Positions 1-64,000 of a DNA stretch of 64,000 nucleotides are shown here, one piece after another (within the stretch, counting starts at the first letter, position 1; each line of letters starts with the position of its first letter). The translations under genes and the position numbers were made by a program. The DNA is taken from assembly GCF_001894825.1 (NCBI RefSeq), contig NZ_BCWY01000017.1, positions 62,001 to 126,000 on the forward strand, in the 5' to 3' direction. The stretch comes from Rhodococcus jostii NBRC 16295 (GTDB lineage Bacteria; Actinomycetota; Actinomycetes; Mycobacteriales; Mycobacteriaceae). The notes below the pieces were generated by a model. The model ran no database searches, was not told the DNA's origin, and saw only the letters and a list, made by a program, of their open reading frames with translations.

Positions 1-214
1 GGCTGGTGACGGGGATGCCGCGGTCGGTGCACGCCCTCACGATCGCCACCACGTCGGCGGCGGTGCGCGGAAACGCCACGGCCAGCGGCGGCACCCGGTA
101 GTTGGAGGCGTCGAAGGAGTATTCGGCCCGCCGACGCGATCCGGTGTCGAGGTCGACGCCCAGCTCGGCGAGGTCGGCGTGCAGGTCGGCGGCGGGACGT
201 GTCAGCTCAGCCAC
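1..214 (-). CDS. FAD-binding oxidoreductase, N-terminal fragment
   Basis: This is the N-terminal 71 residues of a flavoprotein whose gene runs off the left edge of the window. The translation contains DASNYRVPP followed by FPRTAADVVAIVRAC and RGIPVTS, which is the entry to the PCMH-type FAD-binding domain of GlcD-like dehydrogenases (FAD/FMN-containing dehydrogenase family). The start is taken as the GTG whose complement is at 212-214, because the protein then begins about 35 residues before the FAD domain, as is usual. Substrate cannot be told from the fragment. It is divergent from the DUF998 gene. Confidence 0.75.
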   Translation of the reverse strand, partial: MAELTRPAADLHADLAELGVDLDTGSRRRAEYSFDASNYRVPPLAVAFPRTAADVVAIVRACTDRGIPVTS

Positions 215-351
215 GCGCCGCCGTGTCCCGTCTCTTCGGAGTCAGCTTCCGGATTCGTCGTCAGCGGGGCCATGGCTACATGGTCGAGCCGCTCCCGAAG
301 ATTGTCAACAATCCACTCCGTGAGCCGGTACGGTACGGAGGGGTGAGCGTC

Positions 352-1056
352 GTGCGAACGTCTTCTCCCCCGCAGCGACTGTCGGCTGTGCGGGTGGGCG
401 GCGCCGCGTGGGTGCTGATCGCCCTGTACTTCGTCGCGGAGGCCGTAACCGCGGGCGCCTGGCCGCGGCCGTACGTGGTGCGGACCAGTTCGGTCAGCAA
501 TCTGGGTGTCACGGGCTGCGACGGTTCCGCGGCCCAGGTCGCCGCCGTCCGGCTCTGCTCGCCGCTGCACGCGGTGATCAACAGCGCGTTCATCCTGACG
601 GGGGTGCTCATTCTCGTGGGGGCGGTGTGCCTGCGCGGGTTCCTCCCACGCGGACGCATCCGACGCGCCGCGCTGGCACTGCTCGGCCTGGCCGCGGTCA
701 GCGCCGCGCTGACGGGTTTCATCCCGATCAACGTGGACGCCCACCTCCACCAGATCGTCGCGACCCCGACGTTCGTCGCGCGCAACGCCGCGATGGCCGT
801 CGTCGCAATCGGGCTCTACCCACGGTGGCGAGCCTTCGCCCTGTGGACCGGTCTCTGCAGCGTCGTCGGGATCCTCGGCATGGCGGCGATCCTCCTGCCC
901 GGCGCGCCGTTCGGCCTCACCGAACGCAGTGCGCTCTACCCGTTCACGGTGTGGGCCGTGACCGCCGGGGTCGCGGCGCTCCGCACCCGTGCGTGGTCGA
1001 CGAGTCCAGAGACTCCTCAACCACGCACGGGCGCCGGAAGTGCCACCATGGAGTGA
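352..1056 (+). CDS. DUF998 family integral membrane protein
   Basis: A hydrophobic protein of about 234 residues with roughly six membrane spans, matching the DUF998 pattern. Features include an early span, the SNLG segment, a short cysteine-containing loop, and the motif GFIPINVDAHLHQIVATP in the middle. The GTG at 352 is preferred because GGAGGGG at 337-343 lies 8 nt upstream. An in-frame GTG at 343 is too close to that site, and the in-frame ATG at 199 would overlap the divergent oxidoreductase gene. Its stop overlaps the start of the DUF427 gene (TGATG), so the two are probably translated together. Its biochemical role is unknown. Confidence 0.7.
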   Translation: MRTSSPPQRLSAVRVGGAAWVLIALYFVAEAVTAGAWPRPYVVRTSSVSNLGVTGCDGSAAQVAAVRLCSPLHAVINSAFILTGVLILVGAVCLRGFLPRGRIRRAALALLGLAAVSAALTGFIPINVDAHLHQIVATPTFVARNAAMAVVAIGLYPRWRAFALWTGLCSVVGILGMAAILLPGAPFGLTERSALYPFTVWAVTAGVAALRTRAWSTSPETPQPRTGAGSATME

Positions 1057-1838
1057 TGTCCACAGCTCTCACGCATGCCGCCGCTGTCCAGCAGTCCGCG
1101 GAGAACGGCCGCGTCGCGATCGAACCCAATCACAAGCGCATTCGGGTGTTCTTCGGCGGCCAGGCTGTCGCCGACACCACCCGGTCGGTGTACCTGTTCG
1201 AGAAGGGGCACCTGCCCGTCTACTACATTCCCCGCGAGGACGTGAACTTCGCCCTCCTCGAGCCCGTCGACGCGTCCACGACCTGCCCGTGGAAGGGCAA
1301 GGCGCGGTACTGGGATCTCGTCGTCGGTGACCGTCGCGCGGAGCAGTCGGTGTGGGGGTACGACGTCCCGTTGGACGACTCCCTCGACCTCAGCCCGTAC
1401 GTCGCGTTCTACTGGCACCGGATGGACGCCTGGTACGAGGAGGATCAGCAGGTGTTCGTCCACGCCCGCGACCCATATGTCCGCGTCGACGTGCTGCCGT
1501 CGTCGCGGCACGTGGAGGTCTACATCGGGGACACGCTGGTGGCCGACACGGTCCGGCCGCGACTGCTGTTCGAGACGTCACTGCCGGTGCGCTACTACAT
1601 TCCGCGCATCGACGTGCGGTCCGAATTCTTCACCGCCTCCGACACGCGGACGTCCTGCCCGTACAAGGGGACGGCGTCGTATCTGTCGTTCACCGGGTCG
1701 GGCGGCTCCGAGCCCGTCGACGATGCCGCCTGGTTCTACCCGTTCACCACCGCCGAGGCGTCGGGCATCGACGACCACCTGTCGTTCTACCCGGATCGCG
1801 TGCGGATCGTCGTCGACGGCACGCCGGTGGAGAACTGA
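1056..1838 (+). CDS. Tandem DUF427 domain protein
   Basis: A protein of 260 residues built from two copies of the DUF427 fold, a compact beta-rich domain. The copies share the pattern RxRVxxGGxxVADTxRxxxLFE, then YYIPRxDV, then TxCPxKGxAxY. One lies at roughly residues 25-90 and the other at 145-215, with an acidic linker and a C-terminal tail ending in the YPDRVRIVVDG repeat fragment. DUF427 proteins are common in actinobacteria and have no assigned reaction. The ATG at 1056 overlaps the DUF998 stop. An in-frame GTG at 1053 is also possible. Confidence 0.85.
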   Translation: MSTALTHAAAVQQSAENGRVAIEPNHKRIRVFFGGQAVADTTRSVYLFEKGHLPVYYIPREDVNFALLEPVDASTTCPWKGKARYWDLVVGDRRAEQSVWGYDVPLDDSLDLSPYVAFYWHRMDAWYEEDQQVFVHARDPYVRVDVLPSSRHVEVYIGDTLVADTVRPRLLFETSLPVRYYIPRIDVRSEFFTASDTRTSCPYKGTASYLSFTGSGGSEPVDDAAWFYPFTTAEASGIDDHLSFYPDRVRIVVDGTPVEN

Positions 1839-1840
1839 CG

Positions 1841-3139
1841 TCAGTCCCGAGGGGGCAGCGGCGGTAGTTCCAGATTGTCGCGGAACGTGCCGCCCACGTA
1901 GTCGTCACCGACGATTCCGCGCCGCCGCAGTTCGGGGAGCAACCCGTTGACGACGAAGTCACGGGTCCGCTCCTCGGCGAGTCCGCCGAGGGAGATGACG
2001 TCGAGAACACCCGCGTCGTAGCGTTCCTGCACGGCGTCGGCGAGTTGCTCGGGGGTTCCGGCGACCGCCCAGTGACCGGTGTCCTTGGACGCGATGATCA
2101 GCTCGCGCAGCGTCCGCCCGGTCGCGGCGAGCCGGCTGAAGATCTCGACCCGGCCGCGGCGGCGGTTCACCGACCGCACGTCGGGCAGCACGTCCGCCGG
2201 GATCGGTGTGTCGAGCGGCAGCCCGGACAGGTCGACGTCGCCGCCGAGCATGTCCTCGAGCCGGATCCGGCCCGCGTCGAGGTCCGTCGCCTCCTCCTGT
2301 TCCCGGACCAGCCGCCGCACTTCCGCCTCGGACGCACCGTAGGTGGCGTGGAACGAACTCATGATGAGCGGCAGTCCGTCGGCGCGGCCGAGTTCGGTGG
2401 CGCGGGCCCGGATGCTCTTGGTGTAGGTGACGGCGTCCTCGAGCGTGGGCAGCGACGTGAACACGACTTCCGCGAAGCGGGCCCCGAGTTCCAGGCCGGC
2501 CGCGGATTGCCCGGCCTGGAATTGCACGGGTCGACGCTGCGGCAGCGGCGGGATGTTCAGTGGACCCTTCACCGTGAAGTATCTGCCGGCGTGGTCTATC
2601 GGTCGCACCCGGTCGGCGTCGAGCGTGGCGCCCCCGGCACCGTCGGACGTGAGCGCCCCGGGTTGCCAGCTGTCGAACAGTGAGTTGATCACTTCGAGGG
2701 ATTCCGTGGCCCGGGCGTACCGTTCCTCGGGGCTGGGCAGGTCCTGGTCGCTGTAGTTCTCCTCCCCCAGCGACGACGTCACGGCGTTCCAGGCGGCGCG
2801 GCCGTTGCTCACGTGGTCGAGGGTGCCGAACAGCCGCGCGAGGTTGTACGGGTGGTGGAATGTGGTGGTCACCGTCGCGATCAGCCCTACGTGCGAGGTG
2901 ACGGCGCTCAGTGCCGACAGGAAGATCAGCGGTTCCTGCGCGCCGATCGCGCCCTGGGCCCCAAAACTCAGCAAGTCGGCGGCGAACAGTGCGTCGAACT
3001 TGTTCGCCTCCGCGACCTTCGCGATCTCGATCGACGACGCGACGGTCGACTGCTGCGGATCGATGGCGGCGGCATAGGTGCTCACGGCGCCGCTGACTCC
3101 CGTGACCGTCTTCAGCGGCCGGCGACGTGGGGTGCTCAT
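1841..3139 (-). CDS. NtaA/DmoA-type FMN-dependent monooxygenase (bacterial luciferase-like)
   Basis: A 432-residue member of the two-component flavin monooxygenases (NtaA/SnaA/DszA subgroup of luciferase-like enzymes). These use reduced FMN and oxygen to attack small or xenobiotic compounds. Family marks are the N-terminal AKVAEANKFDALFAADL, the VTTTFHHPYNLAR segment, the SNGRAAWNAVTS motif that contacts flavin, and QAGQSAAGLELGARFAEVVF. The length is normal for the subgroup. The substrate cannot be deduced, and no flavin reductase gene is adjacent. The gene is divergent from ligB across a 92-nt promoter region and convergent with the DUF427 gene, leaving only 2 nt between the stops. Confidence 0.88.
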   Translation of the reverse strand: MSTPRRRPLKTVTGVSGAVSTYAAAIDPQQSTVASSIEIAKVAEANKFDALFAADLLSFGAQGAIGAQEPLIFLSALSAVTSHVGLIATVTTTFHHPYNLARLFGTLDHVSNGRAAWNAVTSSLGEENYSDQDLPSPEERYARATESLEVINSLFDSWQPGALTSDGAGGATLDADRVRPIDHAGRYFTVKGPLNIPPLPQRRPVQFQAGQSAAGLELGARFAEVVFTSLPTLEDAVTYTKSIRARATELGRADGLPLIMSSFHATYGASEAEVRRLVREQEEATDLDAGRIRLEDMLGGDVDLSGLPLDTPIPADVLPDVRSVNRRRGRVEIFSRLAATGRTLRELIIASKDTGHWAVAGTPEQLADAVQERYDAGVLDVISLGGLAEERTRDFVVNGLLPELRRRGIVGDDYVGGTFRDNLELPPLPPRD

Positions 3140-3231
3140 CGTCGAAGCCTAGGAACGACGGCCGGGTCGGCCCATCCTTTCGATCAGGCGGATTCTGACC
3201 GCCCACCACACCGTCCGGCTACCGTCGGGGT

Positions 3232-4743
3232 GTGCTGTTCTCGCAAATCGTCGCGACGTCACGAGAGGTGGGTGCCACCCGGTCGCGCAAGGTGAAGGTC
3301 GGGGCGCTCCGCGAGGTCCTCACCCGGCTGGAGCCGTCGGAGGTGGAACCGGTGGTCGCGTGGCTGTCCGGGGAGCTTCGGCAGGGCCGGATCGGAATCG
3401 GCTGGCGGACAGTCGCGGACATCCCGGCCACACCCGCCGACGACGCGACCGTCACCGTGTCCGAGGTCGACGGGACCATCTCCGCCGTCGCCGAGGTCTC
3501 CGGCTCCGGATCGGCCGCACGCCGGCGCGACCTGCTCGCGGAACTGTTCGCCCGCACCACCACCGACGAACGAGACTTCCTGCTGCGCCTGCTCACCGGC
3601 GACCTTCGCCAGGGCGCCCTCGAGGGGGTGATGACGGACGCAATCGCGGCGGCCGCCGATCTGCCGGTCGAGCCGGTGCGCCGGGCGTTCATGTTGTCGG
3701 GACGTCTGCCCGCGACCGCGGTCGCGGCGTTCGACGGCGGGGTCGACGCGCTCACCGCATTCCGGCTGGAGGTGGGCCGCCCGGTCCGGCCGATGCTCGC
3801 CTCCCCGGCCGAATCGCTCGCCGACGCGTGGACCGAACTGGGCGGCGACGTCAGCGTCGAATACAAACTCGACGGGGCGCGGATCCAGGTGCACCGCAAC
3901 GGCGACGAGGTGCGGATCTTCACCCGCACCCTGCGTGAGATCACCGGCAGCGTGCCGGAACTCGTCGAACTCGTGGTGAACCTGCCGTGCACGTCGGCGG
4001 TGTTCGACGGGGAGACGCTGGCCCTCACCGACAGTGGCCGGCCCCGCCCGTTCCAGGAGACGATGAGCCGCTTCGGCGCCGAATCGTCCCGCGAGCTGCT
4101 GCTGCACCCGTACTTCTTCGACTGCCTGCACCTCGACGGCGTCGACCTGCTGGACGCACCGCTGGAGGAGCGGTTGGCCGCCCTGGAACGGGTTGCCCCA
4201 CAACACCGCATCCCCGGGCTGATCCGACCTGACGCCGACGGCGCCGCAACGCATTTCGACAACGCGCTCGCCGCCGGTCACGAGGGCGTGATGGTCAAGT
4301 CGCTCACCGCACCGTATGCGGCGGGCCGGCGCGGCCGCGCGTGGCAGAAGGTGAAACCGGAGCACACCCTCGACCTGATCGTGCTCGGCGCCGAGTGGGG
4401 GTACGGGCGGCGCACCGGCTACCTGTCGAACCTGCACCTCGGGGCGCGCGACCCGGACGGCGGCGATCCGATCATGGTGGGCAAGACGTTCAAGGGTCTC
4501 ACCGACGCGCTGCTGCAGTGGCAGACGGACGAATTCCCGCGCCACGAACGCACGCGCGACGACCACACCGTGTACCTGCACCCCGACCTCGTCGTGGAGA
4601 TCGAACTCGACGGCGTCCAGGTGAGCTCCCGCTACCCGGGCGGGCTCGCGTTGCGGTTCGCGCGCGTCCTGCGGTACCGCCCCGACAAGACGGCCGCCGA
4701 CGCCGACACGATCGACGCCGTCCGGGCGCTGCTGCCGGGGTGA
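3232..4743 (+). CDS. ligB: ATP-dependent DNA ligase, LigB type
   Basis: A 503-residue ATP-dependent DNA ligase close in size and layout to mycobacterial LigB. It has an N-terminal DNA-binding region (about 1-190), then the nucleotidyltransferase core with the active-site lysine at residue 212 in KLDGAR. Motif III is FDGETLAL, motif IV is HEGVMVKS, motif V is AWQKVKPEHTLD, and an OB-fold ends the protein. It would seal nicks using ATP. It is extra to the essential NAD-dependent LigA and is not linked here to Ku or LigD genes, so a specialised repair role is inferred. The start is the GTG at 3232. Confidence 0.93.
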   Translation: MLFSQIVATSREVGATRSRKVKVGALREVLTRLEPSEVEPVVAWLSGELRQGRIGIGWRTVADIPATPADDATVTVSEVDGTISAVAEVSGSGSAARRRDLLAELFARTTTDERDFLLRLLTGDLRQGALEGVMTDAIAAAADLPVEPVRRAFMLSGRLPATAVAAFDGGVDALTAFRLEVGRPVRPMLASPAESLADAWTELGGDVSVEYKLDGARIQVHRNGDEVRIFTRTLREITGSVPELVELVVNLPCTSAVFDGETLALTDSGRPRPFQETMSRFGAESSRELLLHPYFFDCLHLDGVDLLDAPLEERLAALERVAPQHRIPGLIRPDADGAATHFDNALAAGHEGVMVKSLTAPYAAGRRGRAWQKVKPEHTLDLIVLGAEWGYGRRTGYLSNLHLGARDPDGGDPIMVGKTFKGLTDALLQWQTDEFPRHERTRDDHTVYLHPDLVVEIELDGVQVSSRYPGGLALRFARVLRYRPDKTAADADTIDAVRALLPG

Positions 4744-4826
4744 GATCGCTCGTCCTGCGAGGCGAGCGCGTGCACGGTAACCTCCCCGGCACAGAGAGGG
4801 CGCCGCGCGGTGAGGGGGTCGGCTGG

Positions 4827-5324
4827 ATGACGTTCGTTTCCCGCTTCGTGCCCTCGTGCGCCACCCCGGTGGTCGCGTTCGTCGAGGGCACGTTCCACAG
4901 AGCGGCCGCGGCCGCCGAGGGGCCCGTCCGCGTCGCCGTCTGCACCGTCACGGTGCCGATCGAGGTGGCGAAGACGTCGTTCCACATCCTCCGGCTCACC
5001 GAGGAACTCCTCGAGGAGGTCGTGTTCCTGCTGCGGACCATGCGGCCGGTGGTCGAGGCGGTGAGCACCACCCAGCAGTCCGACAATTTCGACACGATGT
5101 TCCGGACACTCGAACAGATCCAGCAGTCGGCCGACGCGATCGCCCGCACACCGATCAACGTCGCGCGGAGTGTGTTCGCCCCGGCCCGCCCCTCGCCCGA
5201 CCAGGTCGACTACCACCCCACCATCATCGACGCCGAGCCGCCGACACCACCCGGACTGGCGGTCCGGATCGCGTCCATCACCGTGACGGCGCCGCGCATC
5301 ACCTTCGGCAGGCCGAATCGCTGA
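4827..5324 (+). CDS. Conserved hypothetical protein with amphipathic helices
   Basis: A 165-residue protein I do not recognise. Residues 12-60 have hydrophobic/alanine-rich character (FHRAAAAAEGPVRVAVCTVTVPIEVAKTSF). An acidic leucine-rich helix (LTEELLEEVVFLLRTMRP) follows, then a proline-rich tail. The pattern recalls small actinobacterial proteins that associate with membranes or polymer granules, but this is a guess. The ATG at 4827 follows a GAGGGGG ribosome site at 4812-4818. It lies 83 nt after ligB on the same strand. Confidence 0.6.
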   Translation: MTFVSRFVPSCATPVVAFVEGTFHRAAAAAEGPVRVAVCTVTVPIEVAKTSFHILRLTEELLEEVVFLLRTMRPVVEAVSTTQQSDNFDTMFRTLEQIQQSADAIARTPINVARSVFAPARPSPDQVDYHPTIIDAEPPTPPGLAVRIASITVTAPRITFGRPNR

Positions 5325-5330
5325 CCCAGG

Positions 5331-5813
5331 TTACCGTCCGGGGAAGAAGTCCGCGCTCTGCACGTAGTCCATCGCGGCGGTGAAGATCGGGTCACTCATG
5401 CGCCGCGTGATCTCCGCCTCGTCGACGTCCTCAATGTGGGTCTGAACCCACCAGAGATTGCCGAACGGATCGCGGACGCGCCCGACGACGTCGCCCCAGA
5501 ACAGGTGCGTCGCCTGCGTGACCAGCGTGCCGCCGGCGGTGACGGCCCGGGCGAGCACCGCCTCGGCGTCGTCGACGTACAGGCGGAGGAACCCGGGCGT
5601 CGGCGGCCAGTCGGGTCGCGCGTCGAACATCATCACCACGGCGTTCCCGATCCGCACCTCGGCGTGCCCGATGGTGCCGTCCTCGGCCACCATCCGGCCG
5701 AGTTCCTCGCCGTCGAATGCCGCCTTCACGTAGTCGATGAGCGCGGCCGTGTCGCGGGAGATGATCCACGGCGTCACGGTCGTGTAGCCCTCGGGAATCG
5801 GATTGACGGTCAT
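5331..5813 (-). CDS. VOC/glyoxalase superfamily protein (PhnB-like)
   Basis: A 160-residue single-domain protein of the vicinal-oxygen-chelate superfamily, in the PhnB/YdeO-like group. It starts VNPIPEGYTTVTPWII and continues with YVKAAFDGEELGRM, HAEVRIGNAVVMMFDA, then LYVDDAEAVLARAV and the closing DPFGNLWWVQTHIEDV. These proteins often lack enzymatic metal ligands and may bind small molecules; the true ligand is unknown. AGGAGGA lies just upstream of the ATG at 5813. It is convergent with the hypothetical gene before it and divergent from the SDR gene. Confidence 0.85.
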   Translation of the reverse strand: MTVNPIPEGYTTVTPWIISRDTAALIDYVKAAFDGEELGRMVAEDGTIGHAEVRIGNAVVMMFDARPDWPPTPGFLRLYVDDAEAVLARAVTAGGTLVTQATHLFWGDVVGRVRDPFGNLWWVQTHIEDVDEAEITRRMSDPIFTAAMDYVQSADFFPGR

Positions 5814-5909
5814 GCGGTCCTCCTGCGTCGGCGAATCGGATGCGTTCACCGTAGAACCGATAGCGGTCAACCCCGGTCCTCGTTTGGACCGCCCCGATAC
5901 GCTCATAGC

Positions 5910-6638
5910 GTGAGCGAACACATCCTCGTCACCGGTGGATCGCGCGGCATCGGCGCCGCCGTGGTGCGCCTCGCCGTCCACCGCGGCTATGAAGTCACGT
6001 TCACCTTCCAGAACGACGCGGAGGCCGCCGAACACCTCTTGCACCAGTGCGGCATCCGCGCCACCGCGGTGCGTGCCGACGTGCGCGACGCCGCCCTCGC
6101 CGCCGCCGTCGTGGGCGCGGCCGACGAGCGCGGGCAACTCACCGCGGTGGTCAACAACGCCGGGACCACCGGCCCGCTCGGCACGTTCCTCACCACTCCG
6201 GACGCGACGCTGCGGGAGGTGTTCGACGTCAACGTCTTCGGTGCCATGAACTACGCCCGCGCGGCGGCGGAGCACTGGATCCGGGAGGGGCGTCCCGGCG
6301 TCATCGTCAACCTCAGCTCGGTCGCGGCCGGAACCGGGGCACCGGGCGAGTACGTCGGGTACGCGGCGTCGAAGGCCGCCGTCGACAGTGTCACGACGGG
6401 ACTCGGGCGGGAACTGGCGAGCGCGAACATCCGGGTCGTCGGCATCGCACCCGGTACGACGGACACCGACATCCACGCGGCCGCGGGCGACCCGGGACGG
6501 CCCGACCGAGTGACCCGGAAGGTGCCACTCGGCCGGGTCGCGCAGCCCGAGGAGATCGCCGAAGCGGTGCTGTGGGCCCTGTCCCACCAGGCGTCCTACG
6601 TCACCGCCACCACCATCGCCGTCGCCGGCGGTCTGTAA
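5910..6638 (+). CDS. Short-chain dehydrogenase/reductase
   Basis: A 242-residue classical SDR enzyme that should use NAD(P)H to interconvert an alcohol and a ketone. The cofactor motif VTGGSRGIG is at residues 7-15, NNAG is near residue 86, and the catalytic serine (NLSSVAAG) and YAASK follow near 135-156. PGTTDTDIH and the C-terminal YVTATTIAVAGG are standard family endings. The GTG at 5910 gives a normal N-terminus. Substrate is not evident. It ends immediately before the stop codon of the convergent methyltransferase gene. Confidence 0.9.
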   Translation: MSEHILVTGGSRGIGAAVVRLAVHRGYEVTFTFQNDAEAAEHLLHQCGIRATAVRADVRDAALAAAVVGAADERGQLTAVVNNAGTTGPLGTFLTTPDATLREVFDVNVFGAMNYARAAAEHWIREGRPGVIVNLSSVAAGTGAPGEYVGYAASKAAVDSVTTGLGRELASANIRVVGIAPGTTDTDIHAAAGDPGRPDRVTRKVPLGRVAQPEEIAEAVLWALSHQASYVTATTIAVAGGL

Positions 6639-7421
6639 CTACCGTGGTTGTACGCCGCACCTCGGGACGAGCATCGGCACCCGCTTGCGGTAGCTGCGGT
6701 AGTCGTCGCCGAACGTATCAACCAGATCGTGTTCCTCGAAACGCACCGCGACCAGGATGAAGCCGGTGGTCCCGACGGCGAACAGCAGCCGGCCCCAGGT
6801 CATCGTCGGCGCCACCCAGAACGCGATGATGAAACCGGCGTACAGCGGATGCCGGATCACCCGGTACAGCACAGGTGTCCGAAAGTGGCTGGGCAGAGCC
6901 GACTTCCCGCTCTGATTGCGCAGCACCTGGCGCACCCCGAACAGATCGAAGTGGTCGATGGCGAACGTCGCGGCCAGCACGAGGGCCCATCCGCCGAGCG
7001 ACACGGCGAAGATTGCGACGCGGACCCAGCTCGTCTCAACGTCCCAGATCTGGTCGGGCAGCGGACGCCATTGCCACATCATCAGCGCCAGCGCGGCCGT
7101 CGCGAACAGGACGTAGGTCGAGCGCTCCATCGGTTCCGGGACGATCTTCGTCCAGCGTTTCTTGAACCAGGGCCTGGCCATCACCGAATGCTGCATCGCG
7201 AAGACCATGAGTAGCGCCACGTCGACGACCACGGCGACGGCTACGGGGGCGTCGGGTCCGTCGTTGATCGTGTGGGGCACGACGAGGCCCTCGACCCATC
7301 CGATCGCGTACAGGAACACGATCAGGAACGTGGCGTAGGCGACCACTCCGTACGCGGTGATGAGGGTGCGGGCGACCCCACGTGTGTGCGGCGTCCGCGG
7401 TGTTTCGACCATCTCGGCCAT
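6639..7421 (-). CDS. MddA-like membrane S-methyltransferase (isoprenylcysteine methyltransferase superfamily)
   Basis: A 260-residue multi-span protein. The C-terminal third carries the methyltransferase signature RHPLYAGFIIAFWVAP, then EEHDLVDTFGDDYRSYRKRV, which forms the S-adenosylmethionine pocket in NnrU/ICMT-like enzymes. Length and pattern fit methanethiol S-methyltransferase (MddA), which makes dimethyl sulfide from methanethiol. That substrate is inferred from the family only. The ATG at 7421 has GGAGAG 8 nt upstream, and longer in-frame starts have no ribosome site. It is divergent from the SNF2 helicase gene. Confidence 0.8.
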   Translation of the reverse strand: MAEMVETPRTPHTRGVARTLITAYGVVAYATFLIVFLYAIGWVEGLVVPHTINDGPDAPVAVAVVVDVALLMVFAMQHSVMARPWFKKRWTKIVPEPMERSTYVLFATAALALMMWQWRPLPDQIWDVETSWVRVAIFAVSLGGWALVLAATFAIDHFDLFGVRQVLRNQSGKSALPSHFRTPVLYRVIRHPLYAGFIIAFWVAPTMTWGRLLFAVGTTGFILVAVRFEEHDLVDTFGDDYRSYRKRVPMLVPRCGVQPR

Positions 7422-7555
7422 GGTGTTCTCTCCGATCGCTGGGTTTCCCCCGATGCACCGAAGTCTCCGATCGGGCGCGGTGCGGAACAAGGAACCCTGG
7501 GGTGGGAGTGACCGCACCCCGCAACCGTGTCGGAACGCTTGACTACCCTGTGGGC

Positions 7556-10500
7556 ATGCTGCCCGGGGAGTTCCGCCACATCGACGTGTCGTCGATCAAG
7601 GCGGTGCTCGGCACCACCACCTACACCCGCGGCGAGCAGTACGCCCGCGACCACGCGGTGATCCAGATGTCGTGGGATTCGGCAGCCAAGGAGCTGTGGG
7701 GCGAGGTGGCGGGCACGGCGAGGGAGCCGTACTCGGCGTCGGCGTTCGTCGCATCCGTTCCCGGCCGCACGGTGTACCGGTACGGAATCTGCACGTGTCC
7801 GGTCGGGATGAACTGCAAGCACGTCGCGGCCCTGCTGATCACGGCGATGAGGCAGGCGACGGCGCAGACGCAGGCGCCGGTCGCAGCCACTTGGGACCGA
7901 TCACTGAGCTCCCTGCTCACCCCGGCCGATCCGTTCGGCGATTCCGGCCGCCGTTCGCCGCTCGCCATCCAGTTCCGGGTCCAGACGTCGGCCGGAGACT
8001 CGGCACCTCAGCTGCTGGTGAAGCCGGTCCAGCCCGGTTCGAAGGGCTGGATCGTCGGCGGGCTGGCGTGGAACAAGCTGGGCAGCCACTTCCAGCATCC
8101 CGCCGAGCAGATCCGGGTGCTGCACGAGATCCATCTACTGGCCGGCGGGGGCATGAACTACCGCCGGCAGAACCACACCGACCTCGACCTCAGCGTCTTT
8201 CCCAGCCGCCAGCTGTGGTCACTCCTCGACGAGGCTGCCAGGGTGGGTGTCGAGCTCCTCCACTCCTCGAAGCGTCTGGGCGCACTCGCCCCCTACCGCT
8301 CGGCCGAGATCTGCTTCGACGTCACCCGGGACCACGACATCGACGCGCTGGTCGTGCAAGCGGTGATCGTCGTGGACGGCGAGCGGGTCGACACGTCGAC
8401 CGTGGGCTTCATCGGGCTCCGGGCGCACGGCCTGTTCTACGTCGACGCCGACGAGCGCATTCAGCTCGCCCGGCTCGGCTCCCCCGCACCCGCAGCCCTG
8501 CAGGACCTGACGCGCCGCCGCACCCGCATCGAGGTTCCCGACTTCGAGGAGCCCCGGTTCCTGACGGACTTCCTGCCGAAGCTGCGCAACCTGGCCACCC
8601 TGATCTCCTCGGACGGCTCGTTCGTCCCACCCGAGATCTCCGAGCCCACCCTCGTGCTGCGGGCGGCGTACCTCCCCGACCACGAGGTCACCGTCGACTG
8701 GGAATGGCTGTACACCGTCGGCGACAACGAGCACCGGGCCCCGCTCGCCACGCGAACCCCCGGTGACGACTACCGCGACGACACCCGCGAACAAGCACTG
8801 CTCGACGCACTCGACATCGCCTGGGAGCGCTACGGTTTGGGGTCGAACACCCCGGAGGCGTCCGCGTTGCGCGGACTCGACACCATGCGGTTCACCACCG
8901 AGGTCCTGCCCCTGCTCGAAGGCAAGACCGACGTGGCCGTCGACATCTCCGGTGAGCGCGCCGACTACCGCGAAGCCGGCGATTCACTCGCCATCGGGGT
9001 CTCCACCACGCCGTCCACCGGCAGCACCGACTGGTTCGACCTCGGCGTCACCCTCACCGTGGAGGGCCGGGACGTCCCGTTCGACCAGGTCTTCTCGGCG
9101 CTGACCGCGGGCAAGACCGAACTGCTGCTGCCCGACGGCGCCTACTTCTCCCTCGACAAGCCCGAACTCCACACGCTGCGAAGACTGATCGACGAGGCGC
9201 GCGCCCTCCACGACCGCGCCGACCGGACGTTGCGGCTCAGCCGGTTCCAGGCGAGCCTGTGGGACGAGTTCGCCACCCTCGGCACCGTCGAGCGGCAGGC
9301 GAAGGCGTGGCGGCAGCAGGTGGACGGCCTGCTGGCACCGGGCACCGTCCACCACGTCGACGCCCCGAGCACACTCGACGCCCAGCTGCGCCCCTATCAG
9401 CTGGAGGGGTTCCGCTGGCTGGCCTTCCTGTGGGAGCACGGGCTCGGCGGCATCCTCGCCGACGACATGGGGCTCGGCAAGACCCTGCAGGCGCTGGCGC
9501 TGATCTGCCATGCGCGGCAGTCGAACCCGGCCGCGCCGCCGTTCCTCATCGTCGCCCCCACCAGCGTGGTGTCGAACTGGGAATCCGAATCCGCGCGCTT
9601 CGCCCCCGGCGCGAACGTCGTCGCGATCACCGACACCCGCACCCGCCGACGCGTCCCCCTCGACGAGTTGGTGCGGGGTGCCGACATCGTCGTCACGTCC
9701 TACACCCTGTTCCGCCTCGACTACGAGGCGTACGCGGAATGCACGTGGTCGGGGTTGATCCTCGACGAGGCGCAGTTCACCAAGAACCACCAGTCCAAGA
9801 TCTACCAGTGCGTTCGCCGGCTCGAAGCACCATTCAAGCTGGCGGTCACCGGCACCCCGATGGAGAACAATCTGATGGAGCTGTGGTCGCTGCTCTCCAT
9901 CACCGCCCCGGGGCTGTTCCCGAATCCGGCCCGGTTCACCGACTACTACCGCAAGCCGATCGAGAAGCAGGGCGACACCGAACTTCTCGCGCAACTGCGC
10001 CGCCGCGTCAAACCGCTGATGCTGCGCCGCACCAAAGAGCAAGTGGTGAAGGATCTTCCGGCCAAGCAGGAGCAGGTGCTCGATGTCGATCTGCACCCGC
10101 GGCACCGCAAGATCTACGACACGCACCTGCAGCGTGAGCGGCAGAAGATCCTCGGCCTGCTCGCCGACGTCGACAAGAACCGCTTCACCATCCTGCAGTC
10201 GCTCACCGTGCTGCGGCAGCTGAGCCTCGACGCCGGACTCGTGGACGACGAGTACGGCGACGTCCCGTCCGCCAAGGTCGACGCGCTGCTCGAACAGCTC
10301 GCCGACGTCGTCGCCGGCGGTCACCGGGCGCTGGTGTTCAGCCAATTCACCGGCTTCCTCAGGAAGGTCCGCGACCGCCTCGACGACGCGGGCATCGCGC
10401 ACAGCTACCTCGACGGCAGCACCCGGCGTCGCGGCGACGTGCTCCGCGATTTCAAGGAGGGCGACGCCCCCGTCTTCCTGATCAGTCTCAAGGCCGGCGG

Positions 10501-10771
10501 CTTCGGGCTGAACCTCACCGAGGCCGACTACTGCTTCATCCTCGACCCGTGGTGGAACCCGGCCACCGAGGCCCAGGCGGTCGACCGGGCGCATCGCATC
10601 GGGCAGACCCGCAACGTGATGGTGTATCGCCTGATCGCGAAGGACACGATCGAAGACAAGGTGATGGCCCTGAAGGCGAAGAAGTCGGCGCTGTTCGCGA
10701 GCGTCATGGACTCCGACACCCTGCTCAGCTCCAGCCTCGACGCCGACGACCTCCGCAGCCTGTTCGAGTGA
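7556..10771 (+). CDS. SWIM zinc-finger SNF2-family helicase
   Basis: A 1071-residue DEAD/SNF2 translocase. A SWIM zinc finger sits at residues 78-92 (ICTCPVGMNCKHV, a CxCxnCxH pattern). A long central region of about 450 residues follows, then the SNF2 ATPase with motif I DDMGLGKT near 636, motif II LDEAQ near 735, TGTPMENN (motif III), and helicase-C motifs LKAGGFGLNLT and DRAHRIGQ. Such proteins move on double-stranded DNA and remodel bound proteins. It lies on the same strand upstream of the DUF2786 gene and the Wadjet operon, so a link to DNA defence is possible but unproven. The start is the ATG at 7556; GTG at 7550 is the alternative. Confidence 0.92.
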   Translation: MLPGEFRHIDVSSIKAVLGTTTYTRGEQYARDHAVIQMSWDSAAKELWGEVAGTAREPYSASAFVASVPGRTVYRYGICTCPVGMNCKHVAALLITAMRQATAQTQAPVAATWDRSLSSLLTPADPFGDSGRRSPLAIQFRVQTSAGDSAPQLLVKPVQPGSKGWIVGGLAWNKLGSHFQHPAEQIRVLHEIHLLAGGGMNYRRQNHTDLDLSVFPSRQLWSLLDEAARVGVELLHSSKRLGALAPYRSAEICFDVTRDHDIDALVVQAVIVVDGERVDTSTVGFIGLRAHGLFYVDADERIQLARLGSPAPAALQDLTRRRTRIEVPDFEEPRFLTDFLPKLRNLATLISSDGSFVPPEISEPTLVLRAAYLPDHEVTVDWEWLYTVGDNEHRAPLATRTPGDDYRDDTREQALLDALDIAWERYGLGSNTPEASALRGLDTMRFTTEVLPLLEGKTDVAVDISGERADYREAGDSLAIGVSTTPSTGSTDWFDLGVTLTVEGRDVPFDQVFSALTAGKTELLLPDGAYFSLDKPELHTLRRLIDEARALHDRADRTLRLSRFQASLWDEFATLGTVERQAKAWRQQVDGLLAPGTVHHVDAPSTLDAQLRPYQLEGFRWLAFLWEHGLGGILADDMGLGKTLQALALICHARQSNPAAPPFLIVAPTSVVSNWESESARFAPGANVVAITDTRTRRRVPLDELVRGADIVVTSYTLFRLDYEAYAECTWSGLILDEAQFTKNHQSKIYQCVRRLEAPFKLAVTGTPMENNLMELWSLLSITAPGLFPNPARFTDYYRKPIEKQGDTELLAQLRRRVKPLMLRRTKEQVVKDLPAKQEQVLDVDLHPRHRKIYDTHLQRERQKILGLLADVDKNRFTILQSLTVLRQLSLDAGLVDDEYGDVPSAKVDALLEQLADVVAGGHRALVFSQFTGFLRKVRDRLDDAGIAHSYLDGSTRRRGDVLRDFKEGDAPVFLISLKAGGFGLNLTEADYCFILDPWWNPATEAQAVDRAHRIGQTRNVMVYRLIAKDTIEDKVMALKAKKSALFASVMDSDTLLSSSLDADDLRSLFE

Positions 10772-10856
10772 CCTCGCGATCGACGCCCGGGGCCTTCGTT
10801 GATGTCGGAGAGTCCTGGTAGGAAGATGACTGGTCACACCGAGCGAGGAGGGCGCC

Positions 10857-12176
10857 GTGAGCCGCAATAGCCAGCAGAACCGTGCCGCACGCAAACGCAA
10901 GAAACAGCAGCGTAGCGGCACCCGTCACCATCGTGAGTTCCGTCCCGACTTCGACGCCGAGTCGTTGGTGTTCGCGGGAATCGAGTTCGCTTTCGGGCCG
11001 TCGGCGAATGCGGAGTCGCTGCGCCGGACAGTCGGCCAGTTGGCAGAACTCGACGGTTCCGGATCTACGGCCGCCCTCCTGGATCGAGCCTCGCAGATGC
11101 TCGACGCGTCGATGGACCACGCGTTCGACTCGGGATGGCAGCCGGCGGAGCTGGTGCACGCGGTGCGCCGGGAGTTCGGTGCGCGCACCGCCCGGCTGAC
11201 GGTTGCCGCGATCGGCTCGCATGCGAGCCGCACCTCGGCGCACAAGAGCGCCCCGGAGCCGTGGCGCGAGCAGCTCGACGAGCTGAACATCGGCCCGGAC
11301 GACGCACCTGCCCGCGGTCGACTGTCCGCCTGGCGTGCCGCGGAGAACGCCGAGCCGACGGACACCTGGACGGCGATCCTGTCGCTCCTCGGCTTCTGCA
11401 GCTATCTGATCCCCATGACGCCACTGATGGCCACCCCACCGAACTGGGTCGCCGGGGCGGCGGCGTCACGGCCCGCCAAGCACGGTCCCGAACCCAAGGT
11501 GCTGTCCCGCATCCGCGGCCTGCTGGCCAAGGCCGAAGCAACCACGTTCGCCGAGGAGGCAGCGACCCTCTCGGCGAAGGCGCAGGATCTCATGACCAGG
11601 TATGCGATCGACAGTGCAATGGTCGACGCCGAGGCGCACACCTCACTGAGCGATCAAGTAGTCACGCGCCGATTGCTCGTCGACAACCCGTACCCCGAAG
11701 CGAAAGTGCAGTTGCTGAACTGTGTGGCGGACTCCAACAGCGTCCGTGTCCTCTGGCATCAACGATTCGGCCTCGTCAGCATGGTCGGAATGCCGATCGA
11801 CCTGGACCTGTGCGAAATGCTCTTCACTTCGCTGCTCGTTCAGGCTTCGCACGCGATGAGCGAGGCAGGCGGCGACCGGGTGAAGCGCTCACCCAGCTTC
11901 CGCAGATCGTTTCTGCTCGCGTTCGCTTCCCGGATCGGGGAACGGCTGGCGATCGCCCGGGAACAAGCCGGCCGCGACGCATCCAGTCAGTACGGCAAGG
12001 AGTTGGTGCCGATCATGACCGAACGCACCGAGGCGGTGGGTTCGGTGTTCGAGAAACAGTTCCCGTCCGTCGTCACGACTTCGCATTCGGTGACCAACGC
12101 ACACGGTTGGCAGGCGGGGCGCGTGGCCGCAGAGTTGGCAGACCTCAGCGGTGGGCGGGAACGAATCGCCGAATGA
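10857..12176 (+). CDS. DUF2786 domain protein
   Basis: A 439-residue protein with a strongly basic N-terminus (NRAARKRKKQQR) and a central DUF2786 segment (KVLSRIRGLLAKAEATTF then LSAKAQDLMTRYAID, about residues 215-255). A conserved C-terminal half ends with GWQAGRVAAELADL. DUF2786 proteins are frequent in actinobacteria and phages and have no established activity. The basic start suggests nucleic-acid contact. It lies 85 nt after the SNF2 gene and 45 nt before jetA, all on one strand, so it may be read with the Wadjet operon. GTG start at 10857 with GAGGAGGGC upstream. Confidence 0.82.
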   Translation: MSRNSQQNRAARKRKKQQRSGTRHHREFRPDFDAESLVFAGIEFAFGPSANAESLRRTVGQLAELDGSGSTAALLDRASQMLDASMDHAFDSGWQPAELVHAVRREFGARTARLTVAAIGSHASRTSAHKSAPEPWREQLDELNIGPDDAPARGRLSAWRAAENAEPTDTWTAILSLLGFCSYLIPMTPLMATPPNWVAGAAASRPAKHGPEPKVLSRIRGLLAKAEATTFAEEAATLSAKAQDLMTRYAIDSAMVDAEAHTSLSDQVVTRRLLVDNPYPEAKVQLLNCVADSNSVRVLWHQRFGLVSMVGMPIDLDLCEMLFTSLLVQASHAMSEAGGDRVKRSPSFRRSFLLAFASRIGERLAIAREQAGRDASSQYGKELVPIMTERTEAVGSVFEKQFPSVVTTSHSVTNAHGWQAGRVAAELADLSGGRERIAE

Positions 12177-12221
12177 GTCAGGGCACGATGTGCCCAGCTC
12201 GAAGACAACGAGAGGAAACCG

Positions 12222-13718
12222 ATGTCCATCACCGCCGACGTTCATCGGCTTCTTCGTCTGCGCCAGGACCACGCAGCCTGGACGTTGCTGCGTGCCGATT
12301 CCGCGCCGGCAATTCTGGCGCTGTTGGGCCGTCACTTCGAGCATGGGACCCGCCGCCTCCCGGCTCCGGAACTCTTCTCCCGCTTGGACTCCGACCTTCA
12401 GACCATGCGCGACGAGGGCCTCGACTTCCCTCGAACCGGTCAGGCGTACTGCACCGACTGGGTGCGGGCCGGTTATCTGCTCCGACGAGCAGCGGCTGGT
12501 ACCCGTGAGGAGACCCTGGAACCGACGGAGGGCGCGTTCGCCGCGATGGCATTCGTCGCGAGCCTCACCAGTCAGGCGAGTTCGGCAACGGAATCTCGTC
12601 TGACCACCCTGTCCACCCAGTTGCAGGCCCTCGCGCGGGATTCCGATCCCCGCGCGGAGACTCGTCTCGCCGCGCTGCTGACCGAACGGTCGTCGATCGA
12701 TCAGCAGGTCGCAGCGGTGGAGTCGGGAGTCTTCCCAGTCCTCGACGGCGAACGCGCTGTCGAGCGTTCTGCCGAGATTCTCGCGCTGGCCTCGGAGGTC
12801 CCCGCAGACTTCGCCCGCGTCCGCGCCGAACTCGAGGAACTCAACCGTGATCTGCGAGCCCGCATCCTCGATGACGACGGTGATCGCGGCGACACTCTGG
12901 GAGATGTGTTCCGCGGGGTCGACCTGATCGGAGATTCCGATGCCGGCCGCAGCTTCACTGCCTTCTACGACATGATTCTCGATCCGGCCCGGTCGTCTCA
13001 GATCGACGAGTGGATCGATGCAGTGCTGCAGCGGCCGTTCGCCTCCCAATTGACCAACGATCAGAAACGACGGTTCCGCGCGTTACTGACCGAGATGGAA
13101 ACGGCTGGCTCCGAAGTGCATTCGACGATGACATCCCTGTCCCGGTCGTTGCGTCACTTCGTCCAGTCGCGTCACTACGAGGAACACCGCCGGCTGCAGC
13201 GGTTGCTCCGCAGCGCGCAGCAGAGTGCTGTTGCCGTGGCCACACGTCGCCGACCCTACGACCTGCTCGACCTCGAACTGGTACGCGTCGGTATGAGCAT
13301 CGAATCGGTCGCAGCTCTTCGCCTGCACAACCCCGCCGACAACCTCGTTACCGAACCGGTGCTGACCCACGAAGCCGGGACCGTCGATCTCGACGAACTT
13401 CGAGAGCTCGTCCGAGAATCCGAGATCGATATGGACGAACTGTCCGACAACGTCGCGGCAACGCTACGCGCGCACGGTCGCGCCACGATCGGTGACGTCC
13501 TGCGCGATTACCCTGCCACTCAAGGTCTCGCGAGTGCGGTGGGATTGATGGTCCTTGCAGCCCATCACGGGCACGCGATCAACGGCACCGAAGACATCCA
13601 CTGGATCTCGGGAGCCGGAGTATCGCGTCGGGCGACAATTCGTCGTCGCCTGTTCGATCCGGCCGACGACGAGTTCACCACTCGCCCGGCGTTCGAACCG
13701 ACGGGGAGCTCGACATGA
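12222..13718 (+). CDS. jetA: Wadjet subunit JetA (DUF3375, MukF/MksF-like kleisin)
   Basis: A 498-residue DUF3375 protein, the kleisin subunit of a type I Wadjet complex. It starts with a winged-helix-like dimer region (LLRLRQDHAAWTLLRAD). Long helices follow (DSDPRAETRLAALLTERSSIDQQVAAVES interrupted, about 150-260), and a C-terminal winged helix carries the conserved ISGAGVSRRATIRRRLFD. Kleisins bridge the heads of the SMC-like JetC dimer. The ATG at 12222 follows a GAGAGGAAA ribosome site. The 3' end overlaps jetB by 4 nt (ATGA), showing translational coupling. The protein looks full length and undamaged. Confidence 0.93.
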   Translation: MSITADVHRLLRLRQDHAAWTLLRADSAPAILALLGRHFEHGTRRLPAPELFSRLDSDLQTMRDEGLDFPRTGQAYCTDWVRAGYLLRRAAAGTREETLEPTEGAFAAMAFVASLTSQASSATESRLTTLSTQLQALARDSDPRAETRLAALLTERSSIDQQVAAVESGVFPVLDGERAVERSAEILALASEVPADFARVRAELEELNRDLRARILDDDGDRGDTLGDVFRGVDLIGDSDAGRSFTAFYDMILDPARSSQIDEWIDAVLQRPFASQLTNDQKRRFRALLTEMETAGSEVHSTMTSLSRSLRHFVQSRHYEEHRRLQRLLRSAQQSAVAVATRRRPYDLLDLELVRVGMSIESVAALRLHNPADNLVTEPVLTHEAGTVDLDELRELVRESEIDMDELSDNVAATLRAHGRATIGDVLRDYPATQGLASAVGLMVLAAHHGHAINGTEDIHWISGAGVSRRATIRRRLFDPADDEFTTRPAFEPTGSST

Positions 13719-14320
13719 ACGACGAGCCGACGACCGGCGGCCATTACCCCGGCGACACCGGCGAACTGGACGTGGAGACGCGGCGCGCACTCGTGCAGCT
13801 ACTCAAGGGCCCTCTCGTCACCACGGCCAAGCATCCCGAGGTGTGGCGCGCGGTGATCCGGGACGAGCGACTCCTCCGGTCCCGACTCGCCGACGTCTTC
13901 CTCGATCTCGTCATCGACGACGAGAACGAGTTGGCGTTCACCCGCCCCGCCGAGACCGGCGATGCCAATACCCCCACGGTGCTGCGCACCGAGCGTCTGA
14001 CGTTCATGGACACGGTCATGCTGCTCGCATTGCGCCAGCGTCTGCTGCGCGCGCAACCCGGCGAACGGGTGATGGTCGACCTCGACGAACTGCGCGAACA
14101 GCTCGAGCTGTATCGCACGGCCGGCGACACCGACCCGGCCGGTTACGCGAAGCGCGTCAACGCGTCGTGGAAGAAGCTCGACAAGTATTCGCTGCTCACG
14201 AAGACGTCGACCGACGACCGGATGGAGATCTCCCCGGTGTTGCGGCAGCTGTTCGATGCCGAACAGGTCGCTCTCGTCGAAGTGGAGTTTCGGCGCATTC
14301 TCGAGGAGGACACACCGTGA
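13715..14320 (+). CDS. jetB: Wadjet subunit JetB (DUF4194, MukE/MksE-like)
   Basis: A 201-residue DUF4194 protein, the KITE-type partner of the JetA kleisin. It is made of winged-helix units: VQLLKGPLVTTAKHPEVWRAV near residues 29-48, MDTVMLLALRQRLLRAQPGERV near 90-110, and KKLDKYSLLTKTSTDDRMEISPVL near 150-170. KITE subunits bind DNA and the kleisin linker in the loop-extruding complex. It is coupled to its neighbours, overlapping jetA by 4 nt and jetC by 4 nt (GTGA), which supports equal production of the subunits. Confidence 0.93.
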   Translation: MNDEPTTGGHYPGDTGELDVETRRALVQLLKGPLVTTAKHPEVWRAVIRDERLLRSRLADVFLDLVIDDENELAFTRPAETGDANTPTVLRTERLTFMDTVMLLALRQRLLRAQPGERVMVDLDELREQLELYRTAGDTDPAGYAKRVNASWKKLDKYSLLTKTSTDDRMEISPVLRQLFDAEQVALVEVEFRRILEEDTP

Positions 14321-17300
14321 TCCATCCCGGTCAACGCCGTCTCGCGCGCGTTCAGGTCGTCAACTGGGGAACGTTGCACGGCCACCACGACCTTTCCGTG
14401 GCCCGCAAGGGTTTCCTGATCACCGGCAATTCCGGCTCCGGCAAGTCCACGCTCATCGATGCCATCTCCGCTGTGCTCGTCCCGGGCAATCAGCTGCGGT
14501 TCAATGCGGCCGCGCAGGAGGCCACGAACTCGGGACGCAACTTCGTCACGTACATCCGTGGCGCGTGGCGGCGGGAGGCGGGCGCCGACACCGACGGTCT
14601 GGTCGCCTCGTACCTGCGCACCGGCGCGACGTGGAGCGGGATCGCCCTGACCTACCGCGCCGGCCCCGACGATCTGCCGATCACCCTCGTCAAGCTCATG
14701 CATCTGGGGCGCGGGCAGAACGCCGCAGCGGACGTCACCCACCTCCATCTCATTCTCGAACACGAACTCGACCTGACCGACTTCGCGTCGTTCACGACAC
14801 GCGGCATCGACACGAGGGCGATCAGGAAGCGGTGGCCGGAGTCGACCGTCAGCCCGGCGTACGGGCCGTTCGCCCGTAGCTTCCGCTCCCGCCTCGGCAT
14901 CTCCTCGGAGGGCGCTCAGCGCCTGCTGCACCGCACCTTGTCGGCGAAAAGCCTCGGCAGCCTCGACCAGTTGTTCCGCGACTACATGCTCGACACTCCG
15001 AACACCTTCGCGATGGCCGAACGCGCGGTCAACCAGTTCCACGACCTGCAGGAGGCGCACCGCGTCGTTGTCGACGCGCGGCGTCAGGTGGAGATGCTCG
15101 CACCGCTCGTCGATCTTGCCGACACCCGGCAACGCGGGCTTCAGTCCCTGCGCGACACGGACGAGGAGAACGCGCACCTCGGAGCGGTTCACGCGGAGAT
15201 GACCTTGTCGCTCCTGCGTGGTGAACGCACCGAACGCCATGCACTGACGCCTCTGCTGGAGGCGGGTGCGAGCGAAGCCACCGCCGCAGCCGAACGTGCA
15301 CGGCAGGAAACCCTCGATCTGACGATGAAACTCGAGGGAATCGGGGGCGGCAGACTGGCCACCCTCCACGCGCAGCGAGACGCAGAACTGAAGATGTTTG
15401 CGCGCGTCCGAACAAGGCGCCAGCAGATCGCCGAGGCGGTGTCGGCCTGGGAAGGAACCGTTCCGGAGACCTCCGAGGAGTTCGCGCGACTGCGTGGGCA
15501 ACTCGAGGATCAGGTGCATCAGGCGACCACCGCCCACGAGGAACGGCACGGCGCCCGCTACGCGCTCGCCGAACAGCGCGGCACTGCACAGAAGGAGCGC
15601 GCGGCGCTGATCACCGATCGCGAGATCGTCGCCCGCAGACGCTCCAACATCGATCCGACTCTGCTCCGCGCGCGCGAGTCGATCTGTTCCGCCGCAGGTG
15701 TTCCGGACGACGCGGTGCCCTTCGCCGGCGAATTGATCGCGGTGCGGGACGAATACTCCGAGTGGACCGGACCCATAGAGCGAGTCCTCGGCGGCCTCGG
15801 CCGCACCCTCCTCGTCCCGGAAGACGTGTATCCGGCGGTTGCCGCGGCCGTCGATGCCACCCACCTCGGCGCGCGCCTCGTGTATCGCCGAGTACGGGTG
15901 GGCGTCACACCGTCGGCGGTGCCGAAGACCGGGACGTCGTCTCTGGTGCGTCGAGTGGAGGTCGCCGACGGTCCGCTCGCCGCGTGGATCCACCACCATC
16001 TCGCCGACCGCTACGACTACGCCTGCGTCGACACCGCTGCCGGCTTCGCGGATCACGTCCGCGCCGTGACACGCGCCGGGCAGGTCAAACACTCCGCCGA
16101 GCGACACGAGAAGGACGACCGCAGCCGCATCGACGATCGCCGGCGGTGGGTTCTCGGATTCGACAACGAAACCAAGCTGGAGGACATTCGCCGACGAATC
16201 GCGGACCTCGACGCCACGATCGCAGGTGCGACGAGCCGACTCGACGCGCTGGACCGGGAGGATCAGCAGATCGCCGTGCAGAACCGCGCAGCACAGACAG
16301 TCCTCGATGCGCAGTGGGCGGACGTCGACGTGAGCGGTGCGCAGGCTGCCGTCGACGCTGTCGACAGCCGTCTCGAATCATGGCAGCAGGACAACCCGGA
16401 GCATTCTGCGGTGTCGGTTGCCCTCGAGCTCGCCAAGAAGGCGGAGAACGAGGCCGACGCAGCCCGGCGTCAGGCGGATACTGCGTTGACGGTGCACCGA
16501 ACGGCGGTGACGGAACTCGAGACGCGGATCGCGCAGGCCGAACTCGACGCGGATGACGCGGCTCCCGATGCTGTCGCCGCGCGGATCAGGGCGCGATTTC
16601 AGAAATTCTCGCGCCGGGTGACGTCGGACAACATCGACAAGGCCCTGTTCGAGGTCGGCCAGGGCATCGGCAAAGACAGGGCCGAGGCGCAGAACGCGGT
16701 GTCCGCCGCCGACGCGTCGATCGTCAGGATTCTCTCCCAATATCTGGCGCGATGGGAGTCCCGCGGCGGTGAGCTGCGGATCGACGCCGAATACGTCGAC
16801 GACGCACTGACAATCCTCCAGCGCCTGCGCTCCGACGGTCTTCCCCGGTACGAAGATCGGTTCTTCCAGTTGCTGCACGACCAGTCGCACCGCAATATCG
16901 GCGAACTCGCTCGCACGATCCGCAAGGCGCCCGCCGAGATCCGTTCCCGCATCGACCCGGTGAACGACTCGCTGCGTCGTTCCGCATTCGACACCGACCG
17001 GTGGTTGCGCATCGACGTCCGCGAGCGACGGTCGCCGGCGGCGGCCGATTTCCTCGACGACCTGACCCGGATCACGAGCGGTGGATGGGACATCGAACAG
17101 CGTCCCGCGGCCGAGGAACGATTCGAGCGGATGGCGGCTGTGCTGGAGCGCCTGGCGTCGAAGGAACCCGCAGATCAGCGGTGGCAGCGCCAGGTTCTGG
17201 ACACTCGCCTGCACGTCGGGTTCATCGGCGTGGAGGTCGACGGTGCCGGAGAGGCTCGCAACTATCACGATTCGAGCTCGGGATTGTCGGGCGGTCAGGC

Positions 17301-17604
17301 ACAGAAACTCGTGTTCTTCTGCCTGGCAGCGGCGTTGCGGTATCAGCTCGCCCCCGACGGCGCAGACCTTCCCCGTTACGGCACCGTCATCCTGGATGAG
17401 GCGTTCGACCGCGCCGATTCCGCGTACACACGCCGAGCCCTGGATGTATTCGCGCAGTTCGGTTTTCACATGGTGCTCGCTACCCCGCTCAAATTGCTCG
17501 GCACCCTCGAGGAGTACATCGGCGGCGCTGCGACCGTGAGCATCCGCGACCGGATGCACACCGAACTCAGCCTCATCGAATTCGACGACGTGGGCGCCAC
17601 ATGA
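14317..17604 (+). CDS. jetC: Wadjet SMC-like ATPase JetC (MukB/MksB-like)
   Basis: A 1095-residue SMC-type ATPase. Walker A is GNSGSGKS at residues 37-44. Two long coiled-coil halves flank a central hinge, with heptad-rich helices at about 250-470 and 590-800. The ABC signature is LSGGQAQKL near residue 989 and Walker B is VILDEAFDRAD near 1022. All parts needed for ATP-driven DNA loop extrusion are therefore present. In studied Wadjet systems this motor senses small circular DNA. The start is the GTG at 14317 overlapping the jetB stop. A much longer in-frame reading upstream lies inside jetA and jetB and is rejected. Confidence 0.95.
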   Translation: MIHPGQRRLARVQVVNWGTLHGHHDLSVARKGFLITGNSGSGKSTLIDAISAVLVPGNQLRFNAAAQEATNSGRNFVTYIRGAWRREAGADTDGLVASYLRTGATWSGIALTYRAGPDDLPITLVKLMHLGRGQNAAADVTHLHLILEHELDLTDFASFTTRGIDTRAIRKRWPESTVSPAYGPFARSFRSRLGISSEGAQRLLHRTLSAKSLGSLDQLFRDYMLDTPNTFAMAERAVNQFHDLQEAHRVVVDARRQVEMLAPLVDLADTRQRGLQSLRDTDEENAHLGAVHAEMTLSLLRGERTERHALTPLLEAGASEATAAAERARQETLDLTMKLEGIGGGRLATLHAQRDAELKMFARVRTRRQQIAEAVSAWEGTVPETSEEFARLRGQLEDQVHQATTAHEERHGARYALAEQRGTAQKERAALITDREIVARRRSNIDPTLLRARESICSAAGVPDDAVPFAGELIAVRDEYSEWTGPIERVLGGLGRTLLVPEDVYPAVAAAVDATHLGARLVYRRVRVGVTPSAVPKTGTSSLVRRVEVADGPLAAWIHHHLADRYDYACVDTAAGFADHVRAVTRAGQVKHSAERHEKDDRSRIDDRRRWVLGFDNETKLEDIRRRIADLDATIAGATSRLDALDREDQQIAVQNRAAQTVLDAQWADVDVSGAQAAVDAVDSRLESWQQDNPEHSAVSVALELAKKAENEADAARRQADTALTVHRTAVTELETRIAQAELDADDAAPDAVAARIRARFQKFSRRVTSDNIDKALFEVGQGIGKDRAEAQNAVSAADASIVRILSQYLARWESRGGELRIDAEYVDDALTILQRLRSDGLPRYEDRFFQLLHDQSHRNIGELARTIRKAPAEIRSRIDPVNDSLRRSAFDTDRWLRIDVRERRSPAAADFLDDLTRITSGGWDIEQRPAAEERFERMAAVLERLASKEPADQRWQRQVLDTRLHVGFIGVEVDGAGEARNYHDSSSGLSGGQAQKLVFFCLAAALRYQLAPDGADLPRYGTVILDEAFDRADSAYTRRALDVFAQFGFHMVLATPLKLLGTLEEYIGGAATVSIRDRMHTELSLIEFDDVGAT

Positions 17605-18752
17605 GTGTGCGGTGTGTTCTGCCGCCCGCTGCCGCGGCGAAGGCGCTGACCACCTACAGCAGTCGCCGACGTCGCTGGCTGGCCGACTCCGCACTTGCCG
17701 AACAGGATTCGCTGACAGTTGCCCTGCATCCGCCGTCCGAGCACCAGATTGCCGAGGATCCCGACGCGGTGGTCGCGTGGGTCCGCTCCTGGCGCGCCTA
17801 CACCGGCGCCGGCCACGTGGACTGGGCGATTCGCCGGTGGCCGAGCTTCGGCACACAGGACGTGCCGGTGCGGCTGACACTGGCCGGGGCTGATCAGATT
17901 GCGTCCGCGGGTGGCCGCGAAACCGAATGGTGCGCCCTGGTGATGCGTCGTGATGCCCTTGTCGACCGCCTGGGTCCCGGCACCCCGGCGTTGTCGGCGG
18001 CGGTTGCCGCGACCGCGGCGAAATGGCACGACCTGGACGACGACGACTTCGTCAGGCTGACAACCATTGCGCGGTGGTTGAGCGACCATCCGAACTCCGG
18101 GTATTTCATTCGTCAACTTCCCGTTCCGGGCGTCGACACGAAATGGCTATCGCGTCATCGCGGAATGGTGGAGACTCTGCTCGAGGGCGTTCGCGGCAGC
18201 CGGGAACTCGGTATCCGGAGCCTGCCCGGCCTGCGCGACGTCGCACTGTGCGATCCCGAGCTCATGAGCGGAACTCCGAGGCGCTTCGCGACCTCTGTGG
18301 AGGAACTCACCGCGTTGCCGCTGACCCCGGCGCGCACCCTCATTCTCGAGAACAAAGAGGGTCTGTATGCGCTACCTCGGCTGGCGGAGACTGTGGCACT
18401 GCACGGTGGCGGGTACACGGTTCACGAGTTGGCCGGAATCCCGTGGGTCGTCGACTCGGAGGTCTGGTATTGGGGTGACCTCGACAGTCACGGTTTCGCC
18501 ATCCTCGACCGTCTGCGCCGACACCTTCCGCACGTGCGGAGTCTGTTGATGGACACGGCCACCCTGGATCGGTGGCGGACTCTCGCGGTCCGCGAGCACA
18601 AGCCCACTTTCAACGAGGTCTCTCACCTCACCGAATCCGAAGCCTCCGCTCTGGAGTCGCTGCGCGAGGACGATCTCCGACTGGAGCAGGAACGGATACC
18701 CTGGCCGTATGCCCTGGAGAGACTCCTCGCTGCAGTCGGTCCGGGTCGGTAG
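17601..18752 (+). CDS. jetD: Wadjet nuclease subunit JetD (DUF3322/DUF2220, TOPRIM)
   Basis: A 383-residue protein with an N-terminal DUF3322 arm domain (about 1-190) and a C-terminal DUF2220 TOPRIM nuclease domain. The metal-binding glutamate is in LILENKEG near residue 248 and the DxD is in YWGDLDSHG near 292. REHKP near 335 is a family landmark. JetD is related to topoisomerase VI/Spo11 and cuts plasmid DNA trapped by the JetABC motor. The ATG at 17601 overlaps the jetC stop by 4 nt. With jetABC it makes a complete, apparently working type I system whose expected role is removal of small plasmids. Confidence 0.93.
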   Translation: MSVRCVLPPAAAAKALTTYSSRRRRWLADSALAEQDSLTVALHPPSEHQIAEDPDAVVAWVRSWRAYTGAGHVDWAIRRWPSFGTQDVPVRLTLAGADQIASAGGRETEWCALVMRRDALVDRLGPGTPALSAAVAATAAKWHDLDDDDFVRLTTIARWLSDHPNSGYFIRQLPVPGVDTKWLSRHRGMVETLLEGVRGSRELGIRSLPGLRDVALCDPELMSGTPRRFATSVEELTALPLTPARTLILENKEGLYALPRLAETVALHGGGYTVHELAGIPWVVDSEVWYWGDLDSHGFAILDRLRRHLPHVRSLLMDTATLDRWRTLAVREHKPTFNEVSHLTESEASALESLREDDLRLEQERIPWPYALERLLAAVGPGR

Positions 18753-18796
18753 TCCCCGAGGCGCGGTGGCCGTCGCTCCTGGGTAATGTCCGATCC

Positions 18797-19213
18797 ATGC
18801 CTCGTTACACGATTGCCCTGCGGAACAACGCCAGGCCGGATGCGCCGGCGTCCGTGAGCCGCCATGTGCCGTTCTACTGCGCGCATGAGGCGGCGGGCGC
18901 GGCGTGGTCCCGGGCGCTCGTCGAGGCGTGCGGCGACCTGCTCGACCCGGTCACGCAGATCGCCGTCGTCAACGTCGTCAGCAACTTCGGGCGCGAGCTG
19001 TTCACCGGCGACGCCGACGTCACCGTCACCCTCGACCGCATCGGCGGTACTTCGCTGACCCTCCGGATCACCCTCGAGCAGGACGGCGTGCAGGCCGCGG
19101 AGCTCACCGTCGTACTCGTGCACCTCGATTCGAGCCGGCTGAGCTCGGCGCCGTGGTCGCCGGCGCAGATCGACGCGCTCGAGACATTGCGGAGCGCATC
19201 GGCTGCGGCCTGA
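18797..19213 (+). CDS. Hotdog-fold thioesterase-like protein
   Basis: A 138-residue protein whose layout suggests a hotdog thioesterase. The opening strand is RYTIALR, a helix follows (AAGAAWSRALVEACGDLL), and three strands in the usual rhythm come next: VVNVVSNFGRELFTGDADV, LRITLEQDGVQAAEL and VVLVHLDSS. The usual N-terminal aspartate motif is weak, so activity and acyl-CoA specificity are uncertain. It starts 44 nt after jetD on the same strand but has its own spacing. I see no functional link to Wadjet. Confidence 0.6.
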   Translation: MPRYTIALRNNARPDAPASVSRHVPFYCAHEAAGAAWSRALVEACGDLLDPVTQIAVVNVVSNFGRELFTGDADVTVTLDRIGGTSLTLRITLEQDGVQAAELTVVLVHLDSSRLSSAPWSPAQIDALETLRSASAAA

Positions 19214-19263
19214 CCTCGATCGATCGAAGTTTCAACGACGCCTGATCTGGGCATTTGATGCAT

Positions 19264-19689
19264 ATGAGTATCGAAGACGGGCCCGGTGACACGCTGAGCC
19301 CCAGCGAGAGCCTGGACTCCGACGACGTGCGGAACAACGACGGCGACGACGTCGTCGATCCGCCCGACGACTGGAGTGAAGCCGACAAATTCGGTACCAC
19401 GGCACGTGAGGAGCGCGAGGGCGAGTCGCTCGACGAGAAGTTGTCCGAGGAGGAGCCCGATACCCCGCTGGAGGAGCAGCAGGAGGTGTCGATCGCGGAT
19501 CTGCCCGACGACGAGCTGACTGAGGACGTCGACCGGGTCATCGACGACGAGGAAATCGACATTCCGGTGTTCGGAACCAAGCACGCCTCCGTGGTCGAGG
19601 GCGTCATCGTGGAGGACTCGCGCACCGACCGCGGTCAGATCGACGGGTCGGCGGAGGACGGCGACTCGTTCTTCACGGTCCTCGACTGA
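19264..19689 (+). CDS. Acidic DUF5709-like protein
   Basis: A 141-residue, very acidic protein of the actinobacterial DUF5709 type. It has GDTLSPSESLDSDDVRNNDGDDVVDPPDDWSE-like repeats of Asp/Glu (residues 8-40), then TAREEREGESLDEKLSEEE and a C-terminal DSFFTVLD. It has no hydrophobic core and is probably largely disordered. Such proteins are found across Rhodococcus and Mycobacterium with no known role. The ATG at 19264 is used; ATG at 19258 and TTG at 19255 are in frame just upstream. Confidence 0.7.
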   Translation: MSIEDGPGDTLSPSESLDSDDVRNNDGDDVVDPPDDWSEADKFGTTAREEREGESLDEKLSEEEPDTPLEEQQEVSIADLPDDELTEDVDRVIDDEEIDIPVFGTKHASVVEGVIVEDSRTDRGQIDGSAEDGDSFFTVLD

Positions 19690-19757
19690 CCGCCGCGCCC
19701 GAACCGGGGCCTACACTGGCACTGATCGCACTCGCGACAGCCACCGAAAGGCCCGAC

Positions 19758-21353
19758 ATTACGCAATCCTCCGCTCCGCATGACGTCTACTTCGTACCCC
19801 CGGAGCAGGAGACCGCCGACGCGGTCGCGCACGCCTCCGCCGCCGCGGCGTCGAGATTGCGTGACCGCGCCGACGTGGTCCGGTTCAAGGGCCGGTTCGC
19901 TCTGCCGATCACGCACACCACGCCGCACGAGGCGATGGTCGAGGATCTGCTGTTCGTCCGCGACGTCCTCGACGGCGCCGGGATCGAGTACCTGCTGGTG
20001 CGGGGCAACGACGAGCGTCCGGTGATCGCGGTCAACTGGGCGCAGCGGAAGGCGTTGCGTGCGGCCCTGGTCGCCGCGTGTGAGGACCGTCCTTTCTACT
20101 CCAAGACCGTCGACGCCAAGGGCCCGGCCGTCCTCGTCTCCGACGGCAGCCTGTCCGCGACGTCGAAGGCCCGCATCTTCCGGCTGTTCCGTCCGCGCGT
20201 GCACCTGGCGAGCGGCCTGAGTTACGGGGCGTCGACGGGCGTGCAGATCGAGCTGTGGTCGATCAGCGACGACGAGATCGTGCTGCCGATGGAGAATTCG
20301 CTGACGCGGCGCGTGGTGCGCTCGGAGGAGGCGGTCCGCGGCACCGTCCAGCGGTTCGGCCGGGTGTGGCCCACCATCGAGAACATGTTCGCCGACCACG
20401 CGTCGGACATCAACTTCGACGTCGACCTGGTGTTCTCCTGGGTGGACGGATCTTCGGCGGAATTCCAGGCGCAGCGCGCGAAGCGGATGCAGAACTACGT
20501 GGTCGGCGAGGGTGACGATTCCGCCGCCCGGTTCCGGCAGATCGACGAACTCAAGTACGCGCTGCGCTCGGTGCACATGTATGCGCCGTGGATCCGGCGG
20601 ATCTTCGTGGCCACCGACTCGGACCGTCCGGCGTGGCTCGCCGACGACCCACGGGTCACGTTCGTGCCCAGCGAGGAGTTCTTCGCCGACCCGTCGGTGC
20701 TACCCACCCACAACTCGCAGGCCGTGGAATGCCAGCTGCACCACATCCCCGATCTCGCCGAACACTTCCTGTATTCCAACGACGACATGTTCTTCGGCCG
20801 CTCGGTGGGCCCACAGATGTTCTTCTCCCCCGGCGGCATCACGATGTTCATCGAGGCGACCACCCGAATCGGGTTGGGACACAACGACGACGAACGCAGC
20901 GGCTTCGAGAACGCGGCCCGCGTCAACCGGCGACTGCTTCAGGACCGCTTCGGGCTGATGACCACCCGGCACCTCGAACACGCCGCCACCCCGCTCCGCA
21001 AGAGCGTGATGGAGGAGATGGAGAAGGAGTTCCCCGACGAGTTCGCCGCCACGGCCGCAAGCACTTTCCGGGCCAGCTCCAACATTTCGGTGACCAACTC
21101 GCTGTACCACTACTACGCGCTGATGAGTGGCCGCGCGGTGGTGCAGACGGCGGCGCGGGTGAAGTACGTCGACACCACCATGAAGTCGGGGCTGCGCGAC
21201 ATGGACTCGCTGCTCGCGAAACGGTCGATGGACTTCTTCTGTCTCAACGACGGCAGCGCACCGGAGATCGACCTGGAGTTGCGGACCAGGAAGGTGACGC
21301 AGTTCCTGGAGAACTACTTCCCGATCGCGGCGCCGTGGGAGACCGGGGCCTGA
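19758..21353 (+). CDS. Stealth family sugar-phosphate transferase
   Basis: A protein of about 531 residues in the Stealth family, which transfer hexose-1-phosphate onto surface glycans. Conserved region 1 is VDLVFSWVDGSS. Region 2 is FRQIDELKYALRSVHMYAP. Region 3 is NSQAVECQLHHIPDLAEHF with NDDMFFG, and the C-terminal region 4 precedes TQFLENYFP. The conserved N-terminus (DVYFVPPEQET onward) extends upstream of every ATG or GTG in frame. The most likely start is therefore ATT at 19758, preceded by GAAAGG at 19745-19750. The ATT start is inferred. Function would be in capsule or cell-wall glycan assembly. Confidence 0.88.
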   Translation: MTQSSAPHDVYFVPPEQETADAVAHASAAAASRLRDRADVVRFKGRFALPITHTTPHEAMVEDLLFVRDVLDGAGIEYLLVRGNDERPVIAVNWAQRKALRAALVAACEDRPFYSKTVDAKGPAVLVSDGSLSATSKARIFRLFRPRVHLASGLSYGASTGVQIELWSISDDEIVLPMENSLTRRVVRSEEAVRGTVQRFGRVWPTIENMFADHASDINFDVDLVFSWVDGSSAEFQAQRAKRMQNYVVGEGDDSAARFRQIDELKYALRSVHMYAPWIRRIFVATDSDRPAWLADDPRVTFVPSEEFFADPSVLPTHNSQAVECQLHHIPDLAEHFLYSNDDMFFGRSVGPQMFFSPGGITMFIEATTRIGLGHNDDERSGFENAARVNRRLLQDRFGLMTTRHLEHAATPLRKSVMEEMEKEFPDEFAATAASTFRASSNISVTNSLYHYYALMSGRAVVQTAARVKYVDTTMKSGLRDMDSLLAKRSMDFFCLNDGSAPEIDLELRTRKVTQFLENYFPIAAPWETGA

Positions 21354-22298
21354 TCAGACGGCGGGAATCGAATCGGCGGGGCGCTCGCCCTCGTCGTAGA
21401 CCGTTGCGGGAGAACCGATGAGGAGCGAGTCGGGTTTACCGACGACGCGTTCGTCCTTGCCGGTGTAGTCGAATCGGTCGAGGATCCAGCGGATCGCCTC
21501 GAGGCGGGCGCGTTTCTTGTCGTTCGACTTCACGACCGTCCACGGCGCGTGCGGGGTGTCCGTGTAGAACAGCATTGCCTCTTTCGCCTCGGTGTAGGCG
21601 TCCCACTTGTCGAGGCTCGCGAGGTCGGTGGGTGAGAGCTTCCACTGCTTGACGGGGTCGGTGCTGCGGGACACGAACCGGGCGTGCTGCTCCTCGCGGC
21701 CCACCGAGAACCAGAACTTCACGATGTGGATGCCCGACTGCACGAGCATCCGCTCGAACTCGGGCGCCGACCGGGTGAACTCGAGGTACTCGTTGGGGGT
21801 GCAGTAGCCCATGACGCGTTCGACGCCTGCCCGGTTGTACCAGGAGCGGTCCATCATCACGATCTCCCCGCCCGCCGGCAGGTGCTGCACGTACCGCTGG
21901 AAGTACCACTGGGTGCGTTCGCGTTCGGTGGGCTTCTCCAGCGCCACCACCCGCGCGCCACGAGGGTTGAGGTGTTCGGTGAACCGCTTGATCGCGCCAC
22001 CCTTGCCGGCCGCGTCGCGGCCCTCGAAGAGGATGACGACCTTCTCGCCGTTCTCCTTGACCCACGCCTGGAACTTGAGGAGTTCGATCTGCAGCTTCCG
22101 CTTCCGGTTCTCGTACTGCCGGCGCGTCATCTTCGTGTCGTACGGGTATCCGTGCCGCCAGGGCTCGTCCGTCTCGTCGACCGCGTGTTTGCGGCCGGAC
22201 TTGCGCAGCAGCTCGCCGATCTCGTCGATCTCCGGCGTCACGTCGATCTGGTCGGCGCGCGCGAGTTCGAAGGCTTCGGGATTGTGCAACTCGTCCAT
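21354..22298 (-). CDS. ppk2: Polyphosphate kinase 2
   Basis: A 314-residue one-domain PPK2, which moves phosphate between polyphosphate and nucleoside diphosphates. Walker A is FEGRDAAGKGGAIKR near residue 93, Walker B is MMDRSWYNRAG near 150, and the lid contains VGREEQHARF. An N-terminal extension of about 60 residues includes WRHGYPYDTKMTRRQYE, typical of actinobacterial PPK2 proteins. Length is normal. It is convergent with the Stealth gene, with abutting stops, and divergent from the HTH gene. Confidence 0.94.
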   Translation of the reverse strand: MDELHNPEAFELARADQIDVTPEIDEIGELLRKSGRKHAVDETDEPWRHGYPYDTKMTRRQYENRKRKLQIELLKFQAWVKENGEKVVILFEGRDAAGKGGAIKRFTEHLNPRGARVVALEKPTERERTQWYFQRYVQHLPAGGEIVMMDRSWYNRAGVERVMGYCTPNEYLEFTRSAPEFERMLVQSGIHIVKFWFSVGREEQHARFVSRSTDPVKQWKLSPTDLASLDKWDAYTEAKEAMLFYTDTPHAPWTVVKSNDKKRARLEAIRWILDRFDYTGKDERVVGKPDSLLIGSPATVYDEGERPADSIPAV

Positions 22299-22354
22299 CT
22301 GAAAAGGCTACCGCTCCGCGGCCTCGCCCGGCAGACTCATGAGATCGTGGACCC

Positions 22355-22708
22355 ATGAGCATCGACCACATCGTTCCCGCGCTCGACCCGACGGTCGCGG
22401 CCGAGCTCGGGGCGGCCCTCGCGGCGTCCCCGGCCGTCACGGTCGAGGGTGTGAACGTTCCCGATCCCGCGCGTGCGGCGGTGCTCGAACTGCTCACGCT
22501 CCTCGCCGACGGGCAGAGTGTGGCACTCGGTGCGGTCGCGGACCTGCTCACCACGTCGCAGGCCGCGGAGATCCTCGGCGTCTCCGACACCTACGTGCGC
22601 CGGCTCGCCGACACGGACGCGCTTCCCCTCGAGATGCGCGGCACCCATCGCCGGTTCCGGCTCTCCGACGTCATGGCCTACCGGGAGAAGTTTCCCCGCA
22701 GGGGCTGA
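22355..22708 (+). CDS. Excisionase-type helix-turn-helix protein
   Basis: A 117-residue protein with a MerR/excisionase HTH at the C-terminus: LLTTSQAAEILGVSDTYV, then a wing with RGTHRRFRLSDVMAYREK. The N-terminal 65 residues resemble the antitoxin-like leader often found before such domains, where a PIN toxin gene follows. Here no toxin gene follows; the next gene is convergent and encodes a phosphodiesterase. It is probably a small DNA-binding regulator. ATG at 22355. Confidence 0.75.
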   Translation: MSIDHIVPALDPTVAAELGAALAASPAVTVEGVNVPDPARAAVLELLTLLADGQSVALGAVADLLTTSQAAEILGVSDTYVRRLADTDALPLEMRGTHRRFRLSDVMAYREKFPRRG

Positions 22709-23638
22709 TCAGACCCGGACGGGCTTCACAATCTGCTCACCGGCGTCCGGGATCCGCACGCCCTCGGCCGCGAGCCGCTTCTCGGTTTCTTCGGCGGTGA
22801 CGTATTCGCCGACGGTGTCGTAGCTGCCCATCGGGACCACCGAATGGACGATCGTCTCCTGGTACACGTGCACGAGGTTGTAGCCCTGGGCGCCGTCGCG
22901 TCCGCGCAGCGCGCCGGCCGGGACGTTGAGGTCCTGGGTGTAGCAGGTGGCCGACGCGACGGAAACGGGAATGCCGGCGAACGTCGCCGTCGTCGAGTAG
23001 TGCAGGTGTCCTGCGAGGATCGACCGGACGTCGCTGCCGCGGAGCACGTCGGCGAGGCGCGGCTGGTCCCGCAGTTCCACCAGCACCGCCAGGTCCAGGA
23101 CGCACGGCACCGGCGGATGATGCAGCGCCAGGATGGATCCGTGCGGGGCCGGAACCGCGAGCTGCTGTGCGAGCCAGATCAATTGGCTCTCGGAGATCTC
23201 GCCGTGGTGATGTCCGGGGACCGTCGTGTCGAGGGTGATGATGCGCAGCCCGTCGACGTCGTAGACGTGGTCGATCGGCTCGTACGACGGCTCCTGCCCG
23301 AGCAGTTCCGTCCGGAAGTGGCCGCGGTCGTCGTGGTTGCCCATCGCCCAGATCACCGTCGCGCCCAGCGACGCCGCTACCGGTTCGACGATCTCCCGCA
23401 GCTTCTCGTACGCCCCCGGCTGTCCCTTGTCGGTCAGGTCTCCGGTGAACACCAGCGCGTCCGGGCGGGAGTGCGACGCCTCGATCTCGGTGAAGATCTG
23501 CCGCAGCGTGGCCTCGCTGTCGACGGCCCCGTACAGCAGGTCGTCGTCGACGAGATGGGTGTCGCTGAGGTGCAGCACGAAATGCGACGGTCGCGGATAC
23601 TCGGCCGTCCGCATGTCGGCTGCCTCTGTGCCGCTCAT
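22709..23638 (-). CDS. Calcineurin-like phosphodiesterase (Rv0805/CpdA type)
   Basis: A 309-residue metallophosphoesterase with every class III cyclic-nucleotide phosphodiesterase motif: LSDTHL (DxH), FTGDLTDKG (GDxxD), MGNHDDR (GNHD), LALHHPP and AGHLHYS (GHxH). It should bind two metals and hydrolyse 2',3'- or 3',5'-cAMP or related phosphodiesters. The closest described relative by motif order is mycobacterial Rv0805. The ATG at 23638 follows GAGAG; a longer GTG reading from 23737 has a proline/arginine-rich lead and is less likely. Confidence 0.88.
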
Positions 23639-23770
23639 CGGTCTCTCGCTTCCGCTCGCCCGACGGGCAGGGGCCCGGGTGGACGCCTGCTGCTTGCCCA
23701 CCCTAGCCAAGCGCACTCCGGTCACCTCCCGGGGCACGTGCGGTGGCCGGACGGTGAACGGCAGCGCACG

Positions 23771-24643
23771 TCAGTTGCGTGCGTGGTGCGGTGTGCGCGT
23801 CTCCGGGCCCGCGGGCGGGATCATCGCGGCGAGATTGGCCTGAGCCTCGAACCGGGCGCGCTCGTCGCCGTCGTCCGTCGCTGCCGCATCCTTGGCCGCG
23901 GCGAGGAACGGGCGGACCAGGTCGAGCGGCATCGGGAACACGACGGTGGAGTTGTTCTCGGCGCCGATCGCGCTCAGTGTCTGCAGGTACCGCAACTGCA
24001 GGGTCGTCGGGTTGCGGCTGATGACGTCGGCGGCCTCTGCGAGTTTGGCGGACGCCTGGAATTCGGCTTCGGCGTTGATGATCTTGGCGCGACGCTCCCG
24101 TTCGGCCTCGGCCTGCCGGGCGATGGCCCGCTGCATGTTGGTGGGGATCTCGACGTCCTTGATCTCGACGGTGGTGACCTTGACGCCCCACGGTTCGGTC
24201 TGCTGATCGATGACCTTCTGCAGGTCTTCGTTGAGGCGTTCCCGCTCGCCGAGGAGGGAGTCGAGGTCGGCCTTGCCGAGGATCGAGCGCAGGGTTGTCT
24301 GGGCGATCTGCAGGGTGGCGGCCAGGAAGTCCTCGACCTCGACGATCGCCTTATCGGCATCGACCACCCGGAAGTAGGCGACGGCGGTGACCTTGGCCGG
24401 CACGTTGTCGTGCGTGATCACTTCCTGGACGGGGATCTTCAGGGTCACCGTCCGCAGGCTGACCCGTTCCATCCGGTCGATCGCGGGGATCAGCAGCACC
24501 AGCCCCGGGCCTTTCAGGTCGATCAGCCGGCCGAGCCGGAACACGACGGCCCGCTCGTACTCGCGGAGCACCCGGATCGAGCTGCTCGCCAGGACGGCGA
24601 GGAGGGTGATGACGACGCACAGGATGACGATGATGGTGGTCAT
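23771..24643 (-). CDS. SPFH/band-7 membrane protein (slipin-like)
   Basis: A 290-residue stomatin/slipin-type scaffold. One N-terminal membrane span ([17 protein letters not shown]) is followed by [13 protein letters not shown] and [15 protein letters not shown], the start of the SPFH domain. A helical [22 protein letters not shown] region follows, with LQLRYLQTL before the tail. These proteins form membrane microdomains and pair with NfeD proteins. The start overlaps the stop of the nfeD-like gene by 4 nt, confirming an operon. Confidence 0.9.
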
Positions 24644-25107
24644 AGTTGCAGCTCCCAGGGTTCGCGGCGGCGCACGGTGAGGGTGAGTCCGCGGATCTGC
24701 TCGACGATGACGGAATCGCCCGCGGTGGGTGTCTCGTCGTCCCCGAACAGGGTCTGCGCCCGCCAGAGGCTTCCGGCGGCCTCGACCTGACCTTGCCGGC
24801 CTTTCCAGTTGCGGACGGTGGCGTCGGATCCGATGAGGGATTGCATCCCGGTGCGCACGGGCGCGTGCCCGGCGGCGAGTGCCTTCCGGCCGCCCACCAC
24901 GGCGAGACCCACGCCGACCACCGCGACTCCCGCGGCCGCCGGGATGGCGATCATCTGCGCGGTGTCGCTGGACGTGAACAGCAGCCACACACCCGCGCCG
25001 ACGAACAGGGCCCCGATCCCGCCGAGCACACCCGCGGTCGGTGCGTGTGCCTCGACGACGATCAACAGCACACCCAGCACCAGCGCCAGCACACCCAACG
25101 CGGTCAT
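24640..25107 (-). CDS. NfeD-like membrane protein (short form)
   Basis: A 155-residue protein with three membrane spans in its first 75 residues ([54 protein letters not shown]). A soluble OB-fold tail follows ([34 protein letters not shown]). This is the short NfeD type that lacks the N-terminal protease domain. It is the usual partner of the SPFH protein encoded next, with a 4-nt overlap of start and stop. Role in membrane quality control is inferred from the family. Confidence 0.87.
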
Positions 25108-25245
25108 CTCGCATCACCCACGATCATGCTTCGCGAGGACCCGGTCGCATCGCATAGCCACTTGGCGATCGAGCCCTCAGTTCAACGGTAAGCGCAGGTG
25201 GGCGGCAATGCCACCGCCAATTCCTGGCGGCGTACCGTTCAGCGA

Positions 25246-26055
25246 ATGACGAACACAGATCATGGAGATCCCGGCGACGCCCCGACCGTCCCGCCACCGT
25301 TGGAGGAGGTCGCCAACCCCGCCCGCCCGTCCGCCGCCGAGGAGGCCCGGACGGTCGCGGCTACGACGAACGTAGGCACCCTCGCTAGCCTGACCAGGGA
25401 GGGCGACCCGTGGGCGTCGTTCGTCACCTACGGTCTGCTCGACGGCTCGCCCGTGCTGTGTGTGTCGCAGATGGCCGAGCACGGCCGCAACCTCGCGCAC
25501 GATCCCCGCGCCAGCATCGCGATCGTCGCGCCGAACCCGCCCTCCGATCCGCTGGCCAGCACCCGCATCACCCTCGCCGGGTACGTCTACCGCCCGGAAG
25601 GCGACGAACTCGCCGCCGCCCGGGAGGCGCACCTGGCGGCCGTCCCGGCGGCGCACGTCTACATCGACTTCAGCGACTTCTCGCTCTGGGTGCTGCGGGT
25701 GCAGCGTGTGCGGTGGGTCGGCGGCTACGGGCGAATGGACTCGGCGAGCGAAGAGTCCTACGCCGCTGCCACCGCGGACCCCGTCACCCCGCATGCCGGC
25801 CCGGCGATCGAGCACCTCAACGCCGACCACGCCGACGCCCTGCGTGCCATGGCCCAGGCGCTCGGCGGCTTCCCCGACGCGAGCGCCGCCACCTGCGAGG
25901 GCGCCGACCGCTACGGACTGGACCTGCGCGTCACCACCCCCCGCGGCGTGGCCGTGACCCGGGTCGGATACGCAGAGCCACTCGACTCCGCCGACCAGTT
26001 GCGTACGGCGACAGTCGCTTTGACACAACAGGCCCGGGCGCTGACCGGCCGTTGA
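25246..26055 (+). CDS. HugZ-like flavin split-barrel protein with DUF2470 domain
   Basis: A 269-residue protein with an N-terminal pyridoxamine-phosphate-oxidase-like split barrel (about residues 30-170: GTLASLTREGDPWASFV, LCVSQMAEHGRNL, ASIAIVAP). A C-terminal DUF2470 domain follows (AIEHLNADHADALRAMAQ, residues 187-262). This is the layout of HugZ/HutZ haem-utilisation proteins and of general stress proteins. Haem binding is not certain because the key C-terminal histidine loop is not clear. ATG at 25246. A strong hairpin follows the stop. Confidence 0.83.
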   Translation: MTNTDHGDPGDAPTVPPPLEEVANPARPSAAEEARTVAATTNVGTLASLTREGDPWASFVTYGLLDGSPVLCVSQMAEHGRNLAHDPRASIAIVAPNPPSDPLASTRITLAGYVYRPEGDELAAAREAHLAAVPAAHVYIDFSDFSLWVLRVQRVRWVGGYGRMDSASEESYAAATADPVTPHAGPAIEHLNADHADALRAMAQALGGFPDASAATCEGADRYGLDLRVTTPRGVAVTRVGYAEPLDSADQLRTATVALTQQARALTGR

Positions 26056-26062
26056 ACCCACC

Positions 26063-26100
26063 CCCGCGGCGACTGGGGTGATCTCTCCAGTCGCCGCGGG
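26063..26100 (+). terminator. Hairpin terminator after the HugZ-like gene
   Basis: Perfect 14-bp stem: CCCGCGGCGACTGG at 26063-26076 pairs with CCAGTCGCCGCGGG at 26087-26100 across a 10-nt loop. It lies 7 nt after the stop codon. No T-run follows, as is usual in actinobacteria. It also marks the left edge of the accessory island. Confidence 0.75.
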
Positions 26101-26433
26101 ACGGCCTTCCCAGGTGGTGATCGGATCCTTGCCTGTGGTCAATACCGCCGACGGCACCCTCGGTCCCCGGGAATCGGGCCACAACCTGGCGGCGTCGACA
26201 TCACGGACTGCGTGTCCCTACCGGCGCACGTCGGGGCCGATCTCGCCGGGATGAAACGGCGCGCGCTCCACTCGACGAAAAAATGCCCTGTCTGTGTGGG
26301 CTACGCGACGCTCAAGTCCCCCACAGGAGCCACACAGTCCACTCGCACCGACGGCGCTCTCGGACCCAGTGCGTCGATCGCTGAAGATTCTGTGCTCAAG
26401 TCATTTTCGACCGATCCAGCGTCAGATATGCGA

Positions 26434-26694
26434 TCAATCGAATCGGATCCGCGCATCCGGTCGCCACGGCCAGATCGAAGTATAGACCACCACGTTCGGA
26501 TCAATAGCGTCCGCAATTCCGGGGCGTTGTTCGTCGTCGTGCATGACCAACCACGGGCGCATGGGGTCGCGATCCGGGTCGGTGAGGGCCTCGTAGACGA
26601 AACGCAGCGGCGGTGGCTGCGTGCGTCGCCGACTCGCGATTTCGGGCACACGACCCCTATCGCCGCTCGTTGGTAACTGACGGCGTATCGCCAT
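26434..26694 (-). pseudogene. Truncated SRPBCC-like conserved protein
   Basis: An 86-codon reading frame whose second half, RFVYEALTDPDRDPMRPWL then VVVYTSIWPWRPDARIRFD, resembles the start of a conserved actinobacterial SRPBCC-like protein. The frame ends at a stop straight after IRFD, where relatives would go on for over 100 residues. No continuation is visible in the other frames. It is best read as a decayed gene fragment. The family call is from memory of the pattern and is tentative. Confidence 0.35.
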
Positions 26695-26740
26695 CCGCAG
26701 TCAGCCAGGACTCCCACAGGTGCACGAGACGAGAAGACAC

Positions 26741-26940
26741 CTACGCGGGTTCGGAGACGATCGCGTTGAGTTTGTCGAAGTGGTCGTCTGTCATGGTGCG
26801 CCACAGTCTTTTCGCGATCTGCCGTTTGAGGCGGCGTTGATCCGGATCGAGCCGAGGTCCTATTGCTGGTGGAGTCGACCGCGGTCGCGGTGTGGGTGGG
26901 CTTGTGCGGGTCGATGCCGATCACGATCACCGTGGTGTGC
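26741..26940 (-). pseudogene. IS110-family transposase N-terminal relic
   Basis: The minus strand from about 26937 encodes VIVIGIDPHKPTHTATAVDS, the DEDD-type N-terminus of IS110 transposases (first catalytic Asp in GIDPHK). The match stops after about 20 residues. A second, frame-shifted stretch follows at once, DPDQRRLKRQIAKRLWRTM and FDKLNAIVSEPA, ending at a TAG at 26741-26743. That tail looks like a different transposase-type C-terminus. The two pieces appear joined by a deletion. No terminal repeats were found. Confidence 0.5.
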
Positions 26941-27278
26941 CTCTTTCCGTGCTGGTGGACGGGGTATTCGTGGCCAGCATTCCGACTTTCGGTCACCGCG
27001 GGTGAACGTTCCTGTGTTGAGCCAGGCCGCGAACGGAGACCGCGGGAAGAGCAGAACCCTCCGTGAGCCAACCCTCCGGCCGGTCGGGTGGCAGGAAGCG
27101 ACCTTGAGCCAGTCCCACGTTCTCCCACTGCACATTACGAACCCGTCGGTTCGAACACGAGACCGCCCCGCCATACAAGTCGGAAGCCGGGCCGGGGCAT
27201 CAATCAGGTATGTGACACTTCGCGATACATTCGGGCGACGGATACCGACCGACTAGTTTGTCTGGTTCGATTCGCCGC

Positions 27279-28416
27279 ATGGCGACAAGTGAACAGCCTG
27301 CAGGATTCTGGAGCTACGTCCACGCCGACAACGATGCGGAGCATGGACGGATTCTCCGACTGTGCGAGCGAATTGAGGCGGAGTACTCCCTCATCACAGG
27401 CAACGAAATCCACATGTTCGTGGACAGAGACGACATCTCATGGGGTGCCCGCCCGATGGCGAGACACCATCGACGATGCACTCGCCGCGACCACCTTCTT
27501 CATTCCGATCGTCACCGCCCGGTATCTCAAGAGGCCCGAGTGCAGGCGCGAACTGATTCAGTTCGCACAGCACGCCGAAAGGCGTGGGGTCAAGGAACTG
27601 TTGCTTCCGATCCTGTACACAGTGGTCCAGAACCTGAAGGAAGATTCCGACGATGAGGTGAACGCCATCATCGCCTCAACGCAGTACGAGGACTGGACCG
27701 CGCTTCGACTGCAAGACGAGCAGAGCCCGCTCTACCGAGCGGCCGTCAACAAGCTCGCCCTCCGACTCGCCGAAATCGCGGACACAATCTCCGAGCGGCC
27801 GGAAGTGCTGGCCGCCGCCGCTGACGACGCGACACTCACAGAGGAAGTCGGCGATGACGCACCCGGCCTTCTCGACGACATGGCCGAGGTTGAGGTGCTG
27901 TTTCCCACATGGACGAAGACCATCGAGACGCTGTCCTCGGAAATTACAGAAATCGGCGCCGTCTTCACCGACTATGCACCGAAGCTTGAAACCGCCGGAC
28001 GGTCCACAGGGGCCGCGGCCAAGTTGGCCGTCGCCCGACGACTGGCAAGCGAACTGGACCCAATGGCTGATCGCATCCTCGACACCGCCACGGAGTACGC
28101 CGATCAGGCGCTCCGGATGGATAGCGCGATCTCCGGAATCCTGCTCAACATCGCCGACGATTTCTCGAACGTGAGAGACGACAGCGAGTTCGAGACATTC
28201 ACCGCAGGAATTCGAGGCCTTCGGGATGGCGGCGAGAAGGCAGTCAAGGGCTTGGACGGCATGAACGATAGCGCCCAGCGCGTCGCTTCCATGAGTCGAG
28301 ATCTGAGGAAGCCTCTCGCGAAGATCTCACGGGCGCTCCAGCGCTTCATGGACGGCCAGGGCCTGTTCGATGACTGGGTTCGGCGGATCGACGACATCGA
28401 AGACGAGCGAGGATAG
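27279..28416 (+). pseudogene. TIR-domain protein gene, broken by a one-base frameshift
   Basis: The N-terminal TIR domain starts at ATG 27279 (PAGFWSYVHADNDAEHGRIL, then IHMFVDRDDISWGAR). It runs to about 27453 in one frame and continues from 27457 in the next frame with WRDTIDDALAATTFFIP, YLKRPECRREL (conserved glutamate region) and an all-helical C-terminal part of about 250 residues ending DDIEDERG. Taking one C out of the CGCCCG run at 27450-27455 would restore a protein of about 378 residues. TIR proteins often cleave NAD+ in phage defence. As it stands only a 70-residue stub or an in-frame internal start could be made. Confidence 0.8.
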
Positions 28417-28784
28417 GCAGCGAGTCGTTAAACGAGGAGTGGTTTCGCCCCGGCCGACACTCCGCGGCGAAACCTTACTTGGGCGCGGCAAATGACAGAT
28501 CGGTCCCCTTAAGGTTTTTTGGGTTTCGTAATCCACGATGCGAGCATGTTCGACTCGACCCCGTGATCCGGTGACCAAACAGGATGTTCCAGCAAGCACC
28601 TTCGATCAAGATGACTTCATCTGGCTTGAGGGGCCGCGAGACTCCTCAGATTGGGAAGGACAGGGTCGAACACCATTATCGTTTTGTCGAACCGACCCTG
28701 CCGGCATAGAACCACACGACACCGCGCATCGGGGAGGTTCCGCGTCTTCACAATCCAGCCCGATGTGCGTGATAAGAATTCGAC
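28417..28784. other. Gap after the TIR gene with weak hairpin
   Basis: 368 nt without a gene. A 9-bp stem (GGTTTCGCC at 28441-28449 with GGCGAAACC at 28466-28474) could end transcription of the TIR gene. The rest is lower in GC than the flanks and contains a run of six T at about 28513, with no family-like reading frame. The promoter of the MazG-like gene should lie in its 3' part. Confidence 0.5.
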
Positions 28785-29144
28785 ATGGGAATAAAAGATC
28801 TCCAGTCACTGGTGTCGAACTTCTCCGAACGCCGAGACTGGTCCCAATTCCACACCCCGAAGAACCTTGCAATGGCGCTCAGCGGCGAAGTCGGCGAGCT
28901 CACCGAGATCTTTCAGTGGCTGACTCCCCAGCAAAGCGAAGCAGTCGGTCATAATGCGAAGACGCGTGCGCATGTCGAGGAAGAGGTCGCCGATGTCTTC
29001 ATCTACCTGCTGCGGCTGGCTGAGGTCTTAGACGTCGACCTCGCCGAGGTCGTGAGGAAAAAGGTCGAGCTGAACGACAAGAAGTACCCAGAAGAGGAGT
29101 CGCGGGGCAAGACCACGAAGTACACAGAGTTGGAGGGAAGCTGA
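28785..29144 (+). CDS. MazG-like nucleotide pyrophosphohydrolase
   Basis: A 119-residue all-helical NTP pyrophosphatase of the MazG superfamily. Metal-binding motifs are SGEVGELTEIFQWL (residues 33-46) and EEEVADVFIYLLRLAEVL (residues 66-83), giving the usual ExxE and ExxD pairs. It would turn (d)NTPs to (d)NMPs, keeping nucleotide pools clean or starving phages. Small MazG proteins of this type often sit beside DUF2075 nuclease-helicase genes, and here such a gene follows 620 nt downstream, now interrupted. The protein appears intact. Confidence 0.88.
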   Translation: MGIKDLQSLVSNFSERRDWSQFHTPKNLAMALSGEVGELTEIFQWLTPQQSEAVGHNAKTRAHVEEEVADVFIYLLRLAEVLDVDLAEVVRKKVELNDKKYPEEESRGKTTKYTELEGS

Positions 29145-29761
29145 TGTCGCTCGCCGTGCTGCAGCCTACTGGCAGCGAGAAGTCGCAGAGGCACTACCAA
29201 GACACGGTCGCGACTCGGTGTCACTCGCCGATTGCGTCCGGGCCGCGGCACCGACCACTGCCGACTGGCAGTAGCCAACAAGGTCGGTGATGCGGGCGCG
29301 AGCGATGGTGCTGCCGAACTGGTCACCGCCAAACGTCCCAACCGTGACAGCGGACCCGGCGTCGGTAATCGCATGAAGCATCGGTCTTATCGCACCTGAC
29401 CACAGAATGTGTGAGGCACAACCGCGCGGGTGAAGCGGAAGGTGCCGCCGCGGTTGGAGGCGCTGATCCTCGGCGTCGGCGACCTCGCGGCCAGTCATGG
29501 AATGAGATGTCCATGGTGACCTGGATCCGAGACCGAAAAGGACTCTTCGTCCGAACGTGGCGTGCTGGCGACCAATTGGTGGAAGCTGCCACGGCTTGGA
29601 CATCGCGGGCCATTCGGCTGGAACGGCACACCGCTGCACGAGCAGAGTGCGCAACTCAGCTAATCTGTGTGTTGCGGCCCGACGGACTTCCGCTGTGATT
29701 CACAGCCACGGACATGCCCCCACCCGCACGAATTGATTCGTGCTGTCCGGGAGACCCCACT
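29145..29761. other. Gap between MazG-like and DUF2075 genes
   Basis: About 620 nt with no gene I can defend. A 48-codon frame from the ATG at 29144, which overlaps the MazG stop, ends at 29290 and has no known pattern. The alternative frame through the same bases ends in REVAEALPRHGRDSVSLADC, which has better codon bias but no start codon. The stretch 29300-29650 has open frames on both strands without family motifs. A deleted gene between the two defence genes is possible. Confidence 0.4.
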
Positions 29762-29941
29762 GTGACCTTGCTTCGTACCTCTGCCGACAGAATCGTCGGC
29801 ATGGCTCATCCCGAGTCCTTGGCTGAACAGCTTCTTGAACAGATGCTGTTTCGAACCGGTCGCCGGGCGAGCGACGCAGAGCAGAAGTCCTGGAGTCGCA
29901 GTCTCCCAGTTCTGGCCCGCGACTTAAGCGATGCAGGGCTA
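29762..29941 (+). pseudogene. DUF2075 nuclease-helicase gene, 5' fragment
   Basis: The first 60 codons of a DUF2075-type protein, starting at GTG 29762 (VTLLRTSADRIVG) and reaching SWSRSLPVLARDLSDAGL. The frame is then cut by an insertion sequence at the TA at 29940-29941. The same frame resumes at 32455 with GSVEMLVEYHLPLTS. Joining CTA at 29939-29941 to GGC at 32455-32457 gives an unbroken reading, so both pieces came from one gene. Confidence 0.85.
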
Positions 29942-31045
29942 GTGTCCTGAGTCGTTGTTCAGTTGATTAATCCGCGTGCAGTAGTTGGCGAGGTTGTCCA
30001 GGATTTCGTCTGCGGTTTTGGTCCACACGAAGGGTTTTGGGTCGTCGTTCCATGCGTCGATCCAGGCTTGGACGTCGGTCTCGAGTTCTTTCACGCTGCG
30101 GTGGGTGGATCGGCGGAGTTTGCGGTTGGTCAGCTCGCCGAACCAGCGTTCGACGAGGTTCAACCAGGAACCGCTGGTCGGGGTGAAATGCAGATGGAAC
30201 CGCGGGTGGGCGGCCAGCCAGGTCTTGATCGCCGGGGTCTTGTGGGTGGCGTAGTTGTCGCAGATCAGGTGCAGGTCCAGCTCGGCGGGGGTGTTCTTGT
30301 CGATGGTCTTGAGGAACCGGAGGAACTCCTGGTGGCGGTGTCGTCGCTGGTGCTGGCCGATGACCTTGCCGGTGGCGATGTCGAGGGCGGCGAAAAGGCT
30401 TGTGGTGCCGTGGCGGATGTAGTCGTGGGTCTTGCGGCCCGGCGCGCCGGGCATCATCGGCAGCATCGGGGCGGTGCGGTCCAACGCCTGCATTTGCGAT
30501 TTCTCGTCCACGCACAGCACCAGTGCCTTGTCGGGCGGGGCGAGGTAGAGGCCGACGATGTCGCGAACCTTCTCGATGAACTGTGGATCGGTGGACAACT
30601 TCCAGGTGTCCACCAGATGCGGCTTGAGGCCGAAAGCGCGCCAGATGCGGGAAATCGCGGTCTGGGACATGCCGGTGGTGCGGGCCATCGACCGGGTCGA
30701 CCAGTGCGTGTCCCCGTTCGCCGGCGTCTCCTCCAGGGTCTTGACGATCACCGTCTCGACCTGCTCGTCGGTGATCGTGCGAGCCGCACCCGGCCGCGGC
30801 TCGTCCGCCAGGCCCGCCAGTCGATCCTTGACGAACCGGGCCCGCCACTTGGACACCGTCTGGGGCCAGATTCCAAGCCTCGCAGCGACATCCTTGTTCG
30901 TCACGCCCTCCGCGCACGCCAGCACGATCTTCGCCCGCAGCGCCAACGCCTGCGACGTCTTCGCGCGTCGAGCCCAACCCAGCAGCGTGTCACGCTCGAC
31001 ATCGGACAGAACCAATTCCGCCTTCGGGCGACCAGAAAGTGCCAT
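29939..31045 (-). CDS. IS630-family transposase
   Basis: A 368-residue DDE transposase. A helix-turn-helix N-terminal part (GVTNKDVAARLGIWPQTVSKWRARF shortened here; about residues 46-70) is followed by a winged HTH_29/32 segment. The catalytic core has CVDEKSQMQAL (first Asp), LICDNYATHK (second Asp) and LNLVERWFGELTNR (Glu). All three acidic residues are present and the frame is whole, so the element may still move. The last bases lie in the left inverted repeat, and the TAG stop is completed by the TA target site outside the element. Confidence 0.94.
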   Translation of the reverse strand: MALSGRPKAELVLSDVERDTLLGWARRAKTSQALALRAKIVLACAEGVTNKDVAARLGIWPQTVSKWRARFVKDRLAGLADEPRPGAARTITDEQVETVIVKTLEETPANGDTHWSTRSMARTTGMSQTAISRIWRAFGLKPHLVDTWKLSTDPQFIEKVRDIVGLYLAPPDKALVLCVDEKSQMQALDRTAPMLPMMPGAPGRKTHDYIRHGTTSLFAALDIATGKVIGQHQRRHRHQEFLRFLKTIDKNTPAELDLHLICDNYATHKTPAIKTWLAAHPRFHLHFTPTSGSWLNLVERWFGELTNRKLRRSTHRSVKELETDVQAWIDAWNDDPKPFVWTKTADEILDNLANYCTRINQLNNDSGH

Positions 31046-31092
31046 TACCCGATGCTACCAACCATATTCAACGGATCAATAACTCAGGACAC
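29942..31092 (-). mobile_element. Intact IS630-family insertion sequence
   Basis: An 1151-bp element with TA on both sides (29940-29941 and 31093-31094), the target duplication of IS630/Tc1-mariner elements. Its ends are inverted repeats: GTGTCCTGAGT at 29942 is matched perfectly by the complement of 31082-31092. An imperfect match continues to about 28 bp (TTGnTCnGTTGAnTA on each side). One transposase gene fills it on the minus strand. The element lies at the same TA used by the older IS remains next to it. Confidence 0.93.
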
Positions 31093-31105
31093 TAGTAGTA
31101 CTTTG

Positions 31106-32320
31106 TTATGTCGGGAAGGTGTGGTGGCACAGTGGGCAGGTACCGATCCAACGGGCAAGTGCGCGTTGGAGTTCGCGCACGATGCCGTACAGGGTCAGTC
31201 CTGCCCAGTCGCTTTTGGGTCGGTGAGGCGGAGGGTGGTGATGAACAGGTGAGCGGCGGTGACCAGGGTGGCGTGGTGGTGCCAGCCCAGCCAGGAACGG
31301 CCCTCGAAATGGTCCAGTCCGAGTCCGGTTTTCAGTTCCCGGTAGTCGTGCTCGATGCGCCAGCGGATCTTGGCGAGGCGCACCAGCTCGGGCAGCGGGG
31401 TGTCCTCGGGGAGGGTGGAGAGCCAGTAGTCGGTGGGCTCGTCGGCGCCGGTGGGCCACTCGGCGAGCAACCAGACCTCGGGAAGGGCGCCGTCCTCGGC
31501 GCGGGGAATGTCCCGGTTCGCGGGGCGGACCCGCAGCGCGGCGAAGCGCGAGCGCATCGCCGCGGTCGGATTGGCCGGGTCGGCCTTGCTGCCGCGCCGC
31601 CAGGTCACGGTCCGCAGGGCCTTACGTCCGGCCGCCAGGACCAGGTCCCTGCAGCTCGCGGCCGGGCCCGGATAGCGCGGGGCCGGTGGGCGCCCTTGGC
31701 CGCTGTAGGGCGGCGCCTCGGGGACCGCGTCGCCGGGATAGGCGCTGGTGGCGCCCTTGACGGCGACGACGTAGTCGATGCCGCGTTCGGTCAGCGCGAG
31801 CCGGAAGGCGGTGGCGTCGCCGTAGCCGGCGTCCGCCACCGCCGCCGGCGGAATGCGACCCCACTCGATCAGCTCGTCGATCATCTCGATCGCCATCTCC
31901 CACTTGGTGCGGTGATGCTCGGTGTCGGGGATCGCGGACCGCTTCCGGCGGGCGGTGATCGCCGCGATCGCGTCGGGGTCGGTGGTGGACCGGTCGTCCC
32001 AGCTCTCGGGCAGGAACAGGCGCCAGCCCAACGGCGCCGAGGCCGCATCGGAAGCGGCGTGCACGCTGACCGCGATCTGGCAGTTGCCGACCTTGCCGAG
32101 GGTGCCCGAGTACTGCCGGGCCACGCCCGGGGAGCGATCACCGTCCTTGGTGAACCCGGTGTCGTCGATGACCCAGGCATCCGGGGCGATCAGATCACAA
32201 GCCCTGCGCGACAAGGTTTTCCGCACCGGCGCCACGTCCCACTTCGAGGTGGTCACGAACTGCTGCAACCGCTGATGATCCACCTGCAGCCGCTGCGCCA
32301 TCGGCTGCATCGACTTGCGC
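31106..32320 (-). pseudogene. IS701-family transposase, truncated and frameshifted
   Basis: About 400 codons of an IS701-family (DDE_5) transposase. Core motifs are WVIDDTGFTKDGDRS with GVARQYSGTLGKVGNCQ (first Asp region), VADAGYGDATAFR (second) and RWRIEHDYRELKTGLGLDHFEG (C-terminal Glu). The N-terminal 60-80 residues are missing: at about 32320 the sequence passes straight into an IS630-type tail. Near 31200 the frame shifts, since the true C-terminus (LTLYGIVRELQRALARW, then CPLCHHTFPT) lies in another frame ending at 31106. It therefore cannot make a full transposase. Confidence 0.87.
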
Positions 32321-32455
32321 CTGGAGAAAGACGTTCGCAACTGGGTCAAGACCTGGAACGACGACCCGAAGCCGTTCGTCTGGCACAAGACCGCCGAGGA
32401 GATCCTCGATTCCCTCGCCAAATATATCTCACGAATTTCTGACGCGGGACACTAG
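32321..32455 (+). pseudogene. Second IS630-family transposase, C-terminal remnant
   Basis: The last 44 codons of another IS630-type transposase on the plus strand: LEKDVRNWVKTWNDDPKPF, then WHKTAEEILDSLAKY and SDAGH. It matches the C-terminus of the intact copy nearby (AWNDDPKPFVWTKTADEILDNLA) but differs enough to be a separate element. Its end reads GCGGGACAC next to TA, which forms the right boundary of the whole insertion at 32454. As in the intact copy, the stop codon TAG is made with the target TA. Confidence 0.88.
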
Positions 32456-34152
32456 GCAGCGTAGAGATGCTCGTCGAATACCATCTCCCACTGACTTCGC
32501 AGCGGGCCGATGTCGTCCTCGCCGGCACTCACTCGAGAACGGGTGAGCCGTCGTATGTGGTCGTCGAACTCAAACAGTGGTCAGCGGCACACCGCTACGA
32601 AGACAGCGTGGAACTCGTCGACGTCCCAGGCATACCTGGCGGGCCGAAGCTGCACCCCGTTGCTCAGGTGAAGGGCTACTGCGACTATCTCTCCGACTTC
32701 GCAAAAGCACTCGCCGATCAGCCCGATGCGCTCGCAGGAATCGCGTACCTTCACAACGCCACTGATCCCGGCGCAGTCGCCGATCTACGAGCCTTCCCTG
32801 TAAGTGCGACCGCACGACTGTATACAGCCGCGGACCGGGGCGACATGGTCACATTCCTCAAGACGCGTTTGTCCGCCACGACGGGCCACACGGCGGGCGA
32901 CACTCTTATCCGCTCCGCGGTTGCTCCCTCCCAACAACTCCTCAAAGTTGCAGCCGCCGAAGTCCGCGACCGACCACAGTTCCACCTACTCGGCGAGCAA
33001 CAGCTCGCGGTCGACCTGGTGCTGCATTCCGTCGAGCGGGCGCGCGCCAACGACGGCAAACGCATCATCATCGTCACAGGCGGGCCGGGCAGCGGCAAGA
33101 GTGTGATCGCATTGTCTCTCGTCGGCGAGCTCGCCCGACGCGGGCCGAACCGTCTTGCACGCAAACGGATCTCGATCATTCACGCAGACGCTCCGTAAGG
33201 TCGCGGGCGCACGTTCCCCGCGAGTGCAGAAGATGTTCAAGTACTTCAACCAGTTCATGACCGCAGAGCGCAACGGGCTCGACGTGCTCGTTCTCGACGA
33301 GGCACACCGCATCCGCGAAACGTCCGTTGACCGGTACACCAAGGCAGAACTGCGAACCGACCGTCCTCAGATCGACGAGCTGATCGCCGCCGCTCGCGTA
33401 CCGGTGTTTCTCCTGGATGAGCATCAGGTGGTTCGTCCCGGTGAAATGGGCTCGCTCGAACAGATCCAGCGTCACGCCACGACCATCGGCCTCGTGACAC
33501 AGCACGTACACCTCGGCGAACAGTTTCGCTGCGGTGTTAGTGAGGAGTACGTACTTGGGTCAAGCGCCTACTCGGGCTAGTCGAGGGTGGGCCGTACGAG
33601 TGGAGGGGTGATCCGCAGTTCGCGGTTCGCGTTGCCGATACACCGCAAGAACTAGAGCATCTCCTCTCGCAGCAGCAAGAGTGCGGCTACACCGCCCGAA
33701 TGACAGCCGGCTATTGCTGGCCGTGGAGCGACGCCAACAAGGACGGTTCGCTACCCGCAAATGTCCAGATCGGTAACTGGTCACGGCCCTGGAACAGTAA
33801 GAGCGACAGACGTGTCGGAGACGCACCATCAGCACCATTGTGGGCCACCGAGGACGGTGGCTTCGACCAGGTCGGATGCGTCTATACCGCCCAAGGATTT
33901 GAATACGACTGGAATGGCGTCATCCTCGGGCCCGATCTCGTGTGGCGCGACGGCCAGTTCACAACTATTCGCTCCGCTAATCGAGATCCCGATATGCGAA
34001 ATTCGAAAAGAGTCGGCGATGCCCGGTTCAACAAATTGGTGCGCAATGTTTACAAGGTGCTCCTTACCCGCGGGATGGTAGGCACTGTCATCTACTCGGC
34101 AGACGAAGAGACACGCGACGCTCTGCACGCGCTGGTGAACAAATCCAACTGA
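32455..34152 (+). pseudogene. DUF2075 nuclease-helicase gene, 3' fragment with two frameshifts
   Basis: The main body of the interrupted gene. A nuclease-like part comes first (LVEYHLPLTSQRADVVLAG, then VVVELKQWS, a D...ExK pattern). Walker A follows (TGGPGSGKSV), then Walker B (LVLDEAHRIRET) and helicase-like motifs (HLGEQFRCG, YTAQGFEYDWNGVILG, KVLLTRGMVGTVIY). The frame breaks at about 33143, where one extra G in GGGCC separates GELARRG from RTVLHANGSRSF. It breaks again near 33556, where one base is lost before VKRLLGLVEGGPYEW. With the IS insertion these changes make it a clear pseudogene. Confidence 0.88.
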
Positions 34153-35099
34153 GACACAGCACTACCAAAGACAACACTGCACACGAGCACGGCCCGACAG
34201 GCTTTCAACTGTTGCCGATATATCTAACACTAATTAATAGGTTCTGACACTGTCTGCCGGTGTGAATTGGTGAGGCCGCGGAATACTTGTTATGTCGGTG
34301 GTTGGGGTGTGCAAGGCGGCATGGGAGGGCCGGTGACCTTCTCGGCGCACCGGTTTCGGGTCACCGAATCTTTGACCGCCCGGACCTCGGCTCCTACCTG
34401 GGCAGGCCCGGATGGGAGTGTGCGGGAGCGACGCCGGAGAGGGTGGAGGCAGTGTATTGCCGGGTGTGGGGTTCGAGAGGACAACAGCGTCGTTGGCCAA
34501 TCAGGAAAAGATGTTGCGGGAGAGCGCTACTGGTGAGGTGCATCGGGGGTCTGCATGGATCACGGTTCGAGTCGGCGGGGCAGCGGGCGGAGTGGGCCGG
34601 ATGCTCGACCACGCGGCCGAGGGTCGGTAGACGGTGGTGCGGGTGGTGTGGCGAGATCGGTTGGCCCTGGTTCGCCGGTGGGCTGGTTCGGGGCTGCTTG
34701 TCGGTGGTCGGCGTTACAGTCGAGGTCTTACGAGACAGGGGTGACACATCGCTGGTGGGAGGGTTGATTGATGACGTCAGGGTGGTGCCGGCATCGTTGT
34801 CCTGCCGGTTCTCTCAGCTGCGGTCGATACATCATCACCACAGGCTTCGGGGCGACGCCGCCGCACGGTTGGGAATGGGGTCACCGGGGGGCATCGGCGG
34901 ACGATCTCTCCGGTGGAGAGCTGTCGGCCTTGCGGGTTGTGAGAGTTGATCCCGGCGATCACAGCACCTGGCCGCTCCACACCTCCGGATGCGACAGCAT
35001 CCGCAAAACCTTCGGAATTGGTTGCTGCGGCCGCGACTACTGCCGTCAGCTGGGCGAGACCCGGTTCGTTCGACTGCCCTTCGTTCCTGGTCGACCAGC
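34153..35099. other. Long GT-rich leader before the TnpB-like gene
   Basis: About 950 nt without a defensible protein gene. Frames that stay open here have poor codon bias, no ribosome site and no known motif. From 34290 to 34960 the plus strand is unusually rich in G and T. A small hairpin (CGGATGC at 34986-34992 with GCATCCG at 34997-35003) lies about 100 nt before the TnpB-like start. The string TTGTTATGTCGG at 34287-34298 also occurs at the outer end of the IS701 remnant (31103-31114). This may be the 5' part of a mobile element or encode an RNA. Confidence 0.45.
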
Positions 35100-36905
35100 A
35101 TGACCGGGCCGGGATCGACCGCGCCGCGGCAGTTCGCGTTCACCACCCGCGCCCACATGGCGGTCGATGACGCGACCGGGGAGCCGATCGGCCTCGACGA
35201 CGTCGACACCCGGGTGGGGTGGCTGCTCGACCTGATCACCGCGGCCGGCGCCGAGTTGGTGTCACGGCTGTGGCAGCCGGCGACGTTCGATGTCCTCGCC
35301 GCCGGCCGCGACCGCCAGGACCGCAGGCTGCCCGCACAGGGTCACGTTGCCGCGGCCCGCCTCGGCTGGACACCGATCTACCCGGACGGCGTCTATGTGC
35401 CGTCGCGGGTCACGCGGGTGGTGACGGCGCAGGTGATGGCCACCCTGCGGACCCTGGCATACCGGGACACCGCGATCACGGCACTCTCGGCCCGATTCGA
35501 CCCGGACACCGGGGTTGTGGCGCCGCCGACCGAACATAGCGACTATGTGCCGTCGGGCTTCCTCCGGGGCGTGCGACGTCAGCTCGCCGCACGCTCACGC
35601 AGGGACGGCGGGGCACCGGCCGTCCCGTTGCGGATCACCGAAATACAGGGACCACCCCGGATGGCGGCAATGGCCCGAATCTCCTCCGCCGACCGGCAAC
35701 TCGCGCAGATCACCATGGCAGACCGTGAGCTGGTGTTGACGGTGAAGCTGCCGACCTGCCCCGCCCCGGCGGGGCGGGCGCAGTGGCGCAGTGTCCGGCT
35801 CACCGCGACCATCCCCGAGCACCTGCACGGCCGGACGATCACCGACTGGCACCTACCGACCCTGGTCCTCGACCACCGGGGCCTGCTCTGGCGGTGCGCT
35901 GCCACCGAACTCGTCCCCGCAGCCGACCTGGAATCGACCACCATGGCGATGGGGGTCGATTGGTCCCCGACCACTCTGGGTGCCGCCGCCATCGTGGCAG
36001 AGGGTTCCGGCGGGTTGTCCTCGGATTACCGGGGCTGGACCTACGACGACCGCGGCCTCGGGATCAAACTGGCGCGCCTGCAAGCCGAGGGGCAGCTGCT
36101 GCACGCCAAGGCGGCCCGGTTGACGCAACTGTCCGCCACCGCCCCACCCGAGGTCCGCGCCGAGCTGGAGGCGAAGATCGCCGTCCTCGACGCCCACCGC
36201 GAGGCGGTAGGCGCCAAGAGAGGCAAGGTCAACCGGGAACTCGCGTTCCACTTCGCCCGCCAGGCCACCGACTACGCCACCGCCGCGGGCGCACAGGTGA
36301 TCGCGGTCGAGGATCTCACCACCCTCGAGACCCGCGGACACGGACGGGTCAACAACAACCGGGCCGCGCAGTCCGCCCGCCGCCAAGCGGTCGCCGCCCT
36401 GGCCCACACCGCCGCAGGGGTCGGAATCACAGTGGTCTCGGTGCCCGCCCGAGGATCCTCCGCACAATGTCCGGGCTGCGACGAACCCCTCTCCCGACCC
36501 GGCGGCTACCACACCGCGTGGTGTTCACGCTGCCGGGTCGGCGGCAACCGCGACCACGTCGCCGGGGTGAACCTGGCCAAACGCGCACTGCTCGGCAGAA
36601 ACAAGCCCACCCGTAGGCGGGGGCAGACGCCCGCGATCCGGGTCGCCGAACATGCACCGGTGCGCCGGTGCCGCGACAAGAACGGTCCCACCCCGAGCAG
36701 ACCACGGCACCGCCGGGTCCGCCACAGCCTCCCTGACGTGACACAGCGGTTGGGGGTGAATCCGAAACAGCATGTTCCTGCACCACAAGCGTCGGTGTGG
36801 GACACGGTCAAACCCACACCACCGCACGGTAATGCGGGTAGCCGTGACACACGTCTATCTCCCACGCCCGCCACACAAGTGGCAGACAGTATGAGATGTA
36901 CGTAG
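35100..36905 (+). CDS. TnpB-like RuvC nuclease (IS605 OrfB/zinc-ribbon superfamily)
   Basis: A 601-residue member of the large actinobacterial TnpB-like group. RuvC residues are seen in order: MGVDWSPTTLGAAAI (Asp), VIAVEDLTTLETRG (Glu) and GGNRDHVAGVNLAKRAL (Asp). Between the last two lies a zinc ribbon with CPGCDE and WCSRC. The N-terminal 280 residues form the recognition part. A basic 80-residue tail (TRRRGQTPAIRVAEH, RPRHRRVRHSL) follows the ribbon. TnpB proteins are RNA-guided DNA nucleases. No TnpA or serine recombinase lies nearby, so it is alone or its partner was lost. ATG at 35100 is chosen; a longer frame from 34989 lacks conserved residues. Confidence 0.85.
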   Translation: MTGPGSTAPRQFAFTTRAHMAVDDATGEPIGLDDVDTRVGWLLDLITAAGAELVSRLWQPATFDVLAAGRDRQDRRLPAQGHVAAARLGWTPIYPDGVYVPSRVTRVVTAQVMATLRTLAYRDTAITALSARFDPDTGVVAPPTEHSDYVPSGFLRGVRRQLAARSRRDGGAPAVPLRITEIQGPPRMAAMARISSADRQLAQITMADRELVLTVKLPTCPAPAGRAQWRSVRLTATIPEHLHGRTITDWHLPTLVLDHRGLLWRCAATELVPAADLESTTMAMGVDWSPTTLGAAAIVAEGSGGLSSDYRGWTYDDRGLGIKLARLQAEGQLLHAKAARLTQLSATAPPEVRAELEAKIAVLDAHREAVGAKRGKVNRELAFHFARQATDYATAAGAQVIAVEDLTTLETRGHGRVNNNRAAQSARRQAVAALAHTAAGVGITVVSVPARGSSAQCPGCDEPLSRPGGYHTAWCSRCRVGGNRDHVAGVNLAKRALLGRNKPTRRRGQTPAIRVAEHAPVRRCRDKNGPTPSRPRHRRVRHSLPDVTQRLGVNPKQHVPAPQASVWDTVKPTPPHGNAGSRDTRLSPTPATQVADSMRCT

Positions 36906-36963
36906 ACGCTTCCGCTTCAGGACATGCCTCTACCCGGTGCGATACGGGATAGGCGCATGAGCG

Positions 36964-37824
36964 TTGACTGCATGGGCACTGGTCATATCGAAGGACTTCC
37001 CAGATCACTGGGACTTGGCGCAGAAAGATGGTTTTTGGGATACGCGGCCGCGCACCAAGATCGAACCGGCCGATGACATCTCCTTCTGGATGGCGGGTAC
37101 GGGTCTCATCGGATGCGCACGAGCGACCTCCGCAACGTTCGAATTGACCTCGTCCCATCCACCTGCTCACTGGCATGACGTGGCAACCGGAGGATACCGG
37201 TGGCGCTTTACATTGGAGTCGCAGAGCTCAGCACCGGTGCGACAGCCACGATGGAAGGAGATGGCCGCGGCTACCGGAATCACGGTGCCGGCGAGCAATG
37301 GTCGCATCGAGGTGAAGGACCCGAAGGGACGGGCGTATTTGCGCGGTTTGTTCGAAAAGGAGCCCGATTTCGATCAGGCTTTTTCGGACGGCCTCGCTGC
37401 CTATGCACCCGGTGACGATCTACGCAAACGTGCGCAGAGAGACATCGCAGTACGTCAAGGACAGGGGCAATTTCGCAACTCCCTGATTGATTCTTACGAC
37501 AGCACCTGTGCAGTTACTGGATCAACGGTTCTCGCCGTATTGGAGGCGGCACACATCGACCGCTACTACGGGGTCCACACAAATCACGTGACCAACGGCC
37601 TATTACTTCGCGCCGATATTCACACGCTGTTCGACCTCCAACGCATAACCATCGACCAGGACGTGCGGATACGGGTCGGACCTGACCTCATTCACACCGA
37701 GTACGGAAGTCACGAGGGCAAGCCCTTGAGGCTGCCCGAGAACCCGAGCCATCACCCGGACCGCGACGCTCTACGCCGACATTGGGAGAGTTGCGATTGG
37801 GCTAACATTTCGCAGAGTTCGTAG
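36964..37824 (+). CDS. HNH endonuclease with EVE/PUA-like N-terminus
   Basis: A 286-residue protein. The first 90 residues (TAWALVISKDFPDHWDLAQ, then ISFWMAGTGLIGCARA) look like an EVE/PUA-type domain, which in related nucleases reads modified bases. The C-terminal part is an HNH_2-type nuclease: CAVTGS, LEAAHIDRYYG (His), HVTNGLLLRADIHTLFDL (Asn and His). It may be a modification-dependent restriction enzyme; this is inference. The start appears to be TTG at 36964, since neither ATG just around it is in frame. GC content is lower than in the flanking chromosome. Confidence 0.8.
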   Translation: MTAWALVISKDFPDHWDLAQKDGFWDTRPRTKIEPADDISFWMAGTGLIGCARATSATFELTSSHPPAHWHDVATGGYRWRFTLESQSSAPVRQPRWKEMAAATGITVPASNGRIEVKDPKGRAYLRGLFEKEPDFDQAFSDGLAAYAPGDDLRKRAQRDIAVRQGQGQFRNSLIDSYDSTCAVTGSTVLAVLEAAHIDRYYGVHTNHVTNGLLLRADIHTLFDLQRITIDQDVRIRVGPDLIHTEYGSHEGKPLRLPENPSHHPDRDALRRHWESCDWANISQSS

Positions 37825-37854
37825 CCCCTACGTCCCGAACGCGGCCGTGGAAAC

Positions 37855-37888
37855 GGATGCTGTCTGGACCTCGGGCCAGACAGCATCC
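37855..37888. terminator. Bidirectional terminator between two HNH genes
   Basis: Perfect 13-bp stem: GGATGCTGTCTGG at 37855-37867 pairs with CCAGACAGCATCC at 37876-37888 across an 8-nt loop. It lies between the convergent HNH genes, 30 nt after one stop and 78 nt before the other, and can serve both. Confidence 0.8.
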
Positions 37889-37965
37889 CATTCGCTTCAA
37901 CTAGGCCCGCCGGCGTACTCGAACGCTCGAACATGCATCCGAAGAAATTCGCGCCGATGGACGGG

Positions 37966-38901
37966 CTACCCCGCCGATCGGAACTTGTCGTAGCTCGCCT
38001 CAAGCAGTTCCCGGTCTGGCCGCTCGGCCCGCACAGATGGAATTACCATGAGCTTCTGACCATGTCGTTCCTTCAACCCATATTCGAGCATCGGTCCGTC
38101 AATCTCGATGAGCAGGTCCTGTCGAATTTCAACCACAAGGTCCGGCCGAATGCCCAGAATGCGGGCATCGAAGGCTGCATGGTGAATCTTGCACATTGCC
38201 AGACCATTTCGGACAGAAGCGATACCCCCTTCATCGGTATCTGGGACAATGTGCGCCGCGTCCAGAAGTTGGCTATGCCCGAGCGCGCACACCGCGCAGC
38301 GGGTGTCGTACGCGCGCATCACAGTGGACCGGAAGACAGGCTGATGCAATCGTCGCTTGGTCTCCGCCACGATGTATCGGCGGAGATGCTCCTCCACAGG
38401 CGATTCTGTCCGGTGCAAATCACGCGCGACTTCCGTTGCGACAACGAATTGGTGCTGCTCAGCTTCTTCAGCGACAATGGATACAGGGTAGATGGGCTGA
38501 AAGCGGCTCGGACCCACGCCATAGAACCAGATGAGCGGGGCCTTCAGCTCCATTGCCGCACGAAGACCCCGGTTGTCCATGTTCTCGGGATCCTTCCCCG
38601 ACCATTTGTAGCGAAGGAGCCCATCTGCACCGACAGTATCCTCGTACGGTCGTTCTTCACCAGCGCGACGGTACGTGGTGCTAATCGACAGTGCGGAGGA
38701 GAGCTGGCGTGGCTTGCGAATGCCGCGAGTGGGATCCATCAATCGAAACATCTCGCCGTCGATAGTGAAGTCGAGCAGTTCCTGTCTGCTGATCGAATCG
38801 AGACCGTCATTTGTGCGGACTGCTAGAAATCGCATCGCCTCGCTACGCAGACGTGTATCAAAATCCGGTGCGACGTCGGTACCCTGAGAAATATCCGCCA
38901 T
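37966..38901 (-). CDS. HNH restriction endonuclease-like protein
   Basis: A 311-residue protein with a DNA-recognition-type N-terminal region of about 170 residues (MRFLAVRTNDGLDSISRQELLDF, shortened; LIWFYGVGPSRFQPIYPV). A C-terminal HNH domain follows: CAVCALGHSQLLDAAHIVPD (first His), GIASVRNGLAMCKIHHAAFDA (Asn, HH) and PDLVVEIR. This order is common in stand-alone HNH restriction enzymes such as the PvuRts/ScoMcrA-like groups. The ATG at 38901 is set by GGAGGAAC 8 nt upstream. It faces the other HNH gene; no methyltransferase is present. Confidence 0.85.
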   Translation of the reverse strand: MADISQGTDVAPDFDTRLRSEAMRFLAVRTNDGLDSISRQELLDFTIDGEMFRLMDPTRGIRKPRQLSSALSISTTYRRAGEERPYEDTVGADGLLRYKWSGKDPENMDNRGLRAAMELKAPLIWFYGVGPSRFQPIYPVSIVAEEAEQHQFVVATEVARDLHRTESPVEEHLRRYIVAETKRRLHQPVFRSTVMRAYDTRCAVCALGHSQLLDAAHIVPDTDEGGIASVRNGLAMCKIHHAAFDARILGIRPDLVVEIRQDLLIEIDGPMLEYGLKERHGQKLMVIPSVRAERPDRELLEASYDKFRSAG

Positions 38902-39282
38902 TAACTGTTCCTCCACGTACTCAGCCTTCCCGCCCAACAGACCGACAGTAGCGGACTGTTAGGACAAGTATCGATCCTGACTAAACGCCGCGAGCGGATC
39001 TCGGCGATCGGGCGTCCATCACGCGAAACGCAGCGAGCGTCGGGATGGTTCCTTGTAATCACATAGAGGCGTATGAGGGTCGCGGGATGTCTGCGACTGA
39101 CTCCGCTTGAAGTGCTTAAAACAACTTGAACTCGACCTGCCGGATTCGCTGTCGCGTATCGCCGGTGTGCACCCAGCGAGGCCATCCCGATTCTCTCGGA
39201 CGCGTTCGACCGCTCAGATTCACGGGAAGTCGGATGGCATTCCGATATCTCTGCGAAGCATCCGAGTAGTAGTTTTGCGCCT
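38902..39282. other. Gap at the right edge of the island
   Basis: 381 nt holding the promoter of the HNH gene on the left and that of the CoA-binding protein on the right. No reading frame with a family match was seen and no repeat or attachment-like sequence was recognised. The sequence has lower GC than the genes to its right. Confidence 0.5.
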
Positions 39283-39702
39283 ATGAGCACTCCATGGCAG
39301 AACCCCGACGCCGTGTCGTCGATACTTGACGACTTGGACACCTGGGCGATCGTCGGACTCTCCGGTAATCCCGACCGGACGGCGTACCGGATCGCGGAGC
39401 TGTTGCAGCGCCGGGGGAAACGAATCGTCCCGATCCATCCTGATGCGCCGACGGTGCTCGGCGAGCAGGGTTACGCCACCCTCGCGGACGTCCCATTCAC
39501 CATCGACGTCGTCGACGTCTTCCGCAAATCCGAGGCCGCCGGGGAGTTCGCCGACCAGGCAGTCGAGGTAGGCGCGAAAGGCGTCTGGTTCCAATTGGGC
39601 GTGATCGACGAGGCTGCCTTCCAGCGAACGACCGCGACGGGCGTCGCCATGGTGATGGACACCTGCCCGGCGATCGAGTGGGGTGCGCGGGATTCAGGGT
39701 GA
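39283..39702 (+). CDS. CoA-binding domain protein (YccU family)
   Basis: A 139-residue single-domain Rossmann protein of the YccU/CoA_binding_2 family. Hallmarks are TWAIVGLSGNPDRTAYRIAELLQ (residues 20-42, nucleotide-binding turn), RIVPIHPDA, IDVVDVFRKSEAAGEFADQA, GAKGVWFQLGV and the closing VMDTCPAIEW. These proteins bind CoA or related nucleotides; their cellular role is not settled. ATG at 39283. It restarts normal chromosomal gene content after the accessory island. Confidence 0.88.
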   Translation: MSTPWQNPDAVSSILDDLDTWAIVGLSGNPDRTAYRIAELLQRRGKRIVPIHPDAPTVLGEQGYATLADVPFTIDVVDVFRKSEAAGEFADQAVEVGAKGVWFQLGVIDEAAFQRTTATGVAMVMDTCPAIEWGARDSG

Positions 39703-39814
39703 CCGTGGCCGGCTGAAGTGCGTCGCGCACGACTGCGGCTACTCTGGACCGAAATCGTGCAAATCGGACAACGGTCGGACACGACCCGGTCAGTCAATCG
39801 GAAGGTTCTCCCCT

Positions 39815-40504
39815 GTGGCAATCGACTACACCCGCCGCCCGTCCACTCCTGCAGTACCGCAGGGTGGGGTCAATCTGAGCAAGGTGACCTTGTCGAAGGC
39901 TGCGCCGTCGGTCAGCCTCACAAAGTCAGGTGAGCGGCAGGGTGCGATGCGGGTCAACCTCAACTGGTCGACGGGCGCGACACCGCAGTCGAAGAAGGCT
40001 GGCTTCTTTGCGAAGCTCGCGGCCGCCGCGGGCGGCAACAACGGCATCGACCTGGACCTCGGCTGCCTCTACGAACTCGCCGACGGGTCGAAGGGCGTGG
40101 TCCAGGCACTCGGCAACACGTTCGGTTCGCTCCAGGACCCGCCGTTCATCAAGCTCGACGCCGACGACCGCACCGGCACGGTCACCGGCGGCGAGAACAT
40201 GCATATCAACCTCGACCGACCGGAGATGTTCAAGCGCATCCTCATCTTCGCGATGATCTACGACGGTGCCCCCAACTGGGCGGCCGTGGATGGTGTTGTC
40301 ACCCTCTACCCCACCAGCGGTCCCGAGGTGGAGGTTCGACTCGACTCGTCGAACAGCTCCGCTCGCATCTGCGCCATCGCGATGCTGAACAACACCGGAC
40401 AGGGCATCACCGTCACGCGCGAGGTGAAGTACGTCGAAGGTAGCCAAGCAGATCTCGACAAGACCTACGGCTGGGGCATGAAGTGGGCGGCGGGCCGCAA
40501 GTAG
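39815..40504 (+). CDS. terD: TerD-family stress protein
   Basis: A 229-residue TerD-domain protein. The conserved block NGIDLDLGCLYELADGSKG (calcium-binding Asp residues, near 70-90) is followed by PPFIKLDADDRTGTVTGGENM, the second metal site, then INLDRPEMFKRILIFAMIYDGAPNW. TerD proteins act in tellurite, phage and general stress resistance and bind calcium. The start is the GTG at 39815. It is convergent with the TerD-nuclease fusion gene 267 nt away, so the two Ter-type genes form a small stress locus. Confidence 0.92.
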   Translation: MAIDYTRRPSTPAVPQGGVNLSKVTLSKAAPSVSLTKSGERQGAMRVNLNWSTGATPQSKKAGFFAKLAAAAGGNNGIDLDLGCLYELADGSKGVVQALGNTFGSLQDPPFIKLDADDRTGTVTGGENMHINLDRPEMFKRILIFAMIYDGAPNWAAVDGVVTLYPTSGPEVEVRLDSSNSSARICAIAMLNNTGQGITVTREVKYVEGSQADLDKTYGWGMKWAAGRK

Positions 40505-40771
40505 CGGCGGTTGCGGCAGCGAACGGCGCCGGGCGTAGGGCCTCACAAAGTGAGCCCGCACGCGAACTCGTACCCATTGTCGCTGTGGCGACTGCAGTTT
40601 CGTCACCTTCAGTCGCCGCCTCCTAACCTTCCACGCGCTAGGTCTGGGATCGAGGACGCCTCTTGCGCAGGTCGCAGCCTCCTGCAATCGACGCATTGGG
40701 CTTCCGCAGGTCGCCCACTCATAGTCGGTGCAATGGTGGACGTGGTCGGGTAGCCGACGCGTTCAGATCCG

Positions 40772-42823
40772 TTAGTCGCCTTCGGCTTCGGCGGTGTCGG
40801 TTCTCGGTTGTTCGGTCTGCTTCGGTGCGGCGGGCACCCATTCCCGTAGTTGTTGCACCACGGTCCCGTAGAAGGCTTCGGTCGACGACGTCACGCTGGT
40901 GATGAAACTCGCGGCGGTACCCGACCGCCGGCCGCCCATCGGGAAAGACTGCTCGAGGGAGAAGGAGACGATCTCCCCGGCCCGGCCGTCGGTGAGTACC
41001 TTCGGATCCGCTCGCACCGCATCGAGATGCTCGCACGCTTCGTTGCCTCGCTCGGAGTACACCGCTTCGACCTGTACATCCCCGGGTACGTCCTTGAGTT
41101 GCCTGAGCAGCCACGACAGCCGACGACCCGACGTTCCCTCGTTCGGCGCTTCCACGCTGGTGCGGCAGCGGATCTTGTTGGTCCGCACATCCGCGATCAC
41201 CCCCAAATCCCCGGCCGTCTCCGGGATCCGCAGCACCGCCTCGAACACCCCATCCGTCGCCAATCTTTCCGCTACCGCCGCATTCCGAGCAGCCGGGTCG
41301 CTGCCGTGGCGGCGGGGCAGGATGTGCTTGACGGTGACACCGAGCTCAGCGGTCAACCGCAACGCGAGATGACGTGAGAGCGACACCCAGGTGTCCGCCA
41401 CGGCGACAGCCTTCTGGTCCCCAGCGCGCAGGGTGCCTGCGGTGACCGCGTCGCGGACGGTCACCCAGTGCCGGCCCATGTCGACGAACTCGGCCGCCCC
41501 CGAGCGCGGATGATCGAGGTAGCGCAGGAACTCGGCGAGAATCCAGGCCTGCAGATCGTCGTCGATCCCGCCGTGCGAGAGCAACATCCGCGCCTCATGA
41601 CCCACCTCCGCCCACGACAAATGGCGAAGCGCGACCTTGGCGAGCTTGCGGCGGTCGACCTCCACCGGGAGCTCACCGGCGGAGGCGGGGACGTCGTTCG
41701 ACAGGCTGACCACCACGTCGTACTTATTCTTCCGCGCCACGTCGAGGTAGTTCTCGAGCTGCTCCTTCTTGAGCTTGCCGTTGCCGGTCTTGACTTCGAG
41801 CAGACCGGTCCACAACCGGCTGCCGCGGGAGACCTTCAGCACGGCGTCGGGGATCACCTTCGTCTCACCCCGCTCGTACGCCACCTCCACATATCCTTCG
41901 AAGGCACCGGCCGGGGCCCCCATCCGGGCGCACACCGCGCGTGCGAAGGGGCGCACCGCCTGCATGGTGGCGATCAACGCCGAGGTTGCCCTACGTTCCT
42001 GTTCCTCCCCGGTTCCGACGCCGATGACCGAGAACAACCGCGCCGGCTGCCAGGTGTCGTGTTCGGCGAGTACGAATTCGACTGGCTTCGACTTCTTCAC
42101 GATTCGTTTGGCGGTGCGGACGCCCCGGGTTTTCGCCTTCGCCGGTGCCGCCGGTGCCGCCGGTGCCGCCGGTGCGGCGGGTGTGGTGGGCAGTTCGGGC
42201 ACCAGCTGCGTGGCGTCGCCAGCGGAGCCGTGCGCCACCGCTTCGGCGGATTCGCCATGGTCGGATGAGTCATCAGGGGTGGCGGCGAGTTCGGGATCCG
42301 TGTCGTTATCGATGTCGACACCGAAATCCGTGGCCAAACCCGCCAGCCCGGACTCCCAGCCCTGCCCCACCGCCCGGACCTTCCACTCACCGTTGCGGCG
42401 GTACACCTCACCGAACACGAACGCCGACTCGGTTGTGGCATCGGCGGTGACGTACTCGGCAAGGGTGTGCCCGGCCCCGTCGACGACGCGTAGAGCGAGC
42501 TTCCCGAGATCCCCGAAGCTACCGGACCCGATGCTGCCGGCCAACGCCACGGTGTGCACGTCCTCCGGCACGGCGGACAGGTCGATTGCAATCCTCGCCT
42601 GCGCGCCTTCCTCGGTACCGCTCGTGCCCAGGAACCGGATCGACCCGTCCGACGACTCCGGTTGGTTGTAGAACACGAAATCCGCATCCGAGCGGACCTT
42701 CCCATCCGCGTTCAACAACAGTGCGGACGCATCGACCTCGACGTCCGACTCGGTCCACCCGAGCACCACGTCGACTTGCTCCACATCAGCAGGCAGCGAC
42801 AGATTCTGCCCTTTGGACAACAT
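40772..42823 (-). CDS. TerD domain fused to a PD-(D/E)XK nuclease-like protein
   Basis: A 683-residue two-part protein. Residues 1-185 form a TerD domain (MLSKGQNLSLP, VDVVLGW, DADFVFYNQPESSDGSIRF, IAIDLSAVPEDV, AFVFGEVYRRNGEWKVRAVGQG). An alanine/proline linker follows (PAAPAAPAAPAA). The central part contains KVIPDAVLKV, WTGLLEVKTGNGKL and KEQLENYLD, which is the D, ExK and Q/Y pattern of restriction-type nucleases. The remaining 270 residues are unassigned. The ATG at 42823 has GGTGGAG 6 nt upstream. Ter proteins have been linked to DNA-processing partners, and here the two are one chain. Activity is inferred. Confidence 0.85.
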   Translation of the reverse strand: MLSKGQNLSLPADVEQVDVVLGWTESDVEVDASALLLNADGKVRSDADFVFYNQPESSDGSIRFLGTSGTEEGAQARIAIDLSAVPEDVHTVALAGSIGSGSFGDLGKLALRVVDGAGHTLAEYVTADATTESAFVFGEVYRRNGEWKVRAVGQGWESGLAGLATDFGVDIDNDTDPELAATPDDSSDHGESAEAVAHGSAGDATQLVPELPTTPAAPAAPAAPAAPAKAKTRGVRTAKRIVKKSKPVEFVLAEHDTWQPARLFSVIGVGTGEEQERRATSALIATMQAVRPFARAVCARMGAPAGAFEGYVEVAYERGETKVIPDAVLKVSRGSRLWTGLLEVKTGNGKLKKEQLENYLDVARKNKYDVVVSLSNDVPASAGELPVEVDRRKLAKVALRHLSWAEVGHEARMLLSHGGIDDDLQAWILAEFLRYLDHPRSGAAEFVDMGRHWVTVRDAVTAGTLRAGDQKAVAVADTWVSLSRHLALRLTAELGVTVKHILPRRHGSDPAARNAAVAERLATDGVFEAVLRIPETAGDLGVIADVRTNKIRCRTSVEAPNEGTSGRRLSWLLRQLKDVPGDVQVEAVYSERGNEACEHLDAVRADPKVLTDGRAGEIVSFSLEQSFPMGGRRSGTAASFITSVTSSTEAFYGTVVQQLREWVPAAPKQTEQPRTDTAEAEGD

Positions 42824-43330
42824 CGGAAACTCCACCAGAACCACCCTCGTTCGATCCGGAACCGCACCAACCCTGCGCGTCCGGACAGCCGCTGAGCCGA
42901 CTACCGACGTCCGTCGCACCAACTGCGCATACTAATCGGTTCGTTTCACCCATGGACAACGTCCGGCAAACTACACGTCGCCGTCGGTGCCACACGGTGT
43001 CAGCGTGTCGATTCAGCCCAGCCGACCACTGTCATCTACGTGAATGACACTGTTGACCAGTAGAAGTGAGTGCTGAACCGGGACGCTTCGACAACCTCGC
43101 GGTCGGACTCGCAGCAACCCGGCCGGGCCCCGCGCTGAGGAGATCCGCCCGCGGTGGCTATCACGCGGCCGCGCGGTCGACAACATTCCGACGAGGACGC
43201 TGGTGACGACCCGATGCCGACGTCATCCAATCCCCCCGCCACACCCACCCGCGGCCTGCCTCAGCGTCACCAGAACCCGCTTCTCAGGACGGATCATTCA
43301 GACGATCCGGTCAGTGACCGAGCGGTCGAA
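42824..43330. other. Upstream region of the TerD-nuclease gene
   Basis: 507 nt between two minus-strand genes. It should hold the promoter of the TerD-nuclease gene and the end of the LLM oxidoreductase transcript. No frame here has a ribosome site plus a family match, and no repeat was noted. I see nothing more in it. Confidence 0.5.
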
Positions 43331-44203
43331 TCACCAGTCCGCGATCACCGGAACGACGCGCTCGCCCAAGATCTCGAGGGGCGTGATCGACGCGACCTGA
43401 GGCACCCATCCGTGAACGTGGGTGATGCCCAGCTTCGACAAGTCCTCGAGCTGACCCAGAAGGCTGTCGACGTTCTGTCCGCCCGCACCCGGGTCGAGCG
43501 GGAACATCACGGTCTTCTCGATGGCGTCGTAGTCGGTTCCGAGTGCGTCGCAGTGCCCCTTCAACACCTCCAGCTTGTGCGCGACCTCCGGTCCACCGAA
43601 CAGGTTGCAGGCCTGCGCGTATTGCGCGACCATCCGAAGCGTCTTCTTCTCACCCGCACCGCCGATCAGAATAGGCGGGTGTGGGCGCCGTAGCGGCTGC
43701 GGCACGTTCATCGTGCGGCCGAGCTGGTAGTGCTTTCCTTCGAACGGTCCGTCGTTCTCGCTCCACATCTGCAGGCAGATCTGCAGTGTTTCCTCCAGTC
43801 GTTCGAAGCGTTCGGCCGTGGGCGGGAAGTGGAGCCCGAGTCCCACACTCTCGGCCGCGTTCCAGGCGGCGCCGATTCCCAGGTACGCACGACCCTGGGA
43901 CAGGACGTCGAGCGTGGTCACGGCCTTGGCGAGGAGGCCCGGCTCGCGGTAGACCGCGGCGGTGACCCAGGCCAGCAAGTCCATCTTCTTCGTGACGGCA
44001 GCGAGGTAACCGAGAGTGGTGTAGGCCTCGAGCATCTCGGTGTCGATCGGTCCCACCGGTTCGATCTGCCAGAGATGATCCATGACGCTGATCTTGGTGA
44101 AACCCACGTCCTCGGCGGTCACGGCAATGCGGCGCAAGTCGTTCGCGAGGGTCGACGGGCCATCGGGAAAGGTGAAGTCGGCGATGTGCAGTCCAAGTTC
44201 CAT
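43331..44203 (-). CDS. LLM-class F420-dependent oxidoreductase
   Basis: A 290-residue luciferase-like oxidoreductase of the actinobacterial F420-dependent class. Seen are LGLHIADFTFPDGP, AEDVGFTKISVMDHLWQ, the barrel motifs MDLLAWVTAAVYREPGLLAKAV and GRAYLGIGAAWNAAES, PPILIGGAGEKKTLRMVAQYAQ and ITHVHGWVP. These enzymes reduce or dehydrogenate small molecules with F420. Substrate is unknown. The length is typical and the ATG at 44203 begins right at the first strand. It may not belong to the nitroaromatic cluster next to it. Confidence 0.87.
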   Translation of the reverse strand: MELGLHIADFTFPDGPSTLANDLRRIAVTAEDVGFTKISVMDHLWQIEPVGPIDTEMLEAYTTLGYLAAVTKKMDLLAWVTAAVYREPGLLAKAVTTLDVLSQGRAYLGIGAAWNAAESVGLGLHFPPTAERFERLEETLQICLQMWSENDGPFEGKHYQLGRTMNVPQPLRRPHPPILIGGAGEKKTLRMVAQYAQACNLFGGPEVAHKLEVLKGHCDALGTDYDAIEKTVMFPLDPGAGGQNVDSLLGQLEDLSKLGITHVHGWVPQVASITPLEILGERVVPVIADW

Positions 44204-44422
44204 AGCTCCACGTTAGATGTGTTGCCGACAACTACCCAGGGATCGTCAGTACCACCCTGGACTCCCCCACGGCCTGGTGGACGGACATCGGCACGCGCAG
44301 CAACGTCTCGCACCCAGTCGGTACGAGCCAGCACGAGGTGTGCGGATCATCCGTCGCGTATCGGACGGCGCAACCCCGTTGATCGCCTCAGCTGCCGCCT
44401 TTCCGTCCGCGGTGGGTCGCGA

Positions 44423-45181
44423 TCAATCGCCTTTCATTCTTGCGGTTAGGGGTTGGGGGCCAGAGGAAGTGAATCCTGCTGGAGTTGGGTTTGCGTGGTC
44501 CGTGATTATTTGCGCAATATCGTTGGGTCGGGAAAGGAAGGGTGAGTGACTGGAGGCGAGGCGTATGGTACGTCCTGCCCGTGCGGACATGGCTTCCTGA
44601 GCCGGAACCGGAATCGCATTGTCGTTCTCGCAAATGATGTACGTGCTAGGTGTCGATTTCCACGCTGCAGCAGTTTGTGATTCCTTGAAAGAGGACAGGC
44701 TTTGTGGCGAAAGTTTCGCTGTCGAAGCATCTGCGATGACTTCATCGATATCGGCAAAGAAGACATCTCGCGTATCCGTTGGCATCGTGACGTCGTCTCT
44801 TATCTGCAACCACGATGTTGGTTGTCCCCCAATGGCGCTCCAGAGAGATTCGCCGATATCGAGCTGGAATGCTGTCAGATAGATGAGGTGTGCAACATTG
44901 GTGGCGCCCGCTGCCCCTTCGCTCAGTGGGAGGCCGCCGTAGGAATGTGCGACCGCGATGACGTTCCCCTCTATCGAATCGAGAGCGGACCGCACAACAC
45001 GCGCGTCATCATGAAGTCCTCCTCGTCGTCCCCCTCGAGGGTTGGCGCTGGGGAGGTCGACGGTTTCGACCTCCAACCCGTTTCTGGTCAATTCTTCCTT
45101 GACGGACTGCCAACACCACGCGCCATGCCATGCGCCGTGGACGAGGAGGACTGTGAGGCGTTCCCGGGAATGAAAGGACAT
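44423..45181 (-). CDS. Alpha/beta hydrolase (esterase-like)
   Basis: A 252-residue alpha/beta hydrolase of the EstC/salicylate-esterase-like group. It has an oxyanion turn LLVHGAWHGAWCW (residues 12-24), nucleophile serine in VAHSYGG near 80, acid in IICENDNAIP near 196 and histidine in SSHSPFLS near 225. It should hydrolyse a small ester. The gene follows the AAHS-type transporter on the same strand with a 160-nt gap and may be read with it. GGAGATTTC precedes the ATG. Confidence 0.88.
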   Translation of the reverse strand: MSFHSRERLTVLLVHGAWHGAWCWQSVKEELTRNGLEVETVDLPSANPRGGRRGGLHDDARVVRSALDSIEGNVIAVAHSYGGLPLSEGAAGATNVAHLIYLTAFQLDIGESLWSAIGGQPTSWLQIRDDVTMPTDTRDVFFADIDEVIADASTAKLSPQSLSSFKESQTAAAWKSTPSTYIICENDNAIPVPAQEAMSARAGRTIRLASSHSPFLSRPNDIAQIITDHANPTPAGFTSSGPQPLTARMKGD

Positions 45182-45341
45182 GAAATCTCCTTGTTCGCAA
45201 TTCGTAATGGCCAGGTCGAGTCAGAATGCGTATCGCTGAGGACAGTGGCGCGAAGGGGCCGTGGCCAGCTCGGGTGGCAGTTGCCGAACTGGTCCCGATG
45301 GCCGTGGACATCGAGGCGTCATCTCGTCTCAGGCATTTCGA

Positions 45342-46727
45342 TCAGCCCACGGAGCGCTGCTGTGACCGCACGCGCCGTTCGAGTGCCAGCACGCTGATAC
45401 TTGCTACGACAAGGATCGTCGCCACAGCGAAGAAGACGTCGCGGGGCGCTACACCGACGCCCAGCGCGGCACCGACCATCAGAGGCCCGGCGATACCACC
45501 GAGTCTCCCCATGCCGAGCGCCCATCCCACACCGGTCGAGCGCATGCTTGTCGGATAGAGCACTGTCGCCAACGCGATCACGCTCATCTGGCCGCCGGTC
45601 ACGCACGTTCCGGTCAGGAAGGCCGCTCCCAGGAGCGCCCGGGTGCTGCCTCCCCCGATCACCCATCCGAGTAGGGCCACAAATCCGGCACCGACGAGAT
45701 AGACCACACCGAGCGTGCGAAATGGGCTGGTTCTGTCCATGGCAGGGCCGATGATGATCGCCGCGGCAATGCCACCCACGGTGGTGAGAACCGTGGACGC
45801 GATCACCACCCGTGACGGTTCCCCCAGGGAGCCAACGATTGTCGGCAGCCAGCTCTGGATGGCATAGAACGCTGCCAGGTTCGCGACGAAGGCAAGCCAG
45901 AGCAGGAGGGTGTTGAGGAACCAGCGACCTCGTACGAGGTCGAGCACCACCGACACCTTGCCGTTGGCGGGCACGGCAGGCTGCGCGAAGTCTGATGCGT
46001 CCGCCAGGACGATGGCATCGATGGGCAGGTCCGGGTCGAGGCGGCGCAGGATGGCGTGCGCGCGATTGTGGGCACCGCGCTGGAGTAGGTATCGGGGAGA
46101 TTCCGGCAAGTAGCGAAGCAAGAACACCATCAGCACCAAGGGGACCGAGCCCCCGACGACGAACATCGCGCGCCAGCCCCACAGCGGAATGACGATGCCG
46201 GAAACGACACCGGCTGCGACGAAGCCGAAGGCATACCAGCAGTAGATGAACATCACGAACGAAGAGCGTCGCCGTGCGGGTGCGAATTCGCTGGTCAAGG
46301 CAACGAGACTGGGAATGGCCGCACCCAACCCCGCCCCGGTGAGGAATCGCAGTGCGATCAGTTGAATCGATGATTCCGCGAGCGCACACTGCAGGGTCAA
46401 GATCCCGAACATCGCAGTACAGACAAGCACCGTGCGCCGATGCCCGAATCGATGGGCGAGCGGCGCAAGGCACAGATAGCCAACCATCAGTCCGACGATG
46501 GCCGCGGAGAAGATGGGGCCGAGAGCGGAAACGGAAAGTCCCCACTCCCGCCCGATGGCCGGCGCAGCAAAGCTGATTGCCTGAGTGTCGAAGCCATCGA
46601 GAAACATGACCGCGCCGGCGAGAGCGAGGAGCAGGTGATGGAAGCGGCCCACGGGCCGCCCGTCGATGAGTTCACCGACACGGACACCGGTTACGGGTGC
46701 GTGCGAACTCGAAAGTTCAGAGGCCAT
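45342..46727 (-). CDS. AAHS-type aromatic acid/H+ symporter (MFS)
   Basis: A 461-residue, 12-span major facilitator. MFLDGFDTQAISFAAPAI in the first span carries the DGFD motif that defines aromatic-acid symporters such as PcaK and BenK. AHRFGHRRTVL is the loop 2-3 motif, RFLTGAGLGAAIPSL the span 4 motif and YLPESPRYLLQRG the loop 6 motif. It probably imports a benzoate-type acid, and 4-nitrobenzoate would fit its neighbours. The ATG at 46727 is the first that leaves a normal short N-terminus. A palindromic operator lies 125 nt upstream. Confidence 0.9.
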   Translation of the reverse strand: MASELSSSHAPVTGVRVGELIDGRPVGRFHHLLLALAGAVMFLDGFDTQAISFAAPAIGREWGLSVSALGPIFSAAIVGLMVGYLCLAPLAHRFGHRRTVLVCTAMFGILTLQCALAESSIQLIALRFLTGAGLGAAIPSLVALTSEFAPARRRSSFVMFIYCWYAFGFVAAGVVSGIVIPLWGWRAMFVVGGSVPLVLMVFLLRYLPESPRYLLQRGAHNRAHAILRRLDPDLPIDAIVLADASDFAQPAVPANGKVSVVLDLVRGRWFLNTLLLWLAFVANLAAFYAIQSWLPTIVGSLGEPSRVVIASTVLTTVGGIAAAIIIGPAMDRTSPFRTLGVVYLVGAGFVALLGWVIGGGSTRALLGAAFLTGTCVTGGQMSVIALATVLYPTSMRSTGVGWALGMGRLGGIAGPLMVGAALGVGVAPRDVFFAVATILVVASISVLALERRVRSQQRSVG

Positions 46728-46851
46728 TGCAATTTCACTTTCGGTGAGGTGCGCGTTGATTGATCTCGGTCGTGCGACCGTCCTCGCGCCGCGCCTACCG
46801 GGAAGCAGTAGGGGCATCGACGCCGGTGATGGAACCGTAGATGTGCTTTTC

Positions 46852-46872
46852 ATTACAGTCAATAGTTGTAAC
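46852..46872. promoter_or_regulatory. Palindromic operator before the AAHS transporter gene
   Basis: ATTACA (46852-46857), nine bases, TGTAAC (46867-46872). This is one mismatch away from the perfect palindrome found before the TetR gene and has the same spacing. It is placed to control the minus-strand transporter gene. Confidence 0.7.
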
Positions 46873-46972
46873 GGAAAGCCAGTTGAGGTGTCAGCACGCC
46901 CTGCCCCGACCACGCCTCGAGGGTGGGTTGCGCTCGCAGGCGCGCCGGATAGGCCTACGTCCGCACTATTAC

Positions 46973-46993
46973 GTTACAAAGGTTGACCGTAAT
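46973..46993. promoter_or_regulatory. Degenerate operator before the DoxX gene
   Basis: GTTACA (46973-46978), nine bases, CGTAAT (46988-46993). The left half is perfect and the right half keeps GTAA; the spacing equals that of the other three sites. It sits about 130 nt before the small frame and DoxX gene on the plus strand. Confidence 0.6.
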
Positions 46994-47120
46994 TAAACAG
47001 GAACGTAGGCTTCGCTCGCCGGGGTCTCGTCATCGTCGGGGCACATTCACCCTCGAGCGAGGGGCGCGTTGGGCACCCCGAGGCCGCGGCCCACCTCACA
47101 ACATCGTCAAGGAGAACCCA

Positions 47121-47243
47121 TTGAGCACGAAAGATCCGGCAGCGTCGATACACGTCAGGCATGGCCTCCGGCCGACACGGATGGCCGACGGAGATGAGGT
47201 CGGCCCCATTGTCCGGGCCGTCGCCGGGAGGCCACAGCGATGA
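47121..47243 (+). CDS. Possible 40-residue peptide coupled to DoxX
   Basis: A short frame starting at TTG 47121 with AAGGAG at 47109-47114, 6 nt before it. It encodes STKDPAASIHVRHGLRPTR and then ADGDEVGPIVRAVAG, ending at TGA 47241-47243. That stop overlaps the DoxX ATG at 47240 as ATGA, the usual sign of coupled translation. No family is recognised. It could be a leader peptide or the tail of a lost gene. Confidence 0.4.
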   Translation: MSTKDPAASIHVRHGLRPTRMADGDEVGPIVRAVAGRPQR

Positions 47244-47752
47244 GCTCGTTCGATTTCGCGGTGCTGCTGTTGCGTCTCTGCCTCGGCGTGACGATGGCCG
47301 CCCACGGTTATCACAAGATATTTCTCGGTGGCCGACTTGCCGGTAATGCCAGATGGTTTGAGGGCTTGGGCATGCGACCCGGCCTCCTTCATGCTCGGGT
47401 CGCGGCCGGGGCCGAGATCGCCGCCGGCATTGCGCTGGCGGTCGGACTCTTCACCTCGCTCGCCGCGGCAGCGTTTGTGGCACTGATGCTGGTGGCTGCG
47501 TGGACGGTGCACCGCACGAAGGGGTTCTATGTGATGACCTCGGGTTGGGAGTACACCTTCGTCATCGCGGTAGCGGCGGTGTGCGTTGCCATGCTCGGTG
47601 CAGGACGGATCAGCATCGATCAGGCGGTGTTCGGCGGCAACCCGGCCGATGGGTGGGCCGGCCTCCTCGTTGCGGCCGGATTGGGGATCCTCGGCGGCGT
47701 CGGCCAACTTCTCCTGTTCTATCGACCTTCCACGATCGAGACGGTGGCCTAA
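47240..47752 (+). CDS. DoxX family membrane protein
   Basis: A 170-residue DoxX protein with four membrane spans. The first span contains LLLRLCLGVTMAAHGYHKIF, with the conserved basic/aromatic end. WFEGLGMRPG, HARVAAGAEIAAGIALAVGLFT, and VMTSGWEYTFVIAVAAVCVAM follow. DoxX proteins often accompany oxidases or detoxifying enzymes and may sit in thiol or quinone redox complexes. Within this cluster it may help handle reactive nitroaromatic intermediates; that role is inferred. A strong hairpin follows 17 nt after the stop. Confidence 0.88.
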   Translation: MSSFDFAVLLLRLCLGVTMAAHGYHKIFLGGRLAGNARWFEGLGMRPGLLHARVAAGAEIAAGIALAVGLFTSLAAAAFVALMLVAAWTVHRTKGFYVMTSGWEYTFVIAVAAVCVAMLGAGRISIDQAVFGGNPADGWAGLLVAAGLGILGGVGQLLLFYRPSTIETVA

Positions 47753-47769
47753 ACGCGCTCCCGGAACAT

Positions 47770-47805
47770 GGCTTTGGCCCCCACAATCTCGTGGGGGCCA
47801 AAGCC
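47770..47805. terminator. Hairpin terminator after DoxX
   Basis: Perfect 15-bp stem: GGCTTTGGCCCCCAC at 47770-47784 pairs with GTGGGGGCCAAAGCC at 47791-47805 across a 6-nt loop. It lies between the convergent DoxX and nitroreductase genes. Confidence 0.85.
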
Positions 47806-47930
47806 GTACGTGCGGAGAGCCTTCCGTTGTCCAGGCGCCGGCACCATCGCTGACGTATTCAGTTTCGCGAGACGATCACCGTGAAACGATCGTCCGTGCG
47901 CCACCGGAAGTAGAGCGCTACACAACCGGT

Positions 47931-47964
47931 CCGCCCGCACCGGACTCGAATCCGGTGCGGGCGG
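47931..47964. terminator. Hairpin terminator after the nitroreductase gene
   Basis: Perfect 14-bp stem: CCGCCCGCACCGGA at 47931-47944 pairs with TCCGGTGCGGGCGG at 47951-47964 across a 6-nt loop, 36 nt beyond the minus-strand nitroreductase stop. Its loop looks like a tRNA T-arm by chance. Confidence 0.8.
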
Positions 47965-47999
47965 GCCGGGCGCACATCGTCACGCCGATGAATGATTTT

Positions 48000-48749
48000 C
48001 TACGGGGCGTCACCGTAGAAGGTGGCGAAGGAGGCGACGGCTTCGCGGGTGGTGCTGTGTTTGCTCAGCCGGTGCTCGGGGTCCGCGTAACCCAATGCGA
48101 GTCCACAGACGATCAGCTGATCGTCCGGGATGTCGAGGCGTTCACGCAGAACCGGGTAGAAGTCGATGAATGCGGCCTGAGGACACGTGTCGAGCCCGGC
48201 GCCGCGGGCGGCGAGCATCAGCGCTTGGAGGAACAGGCCGGCGTCCACCAGCGCACCATCGAGCGTGTGCCGGCTGACCGTCAGAATGATGCCGACGGGA
48301 GCGCCGAAGAAGTCGTAGTTGCGCCGATGGTGGCCCACTCGGGCTGCCGAGTCGGTCGCCTCGATGCCCAAGGTTCTGCCGTACAGGCCCTCACCGAATG
48401 CACGTCGACGAGCATGAAATGGTTCCACCCATCCGTCCGGCTCGGGCTGGTAGTTGTACTCGCGAGTGCTGACGCGTCCCTCGGAGTCGTGGGCAGCGAG
48501 AAGTGCTGCAGTCAGGCGCGATTTCGCTGCGCCGGTGACCACGTGGACCTGCCACGGTTGGCAGTTGGAGTTGCTGGCGGACCGTGCCGCCAATTCGAGT
48601 AGGTGTTCCACATCGCGGCGCGGCACCGGTGTCGGCAGGAAGGCGCGCACGCTTCGTCTGCTCAGTAACGCTTGCTCGACGGTCGCGTGGCCCTTCGCGC
48701 CGGGTACGGCTCGAGTCGCTCGCGGGGCGGTGGTGGTCACATTGTTCAT
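48000..48749 (-). CDS. pnbA: Nitroreductase, probable 4-nitrobenzoate reductase
   Basis: A 249-residue FMN nitroreductase. FMN contacts are in ALLSRRSVRAFLPTPVP (residues 28-44) and SASNSNCQPWQVHVV (about 57-71). YDFFGAPVGIILTVSR, DAGLFLQALMLAARGAGLDTCPQ and IVCGLALGYADPEHR follow in standard order. It would reduce a nitro group to hydroxylamine with NAD(P)H. The adjacent upstream gene encodes a DUF4863 protein, the family of 4-hydroxylaminobenzoate lyase. The pair matches the known PnbA/PnbB route. Substrate choice is inferred from this pairing. Confidence 0.82.
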   Translation of the reverse strand: MNNVTTTAPRATRAVPGAKGHATVEQALLSRRSVRAFLPTPVPRRDVEHLLELAARSASNSNCQPWQVHVVTGAAKSRLTAALLAAHDSEGRVSTREYNYQPEPDGWVEPFHARRRAFGEGLYGRTLGIEATDSAARVGHHRRNYDFFGAPVGIILTVSRHTLDGALVDAGLFLQALMLAARGAGLDTCPQAAFIDFYPVLRERLDIPDDQLIVCGLALGYADPEHRLSKHSTTREAVASFATFYGDAP

Positions 48750-48773
48750 AGAGAATGCGCCCCCTTTCCTGAA

Positions 48774-49286
48774 TCAGACGGTGACGGCGGGCGTGATGTC
48801 GTAGGAGATCCGTCCGGCCGGCAGATAGAACAGAGCGATCAGAGCGCCGCCCCTCACCTCGGGGTAGTGGTGGCTTCCCGGTCCGGGTGCCGTCCAGCCT
48901 GCGCCGCACCATCCGCGCGGGCCGGCCAACTCGGCGCCGGGATCCAGCGGAACCACGAGGTTGAGTTCGCCGTACGGATGCTGGTGGTACTGACCTCGAT
49001 ACCGGGAAACGCTGTTCATGTAGACCGCGGTGATGCTGAAGTAGTGGAGCTCCTCGCTGGGCGAGGCGATCCGGCTGCGCCGATATTTCGGTCCGTCGAG
49101 TTCGACATTGGCAGCCCAGCCGTCGTCGACGCCTTCGGTGATCATGCGAGCCAGGTCGTCGTACAGCTCCGTCCCCGGTCCGTACGTGGTGTTGAGCCAC
49201 CCCTCCAACTCGCCGCCGGCGGTCCGATTCCTGACCTCGTCGAGGAACGGGATGCTGCGATCGATCAGGGCCTGACTGGGATTCAT
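48774..49286 (-). CDS. pnbB: DUF4863 protein, probable 4-hydroxylaminobenzoate lyase
   Basis: A 170-residue DUF4863 protein. Its conserved stretch is ELEGWLNTTYGPGTELYDDL, GVDDGWAANVELDGPKYRRS, HYFSITAVYMNSVSRYRGQYH and HPYGELNLVVPL, with GSHHYPEVRGGALIALFYLP near the end. The histidine-rich cupin-like core could hold a metal. This family includes PnbB, which converts 4-hydroxylaminobenzoate to protocatechuate and ammonia. The gene lies 24 nt upstream of the nitroreductase gene on the same strand. The ATG at 49286 follows a GGAGCGCG-type site. No protocatechuate ring-cleavage genes are in the window. Confidence 0.8.
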   Translation of the reverse strand: MNPSQALIDRSIPFLDEVRNRTAGGELEGWLNTTYGPGTELYDDLARMITEGVDDGWAANVELDGPKYRRSRIASPSEELHYFSITAVYMNSVSRYRGQYHQHPYGELNLVVPLDPGAELAGPRGWCGAGWTAPGPGSHHYPEVRGGALIALFYLPAGRISYDITPAVTV

Positions 49287-49350
49287 GACGCGCTCCTGGG
49301 TGAGACTCACACCACTCTCTGTGGCTACAGCCACACTAGGACCGAGTTGC

Positions 49351-49371
49351 GTTACAGTCAAGATGTGTAAC
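49351..49371. promoter_or_regulatory. Perfect operator between pnbB-like and MFS genes
   Basis: GTTACA (49351-49356), nine bases, TGTAAC (49366-49371). The symmetry extends one base on each side (CGTTACA/TGTAACG). It lies in the 124-nt divergent region, 65 nt from the lyase start and 40 nt from the MFS start, so one bound regulator could control both. Confidence 0.8.
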
Positions 49372-49410
49372 GTAAGTGAATCGATACCCCTCGACCTCAG
49401 GAGTCCCTGC

Positions 49411-50628
49411 ATGACGATTGCGTTGGAACCGCCGCCTCGGCACGGCGGACTTCGTCGCACCGCCGCCTTCACATTGCTCGCGGTCGACGTTGTCACTCTG
49501 ATCGGGGCATCCGCCGCCCCGACCCCGCTCTACGCCCTCTATCAGACGCAATGGGGATTCACACCCCTGCAGTCGACGCTGGTATTCGGCATCTACGCCG
49601 CCAGTCTGCTACTGGCGTTGCTCACCGCAGGTTCATTGTCCGACTACATCGGCCGCCGGCCAGTACTTCTCACCGCGCTGGCCGTCGAAGCGGCATCGAT
49701 GATTGCCTTCGCGTCCGCAGACGGGATCGGACTACTCCTCGTGGCTCGCGTCGTACAAGGCCTCGCCACCGGTGCCGCGATCAGTGCGCTCGGCGCCGCA
49801 CTGATCGACCTCGAGCGCACTCCCGGCCGTGGCGTTACCGTCAACAGCATCGCCGCCCCGGCAGGTCTCGCTCTGGGGGCAATCGGATCCAGCCTCATCA
49901 GCGAGCACCTACCCCGGCCCACCAGCACGGTATTCCTCGTGTTCTTCGCCTTGTTCGCTCTCGAGATCGTCGGAATCTGCGCCATACCGGAAACCGCGGC
50001 ACGACAGCCCGGAGCCCTGGCATCGGTTCGCCCCGCCCTTGCGGTCCCCGCCGGTGCCCTCCACATGCTCCTACGGGCCAGCCCGTGCCTGATCGCAGTA
50101 TGGGCGTTGGGCGGCTTCTACCTCTCGCTGGGACCATCGCTTGCACGCACCACGCTCGGCGTCCACTCGTCATTGATCGGGGCGATCATGGTGGCCACCC
50201 TCACCGGCACCGGTGCTGTCGCGGTCTTCCTGTTGCGCAATGTAGCACCCCACCGAATCCTCTCGGTCGGCGCAGCCGCGCTCGTCGCCGGCGTGGCAAT
50301 CACACTCGTAGGTGCCGAAACTACCTCATCTGTAACGCTTCTCGCGGGAACAGCGGTTGCCGGCGTGGGATTCGGCGCAGGGTTTCAAGGCACAATTCAC
50401 ACTGTCATGCCCCTCGCACGGCCTCACGAACGCGCCGGACTCCTGTCGAGCATCTACATGATCGCCTACCTCGCCAACAGCGCCCCGGCACTGATCGCCG
50501 GGTACTTTGTCGGACGCATCGGACTCGTCGATACCACGAGGATCTACGGTGGGGTGGTGATCGCCATGGCAGGCATCGGCCTCGGCGCCGTTGTTACTGC
50601 CCCACGAGCAAGAATCTGCCGAGCCTGA
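49411..50628 (+). CDS. MFS transporter (efflux type)
   Basis: A 405-residue, 12-span major facilitator. TPLYALYQTQWGFTPLQSTLVFGIYA begins the domain (about 32-58), AGSLSDYIGRRPVLL is the loop 2-3 motif, and VARVVQGLATGAAISALGAAL lies in spans 4-5. The layout resembles drug or metabolite efflux pumps, and no DGFD motif is present, unlike the other transporter of this cluster. It may export toxic nitroaromatics or their products. CAGGAG lies 8 nt before the ATG. It is divergent from the lyase gene under a shared operator. Confidence 0.86.
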   Translation: MTIALEPPPRHGGLRRTAAFTLLAVDVVTLIGASAAPTPLYALYQTQWGFTPLQSTLVFGIYAASLLLALLTAGSLSDYIGRRPVLLTALAVEAASMIAFASADGIGLLLVARVVQGLATGAAISALGAALIDLERTPGRGVTVNSIAAPAGLALGAIGSSLISEHLPRPTSTVFLVFFALFALEIVGICAIPETAARQPGALASVRPALAVPAGALHMLLRASPCLIAVWALGGFYLSLGPSLARTTLGVHSSLIGAIMVATLTGTGAVAVFLLRNVAPHRILSVGAAALVAGVAITLVGAETTSSVTLLAGTAVAGVGFGAGFQGTIHTVMPLARPHERAGLLSSIYMIAYLANSAPALIAGYFVGRIGLVDTTRIYGGVVIAMAGIGLGAVVTAPRARICRA

Positions 50629-50656
50629 AGTATGTGCGACGCGCACTACCCGATAG

Positions 50657-50677
50657 GTTACAATCGCTCATTGTAAC
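50657..50677. promoter_or_regulatory. Perfect operator before the TetR gene
   Basis: GTTACA (50657-50662), nine bases, TGTAAC (50672-50677). Inner symmetry goes two bases further (GTTACAAT/ATTGTAAC). It lies 25 nt before the TetR start, as expected for self-repression. Confidence 0.82.
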
Positions 50678-50701
50678 AGAAACAAGGTGATCGGGGTGGC
50701 T

Positions 50702-51352
50702 ATGACCGAGAAAGCAGTCAGAACAGACCCGCACAAGGATTCAGAAGCCGACACCGGCACCCGCGGAGGCCGGCCCCGTGACCCGAGCCTCGACGACGCC
50801 ATCATCCAGGCGACCCGTCGACGCCTTGTCGTCGACGGGTACTCCAAGATGACATTGGGTGATATAGCAGCAGATGCGGGCGTCACTCGCCCCACCCTCT
50901 ACCGGCGGTGGCCAGGAAAATTCGAACTCGTCGTAGACGCTCTCGACTTCGGCTTCCGCGCACAGCGCGCGACCTACCCGGACCTGGAACTCGCGAAATT
51001 GCGCCCGTTCGAAGCCTTCGCCGAGGCGATTCGGCGGGTCGATCCCTGCTACTTCAATCCAGACGCGATGATCCTCATGGGGAACTTCATGGGCGAGACC
51101 TTCCGAACCCCGGAGCTGCTCGAGATTGTGCGCGAGCACGCGGTGGAGCCACGGGTCAATTTGGTCGAAGGGGTGCTGAAGGATCTGCAAAGTCGTGGCG
51201 AAGTACGACAGGACATCGATACCCATACCGTGGCCACCCTATGCTTCGGCAGCTACTACGCTGCCTTCCTCCGCGGCGACAGCGATCGGGAAGACCTAGC
51301 CGAAAAGGTCGCAGCGACACTGTGGCCCGGTCTCGCCGTCGAGCGAACCTAG
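50702..51352 (+). CDS. TetR-family regulator of the nitroaromatic cluster
   Basis: A 216-residue TetR regulator. The HTH is at about residues 34-70: VVDGYSKMTLGDIAADAG, then VTRPTLYRRWPGKFELVVDAL. A helical ligand domain contains CYFNPDAMILMGNFMGETFR and FGSYYAAFLRGDSD. The 5' operator and three similar palindromes at promoters of nearby genes point to it as the local repressor, perhaps released by a nitro- or hydroxylaminobenzoate. In-frame GTG starts at 50687 and 50696 are alternatives. It follows the MFS gene 73 nt downstream. Confidence 0.88.
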   Translation: MTEKAVRTDPHKDSEADTGTRGGRPRDPSLDDAIIQATRRRLVVDGYSKMTLGDIAADAGVTRPTLYRRWPGKFELVVDALDFGFRAQRATYPDLELAKLRPFEAFAEAIRRVDPCYFNPDAMILMGNFMGETFRTPELLEIVREHAVEPRVNLVEGVLKDLQSRGEVRQDIDTHTVATLCFGSYYAAFLRGDSDREDLAEKVAATLWPGLAVERT

Positions 51353-51384
51353 CAGCGAACGAGCGAGCCCCGGCATCCCTCAGG

Positions 51385-51822
51385 CTACGGCGCCACCGGG
51401 TAATGACTGGTGATCGCAACCCGATTCCAGGCGTTCATCACGGTCGCAAGCCAGCTGATCGCGGACACCTGTACGTCGGTGAGGGAGCCGTCATCCCAGG
51501 TCCGCCGTTCCGGAACGGCGAGCGCTGTGACCTGTTCGGCGAGAGCGAGCGCTGCCCGCTCCTGGGCGCTGAAGTACTGCGCCTCCCACCACGCTGCGAC
51601 GACCGCGAGTCGATCCGTCGTCTCACCCTTGGCGAGGGCGTCGCGCGCGTGCAGGCGAAGGCAGAAGGCGCAGCCGTTGAGTTGCGAGACGCGAATCTTC
51701 ACCAACTCCACGAGAAGCGGGTCCACTCCCGCTGTTTCCAGGGCGGCCCTCACTTCCGCGTCCATCTTCATCAAGCTCTGGTAAACGGTGGGGTGCTGTT
51801 TGCCGAGATTCACGCTGGGCAT
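51385..51822 (-). CDS. AhpD-like carboxymuconolactone decarboxylase-family protein
   Basis: A 145-residue all-helical protein of the AhpD/CMD superfamily. The redox motif is LNGCAFCLRLHARDAL, with the CxxC and downstream His (about residues 49-64). WWEAQYFSAQERAALALAEQVT and the C-terminal AWNRVAITSHYPV are usual for the YnjA-like group. It probably has alkylhydroperoxide-reductase-type thiol activity. GGAAAGG lies upstream of the ATG. It lies 136 nt downstream of the HD-domain gene, same strand. Confidence 0.88.
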   Translation of the reverse strand: MPSVNLGKQHPTVYQSLMKMDAEVRAALETAGVDPLLVELVKIRVSQLNGCAFCLRLHARDALAKGETTDRLAVVAAWWEAQYFSAQERAALALAEQVTALAVPERRTWDDGSLTDVQVSAISWLATVMNAWNRVAITSHYPVAP

Positions 51823-51957
51823 GGTGTCCTTTCCACAGTGGTGGTCGAGCAGTCGCGGGATGGATTCATTCTGACGAACGTGCATGAAGTGTGAGGGCAG
51901 CTCGGATCGCGCCCACGGCACCTCCTTTCAACACGCGGTGTGTCGCGGTGGAGCTGG

Positions 51958-52596
51958 TCACTGGGGCCAGACCGACCCCATGATGCGATCGACCATGCTC
52001 GTGCGGCGGAAGCCGGGTACGAAGTGCTCCAGGACATCAGCATTGACGGTGCCATAGGTGGTGTCCGGCCGGTGGCTGAGCCCGTCGACGAAGGCTCGCA
52101 GAAATTCGTTCTTGAAGTCGCCCCGCGGATGGGCAGCGGTGATCTCCTCCACCTGCTCTCGGTTCAGTTCCCCCAGACCCAGCCCGACGACGTCGGTCAG
52201 GACACCGAAATTGGTGGCGGCGACTTCTGCTCCCATCCGGCCGGGAATGCCCGGCGTGGTGTGCAGCGCGATCGCCGTCCAGACCACCTCGGTGGCGGTG
52301 TCGGAGAAACCGCGATCGAGCAGGAACTTGCGGGCATGGTCAGCGCCATCGAGCTCGAACCGCTGCTCGACGTCGGAGTAGGGGGTGGAAAGGCCCGTGT
52401 CGTGGAACAGCGCGGCGAGGTAGAGCAGTTCGGGGTCGGGTTGCAGGCCGAGCGCGTGAGCACGGAGCATGCTGAAGATGAACACGCGCCGTGAGTGATG
52501 GAAGATGAGGGGGCTCGTCATCTTCTGGACGAAGCTCGTGGCTTCTGCCGCCGCCGGCGTCTGGGGGATCGCTACTCCTGCGATGATCTCGGTCAT
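51958..52596 (-). CDS. Cyanamide-hydratase-like HD-domain protein
   Basis: A 212-residue HD-fold metalloprotein. Ligand motifs are LIFHHSRRVFIF (His), LYLAALFHDTGLSTPY (HD) and RFELDGADHARKFLLDRG, with AIALHTTPGIPGRMG later. The order is that of the fungal and bacterial cyanamide hydratase-like family (urea from cyanamide). The true substrate may be another nitrile- or isonitrile-type compound. It sits between an AhpD-like gene and a divergent DJ-1/AraC regulator, forming a second small detoxification unit. ATG at 52596. Confidence 0.82.
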   Translation of the reverse strand: MTEIIAGVAIPQTPAAAEATSFVQKMTSPLIFHHSRRVFIFSMLRAHALGLQPDPELLYLAALFHDTGLSTPYSDVEQRFELDGADHARKFLLDRGFSDTATEVVWTAIALHTTPGIPGRMGAEVAATNFGVLTDVVGLGLGELNREQVEEITAAHPRGDFKNEFLRAFVDGLSHRPDTTYGTVNADVLEHFVPGFRRTSMVDRIMGSVWPQ

Positions 52597-52721
52597 GGGC
52601 CCTGCACTTTCACGTTTCGATGTTGTAGAACGGACGGTGTGTCCGTCCCTCTACGGTGCCCTCTATCGAGCGTCCGGCGCCGCCTCGGTCCGGCCATGAA
52701 TCACCCGAATCCGGACAGGCG

Positions 52722-53729
52722 GTGAGCGTGCATTCGAGCCCCCACCCGCATCGGGTCGCGGTCCTTGTCTACGACGGGGTGAAACTGCTCGATGTCGCCG
52801 GCCCCGCCGAGGTGTTCGCGGAGGCGAATCTCTGCGGCGCCGACTACCAGATCGTGTTGTTGTCACCGACCGGTGCCGACGTCGCGTCGTCTATCGGCAT
52901 AAAAATCTCCGTGGACGGCAACGCAGAATCAGAGCCGGCCCCCGACACCTTCCTCGTGGCCGGCGGCGACATCTACCCGCGAACCGCCATCGCCCGTGAC
53001 CTCGTCGAGGCCACGGGCACCCTGGCGACGCGTGCTGCTCGGGTCGGCTCCATCTGCACAGGGGCGTTCATCCTGGGGGCGGCCGGTCTCTTGGAGGGCA
53101 AGCGCGCGACCACGCACTGGAAAGTCGCACACCAACTTGCCGCCCGGCACCCGAACACCGTCGTCGAGCCCGATGCGATCTATGTTCGCGACGGCACCAC
53201 GTACACGTCCGCGGGCGTGAGCGCCGGCATCGACCTGGCGCTGGCACTGGTCGAGGAAGACTACGGCCCCGATCTGACGCGTGACGTCGCCCGACGGCTG
53301 GTGGTGTACGTGCAGCGGGCGGGCGGGCAATCACAGTTCTCTGCTCCACTGCAGGGCCCACCCCCACGGACTCCAGCCCTCCGCCGAATTGTGAACCTGG
53401 TGACGGCGGACCCCGCCGGGAACCACTCTCTCACCGAACTCGGCAGGCACCTCAACCTGAGCCCTCGACACCTCACCAGACTGTTCCGAGACGAGCTGTC
53501 CACCACCCCGGCCCGATATGTCGAGCTGATCCGATTCGACATGGCAAAGGCCCTGCTCGATCAGGGCCACAACGCAACGCAGGCAGCATCACTCGCCGGA
53601 TTCCCCAGCTACGAGAGCCTACGACGGGTCTTCGCACGGGAGCTGATGATGACGCCTTCGGTCTACCAACGCCGCTTCAGCACCGCCCACCGCGCCGACG
53701 CGAGGAAGGTCCCTGCCCCACCGACCTGA
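52722..53729 (+). CDS. AraC-family regulator with DJ-1/PfpI domain
   Basis: A regulator of about 335 residues. Residues 10-180 form a DJ-1/PfpI (GATase-1-like) sensor: VAVLVYDGVKLLDVAGPAEVF, SICTGAFILGAAGLLEGKRAT with the nucleophile-position cysteine, and YTSAGVSAGIDLALALVEE. Residues 215-320 hold two AraC-type HTH motifs (LTELGRHLNLSPRHLTRLF and ATQAASLAGFPSYESLRRVF). It is divergent from the HD gene and probably controls it. The GTG at 52722 is chosen; the frame is open from GTG 52656 and an in-frame GTG at 52728 is also possible. Confidence 0.88.
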   Translation: MSVHSSPHPHRVAVLVYDGVKLLDVAGPAEVFAEANLCGADYQIVLLSPTGADVASSIGIKISVDGNAESEPAPDTFLVAGGDIYPRTAIARDLVEATGTLATRAARVGSICTGAFILGAAGLLEGKRATTHWKVAHQLAARHPNTVVEPDAIYVRDGTTYTSAGVSAGIDLALALVEEDYGPDLTRDVARRLVVYVQRAGGQSQFSAPLQGPPPRTPALRRIVNLVTADPAGNHSLTELGRHLNLSPRHLTRLFRDELSTTPARYVELIRFDMAKALLDQGHNATQAASLAGFPSYESLRRVFARELMMTPSVYQRRFSTAHRADARKVPAPPT

Positions 53730-53780
53730 GGAGTGCTCACCACACGGTTGGGGTCCGCGCACGCCGGGTACCCACCGGTC

Positions 53781-54413
53781 ATGACCACCGACCACCTGTC
53801 GCACCATCGCTCTCCGCGGGCGGAGGATTACCCCACCGTTCGGCTAGTCGCGGACCGCGAAGCCCAGCTGATGCGGACGCTGGGGCGGGCGGTGAACGTA
53901 CTCTCGGCCGCCGACGTGCCGTTCGCGGTCGGCGGGGACCTTGCCGTGTACGCCCGCGGCGGACCGCCGGCCGAGCACCAGGTGACCATCATCGCCTCGG
54001 ACGATCACCTGACCAGTGCAAGGACCGCGCTGGCTGCGGGTGGGATGCGGTCCATCGCTTTCCCCCGGCTCGGGTCACGGCAGTTCGTCGGCGGAGATCT
54101 CCGAGTCATCCTGCTGTATCCGGCCTGTTCCACCGGGACCGGGGAGGGACTCCTCGAACGGGCCGAGACGATGCGGATCGAGCAGATCTGGGCACCGGTC
54201 CTCAGCGGAACCGACCTGATGATCGACAAACTCCGCCATCTCGGTTCTCATCGGTGTGATTTCGTGCCGATGCTGCCGGTCGCCCGCGCACTGCGCGAGC
54301 AGGTCGACTGGCCCACCGTGGCGGGGGCCACCGCCGACCTCCCCTGTGCCCGAGCATTTTTGGGGTTGCTCGACGATCTGGCGGTCACACCCTCAGTGGA
54401 GGGGCGCACCTGA
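53781..54413 (+). CDS. Nucleotidyltransferase-like hypothetical protein
   Basis: A 210-residue protein I cannot assign firmly. Its centre (LSAADVPFAVGGDLAVYARGG, then VTIIASDDHLTSARTALAAGG) follows the rhythm of the AbiEii/MNT nucleotidyltransferase fold, but the paired catalytic aspartates are not clear. LSGTDLMIDKLRHLG and DFVPMLPVARALREQVDW match the later helices of such proteins. It may be an inactive relative. ATG at 53781; a strong hairpin follows the stop. Confidence 0.55.
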   Translation: MTTDHLSHHRSPRAEDYPTVRLVADREAQLMRTLGRAVNVLSAADVPFAVGGDLAVYARGGPPAEHQVTIIASDDHLTSARTALAAGGMRSIAFPRLGSRQFVGGDLRVILLYPACSTGTGEGLLERAETMRIEQIWAPVLSGTDLMIDKLRHLGSHRCDFVPMLPVARALREQVDWPTVAGATADLPCARAFLGLLDDLAVTPSVEGRT

Positions 54414-54457
54414 CCCAGAGGCGCCGCTGGCTCCCCGCGCCGCATCGACCGTTCGAC

Positions 54458-54495
54458 CCGTGCATGGTCCGTCCTGTTGGACGGACCATGCACGG
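54458..54495. terminator. 17-bp-stem terminator between convergent genes
   Basis: CCGTGCATGGTCCGTCC at 54458-54474 pairs perfectly with its complement at 54479-54495 across a TGTT loop. It lies 44 nt after the hypothetical gene and about 100 nt after the isocitrate dehydrogenase stop on the other strand. Confidence 0.85.
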
Positions 54496-54592
54496 TATCG
54501 CTGCAGCCATGCGGCTGTTGAACTGCGTTGTCCGGGAAAAATCTTGATGAATCACCGCCCCCGGGCCCGGCCCGGGGGTTAGTGGCTCGGAC

Positions 54593-56833
<2,241 letters not shown>

Positions 56834-57141
56834 GGTTGTTCTCCCGCGTCAGTTCGTTCCGAGGTCGATAGGCTCCTCGTGAGGCTATCGATCTCGCGTC
56901 GAGTCCAGGTTAGGTGCGACATCATCAGAGCATATTCAAGCGCCCTATTCTGATTCACTGCGACCTTTTTGGTTCACCATGCGAACACTCCGCGGTCACG
57001 TGTGCATCGGTCGCGTTCACCGAGGTGTGCGTGGCTCGGGATCCCCGCACCAGCCCCTCGCGACGACCCCGGGAATGTGTCGCGGCACCGGACGCTCTAC
57101 CCTGGCGGGTCCGAACACGCAGAGCCCGAGGTAGAACAGTC
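56834..57141. other. Divergent promoter region of icd and the DUF4193 gene
   Basis: 308 nt between divergent genes. It should contain both promoters. Frames open across it have no family match. No long repeat or operator palindrome was found. Confidence 0.5.
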
Positions 57142-57438
57142 ATGGCCACCGATTACGACGCACCCAGAGTCACCGATTCCGACGATACGGCGGATACGTC
57201 GCTCGAACAGCTGACGGCCAGCAGGAAAGAATCCCAGTCCCCCGTCGTGGACGTCGAGGACAGCGACACCGCCGAGTCCTTCGAGCTGCCCGGCGCAGAC
57301 CTGTCCGGTGAAGAATTCACCGTCCGCGTCATCCCGAAACAATCGGACGAATTCACCTGCACCAGTTGCTTCCTCGTCCATCACCGCAGCCGCCTCGCCG
57401 ATGGCTTGCAGTTGATCTGCCGAGACTGCGCACTCTGA
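57142..57438 (+). CDS. DUF4193 small zinc-ribbon protein
   Basis: A 98-residue DUF4193 protein. The N-terminal two-thirds are acidic and low in hydrophobics (VTDSDDTADTS, VDVEDSDTAESFELPGADL). The C-terminus is a four-cysteine ribbon, FTCTSCFLVHHRSRL then LICRDCAL, likely binding zinc. The family is confined to actinobacteria and has no known role. ATG at 57142. The gene stands alone, 95 nt before a methyltransferase gene on the same strand. Confidence 0.85.
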   Translation: MATDYDAPRVTDSDDTADTSLEQLTASRKESQSPVVDVEDSDTAESFELPGADLSGEEFTVRVIPKQSDEFTCTSCFLVHHRSRLADGLQLICRDCAL

Positions 57439-57533
57439 GAACACCGGTACATCCGAGCGCTTCGGGTCCGGCATTCTTGCCGATACGGCAAGAACACTCG
57501 CCGAAAACGTCGATGCTAGTGCACTGTGTTCGC

Positions 57534-58181
57534 ATGAAAGATGCGGGCGAGGTCACCGAGGTCAAGGCAGCAACCAGCGAGGCAGACGAGTGGGATGCGC
57601 GCTACAGCGAGCGGGATCGGGTGTGGAGCGGAGAACCCAACGGCGCACTTGTCGACGAGATGACCGGCGCACGGCCGGGACGCGCCCTGGACGTCGGGTG
57701 CGGTGAAGGCGCCGACGCGCTCTGGCTCGCCCACCAGGGATGGACCGTGACCGCGCTGGACGTTTCTCGGGTCGCCCTCGACCGGGCCGGGGTCCACGCC
57801 GACGGGGAAGACGTGGACATCACCTGGGTGTTGAGCGGACTGCTCGATGCCGATGTGCCCGCCGGTGGTTTCGACCTGGTCTCAGCCCAGTACCCCGCCT
57901 TGCGCAGCACCGCCGACCGCGCCGCCGAACGTGCGCTGATCTCCGCGGTCGCACCGGGCGGCACGTTGCTGGTTGTGCACCACGACATGCGCGATGCCAG
58001 TGTGGCGCGCGAGCACGGCTTCGATCCCGATGACTGGGTCACACCCGGTGATGTGGCGGCGCTACTGGATCACAGCTGGCACATCGAAGTGAACGAGGTG
58101 CGGGAGCGTTCGATCAGTGGCGGCGCGGGTGCGCATCACACCCACGACGTGGTCCTGCGCGCACAAGCTGCCTTACCGTAG
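57534..58181 (+). CDS. Class I SAM-dependent methyltransferase
   Basis: A 215-residue methyltransferase. It starts with EWDARYSERDRVWSGEPNGALVDE, typical of the TehB/UbiE-like small methyltransferases. It has motif I LDVGCGEGADALWLA (residues 51-65), an acidic loop VTALDVSRVALDRA, and FDLVSAQYPAL as motif II. HDMRDASVAREHGFDPDDWV is the usual later insertion. It probably detoxifies a small molecule or oxyanion. ATG at 57534. Confidence 0.88.
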   Translation: MKDAGEVTEVKAATSEADEWDARYSERDRVWSGEPNGALVDEMTGARPGRALDVGCGEGADALWLAHQGWTVTALDVSRVALDRAGVHADGEDVDITWVLSGLLDADVPAGGFDLVSAQYPALRSTADRAAERALISAVAPGGTLLVVHHDMRDASVAREHGFDPDDWVTPGDVAALLDHSWHIEVNEVRERSISGGAGAHHTHDVVLRAQAALP

Positions 58182-58239
58182 TCCTCACCGAGGGTGATCA
58201 GCTGCGGACGTCGGGCGGCAATAGCACGGTGAGGAGAGT

Positions 58240-58572
58240 TCACCGGTCGGTGACCGATCCGCCGGCAGCACGCCAGTGGATGAGGCCGCCACTCATGTTG
58301 ACCGCGTCGAAGCCGTTCTCCACCAGCAGATTCGCAGCGCCGGCCGACCGGATACCACCGGTACAGAAGGTGATGAGCAGGCGGTCGTCGGGGAACTCCA
58401 GGCAGCGTTCGAGCAACACTTCGAGTGGTGCGTGCACGGCACCCGGGATGTGTACCCGGTTCCACTCGAACTGGCGGCGGACATCCACGACGAGCGCACC
58501 GCCTTCGACGAGGCGGACCGCGTCGGCGGCGGTGACCGCCGGTGGTCGTCGTAGATAGTGTCGGAGACTCAT
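58240..58572 (-). CDS. Rhodanese-domain protein
   Basis: A 110-residue single rhodanese domain. ALVVDVRRQFEWNRVHIPGAVH is the N-terminal CH2-type motif and ITFCTGGIRSAGAANLLVE holds the active-site cysteine loop (about residues 68-74). It should carry a persulfide. The start overlaps the stop of the DUF3817 gene by 4 nt. It is the last gene of a four-gene minus-strand operon led by a MarR regulator. Confidence 0.92.
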   Translation of the reverse strand: MSLRHYLRRPPAVTAADAVRLVEGGALVVDVRRQFEWNRVHIPGAVHAPLEVLLERCLEFPDDRLLITFCTGGIRSAGAANLLVENGFDAVNMSGGLIHWRAAGGSVTDR

Positions 58573-58835
58573 GCGCTGCGCGCCTCCTGTCGCAGGTTGA
58601 CCATCGTGAGGGGGCCGCTGAGCACGGGCACGAGCGCACCGACGCGGGTCCGCGTCGTCAGACCGCGACCGAGCAGCGCCGTGACGGCAACGGCCAGGTA
58701 GAGCGCACCGTGGACCGGACCGAGGACACCGGCGAGCGTGCCGTCGTGCACGGTGGCGAGGTTGATCAACAGCGCGAAGACGCTGACGGTCTCGAGTGCC
58801 GAGAGCGCGGCCATCGTGCGCAGCAACCCGTTCAT
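58569..58835 (-). CDS. DUF3817-like small membrane protein
   Basis: An 88-residue protein with three predicted spans (LETVSVFALLINLATV, LGPVHGALYLAVAVTALL, VGALVPVLSGPLTMVNL), matching the size and pattern of DUF3817. No reaction is known. ATG at 58835 overlaps the stop of the DUF2269 gene, and its own stop overlaps the rhodanese start, so the three are translated together. Confidence 0.8.
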   Translation of the reverse strand: MNGLLRTMAALSALETVSVFALLINLATVHDGTLAGVLGPVHGALYLAVAVTALLGRGLTTRTRVGALVPVLSGPLTMVNLRQEARSA

Positions 58836-59287
58836 GCGTAGCTCGATCCGGGCCGCACGATCATGAGCACGACAACGACCACCCACAGCACGTTGAACAG
58901 GCCGGTCACCATGCCGAGGCGCCGGAGCCGGGCACCGTCGTCGGGTGCAGTGAGCGCCTCCCCTTGGAGCGGGGCGATCTGCAGGGCGAGCAGTCCCCCG
59001 GCGACCGCGGTGAGCACCATCGCGACCACGACCCAGACCTCGGTCGTGCGGCCTTGGACAGAGGCGAGGACGAGGCCGACGACCGGGACCGCGATCGCCA
59101 GAAGGCCGTAGACGCGGGTGATGCGGTGCAGCACGCGGGCGGTGTCGATGCTCCGCTCGACCCGTTGCGGACCGCCTGCCGCGACGGTCATCGGCGCGTA
59201 CCGGGGAAACAGGCTCGTGGCCACCGCCACGGGCCCCACGAAGAGGATGCCCGCCACGACGTGGGCGGAGAGCAACAGCGATTCCAT
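58832..59287 (-). CDS. DUF2269-like membrane protein
   Basis: A 151-residue protein with four spans. The first carries ESLLLSAHVVAGILFVGPVAVATSLFPRY, shortened here, with the conserved His in AHVVAG. ITRVYGLLAIAVPVVGLVLASVQG, VVVAMVLTAVAGGLLALQIAPL and VTGLFNVLWVVVVVLMIVRPG follow. DUF2269 proteins are of unknown role. It lies 34 nt after the MarR gene and overlaps the DUF3817 gene by 4 nt. Confidence 0.82.
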   Translation of the reverse strand: MESLLLSAHVVAGILFVGPVAVATSLFPRYAPMTVAAGGPQRVERSIDTARVLHRITRVYGLLAIAVPVVGLVLASVQGRTTEVWVVVAMVLTAVAGGLLALQIAPLQGEALTAPDDGARLRRLGMVTGLFNVLWVVVVVLMIVRPGSSYA

Positions 59288-59321
59288 AACCTTCAGTCTA
59301 ACTGAAGGTTGGCCGGAAAGG

Positions 59322-59741
59322 TCAGTCGGTGGCCGACATCACCCGCAGCATGTGCGCCCGCAGCGCCTCGGTCAGCTCGGGGTGCTGGGCGGCGAACTCC
59401 GCGTCGAGGCGCCCCACCACCTCGGCGGCCCGAGCCAGCAGCGCCTCGCCCTCCGCCGTGATCCGCAGCGTGGATGCCGCCCCCGCGTGCGCCGTCGCGT
59501 CGTCGACGAACCCGGCCTCGACGAACACCGCGACCGCGGTGTGGGCGCTCTGCACAGTGATGCGCGAGCGCCGGGCGAGCTCACTGAACGAGATGCCCGG
59601 CCTTCCACGGACGTGTCCGAGCAACCCGTACTTGCGGGTGGTCAACCCGAGCGGCTTCAGCGCCTCGGTGAACGCGGCCTCCCACACTCGGCCCACCGTG
59701 AGCAACGTGACCGTGGGACTGAAGGGAGGCGGCTCAGACAT
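59322..59741 (-). CDS. MarR-family regulator
   Basis: A 139-residue MarR regulator. Winged HTH marks are TRKYGLLGHVRGRPGISFSELAR, then SRITVQSAHTAVAVFVEAGFV and the wing STLRITAEGEALL (residues 36-95). The C-terminal helix forms the dimer interface. It is the first gene of the MarR-DUF2269-DUF3817-rhodanese operon and probably controls it. It is divergent from yjbQ. Confidence 0.9.
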   Translation of the reverse strand: MSEPPPFSPTVTLLTVGRVWEAAFTEALKPLGLTTRKYGLLGHVRGRPGISFSELARRSRITVQSAHTAVAVFVEAGFVDDATAHAGAASTLRITAEGEALLARAAEVVGRLDAEFAAQHPELTEALRAHMLRVMSATD

Positions 59742-59788
59742 GGAAGCAGGCTACCCAGACCACACGACCGCGACATCGCGCTACCGTC

Positions 59789-60205
59789 ATGGCTATGTTC
59801 AGTGCCGAGATCGAGGTGCGCACCGGCGCCGAGCCGGTGGTGCACGACCTGACCCGTGATATCGAGAAGTTTCTCGCCGCCGCGAATGCCGGCGACGGGC
59901 TGCTACACGTGTGGGTGCCGCACGCCACCGCAGGATTGGTGGTTATCGAGACCGGGGCCGGGAGCGACGACGACCTTCTGCGCGCGATCGACGAAGTACT
60001 TCCGCGCGACAACCGGTGGACGCACCGCCACGGCAGCCACGGGCACGGCCGCGACCACGTTCTGCCGGCGTTCCTCCCGCCCTACGCGTCGGTGCCCGTC
60101 GTCGACGGGTCGCTCGTGACGGGTACGTGGCAGTCCGTGTGCTTGGTGGACACCAACATCGACAACCCCGTGCGGCGAGTCCGCTTCAGCTTCCTGGCCG
60201 GCTGA
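59789..60205 (+). CDS. YjbQ family protein (UPF0047)
   Basis: A 138-residue YjbQ protein. Conserved positions are VWVPHATAGLVVIETGAG (residues 41-58), DNRWTHRHGSHGHGRDHVLPAFLPP, shortened here, and GTWQSVCLVDTNIDNPVRRV at the end. Members can form thiamine phosphate in some assays; the true role is not clear. The ATG at 59789 or the in-frame ATG at 59795 could start it. Confidence 0.92.
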   Translation: MAMFSAEIEVRTGAEPVVHDLTRDIEKFLAAANAGDGLLHVWVPHATAGLVVIETGAGSDDDLLRAIDEVLPRDNRWTHRHGSHGHGRDHVLPAFLPPYASVPVVDGSLVTGTWQSVCLVDTNIDNPVRRVRFSFLAG

Positions 60206-60229
60206 GCCGACTCCTGCGACCGTATCCGG

Positions 60230-60880
60230 TCACGCGCGCGCGAGTCCCCTTGCCAGGGAATAGATTTCAGGCAGATTCGCATTCTCCTCGGTGGATGATC
60301 GATCCACCCACGTTTCCAACGCCGCCTGGAGCACGGCGACCGACACATCGACTGCCAGTCGAATCTGCAAGTCGGAGCACTCGACTGCCGAATCCGCGAA
60401 CCTCGTCGACACCACTTCGACCAGAGCCGCGGTCCTCGGGACACTCCCGCGCGCCAGCACGGCACGCAGCGCCGGCTCCTTCTTGACGAGCCGGTTCACC
60501 CGCAACAACCGCCGACAGGGTAGCGACGAACTGTCCGAGTACGCCGTCAGAGCATCAGCGAAGCAGGTCTCCAGCGAGAGTCGCGGTGAGACGTCCGAGT
60601 CGAGCTGGTCGAGACCCGCAGCCAAGCCCGCCTCGAACGCCCAGTGATCCCGGAGCGCGGCCTCTTCCTTCGTAGCGAAGTATCGGAAGAAGGTTCGCTG
60701 AGATACTCCCGCCTCCTGCGCGATCTCACCGACGGTGGTGGACTCGACACCCTTGCGCTCGAACAGGGTCAGCGCGGTCTCGCTGATCTCCACGTTCGTC
60801 TGCTCGCGTCGGCGCTCCCGCAACCCCACAGGACCGGCGGGCAGGTCAGGCGACACGGGGAACACTTCGAGTCTGGTCAT
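60230..60880 (-). CDS. TetR-family regulator
   Basis: A 216-residue TetR regulator. The HTH is at residues 28-70: ETALTLFERKGVESTTVGEI, then GVSQRTFFRYFATKEEAALRD. The C-terminal domain is of the MftR-like type (RLLRVNRLVKKEPALRAVLARG). No operator palindrome was recognised upstream. It is divergent from the CarD paralogue, across 110 nt; no obvious target gene is adjacent. Confidence 0.9.
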   Translation of the reverse strand: MTRLEVFPVSPDLPAGPVGLRERRREQTNVEISETALTLFERKGVESTTVGEIAQEAGVSQRTFFRYFATKEEAALRDHWAFEAGLAAGLDQLDSDVSPRLSLETCFADALTAYSDSSSLPCRRLLRVNRLVKKEPALRAVLARGSVPRTAALVEVVSTRFADSAVECSDLQIRLAVDVSVAVLQAALETWVDRSSTEENANLPEIYSLARGLARA

Positions 60881-60940
60881 CTACGGCCTTCACAATCGGT
60901 AGGAGCACCCCTCGGTCGATCGTTCCCATCTGGTCATTCG

Positions 60941-60968
60941 TTGTCAACATGGCAGCGTGTGTCATAAT
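60941..60968 (+). promoter_or_regulatory. Likely promoter of the CarD-like gene
   Basis: TTGTCA (60941-60946) and CATAAT (60963-60968) are separated by 16 nt and lie 22 nt before the start codon. They are near-consensus for the main sigma factor and stand out in this GC-rich sequence. Confidence 0.6.
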
Positions 60969-60990
60969 GTAGGCGAAGGGTAGGTAATCA

Positions 60991-61506
60991 ATGAATCTCA
61001 ATATCGGTGATATTTTCCTGTACCCGCACCATGGATCTGTGACAGTCACCAAGCTCACGACCCGGATGTTCAACGATCTACCCACCGCTTACGTACAGTT
61101 CGAAGTCGCTCAGAACGGGCTGTCCATCGAGATCCCCGTAGCGAAAGCTGAAGCCATCGGCGTGCGGAACGCAATCGGCAACGACGAAGTCGAGCAGGTC
61201 TTCGACATCTTGCGCGGACCGACGGTCGACGACCCGACCAACTGGTCCAGGCGATTCAAAGCCAACCAGGAAAAGCTGACCGTCGGCGGAATCTTCACTG
61301 TCAGCGAGGTCATCCGCGATCTGATGACGCGTTCGCAGGCCAAGCCGCTGTCGGCCGGTGAAAAGCGGCAACTCGAGCACGCCATGCAGCTCGTCATTTC
61401 CGAACTCGTCCTCGCAATGAAGTCCGACCCCGACGAGACTCGGCGTCGCATCGAAGCGATCTACGAATCCGCCACCGCCTCTACCGCGGCGGTTGTCTCA
61501 GTCTGA
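60991..61506 (+). CDS. CarD-family transcription regulator (paralogue)
   Basis: A 171-residue CarD/CdnL-type protein. The N-terminal RNA-polymerase-interaction domain starts NIGDIFLYPHHGSVTVTKL. The helical DNA-binding part contains NWSRRFKANQEKL, FTVSEVIRDLMTRSQAKPLSAGEKR, shortened here, and ERHM-like QLVISELVLAMKSDP. CarD stabilises open promoter complexes, and actinobacteria often have one essential CarD. This copy lies beside a TetR gene and not ispD, so it is probably a second, accessory paralogue. A strong hairpin follows. Confidence 0.9.
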   Translation: MNLNIGDIFLYPHHGSVTVTKLTTRMFNDLPTAYVQFEVAQNGLSIEIPVAKAEAIGVRNAIGNDEVEQVFDILRGPTVDDPTNWSRRFKANQEKLTVGGIFTVSEVIRDLMTRSQAKPLSAGEKRQLEHAMQLVISELVLAMKSDPDETRRRIEAIYESATASTAAVVSV

Positions 61507-61516
61507 CGACACGATC

Positions 61517-61550
61517 GGCAGCAGCCCGGACGAGAGTCCGGGCTGCTGCC
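61517..61550 (+). terminator. 15-bp-stem terminator after the CarD-like gene
   Basis: GGCAGCAGCCCGGAC at 61517-61531 pairs perfectly with GTCCGGGCTGCTGCC at 61536-61550 across a GAGA loop, 10 nt after the stop. It also separates the gene from the convergent glycine-rich gene. Confidence 0.85.
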
Positions 61551-61580
61551 GTTGTCGTTGGTCGCTTTGCGGGCAGGAGT

Positions 61581-62471
61581 TCAGCTGCTGCCGAACAGGT
61601 TTCCGAGCGAACCCGTTCCCGACCCCGCCCCGTAGGTGATGACCACCGACGAAACAGCGTCCGCCCCAGCGACGCTGAAGGTTCCACCGGGAGCGTAGGA
61701 CGATCCTCCGCCGCCTCCGCCGCCACCGAGGTTCTCGGTGCCGCCTCCCCCGCCGAACCAGCCGCCGCCACCACCGCCGCCCGTGACTGCACCGGCACCT
61801 CCGACGCCGGCTTCGCCCGGCGAACCGTGCGGGTCGCTGCCACCGTTGCCCCCGGGACCACCAACCGTGTCCGTGGCGCCACCGCCACCGCCTCCCCCGC
61901 CACCGGCTTGACCGACAGCCCCCATCAGGTTGTTGCCTGCCCCACCGATGTAGGTGTCGCCCGCACCGCCTCCGCCCGAGGCGACTATCTTGCGATCCGC
62001 CAGCTCACCCGTCCCCGTCCGAACGTCGGACGCGCCGCCTCCGCCGCTCGCTCCGGTGCCGCCGCCTCCGCCGCCGTTGTATCCGGCCTCGCCGTCGCCG
62101 TCACCACCGTTGCCGCCCACCTGAATGTAGAGCGCGTCACCCGCGGCGACGGTGAGCTGTCCGGTTGCGACTGCCGCGAGGCCGCCCAGAATTGCGCCAT
62201 TGCTTCCGGTGCTGTTGCCACCACGTCCGCCCGTTGCCGTCACTGCCAGACTGGTGATGCCCTCGGGAACCGTGAACGATTGCGCATTGCCGGTGAACGT
62301 GAATGTGCAGGTCACCTGGGTGCCTGCACCCTGCATACAACCGGCAGGCAATGCTGCCGGCGCGGCGGCGGCAACGCTGGGGGCGAGTAGCCCCGAGGCG
62401 CCGATAACGGCGAGGCCACACATTCCGGTCGTGTACCACCGGCGGCGTGATCGAACGAGGTTTGTGGTCAA
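61581..62471 (-). CDS. Secreted glycine-rich repeat protein
   Basis: A 296-residue exported protein. A signal peptide with twin arginines (VRSRRRWYTTGMCGLAVIG, then LLAPSVAAAAPA) is followed by a short beta domain (CTFTFTGNAQSFTVPEGI). About 170 residues of glycine-rich repeats such as GGGGGGTGASGGGG and GGPGGNGGSDPHG follow, and the end is VVITYGAGSGTGSLG. It resembles the glycine-rich phage-tail or cell-surface beta domains. The start is taken as TTG 62471 because AGGAG lies 6 nt upstream and the signal peptide begins there. Longer in-frame starts would spoil the signal. Confidence 0.75.
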   Translation of the reverse strand: MTTNLVRSRRRWYTTGMCGLAVIGASGLLAPSVAAAAPAALPAGCMQGAGTQVTCTFTFTGNAQSFTVPEGITSLAVTATGGRGGNSTGSNGAILGGLAAVATGQLTVAAGDALYIQVGGNGGDGDGEAGYNGGGGGGTGASGGGGASDVRTGTGELADRKIVASGGGGAGDTYIGGAGNNLMGAVGQAGGGGGGGGGATDTVGGPGGNGGSDPHGSPGEAGVGGAGAVTGGGGGGGWFGGGGGTENLGGGGGGGGSSYAPGGTFSVAGADAVSSVVITYGAGSGTGSLGNLFGSS

Positions 62472-62705
62472 AGCAGTCTCCTGTCGCAATGCGAGCATTG
62501 TGAAAGCTGGTCCGACGGCAGCATTCCACAGCGGCCGGCTTCCAGTGGCAGTTCCGATCTCCCCGGCCTTCAACTTCGCCTAAATCGCCTGGTCACGGTG
62601 TGCGTAGTTCCGCTAATCGGGACCCGCGTTATCGCATTTCGCAGTGAGAGGTCACTATGAAGGTAAGTAGAACTAATTTGTTCCTCTAGGCAACGAGGTA
62701 TGCAT

Positions 62706-63704
62706 ATGAACGACGCGGCGCCCATCGGTGACGGGATCTTCCAGATTCCGGTCCCGATCACGGACAATCCCCTCGGTCACACACTCGTGTACGCGATGGA
62801 ATCCCCGAACGGGCTGATCCTCGTCGACGCCGGCTGGGACGACGACAACGCCTGGAACGGCCTCACCTCCGGACTCGAGGCGATCGGGCACTCGGTGAAG
62901 GATGTGGAGGGCGTCGTCCTCACCCACTTCCACCCCGACCACACGGGTCTGTGCGGGCGCGTCCGGGAGGCGTCCGGTGCGTGGATCGCGATGCACGAAT
63001 CCGATCACGAGATGTTCGAGCACATGTCGACCGGCCACGGCCCCGAGTGGTTGGACTTCCAGAAGGCCAACATGACGCGCGCCGGCGCCGCCCCGGCAGA
63101 TCTCGAGGCATTCGAGAAGGCTACGAGCGGGAAGCCTCCAACTGGTCCCGAGTCGGCCCCCGACCGTGTTCTCGTCGACGACGAACTCATCGCGCTTGCC
63201 GGTCGTAACCTGCGCGCCGTCTACACCCCGGGCCACACCCCCGGCCACGTCTGCTTCTACCTGGAAGGCGCCGACGTGATGTTCACCGGCGACCACGTCC
63301 TGCAGAAGACGACGCCGCACGTCGGCAACTTCGTCTACCCGCTCGAGGAGCGCGACGGCCTGGCGGAGTTCATGGACTCGCTGCGCCGCGTACAGACCAT
63401 GGACATCACCCGGGGACTCGGCGCCCACGGCATCCCCATCGACGACGTCGCAGGCCGCGCCGGTGAACTGATCGAGCACCACGAAGAGCGACTCGACCAC
63501 CTGTACAAGGCTTTCGGCGACGACAAGATCACCGTGTGGCAGGTCGCCGAGCGCATGAAGTGGTACAAGCCGTGGGCAGACATCTCCCCCATGGGCAAGG
63601 GCATGGCACTGTCCGAGGCGGCGGCCCACCTGCGGCACCTCGTCGCCCGCGACCTCGTCGCCCAGGTTCCGGACAGCGAGCCCGCCGTCTTCGCCCGCCG
63701 CTGA
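62706..63704 (+). CDS. MBL-fold metallo-hydrolase
   Basis: A 332-residue metallo-beta-lactamase-fold hydrolase. Metal ligands are VVLTHFHPDHTGLCG (HxHxDH, about residues 75-85), YTPGHTPGHVCF and MFTGDHVLQ, with a later His in GAHGIPI. A C-terminal winged-helix-like region (KITVWQVAERMKWYKP) is typical of the subgroup that includes LACTB2-like hydrolases. Substrate is unknown. GAGG is 7 nt before the ATG at 62706; ATG at 62700 is too close to it. Confidence 0.9.
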   Translation: MNDAAPIGDGIFQIPVPITDNPLGHTLVYAMESPNGLILVDAGWDDDNAWNGLTSGLEAIGHSVKDVEGVVLTHFHPDHTGLCGRVREASGAWIAMHESDHEMFEHMSTGHGPEWLDFQKANMTRAGAAPADLEAFEKATSGKPPTGPESAPDRVLVDDELIALAGRNLRAVYTPGHTPGHVCFYLEGADVMFTGDHVLQKTTPHVGNFVYPLEERDGLAEFMDSLRRVQTMDITRGLGAHGIPIDDVAGRAGELIEHHEERLDHLYKAFGDDKITVWQVAERMKWYKPWADISPMGKGMALSEAAAHLRHLVARDLVAQVPDSEPAVFARR

Positions 63705-63705
63705 C

Positions 63706-63749
63706 ACGTGAGCGGCAAAGCGTGCCCGAGCACACTTTGCCACTCACGT
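63706..63749. terminator. Hairpin terminator between MBL and dinB genes
   Basis: Arms of 20 nt (63706-63725 and 63730-63749) pair with two mismatches across a CCGA loop. It starts right after the MBL-fold stop and overlaps the dinB stop codon on the other strand, so it can end both transcripts. Confidence 0.75.
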
Positions 63750-64000
63750 AGGAGGGGTCATCTCCAGCCGCACGCCGAGAAGTCGCACTTCCCGCTCGTG
63801 GTCGAGCCGATCGACCAATGCTGCTGCCGCGTCGCCGATCACGTCCGGATCGAACGTCGGCTCGGGCAGCGGCTTGCTCGTCGTGTGCGTATCGAACGGC
63901 GCATAGCGCACCTTCAACGCCACTCGCACCGCCGGACGGTTCTCCGCGAGAATGTCCTCCCTCACGCGCGCGGCCAGGCGTCGGATCTCCTCGGTGACGG
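63744..64000 (-). CDS. dinB: DNA polymerase IV, C-terminal part
   Basis: The last 85 codons of a Y-family polymerase running off the right edge. EEIRRLAARVREDI, then RPAVRVALKVRYAPFDTHTTS and LVDRLDHEREVRLLGVRLEM match the little-finger domain of DinB (R-V-x-L-K-x-R and the VRLLGV motif). The protein would copy damaged DNA. The catalytic palm lies outside the window, so nothing can be said on activity. Confidence 0.88.
   Translation of the reverse strand, partial: VTEEIRRLAARVREDILAENRPAVRVALKVRYAPFDTHTTSKPLPEPTFDPDVIGDAAAALVDRLDHEREVRLLGVRLEMTPPT

What the first reader, a model, noticed from the sequence alone, without database searches (positions are those of the whole stretch)
40772..42823. 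TerD domain fused to a restriction-type nuclease core
One chain joins a TerD domain, an Ala/Pro linker and a region with PDAVLKV, LLEVKTG and a following Gln/Tyr helix, the PD-(D/E)XK layout. A second TerD gene faces it. This suggests a stress- or calcium-gated nuclease, possibly antiphage. About 270 C-terminal residues are unassigned.
Basis: partly seen in the sequence, partly recalled or inferred. Interest (0 to 1): 0.72.

Follow-up and report, generated by a model that had tools for sequence, protein, structure and literature searches.

The report
TerD-linked nuclease family in actinobacteria
This gene makes a three-part protein found in many soil bacteria that joins a stress-response (TerD) module to a predicted DNA-cutting enzyme and a chaperone-like tail, which gives a direct way to ask what the poorly understood Ter stress system does to DNA.

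Summary
Window 40772-42823 (minus) is one 683-aa ORF: TerD domain (Pfam E 1.7e-48), Ala/Pro linker, then a ~430-aa core belonging to an unnamed actinobacterial family. The core's first half is a PD-(D/E)XK nuclease: E276, D326, E343, K345, Q355 and Y359 are identical in 65 of 65 aligned sequences covering them (44 of 44 when rows found by a pattern containing two of them are dropped), and the model (pLDDT 90) matches restriction-endonuclease folds. The 'unassigned' tail folds confidently (pLDDT 93) and resembles YbjN and type III secretion chaperones (best Z 7.1), without detectable sequence homology. A tree of 68 cores separates 48 TerD-fused from 20 stand-alone members, but the split has weak support (0.62). 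Calcium gating is not supported: this TerD keeps 2 of 6 calcium-ligand side chains; none of 105 fused TerDs keeps all. The facing gene is a remote TerD relative, not a fixed partner. Context is mixed: CBASS-NucC on three Rhodococcus plasmids (two near-identical), terD genes in 3 of 18 other genomes, no constant neighbour. Most likely a Ter-coupled, metal-dependent DNase regulated by its flanking domains; trigger and target unproven. New variant of a known kind.

The parts
40772..42823 (-). Whole gene: TerD - linker - PD-(D/E)XK nuclease - YbjN/type III chaperone-like domain, 683 aa
   Evidence: ORF and translation; relatives
42311..42820 (-). TerD domain (residues 2-171) with degenerate calcium sites
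   Evidence: Pfam E 1.7e-48 over residues 2-167; aligned to TerD chains 3ibz and 2kxt; 2 of 6 calcium-ligand side chains kept
42083..42310 (-). Ala/Pro-rich linker (residues 172-247), variable in length and sequence among relatives
   Evidence: alignment of 8 sequences; N-terminal flanks
41498..42082 (-). PD-(D/E)XK nuclease domain (residues 248-442)
   Evidence: model pLDDT 90.3; PDB second look AF1548 Z 8.9, FokI 7.1, Card1 7.0
41747..41851 (-). Catalytic motif stretch: P325-D326 ... E343-x-K345 ... Q355 ... Y359 (E276 lies upstream in the first helix)
   Evidence: 65 of 65 covered rows identical at each position; 44 of 44 without rows found by pattern
40811..41497 (-). [quoted passage not shown] from residue ~510 on the order is helix-3 strands-helix-strands-helix
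   Evidence: model pLDDT 92.8; YbjN 6vu7 Z 7.1, 2plg 6.8, AmyR 6.7, Spa15 6.6
39815..40504 (+). Convergent neighbour, 229 aa, remote TerD-superfamily protein; not a conserved partner
   Evidence: no Pfam match; hhalign to TerD E 6e-5; a paralogue lies in the ter cluster elsewhere in this genome

Best explanation
It is an accessory actinobacterial DNase coupled to the Ter stress system. Shown by computation: a TerD domain, a flexible linker, a PD-(D/E)XK nuclease with a complete and invariant catalytic set, and a C-terminal domain that resembles the YbjN/type III chaperone fold. Inferred: the nuclease cuts DNA with Mg2+ or Mn2+. The TerD arm acts as a protein-docking arm that brings the enzyme to other TerD proteins or the membrane-bound TerC complex, not as a calcium sensor. 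The C-terminal domain binds a peptide or partner protein (or the enzyme's own linker) and keeps the nuclease inactive or delivers it, so that stress or infection releases cutting of damaged or foreign DNA.
For: TerD domain passes Pfam's cut-off. E276, D326, E343, K345, Q355 and Y359 are invariant in 65 of 65 covered rows, 44 of 44 without pattern-found rows. The core model has pLDDT 90.3, and its residues ~4-193 align with restriction-fold nucleases. The C-terminal model has pLDDT 92.8, and 15 of its 20 best rows are YbjN-type proteins or type III chaperones. The tree of 68 cores keeps 48 fused and 20 stand-alone cores apart without mixing, though the branch between them has support 0.62. The fused gene adjoins terD genes in 3 of 18 loci, in two gene orders, against 0 of 16 stand-alone loci; TerD is the commonest Pfam family among 107 neighbours (7 genes, from those three loci) and TerC has 3. 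DR1245, a solved protein of the fold that the C-terminal domain resembles, is a partner of the SSB-like DdrB protein (PMC3575483, passages).
Against: No cleavage, binding or phenotype data. No Pfam, NCBIfam or PADLOC model matches the core beyond weak hits in 1-2 of 66 rows. The chaperone-like fold rests on Z of at most 7.1, with unrelated proteins 2a8e (6.6) and 1yb3 (6.2) at like scores, Foldseek E-values above 0.1, and no sequence-profile match to actinobacterial YbjN (probability 0.2%). Only a minority of loci adjoin ter genes, and there is no constant neighbour in 91 loci (largest family in 9). The gene is patchy: 12 of 28 genomes of the genus, counting fragments, and 19 of 121 of the family.
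Confidence: 0.5

Rival explanations
1. Antiphage effector: the protein senses infection through TerD or the chaperone-like domain and degrades phage or host DNA, as a restriction or abortive-infection nuclease.
For: Near a type II CBASS operon (cyclase, E1-E2, JAB, NucC) on plasmids pRZP3 and pRWAY02 (near-identical here) and pLP337, in two arrangements, nearest CBASS gene 1.0 or 2.5 kb away; near a SIR2 gene and a LeoA/BnzB-type pair on pLP337. In the window, two HNH_2 genes, a TnpB-like gene and a helicase fragment lie about 2-8 kb away. Patchy distribution. The same nuclease fold is used by CRISPR ancillary nucleases Card1/Can2.
Against: 5 PADLOC families, one gene each, among 107 neighbours in 18 loci; 100 families (number of distinct genes not given) among 120 control genes. 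The protein itself matches no PADLOC model (one of 66 rows, E 0.0056). CBASS genes were found beside the gene only in 3 of 11 plasmid records and in none of the 80 species-genome loci (by similarity to the pLP337 proteins). Several copies lie on contigs over 4 Mb, and Streptomyces, Nocardia/Rhodococcus and Geodermatophilaceae-type copies each form clades with support 0.999 or more, which fits long residence. None confirmed in viral contigs, none in phages.
Confidence: 0.28
2. Calcium-gated nuclease: calcium binding by TerD switches the nuclease.
For: Klebsiella TerD binds two calcium ions, as reported in PMC8779313 (passage). The D42-equivalent is kept in 105 of 105 fused TerDs.
Against: The window TerD keeps 2 of 6 ligand side chains (one of them as Glu for Asp) and lacks two residues of the loop. 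Ligand count in 105 fused TerDs, like-charged swaps allowed: 1 (3), 2 (51), 3 (31), 4 (20), never 5 or 6; 13 of 17 stand-alone TerDs keep 6.
Confidence: 0.06
3. The nuclease fold is used for RNA or only for nucleic-acid binding, not DNA cleavage.
For: Card1/Can2-type relatives cut RNA as well as DNA (recalled, not from a call). The substrate cannot be read from sequence.
Against: The full catalytic set D, E, K, the helix-A Glu and the Gln/Tyr helix is invariant, which argues against a dead enzyme, though not against RNA.
Confidence: 0.14

Closest known systems
Card1 / Can2 CRISPR ancillary nucleases and Cap4
   Same: A regulatory domain fused to a PD-(D/E)XK nuclease (recalled); structural matches to the nuclease part (6wxw Z 7.0, 7bdv 5.6, 6vm6 4.7)
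   Different: Those use CARF or SAVED domains that read cyclic nucleotides (recalled); here the partners are TerD and a chaperone-like domain
FokI, BamHI, MspJI and AF1548 (restriction-endonuclease fold)
   Same: Fold of residues 248-442 and catalytic layout (AF1548 Z 8.9, FokI 7.1, BamHI 6.0, MspJI 6.2)
   Different: No significant sequence match to a PDB chain; no recognised DNA-recognition domain
YbjN, AmyR, DR1245 and class I type III secretion chaperones ('TY-chaperones' of PMC9503650)
   Same: Helix-three strands-helix-strands-helix order, and Z 5.0-7.1 in 15 of the first 20 rows, 11 different proteins; topology as described for DR1245 (PMC3575483, passages)
   Different: No sequence-profile match; this domain is about 230 aa with extra N-terminal helices and is fused to a nuclease
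TerF-type TerD-vWA proteins and the ter operon
   Same: TerD as one module of a multidomain protein; a TerD-vWA gene lies in this genome's ter cluster
   Different: Effector is a nuclease; calcium sites of TerD degenerate; gene usually outside ter gene clusters

Membership tests
PD-(D/E)XK nuclease superfamily | Catalytic D and E-x-K, conserved in relatives | tested here: met
   D326, E343, K345 identical in 65 of 65 covered rows; 44 of 44 without the 21 rows found by a pattern that holds E343 and K345
PD-(D/E)XK nuclease superfamily | Restriction-endonuclease fold | tested here: met
   Model pLDDT 90.3; 1y88 Z 8.9, rmsd 3.0, 112 aligned; many other restriction enzymes Z 5-7; Foldseek's best PDB E only 7.4e-3
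PD-(D/E)XK nuclease superfamily | Significant match to a curated family of the superfamily | tested here: inconclusive
   VRR_NUC in 2 and Tox-REase-7 in 1 of 66 rows, best E 0.0016, none for the window core at that limit; E 0.06-0.1 for the whole window protein
PD-(D/E)XK nuclease superfamily | Metal-dependent nucleic-acid cleavage | not testable with these tools
   needs an assay
TerD family | Pfam TerD match above cut-off | tested here: met
   E 1.7e-48, 165 bits against a cut-off of 25.3
TerD family | Calcium-binding side chains of Klebsiella TerD (D40, D42, D78, N79, D88, E89) | tested here: not met
   2 of 6 in the window protein; 0 of 105 fused TerDs with all six, 13 of 17 stand-alone TerDs with all six
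YbjN / type III secretion chaperone superfamily (C-terminal domain) | Helix-three strands-helix-strands-helix topology | tested here: met
   DSSP of the model against the order given for DR1245 in PMC3575483; compared by eye
YbjN / type III secretion chaperone superfamily (C-terminal domain) | Structural similarity clearly above background | tested here: inconclusive
   YbjN Z 7.1, 126 aligned, rmsd 3.9; 15 of the first 20 rows belong to this group, but all are under Z 8 and five other proteins lie among them at Z 5.4-6.6
YbjN / type III secretion chaperone superfamily (C-terminal domain) | Sequence-profile homology to YbjN | tested here: not met
   hhalign probability 0.2% to 20 actinobacterial YbjN sequences; no YbjN match in Pfam scan of 65 rows
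Known antiphage defence system | Match to a defence-system protein model | tested here: not met
   PADLOC: none for the window protein; 1 of 66 relatives at E 0.0056
Known antiphage defence system | Regular location among defence genes | tested here: inconclusive
   CBASS beside 3 plasmid copies, two near-identical; no enrichment in 18 other loci
Ter operon component | Encoded with terD/terC genes | tested here: inconclusive
   terD genes adjoin it in 3 of 18 fused loci (a fourth has one 2.5 kb away), 0 of 16 stand-alone loci; TerC in 3 of 107 neighbours

The most novel reading that the evidence does not exclude
A previously unnamed class of Ter-system effector: a TerD arm that has lost calcium binding and become a docking module, a PD-(D/E)XK DNase, and a type III chaperone-like clamp, joined perhaps once in actinobacterial history and kept as one unit, used to destroy DNA on stress or phage infection.
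Probability: 0.33. Interest if true: 0.75.

Novelty: new variant of a known kind. Interest (0 to 1): 0.52.

Why it matters
What Ter proteins do in the cell is still poorly known, although they are linked to tellurite, oxidative and phage stress. A single protein that joins TerD to a nuclease with an intact active site makes the suspected link between Ter and DNA processing directly testable with one gene and point mutants. The family is sizeable (536 confirmed stretches in the species-genome scan). No Pfam, NCBIfam or PADLOC model matches its core beyond weak hits, and 10 of the 11 plasmid copies are annotated only as 'TerD family protein', the eleventh not at all, so its nuclease half goes unseen in annotation.

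Tried and rejected
Calcium gating: tested with the published ligand positions and rejected as the likely mechanism. The facing TerD-like gene as a dedicated partner: rejected. It is found in 22 of 28 genomes of the genus, against 12 of 28, counting fragments, for the nuclease core. The two lie within 10 kb in only 2 of the 9 genomes with a full-length core (this one and G698); in the other 7 they are on different contigs or 1.1-3.9 Mb apart (coordinates). A first TerD alignment (A9) held one mis-cut row from the linker and was replaced by A10. Neighbour clustering on raw ORFs was swamped by antisense ORFs and replaced by gene-called neighbours.

Viral contigs (29 pattern matches, none confirmed) and phages gave no relative. 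Plasmids gave 11 records, only Rhodococcus and Streptomyces (the same 11 head the list). Presence outside Actinomycetota was not seen but was barely tested, since the species-genome scan shows only its best 80 of 536 and the genome searches stayed within the phylum. Foldseek alone gave no PDB or viral match at E under 0.001 for the core model, nor a PDB match for the C-terminal model (that model was not searched against the viral library). Literature: the Ter comparative-genomics paper (Anantharaman 2012) is not held and was seen only as a citation, so whether it already lists this fusion is not known. Searches listed nothing that I recognised as describing it, but searches listed only part of their hits (30 of 70, 30 of 45, 20 of 37). 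Papers seen: passages of PMC3710099, PMC10853773, PMC10250203, PMC3506569, PMC3575483, PMC9600765, PMC5069765 and PMC8779313 (in PMC10853773, PMC3506569 and PMC5069765 only reference-list matches); of PMC9503650 passages and one whole section (3.8); the rest as listings.

Controls and dropped rows: four TerDs from frameshifted fused genes (L093, L094, L104, L117) were taken out of the 21 'solo' TerDs, leaving 17; identical TerD sequences were removed before counting; swaps D/E (and D/E/N at two sites) count as kept. In one search, 5 of 105 fused TerDs do match a loose GDDE-type motif. In one search, two of 20 fused loci (L234, L239) had no core among the called genes, leaving 18. Gene calls there are by my own GC-position heuristic. 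The 120 control genes come from 20 stretches: 18 in genomes of the fused set (two of them the dropped loci's genomes; G060 and G682 have no control) and two in stand-alone genomes. I prepared 95 neighbours of stand-alone cores but did not scan them. In one search, two of 70 rows were left out (L062, L064, partial). The first-look cap in the genome searches was 5, 4 and 14 scored candidates per genome, so weak members may be missed. The species-genome loci were found by a pattern that holds W338, E343 and K345; their 21 rows in A5 were set aside, and the result stood.

Full report
What is there. The ORF at 40772-42823 (minus strand) is real and codes for 683 residues. Residues 2-167 match Pfam TerD at E 1.7e-48 and align over their length with the TerD structures 3ibz and 2kxt. 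An Ala/Pro-rich linker follows to about residue 247. No Pfam, NCBIfam or PADLOC model covers the rest significantly; the best weak matches to the core are restriction-fold families, Tox-REase-7 (E 0.06) and VRR_NUC (E 0.1).

The core is a family. Relatives on Rhodococcus plasmids are about 88% identical (three records) or 61-66% (two), and Streptomyces plasmid copies about 40%. Searches of whole genomes found the core in 35 of 298 genomes of the order, 21 of 396 of the phylum, a few of these by short weak matches, 19 of 121 of the family and 12 of 28 of the genus, fragments included. A scan of one genome per species confirmed 536 stretches found by one conserved pattern and kept the best 80; all 80 bear actinobacterial names. 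Of those 80, which are biased toward the query, 75 have TerD and core in one ORF, four have TerD in an overlapping frame, and one shows the core alone. The order and phylum searches also brought stand-alone cores, in ORFs of mostly 450-580 codons that begin close to the core itself.

Nuclease evidence. In a 66-row core alignment (window included; median pairwise identity 45%), E276, P325, D326, W338, E343, K345, Q355 and Y359 are identical in all 65 rows that cover them. Only 21 of 413 well-covered columns are fully invariant. Because 21 rows came from a scan whose pattern holds W338, E343 and K345, I repeated the count without them: 44 of 44 covered rows are identical at E276, D326, W338, E343, K345, Q355 and Y359. 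The AlphaFold2 model of the core has mean pLDDT 90.3. D326 sits just before the strand at core residues 80-86, E343 lies in and K345 just after the strand at 89-97, and Q355/Y359 sit on the helix at 106-118. The second look at PDB chains gives AF1548 Z 8.9, FokI 7.1, Card1 7.0, EcoT38I 6.5, MspJI 6.2 and BamHI 6.0 for about residues 4-193 of the core. Foldseek itself gave only MspJI E 7.4e-3 and, among viral models, a PD-(D/E)XK protein at E 2.4e-3.

C-terminal domain. Residues 443-671, modelled alone with 65 rows, give pLDDT 92.8. Fifteen of the first 20 rows of the PDB second look are YbjN-type or type III secretion chaperone entries, 11 different proteins (YbjN 7.1, 2plg 6.8, AmyR 6.7 and 6.5, Spa15 6.6 and 6.5, DR_1245 5.9, VecA, SycT, ExsC, SycN-YscB, CesT, SycH). 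The other five of the 20 are 2a8e (6.6), 1yb3 (6.2), 8q8o (6.1), 3cxj (5.8) and 3mqz (5.4), which I cannot place in that group. Further down, scores fall to about 4 and are mostly unrelated proteins. The same group appeared with the whole-core model. The strand and helix order fits that given for DR1245 (PMC3575483, passages). Against this, every Z is under 8, Foldseek E-values are above 0.1, profile comparison to 20 actinobacterial YbjN sequences gives probability 0.2%, and Pfam finds no YbjN. I call the fold likely and the homology unproven.

One fusion, perhaps. A FastTree tree of 68 cores separates 48 fused from 20 stand-alone members with no mixing, but the branch between them is short and has support 0.62. 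A single fusion or loss is the simplest reading, not a proven one. Within the fused set, the Streptomyces, Nocardia/Rhodococcus and Geodermatophilaceae-type copies form clades with support 0.999 or more; Cellulomonas and Sanguibacter copies do not form one clade.

TerD has lost the calcium sites. PMC8779313 (passage) gives the Klebsiella TerD ligands as residues 40, 41, 42, 78, 79, 89 and 29, 82, 84, 88. I mapped the six side-chain ligands by alignment (D40, D42, D78, N79, D88, E89; the numbering of the chain is my count on the alignment). The window TerD keeps two, one of them as Glu. Among 105 distinct fused TerDs the numbers kept are 1 in 3, 2 in 51, 3 in 31 and 4 in 20, never five or six. 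Among 17 stand-alone TerDs from the same loci, 13 keep all six. Calcium gating in its known form is unlikely.

Neighbour gene. The facing gene codes for 229 aa from 39815. Pfam does not recognise it; profile comparison with TerD gives E 6e-5, probability 65%, over 107 columns. A paralogue lies in the genome's ter cluster on contig 62, next to a terC-like gene and near a TerD-vWA gene (the terC call is my reading of the translation). It occurs in 22 of 28 genomes of the genus and is near the nuclease in only two of the nine with a full-length core.

Context. In three fused loci (L231, L232, L233) terD genes adjoin the nuclease gene, either downstream of it or upstream with a 33-base gap; no stand-alone locus of 16 has one. 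Around 18 fused loci the commonest Pfam family is TerD (7 of 107 genes, all in those three loci), then MFS (4) and TerC (3, tied with two others). PADLOC finds five families with one gene each in these 107 genes, against 100 families in 120 control genes, where many models may hit the same few genes and the tool does not give the number of genes. On the plasmids pRZP3 and pRWAY02 (near-identical here) and pLP337 the gene lies 1.0 or 2.5 kb from a type II CBASS operon with a NucC effector. On pLP337 a SIR2 gene and a LeoA/BnzB-type (dynamin-like, recalled) pair are also close; the pair recurs on pR8L1 and beside the Rhodococcus yunnanensis copy. None of the 80 species-genome loci shows these CBASS genes. 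Among 91 loci no neighbour is constant; the largest family is in 9. In the window itself, two HNH_2 genes, a TnpB-like gene and a fragment of a Schlafen-type helicase lie about 2-8 kb to the left.

Interpretation. Shown by computation: the domain layout, the invariant catalytic set, the nuclease fold, a confident C-terminal fold with a likely relationship, and loss of the calcium sites. Inferred: DNA as substrate, TerD as docking arm, the C-terminal domain as partner-binding regulator, and a role in stress-induced DNA cutting. The antiphage role is a serious rival, supported by plasmid context and patchiness but not by general context. It works like other effectors that join a sensing or docking domain to a PD-(D/E)XK nuclease; it matched no named defence system in the models tested.

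Novelty. The parts are known kinds; I found no description of this combination in the searches named under Tried and rejected, but the key 2012 Ter survey could not be read. I rate it a new variant of a known kind, interest 0.52.

Noticed in passing
genome contig C97:29139-29701 (L227 about 3140-3702): A second, truncated and frame-broken copy of the C-terminal third of the gene (residues ~495-682, 86-87% identical); split or partial copies also occur in relatives G701, G703, G696 and G778, as expected of an accessory gene under turnover.
   Followed up: partly
window 36964-37824 (+) and 37966-38937 (-): Two neighbouring HNH_2 endonuclease-type genes, tail to tail, both E about 7e-12, beside a TnpB-like gene (34989-36905, Cas12f1-like_TNB E 1e-7).
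   Followed up: no
window 32467-34152 (+): A Schlafen group 3 / DUF2075-like helicase split over several ORFs (Pfam SLFN-g3_helicase E 1.2e-5 on the first; the rest judged by eye); looks decayed.
   Followed up: no
window 27258-28416 (+): By eye, a TIR-like start in one frame that seems to continue in another; no Pfam match for the first piece.
   Followed up: no
plasmids pRZP3, pRWAY02, pLP337 (L009, L019, L010): Type II CBASS operon (cyclase, E1-E2, JAB, NucC; the record names the NucC gene DUF6602) near the TerD-nuclease gene.
   Followed up: partly
genome contig C62:23300-27830 (L225): The genome's ter cluster: TerD-vWA (TerF-like), TerD, a terC-like gene, a paralogue of the facing gene and a TerD fragment, followed by a double-GTPase (DO-GTPase2 E 9.3e-7).
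   Followed up: partly
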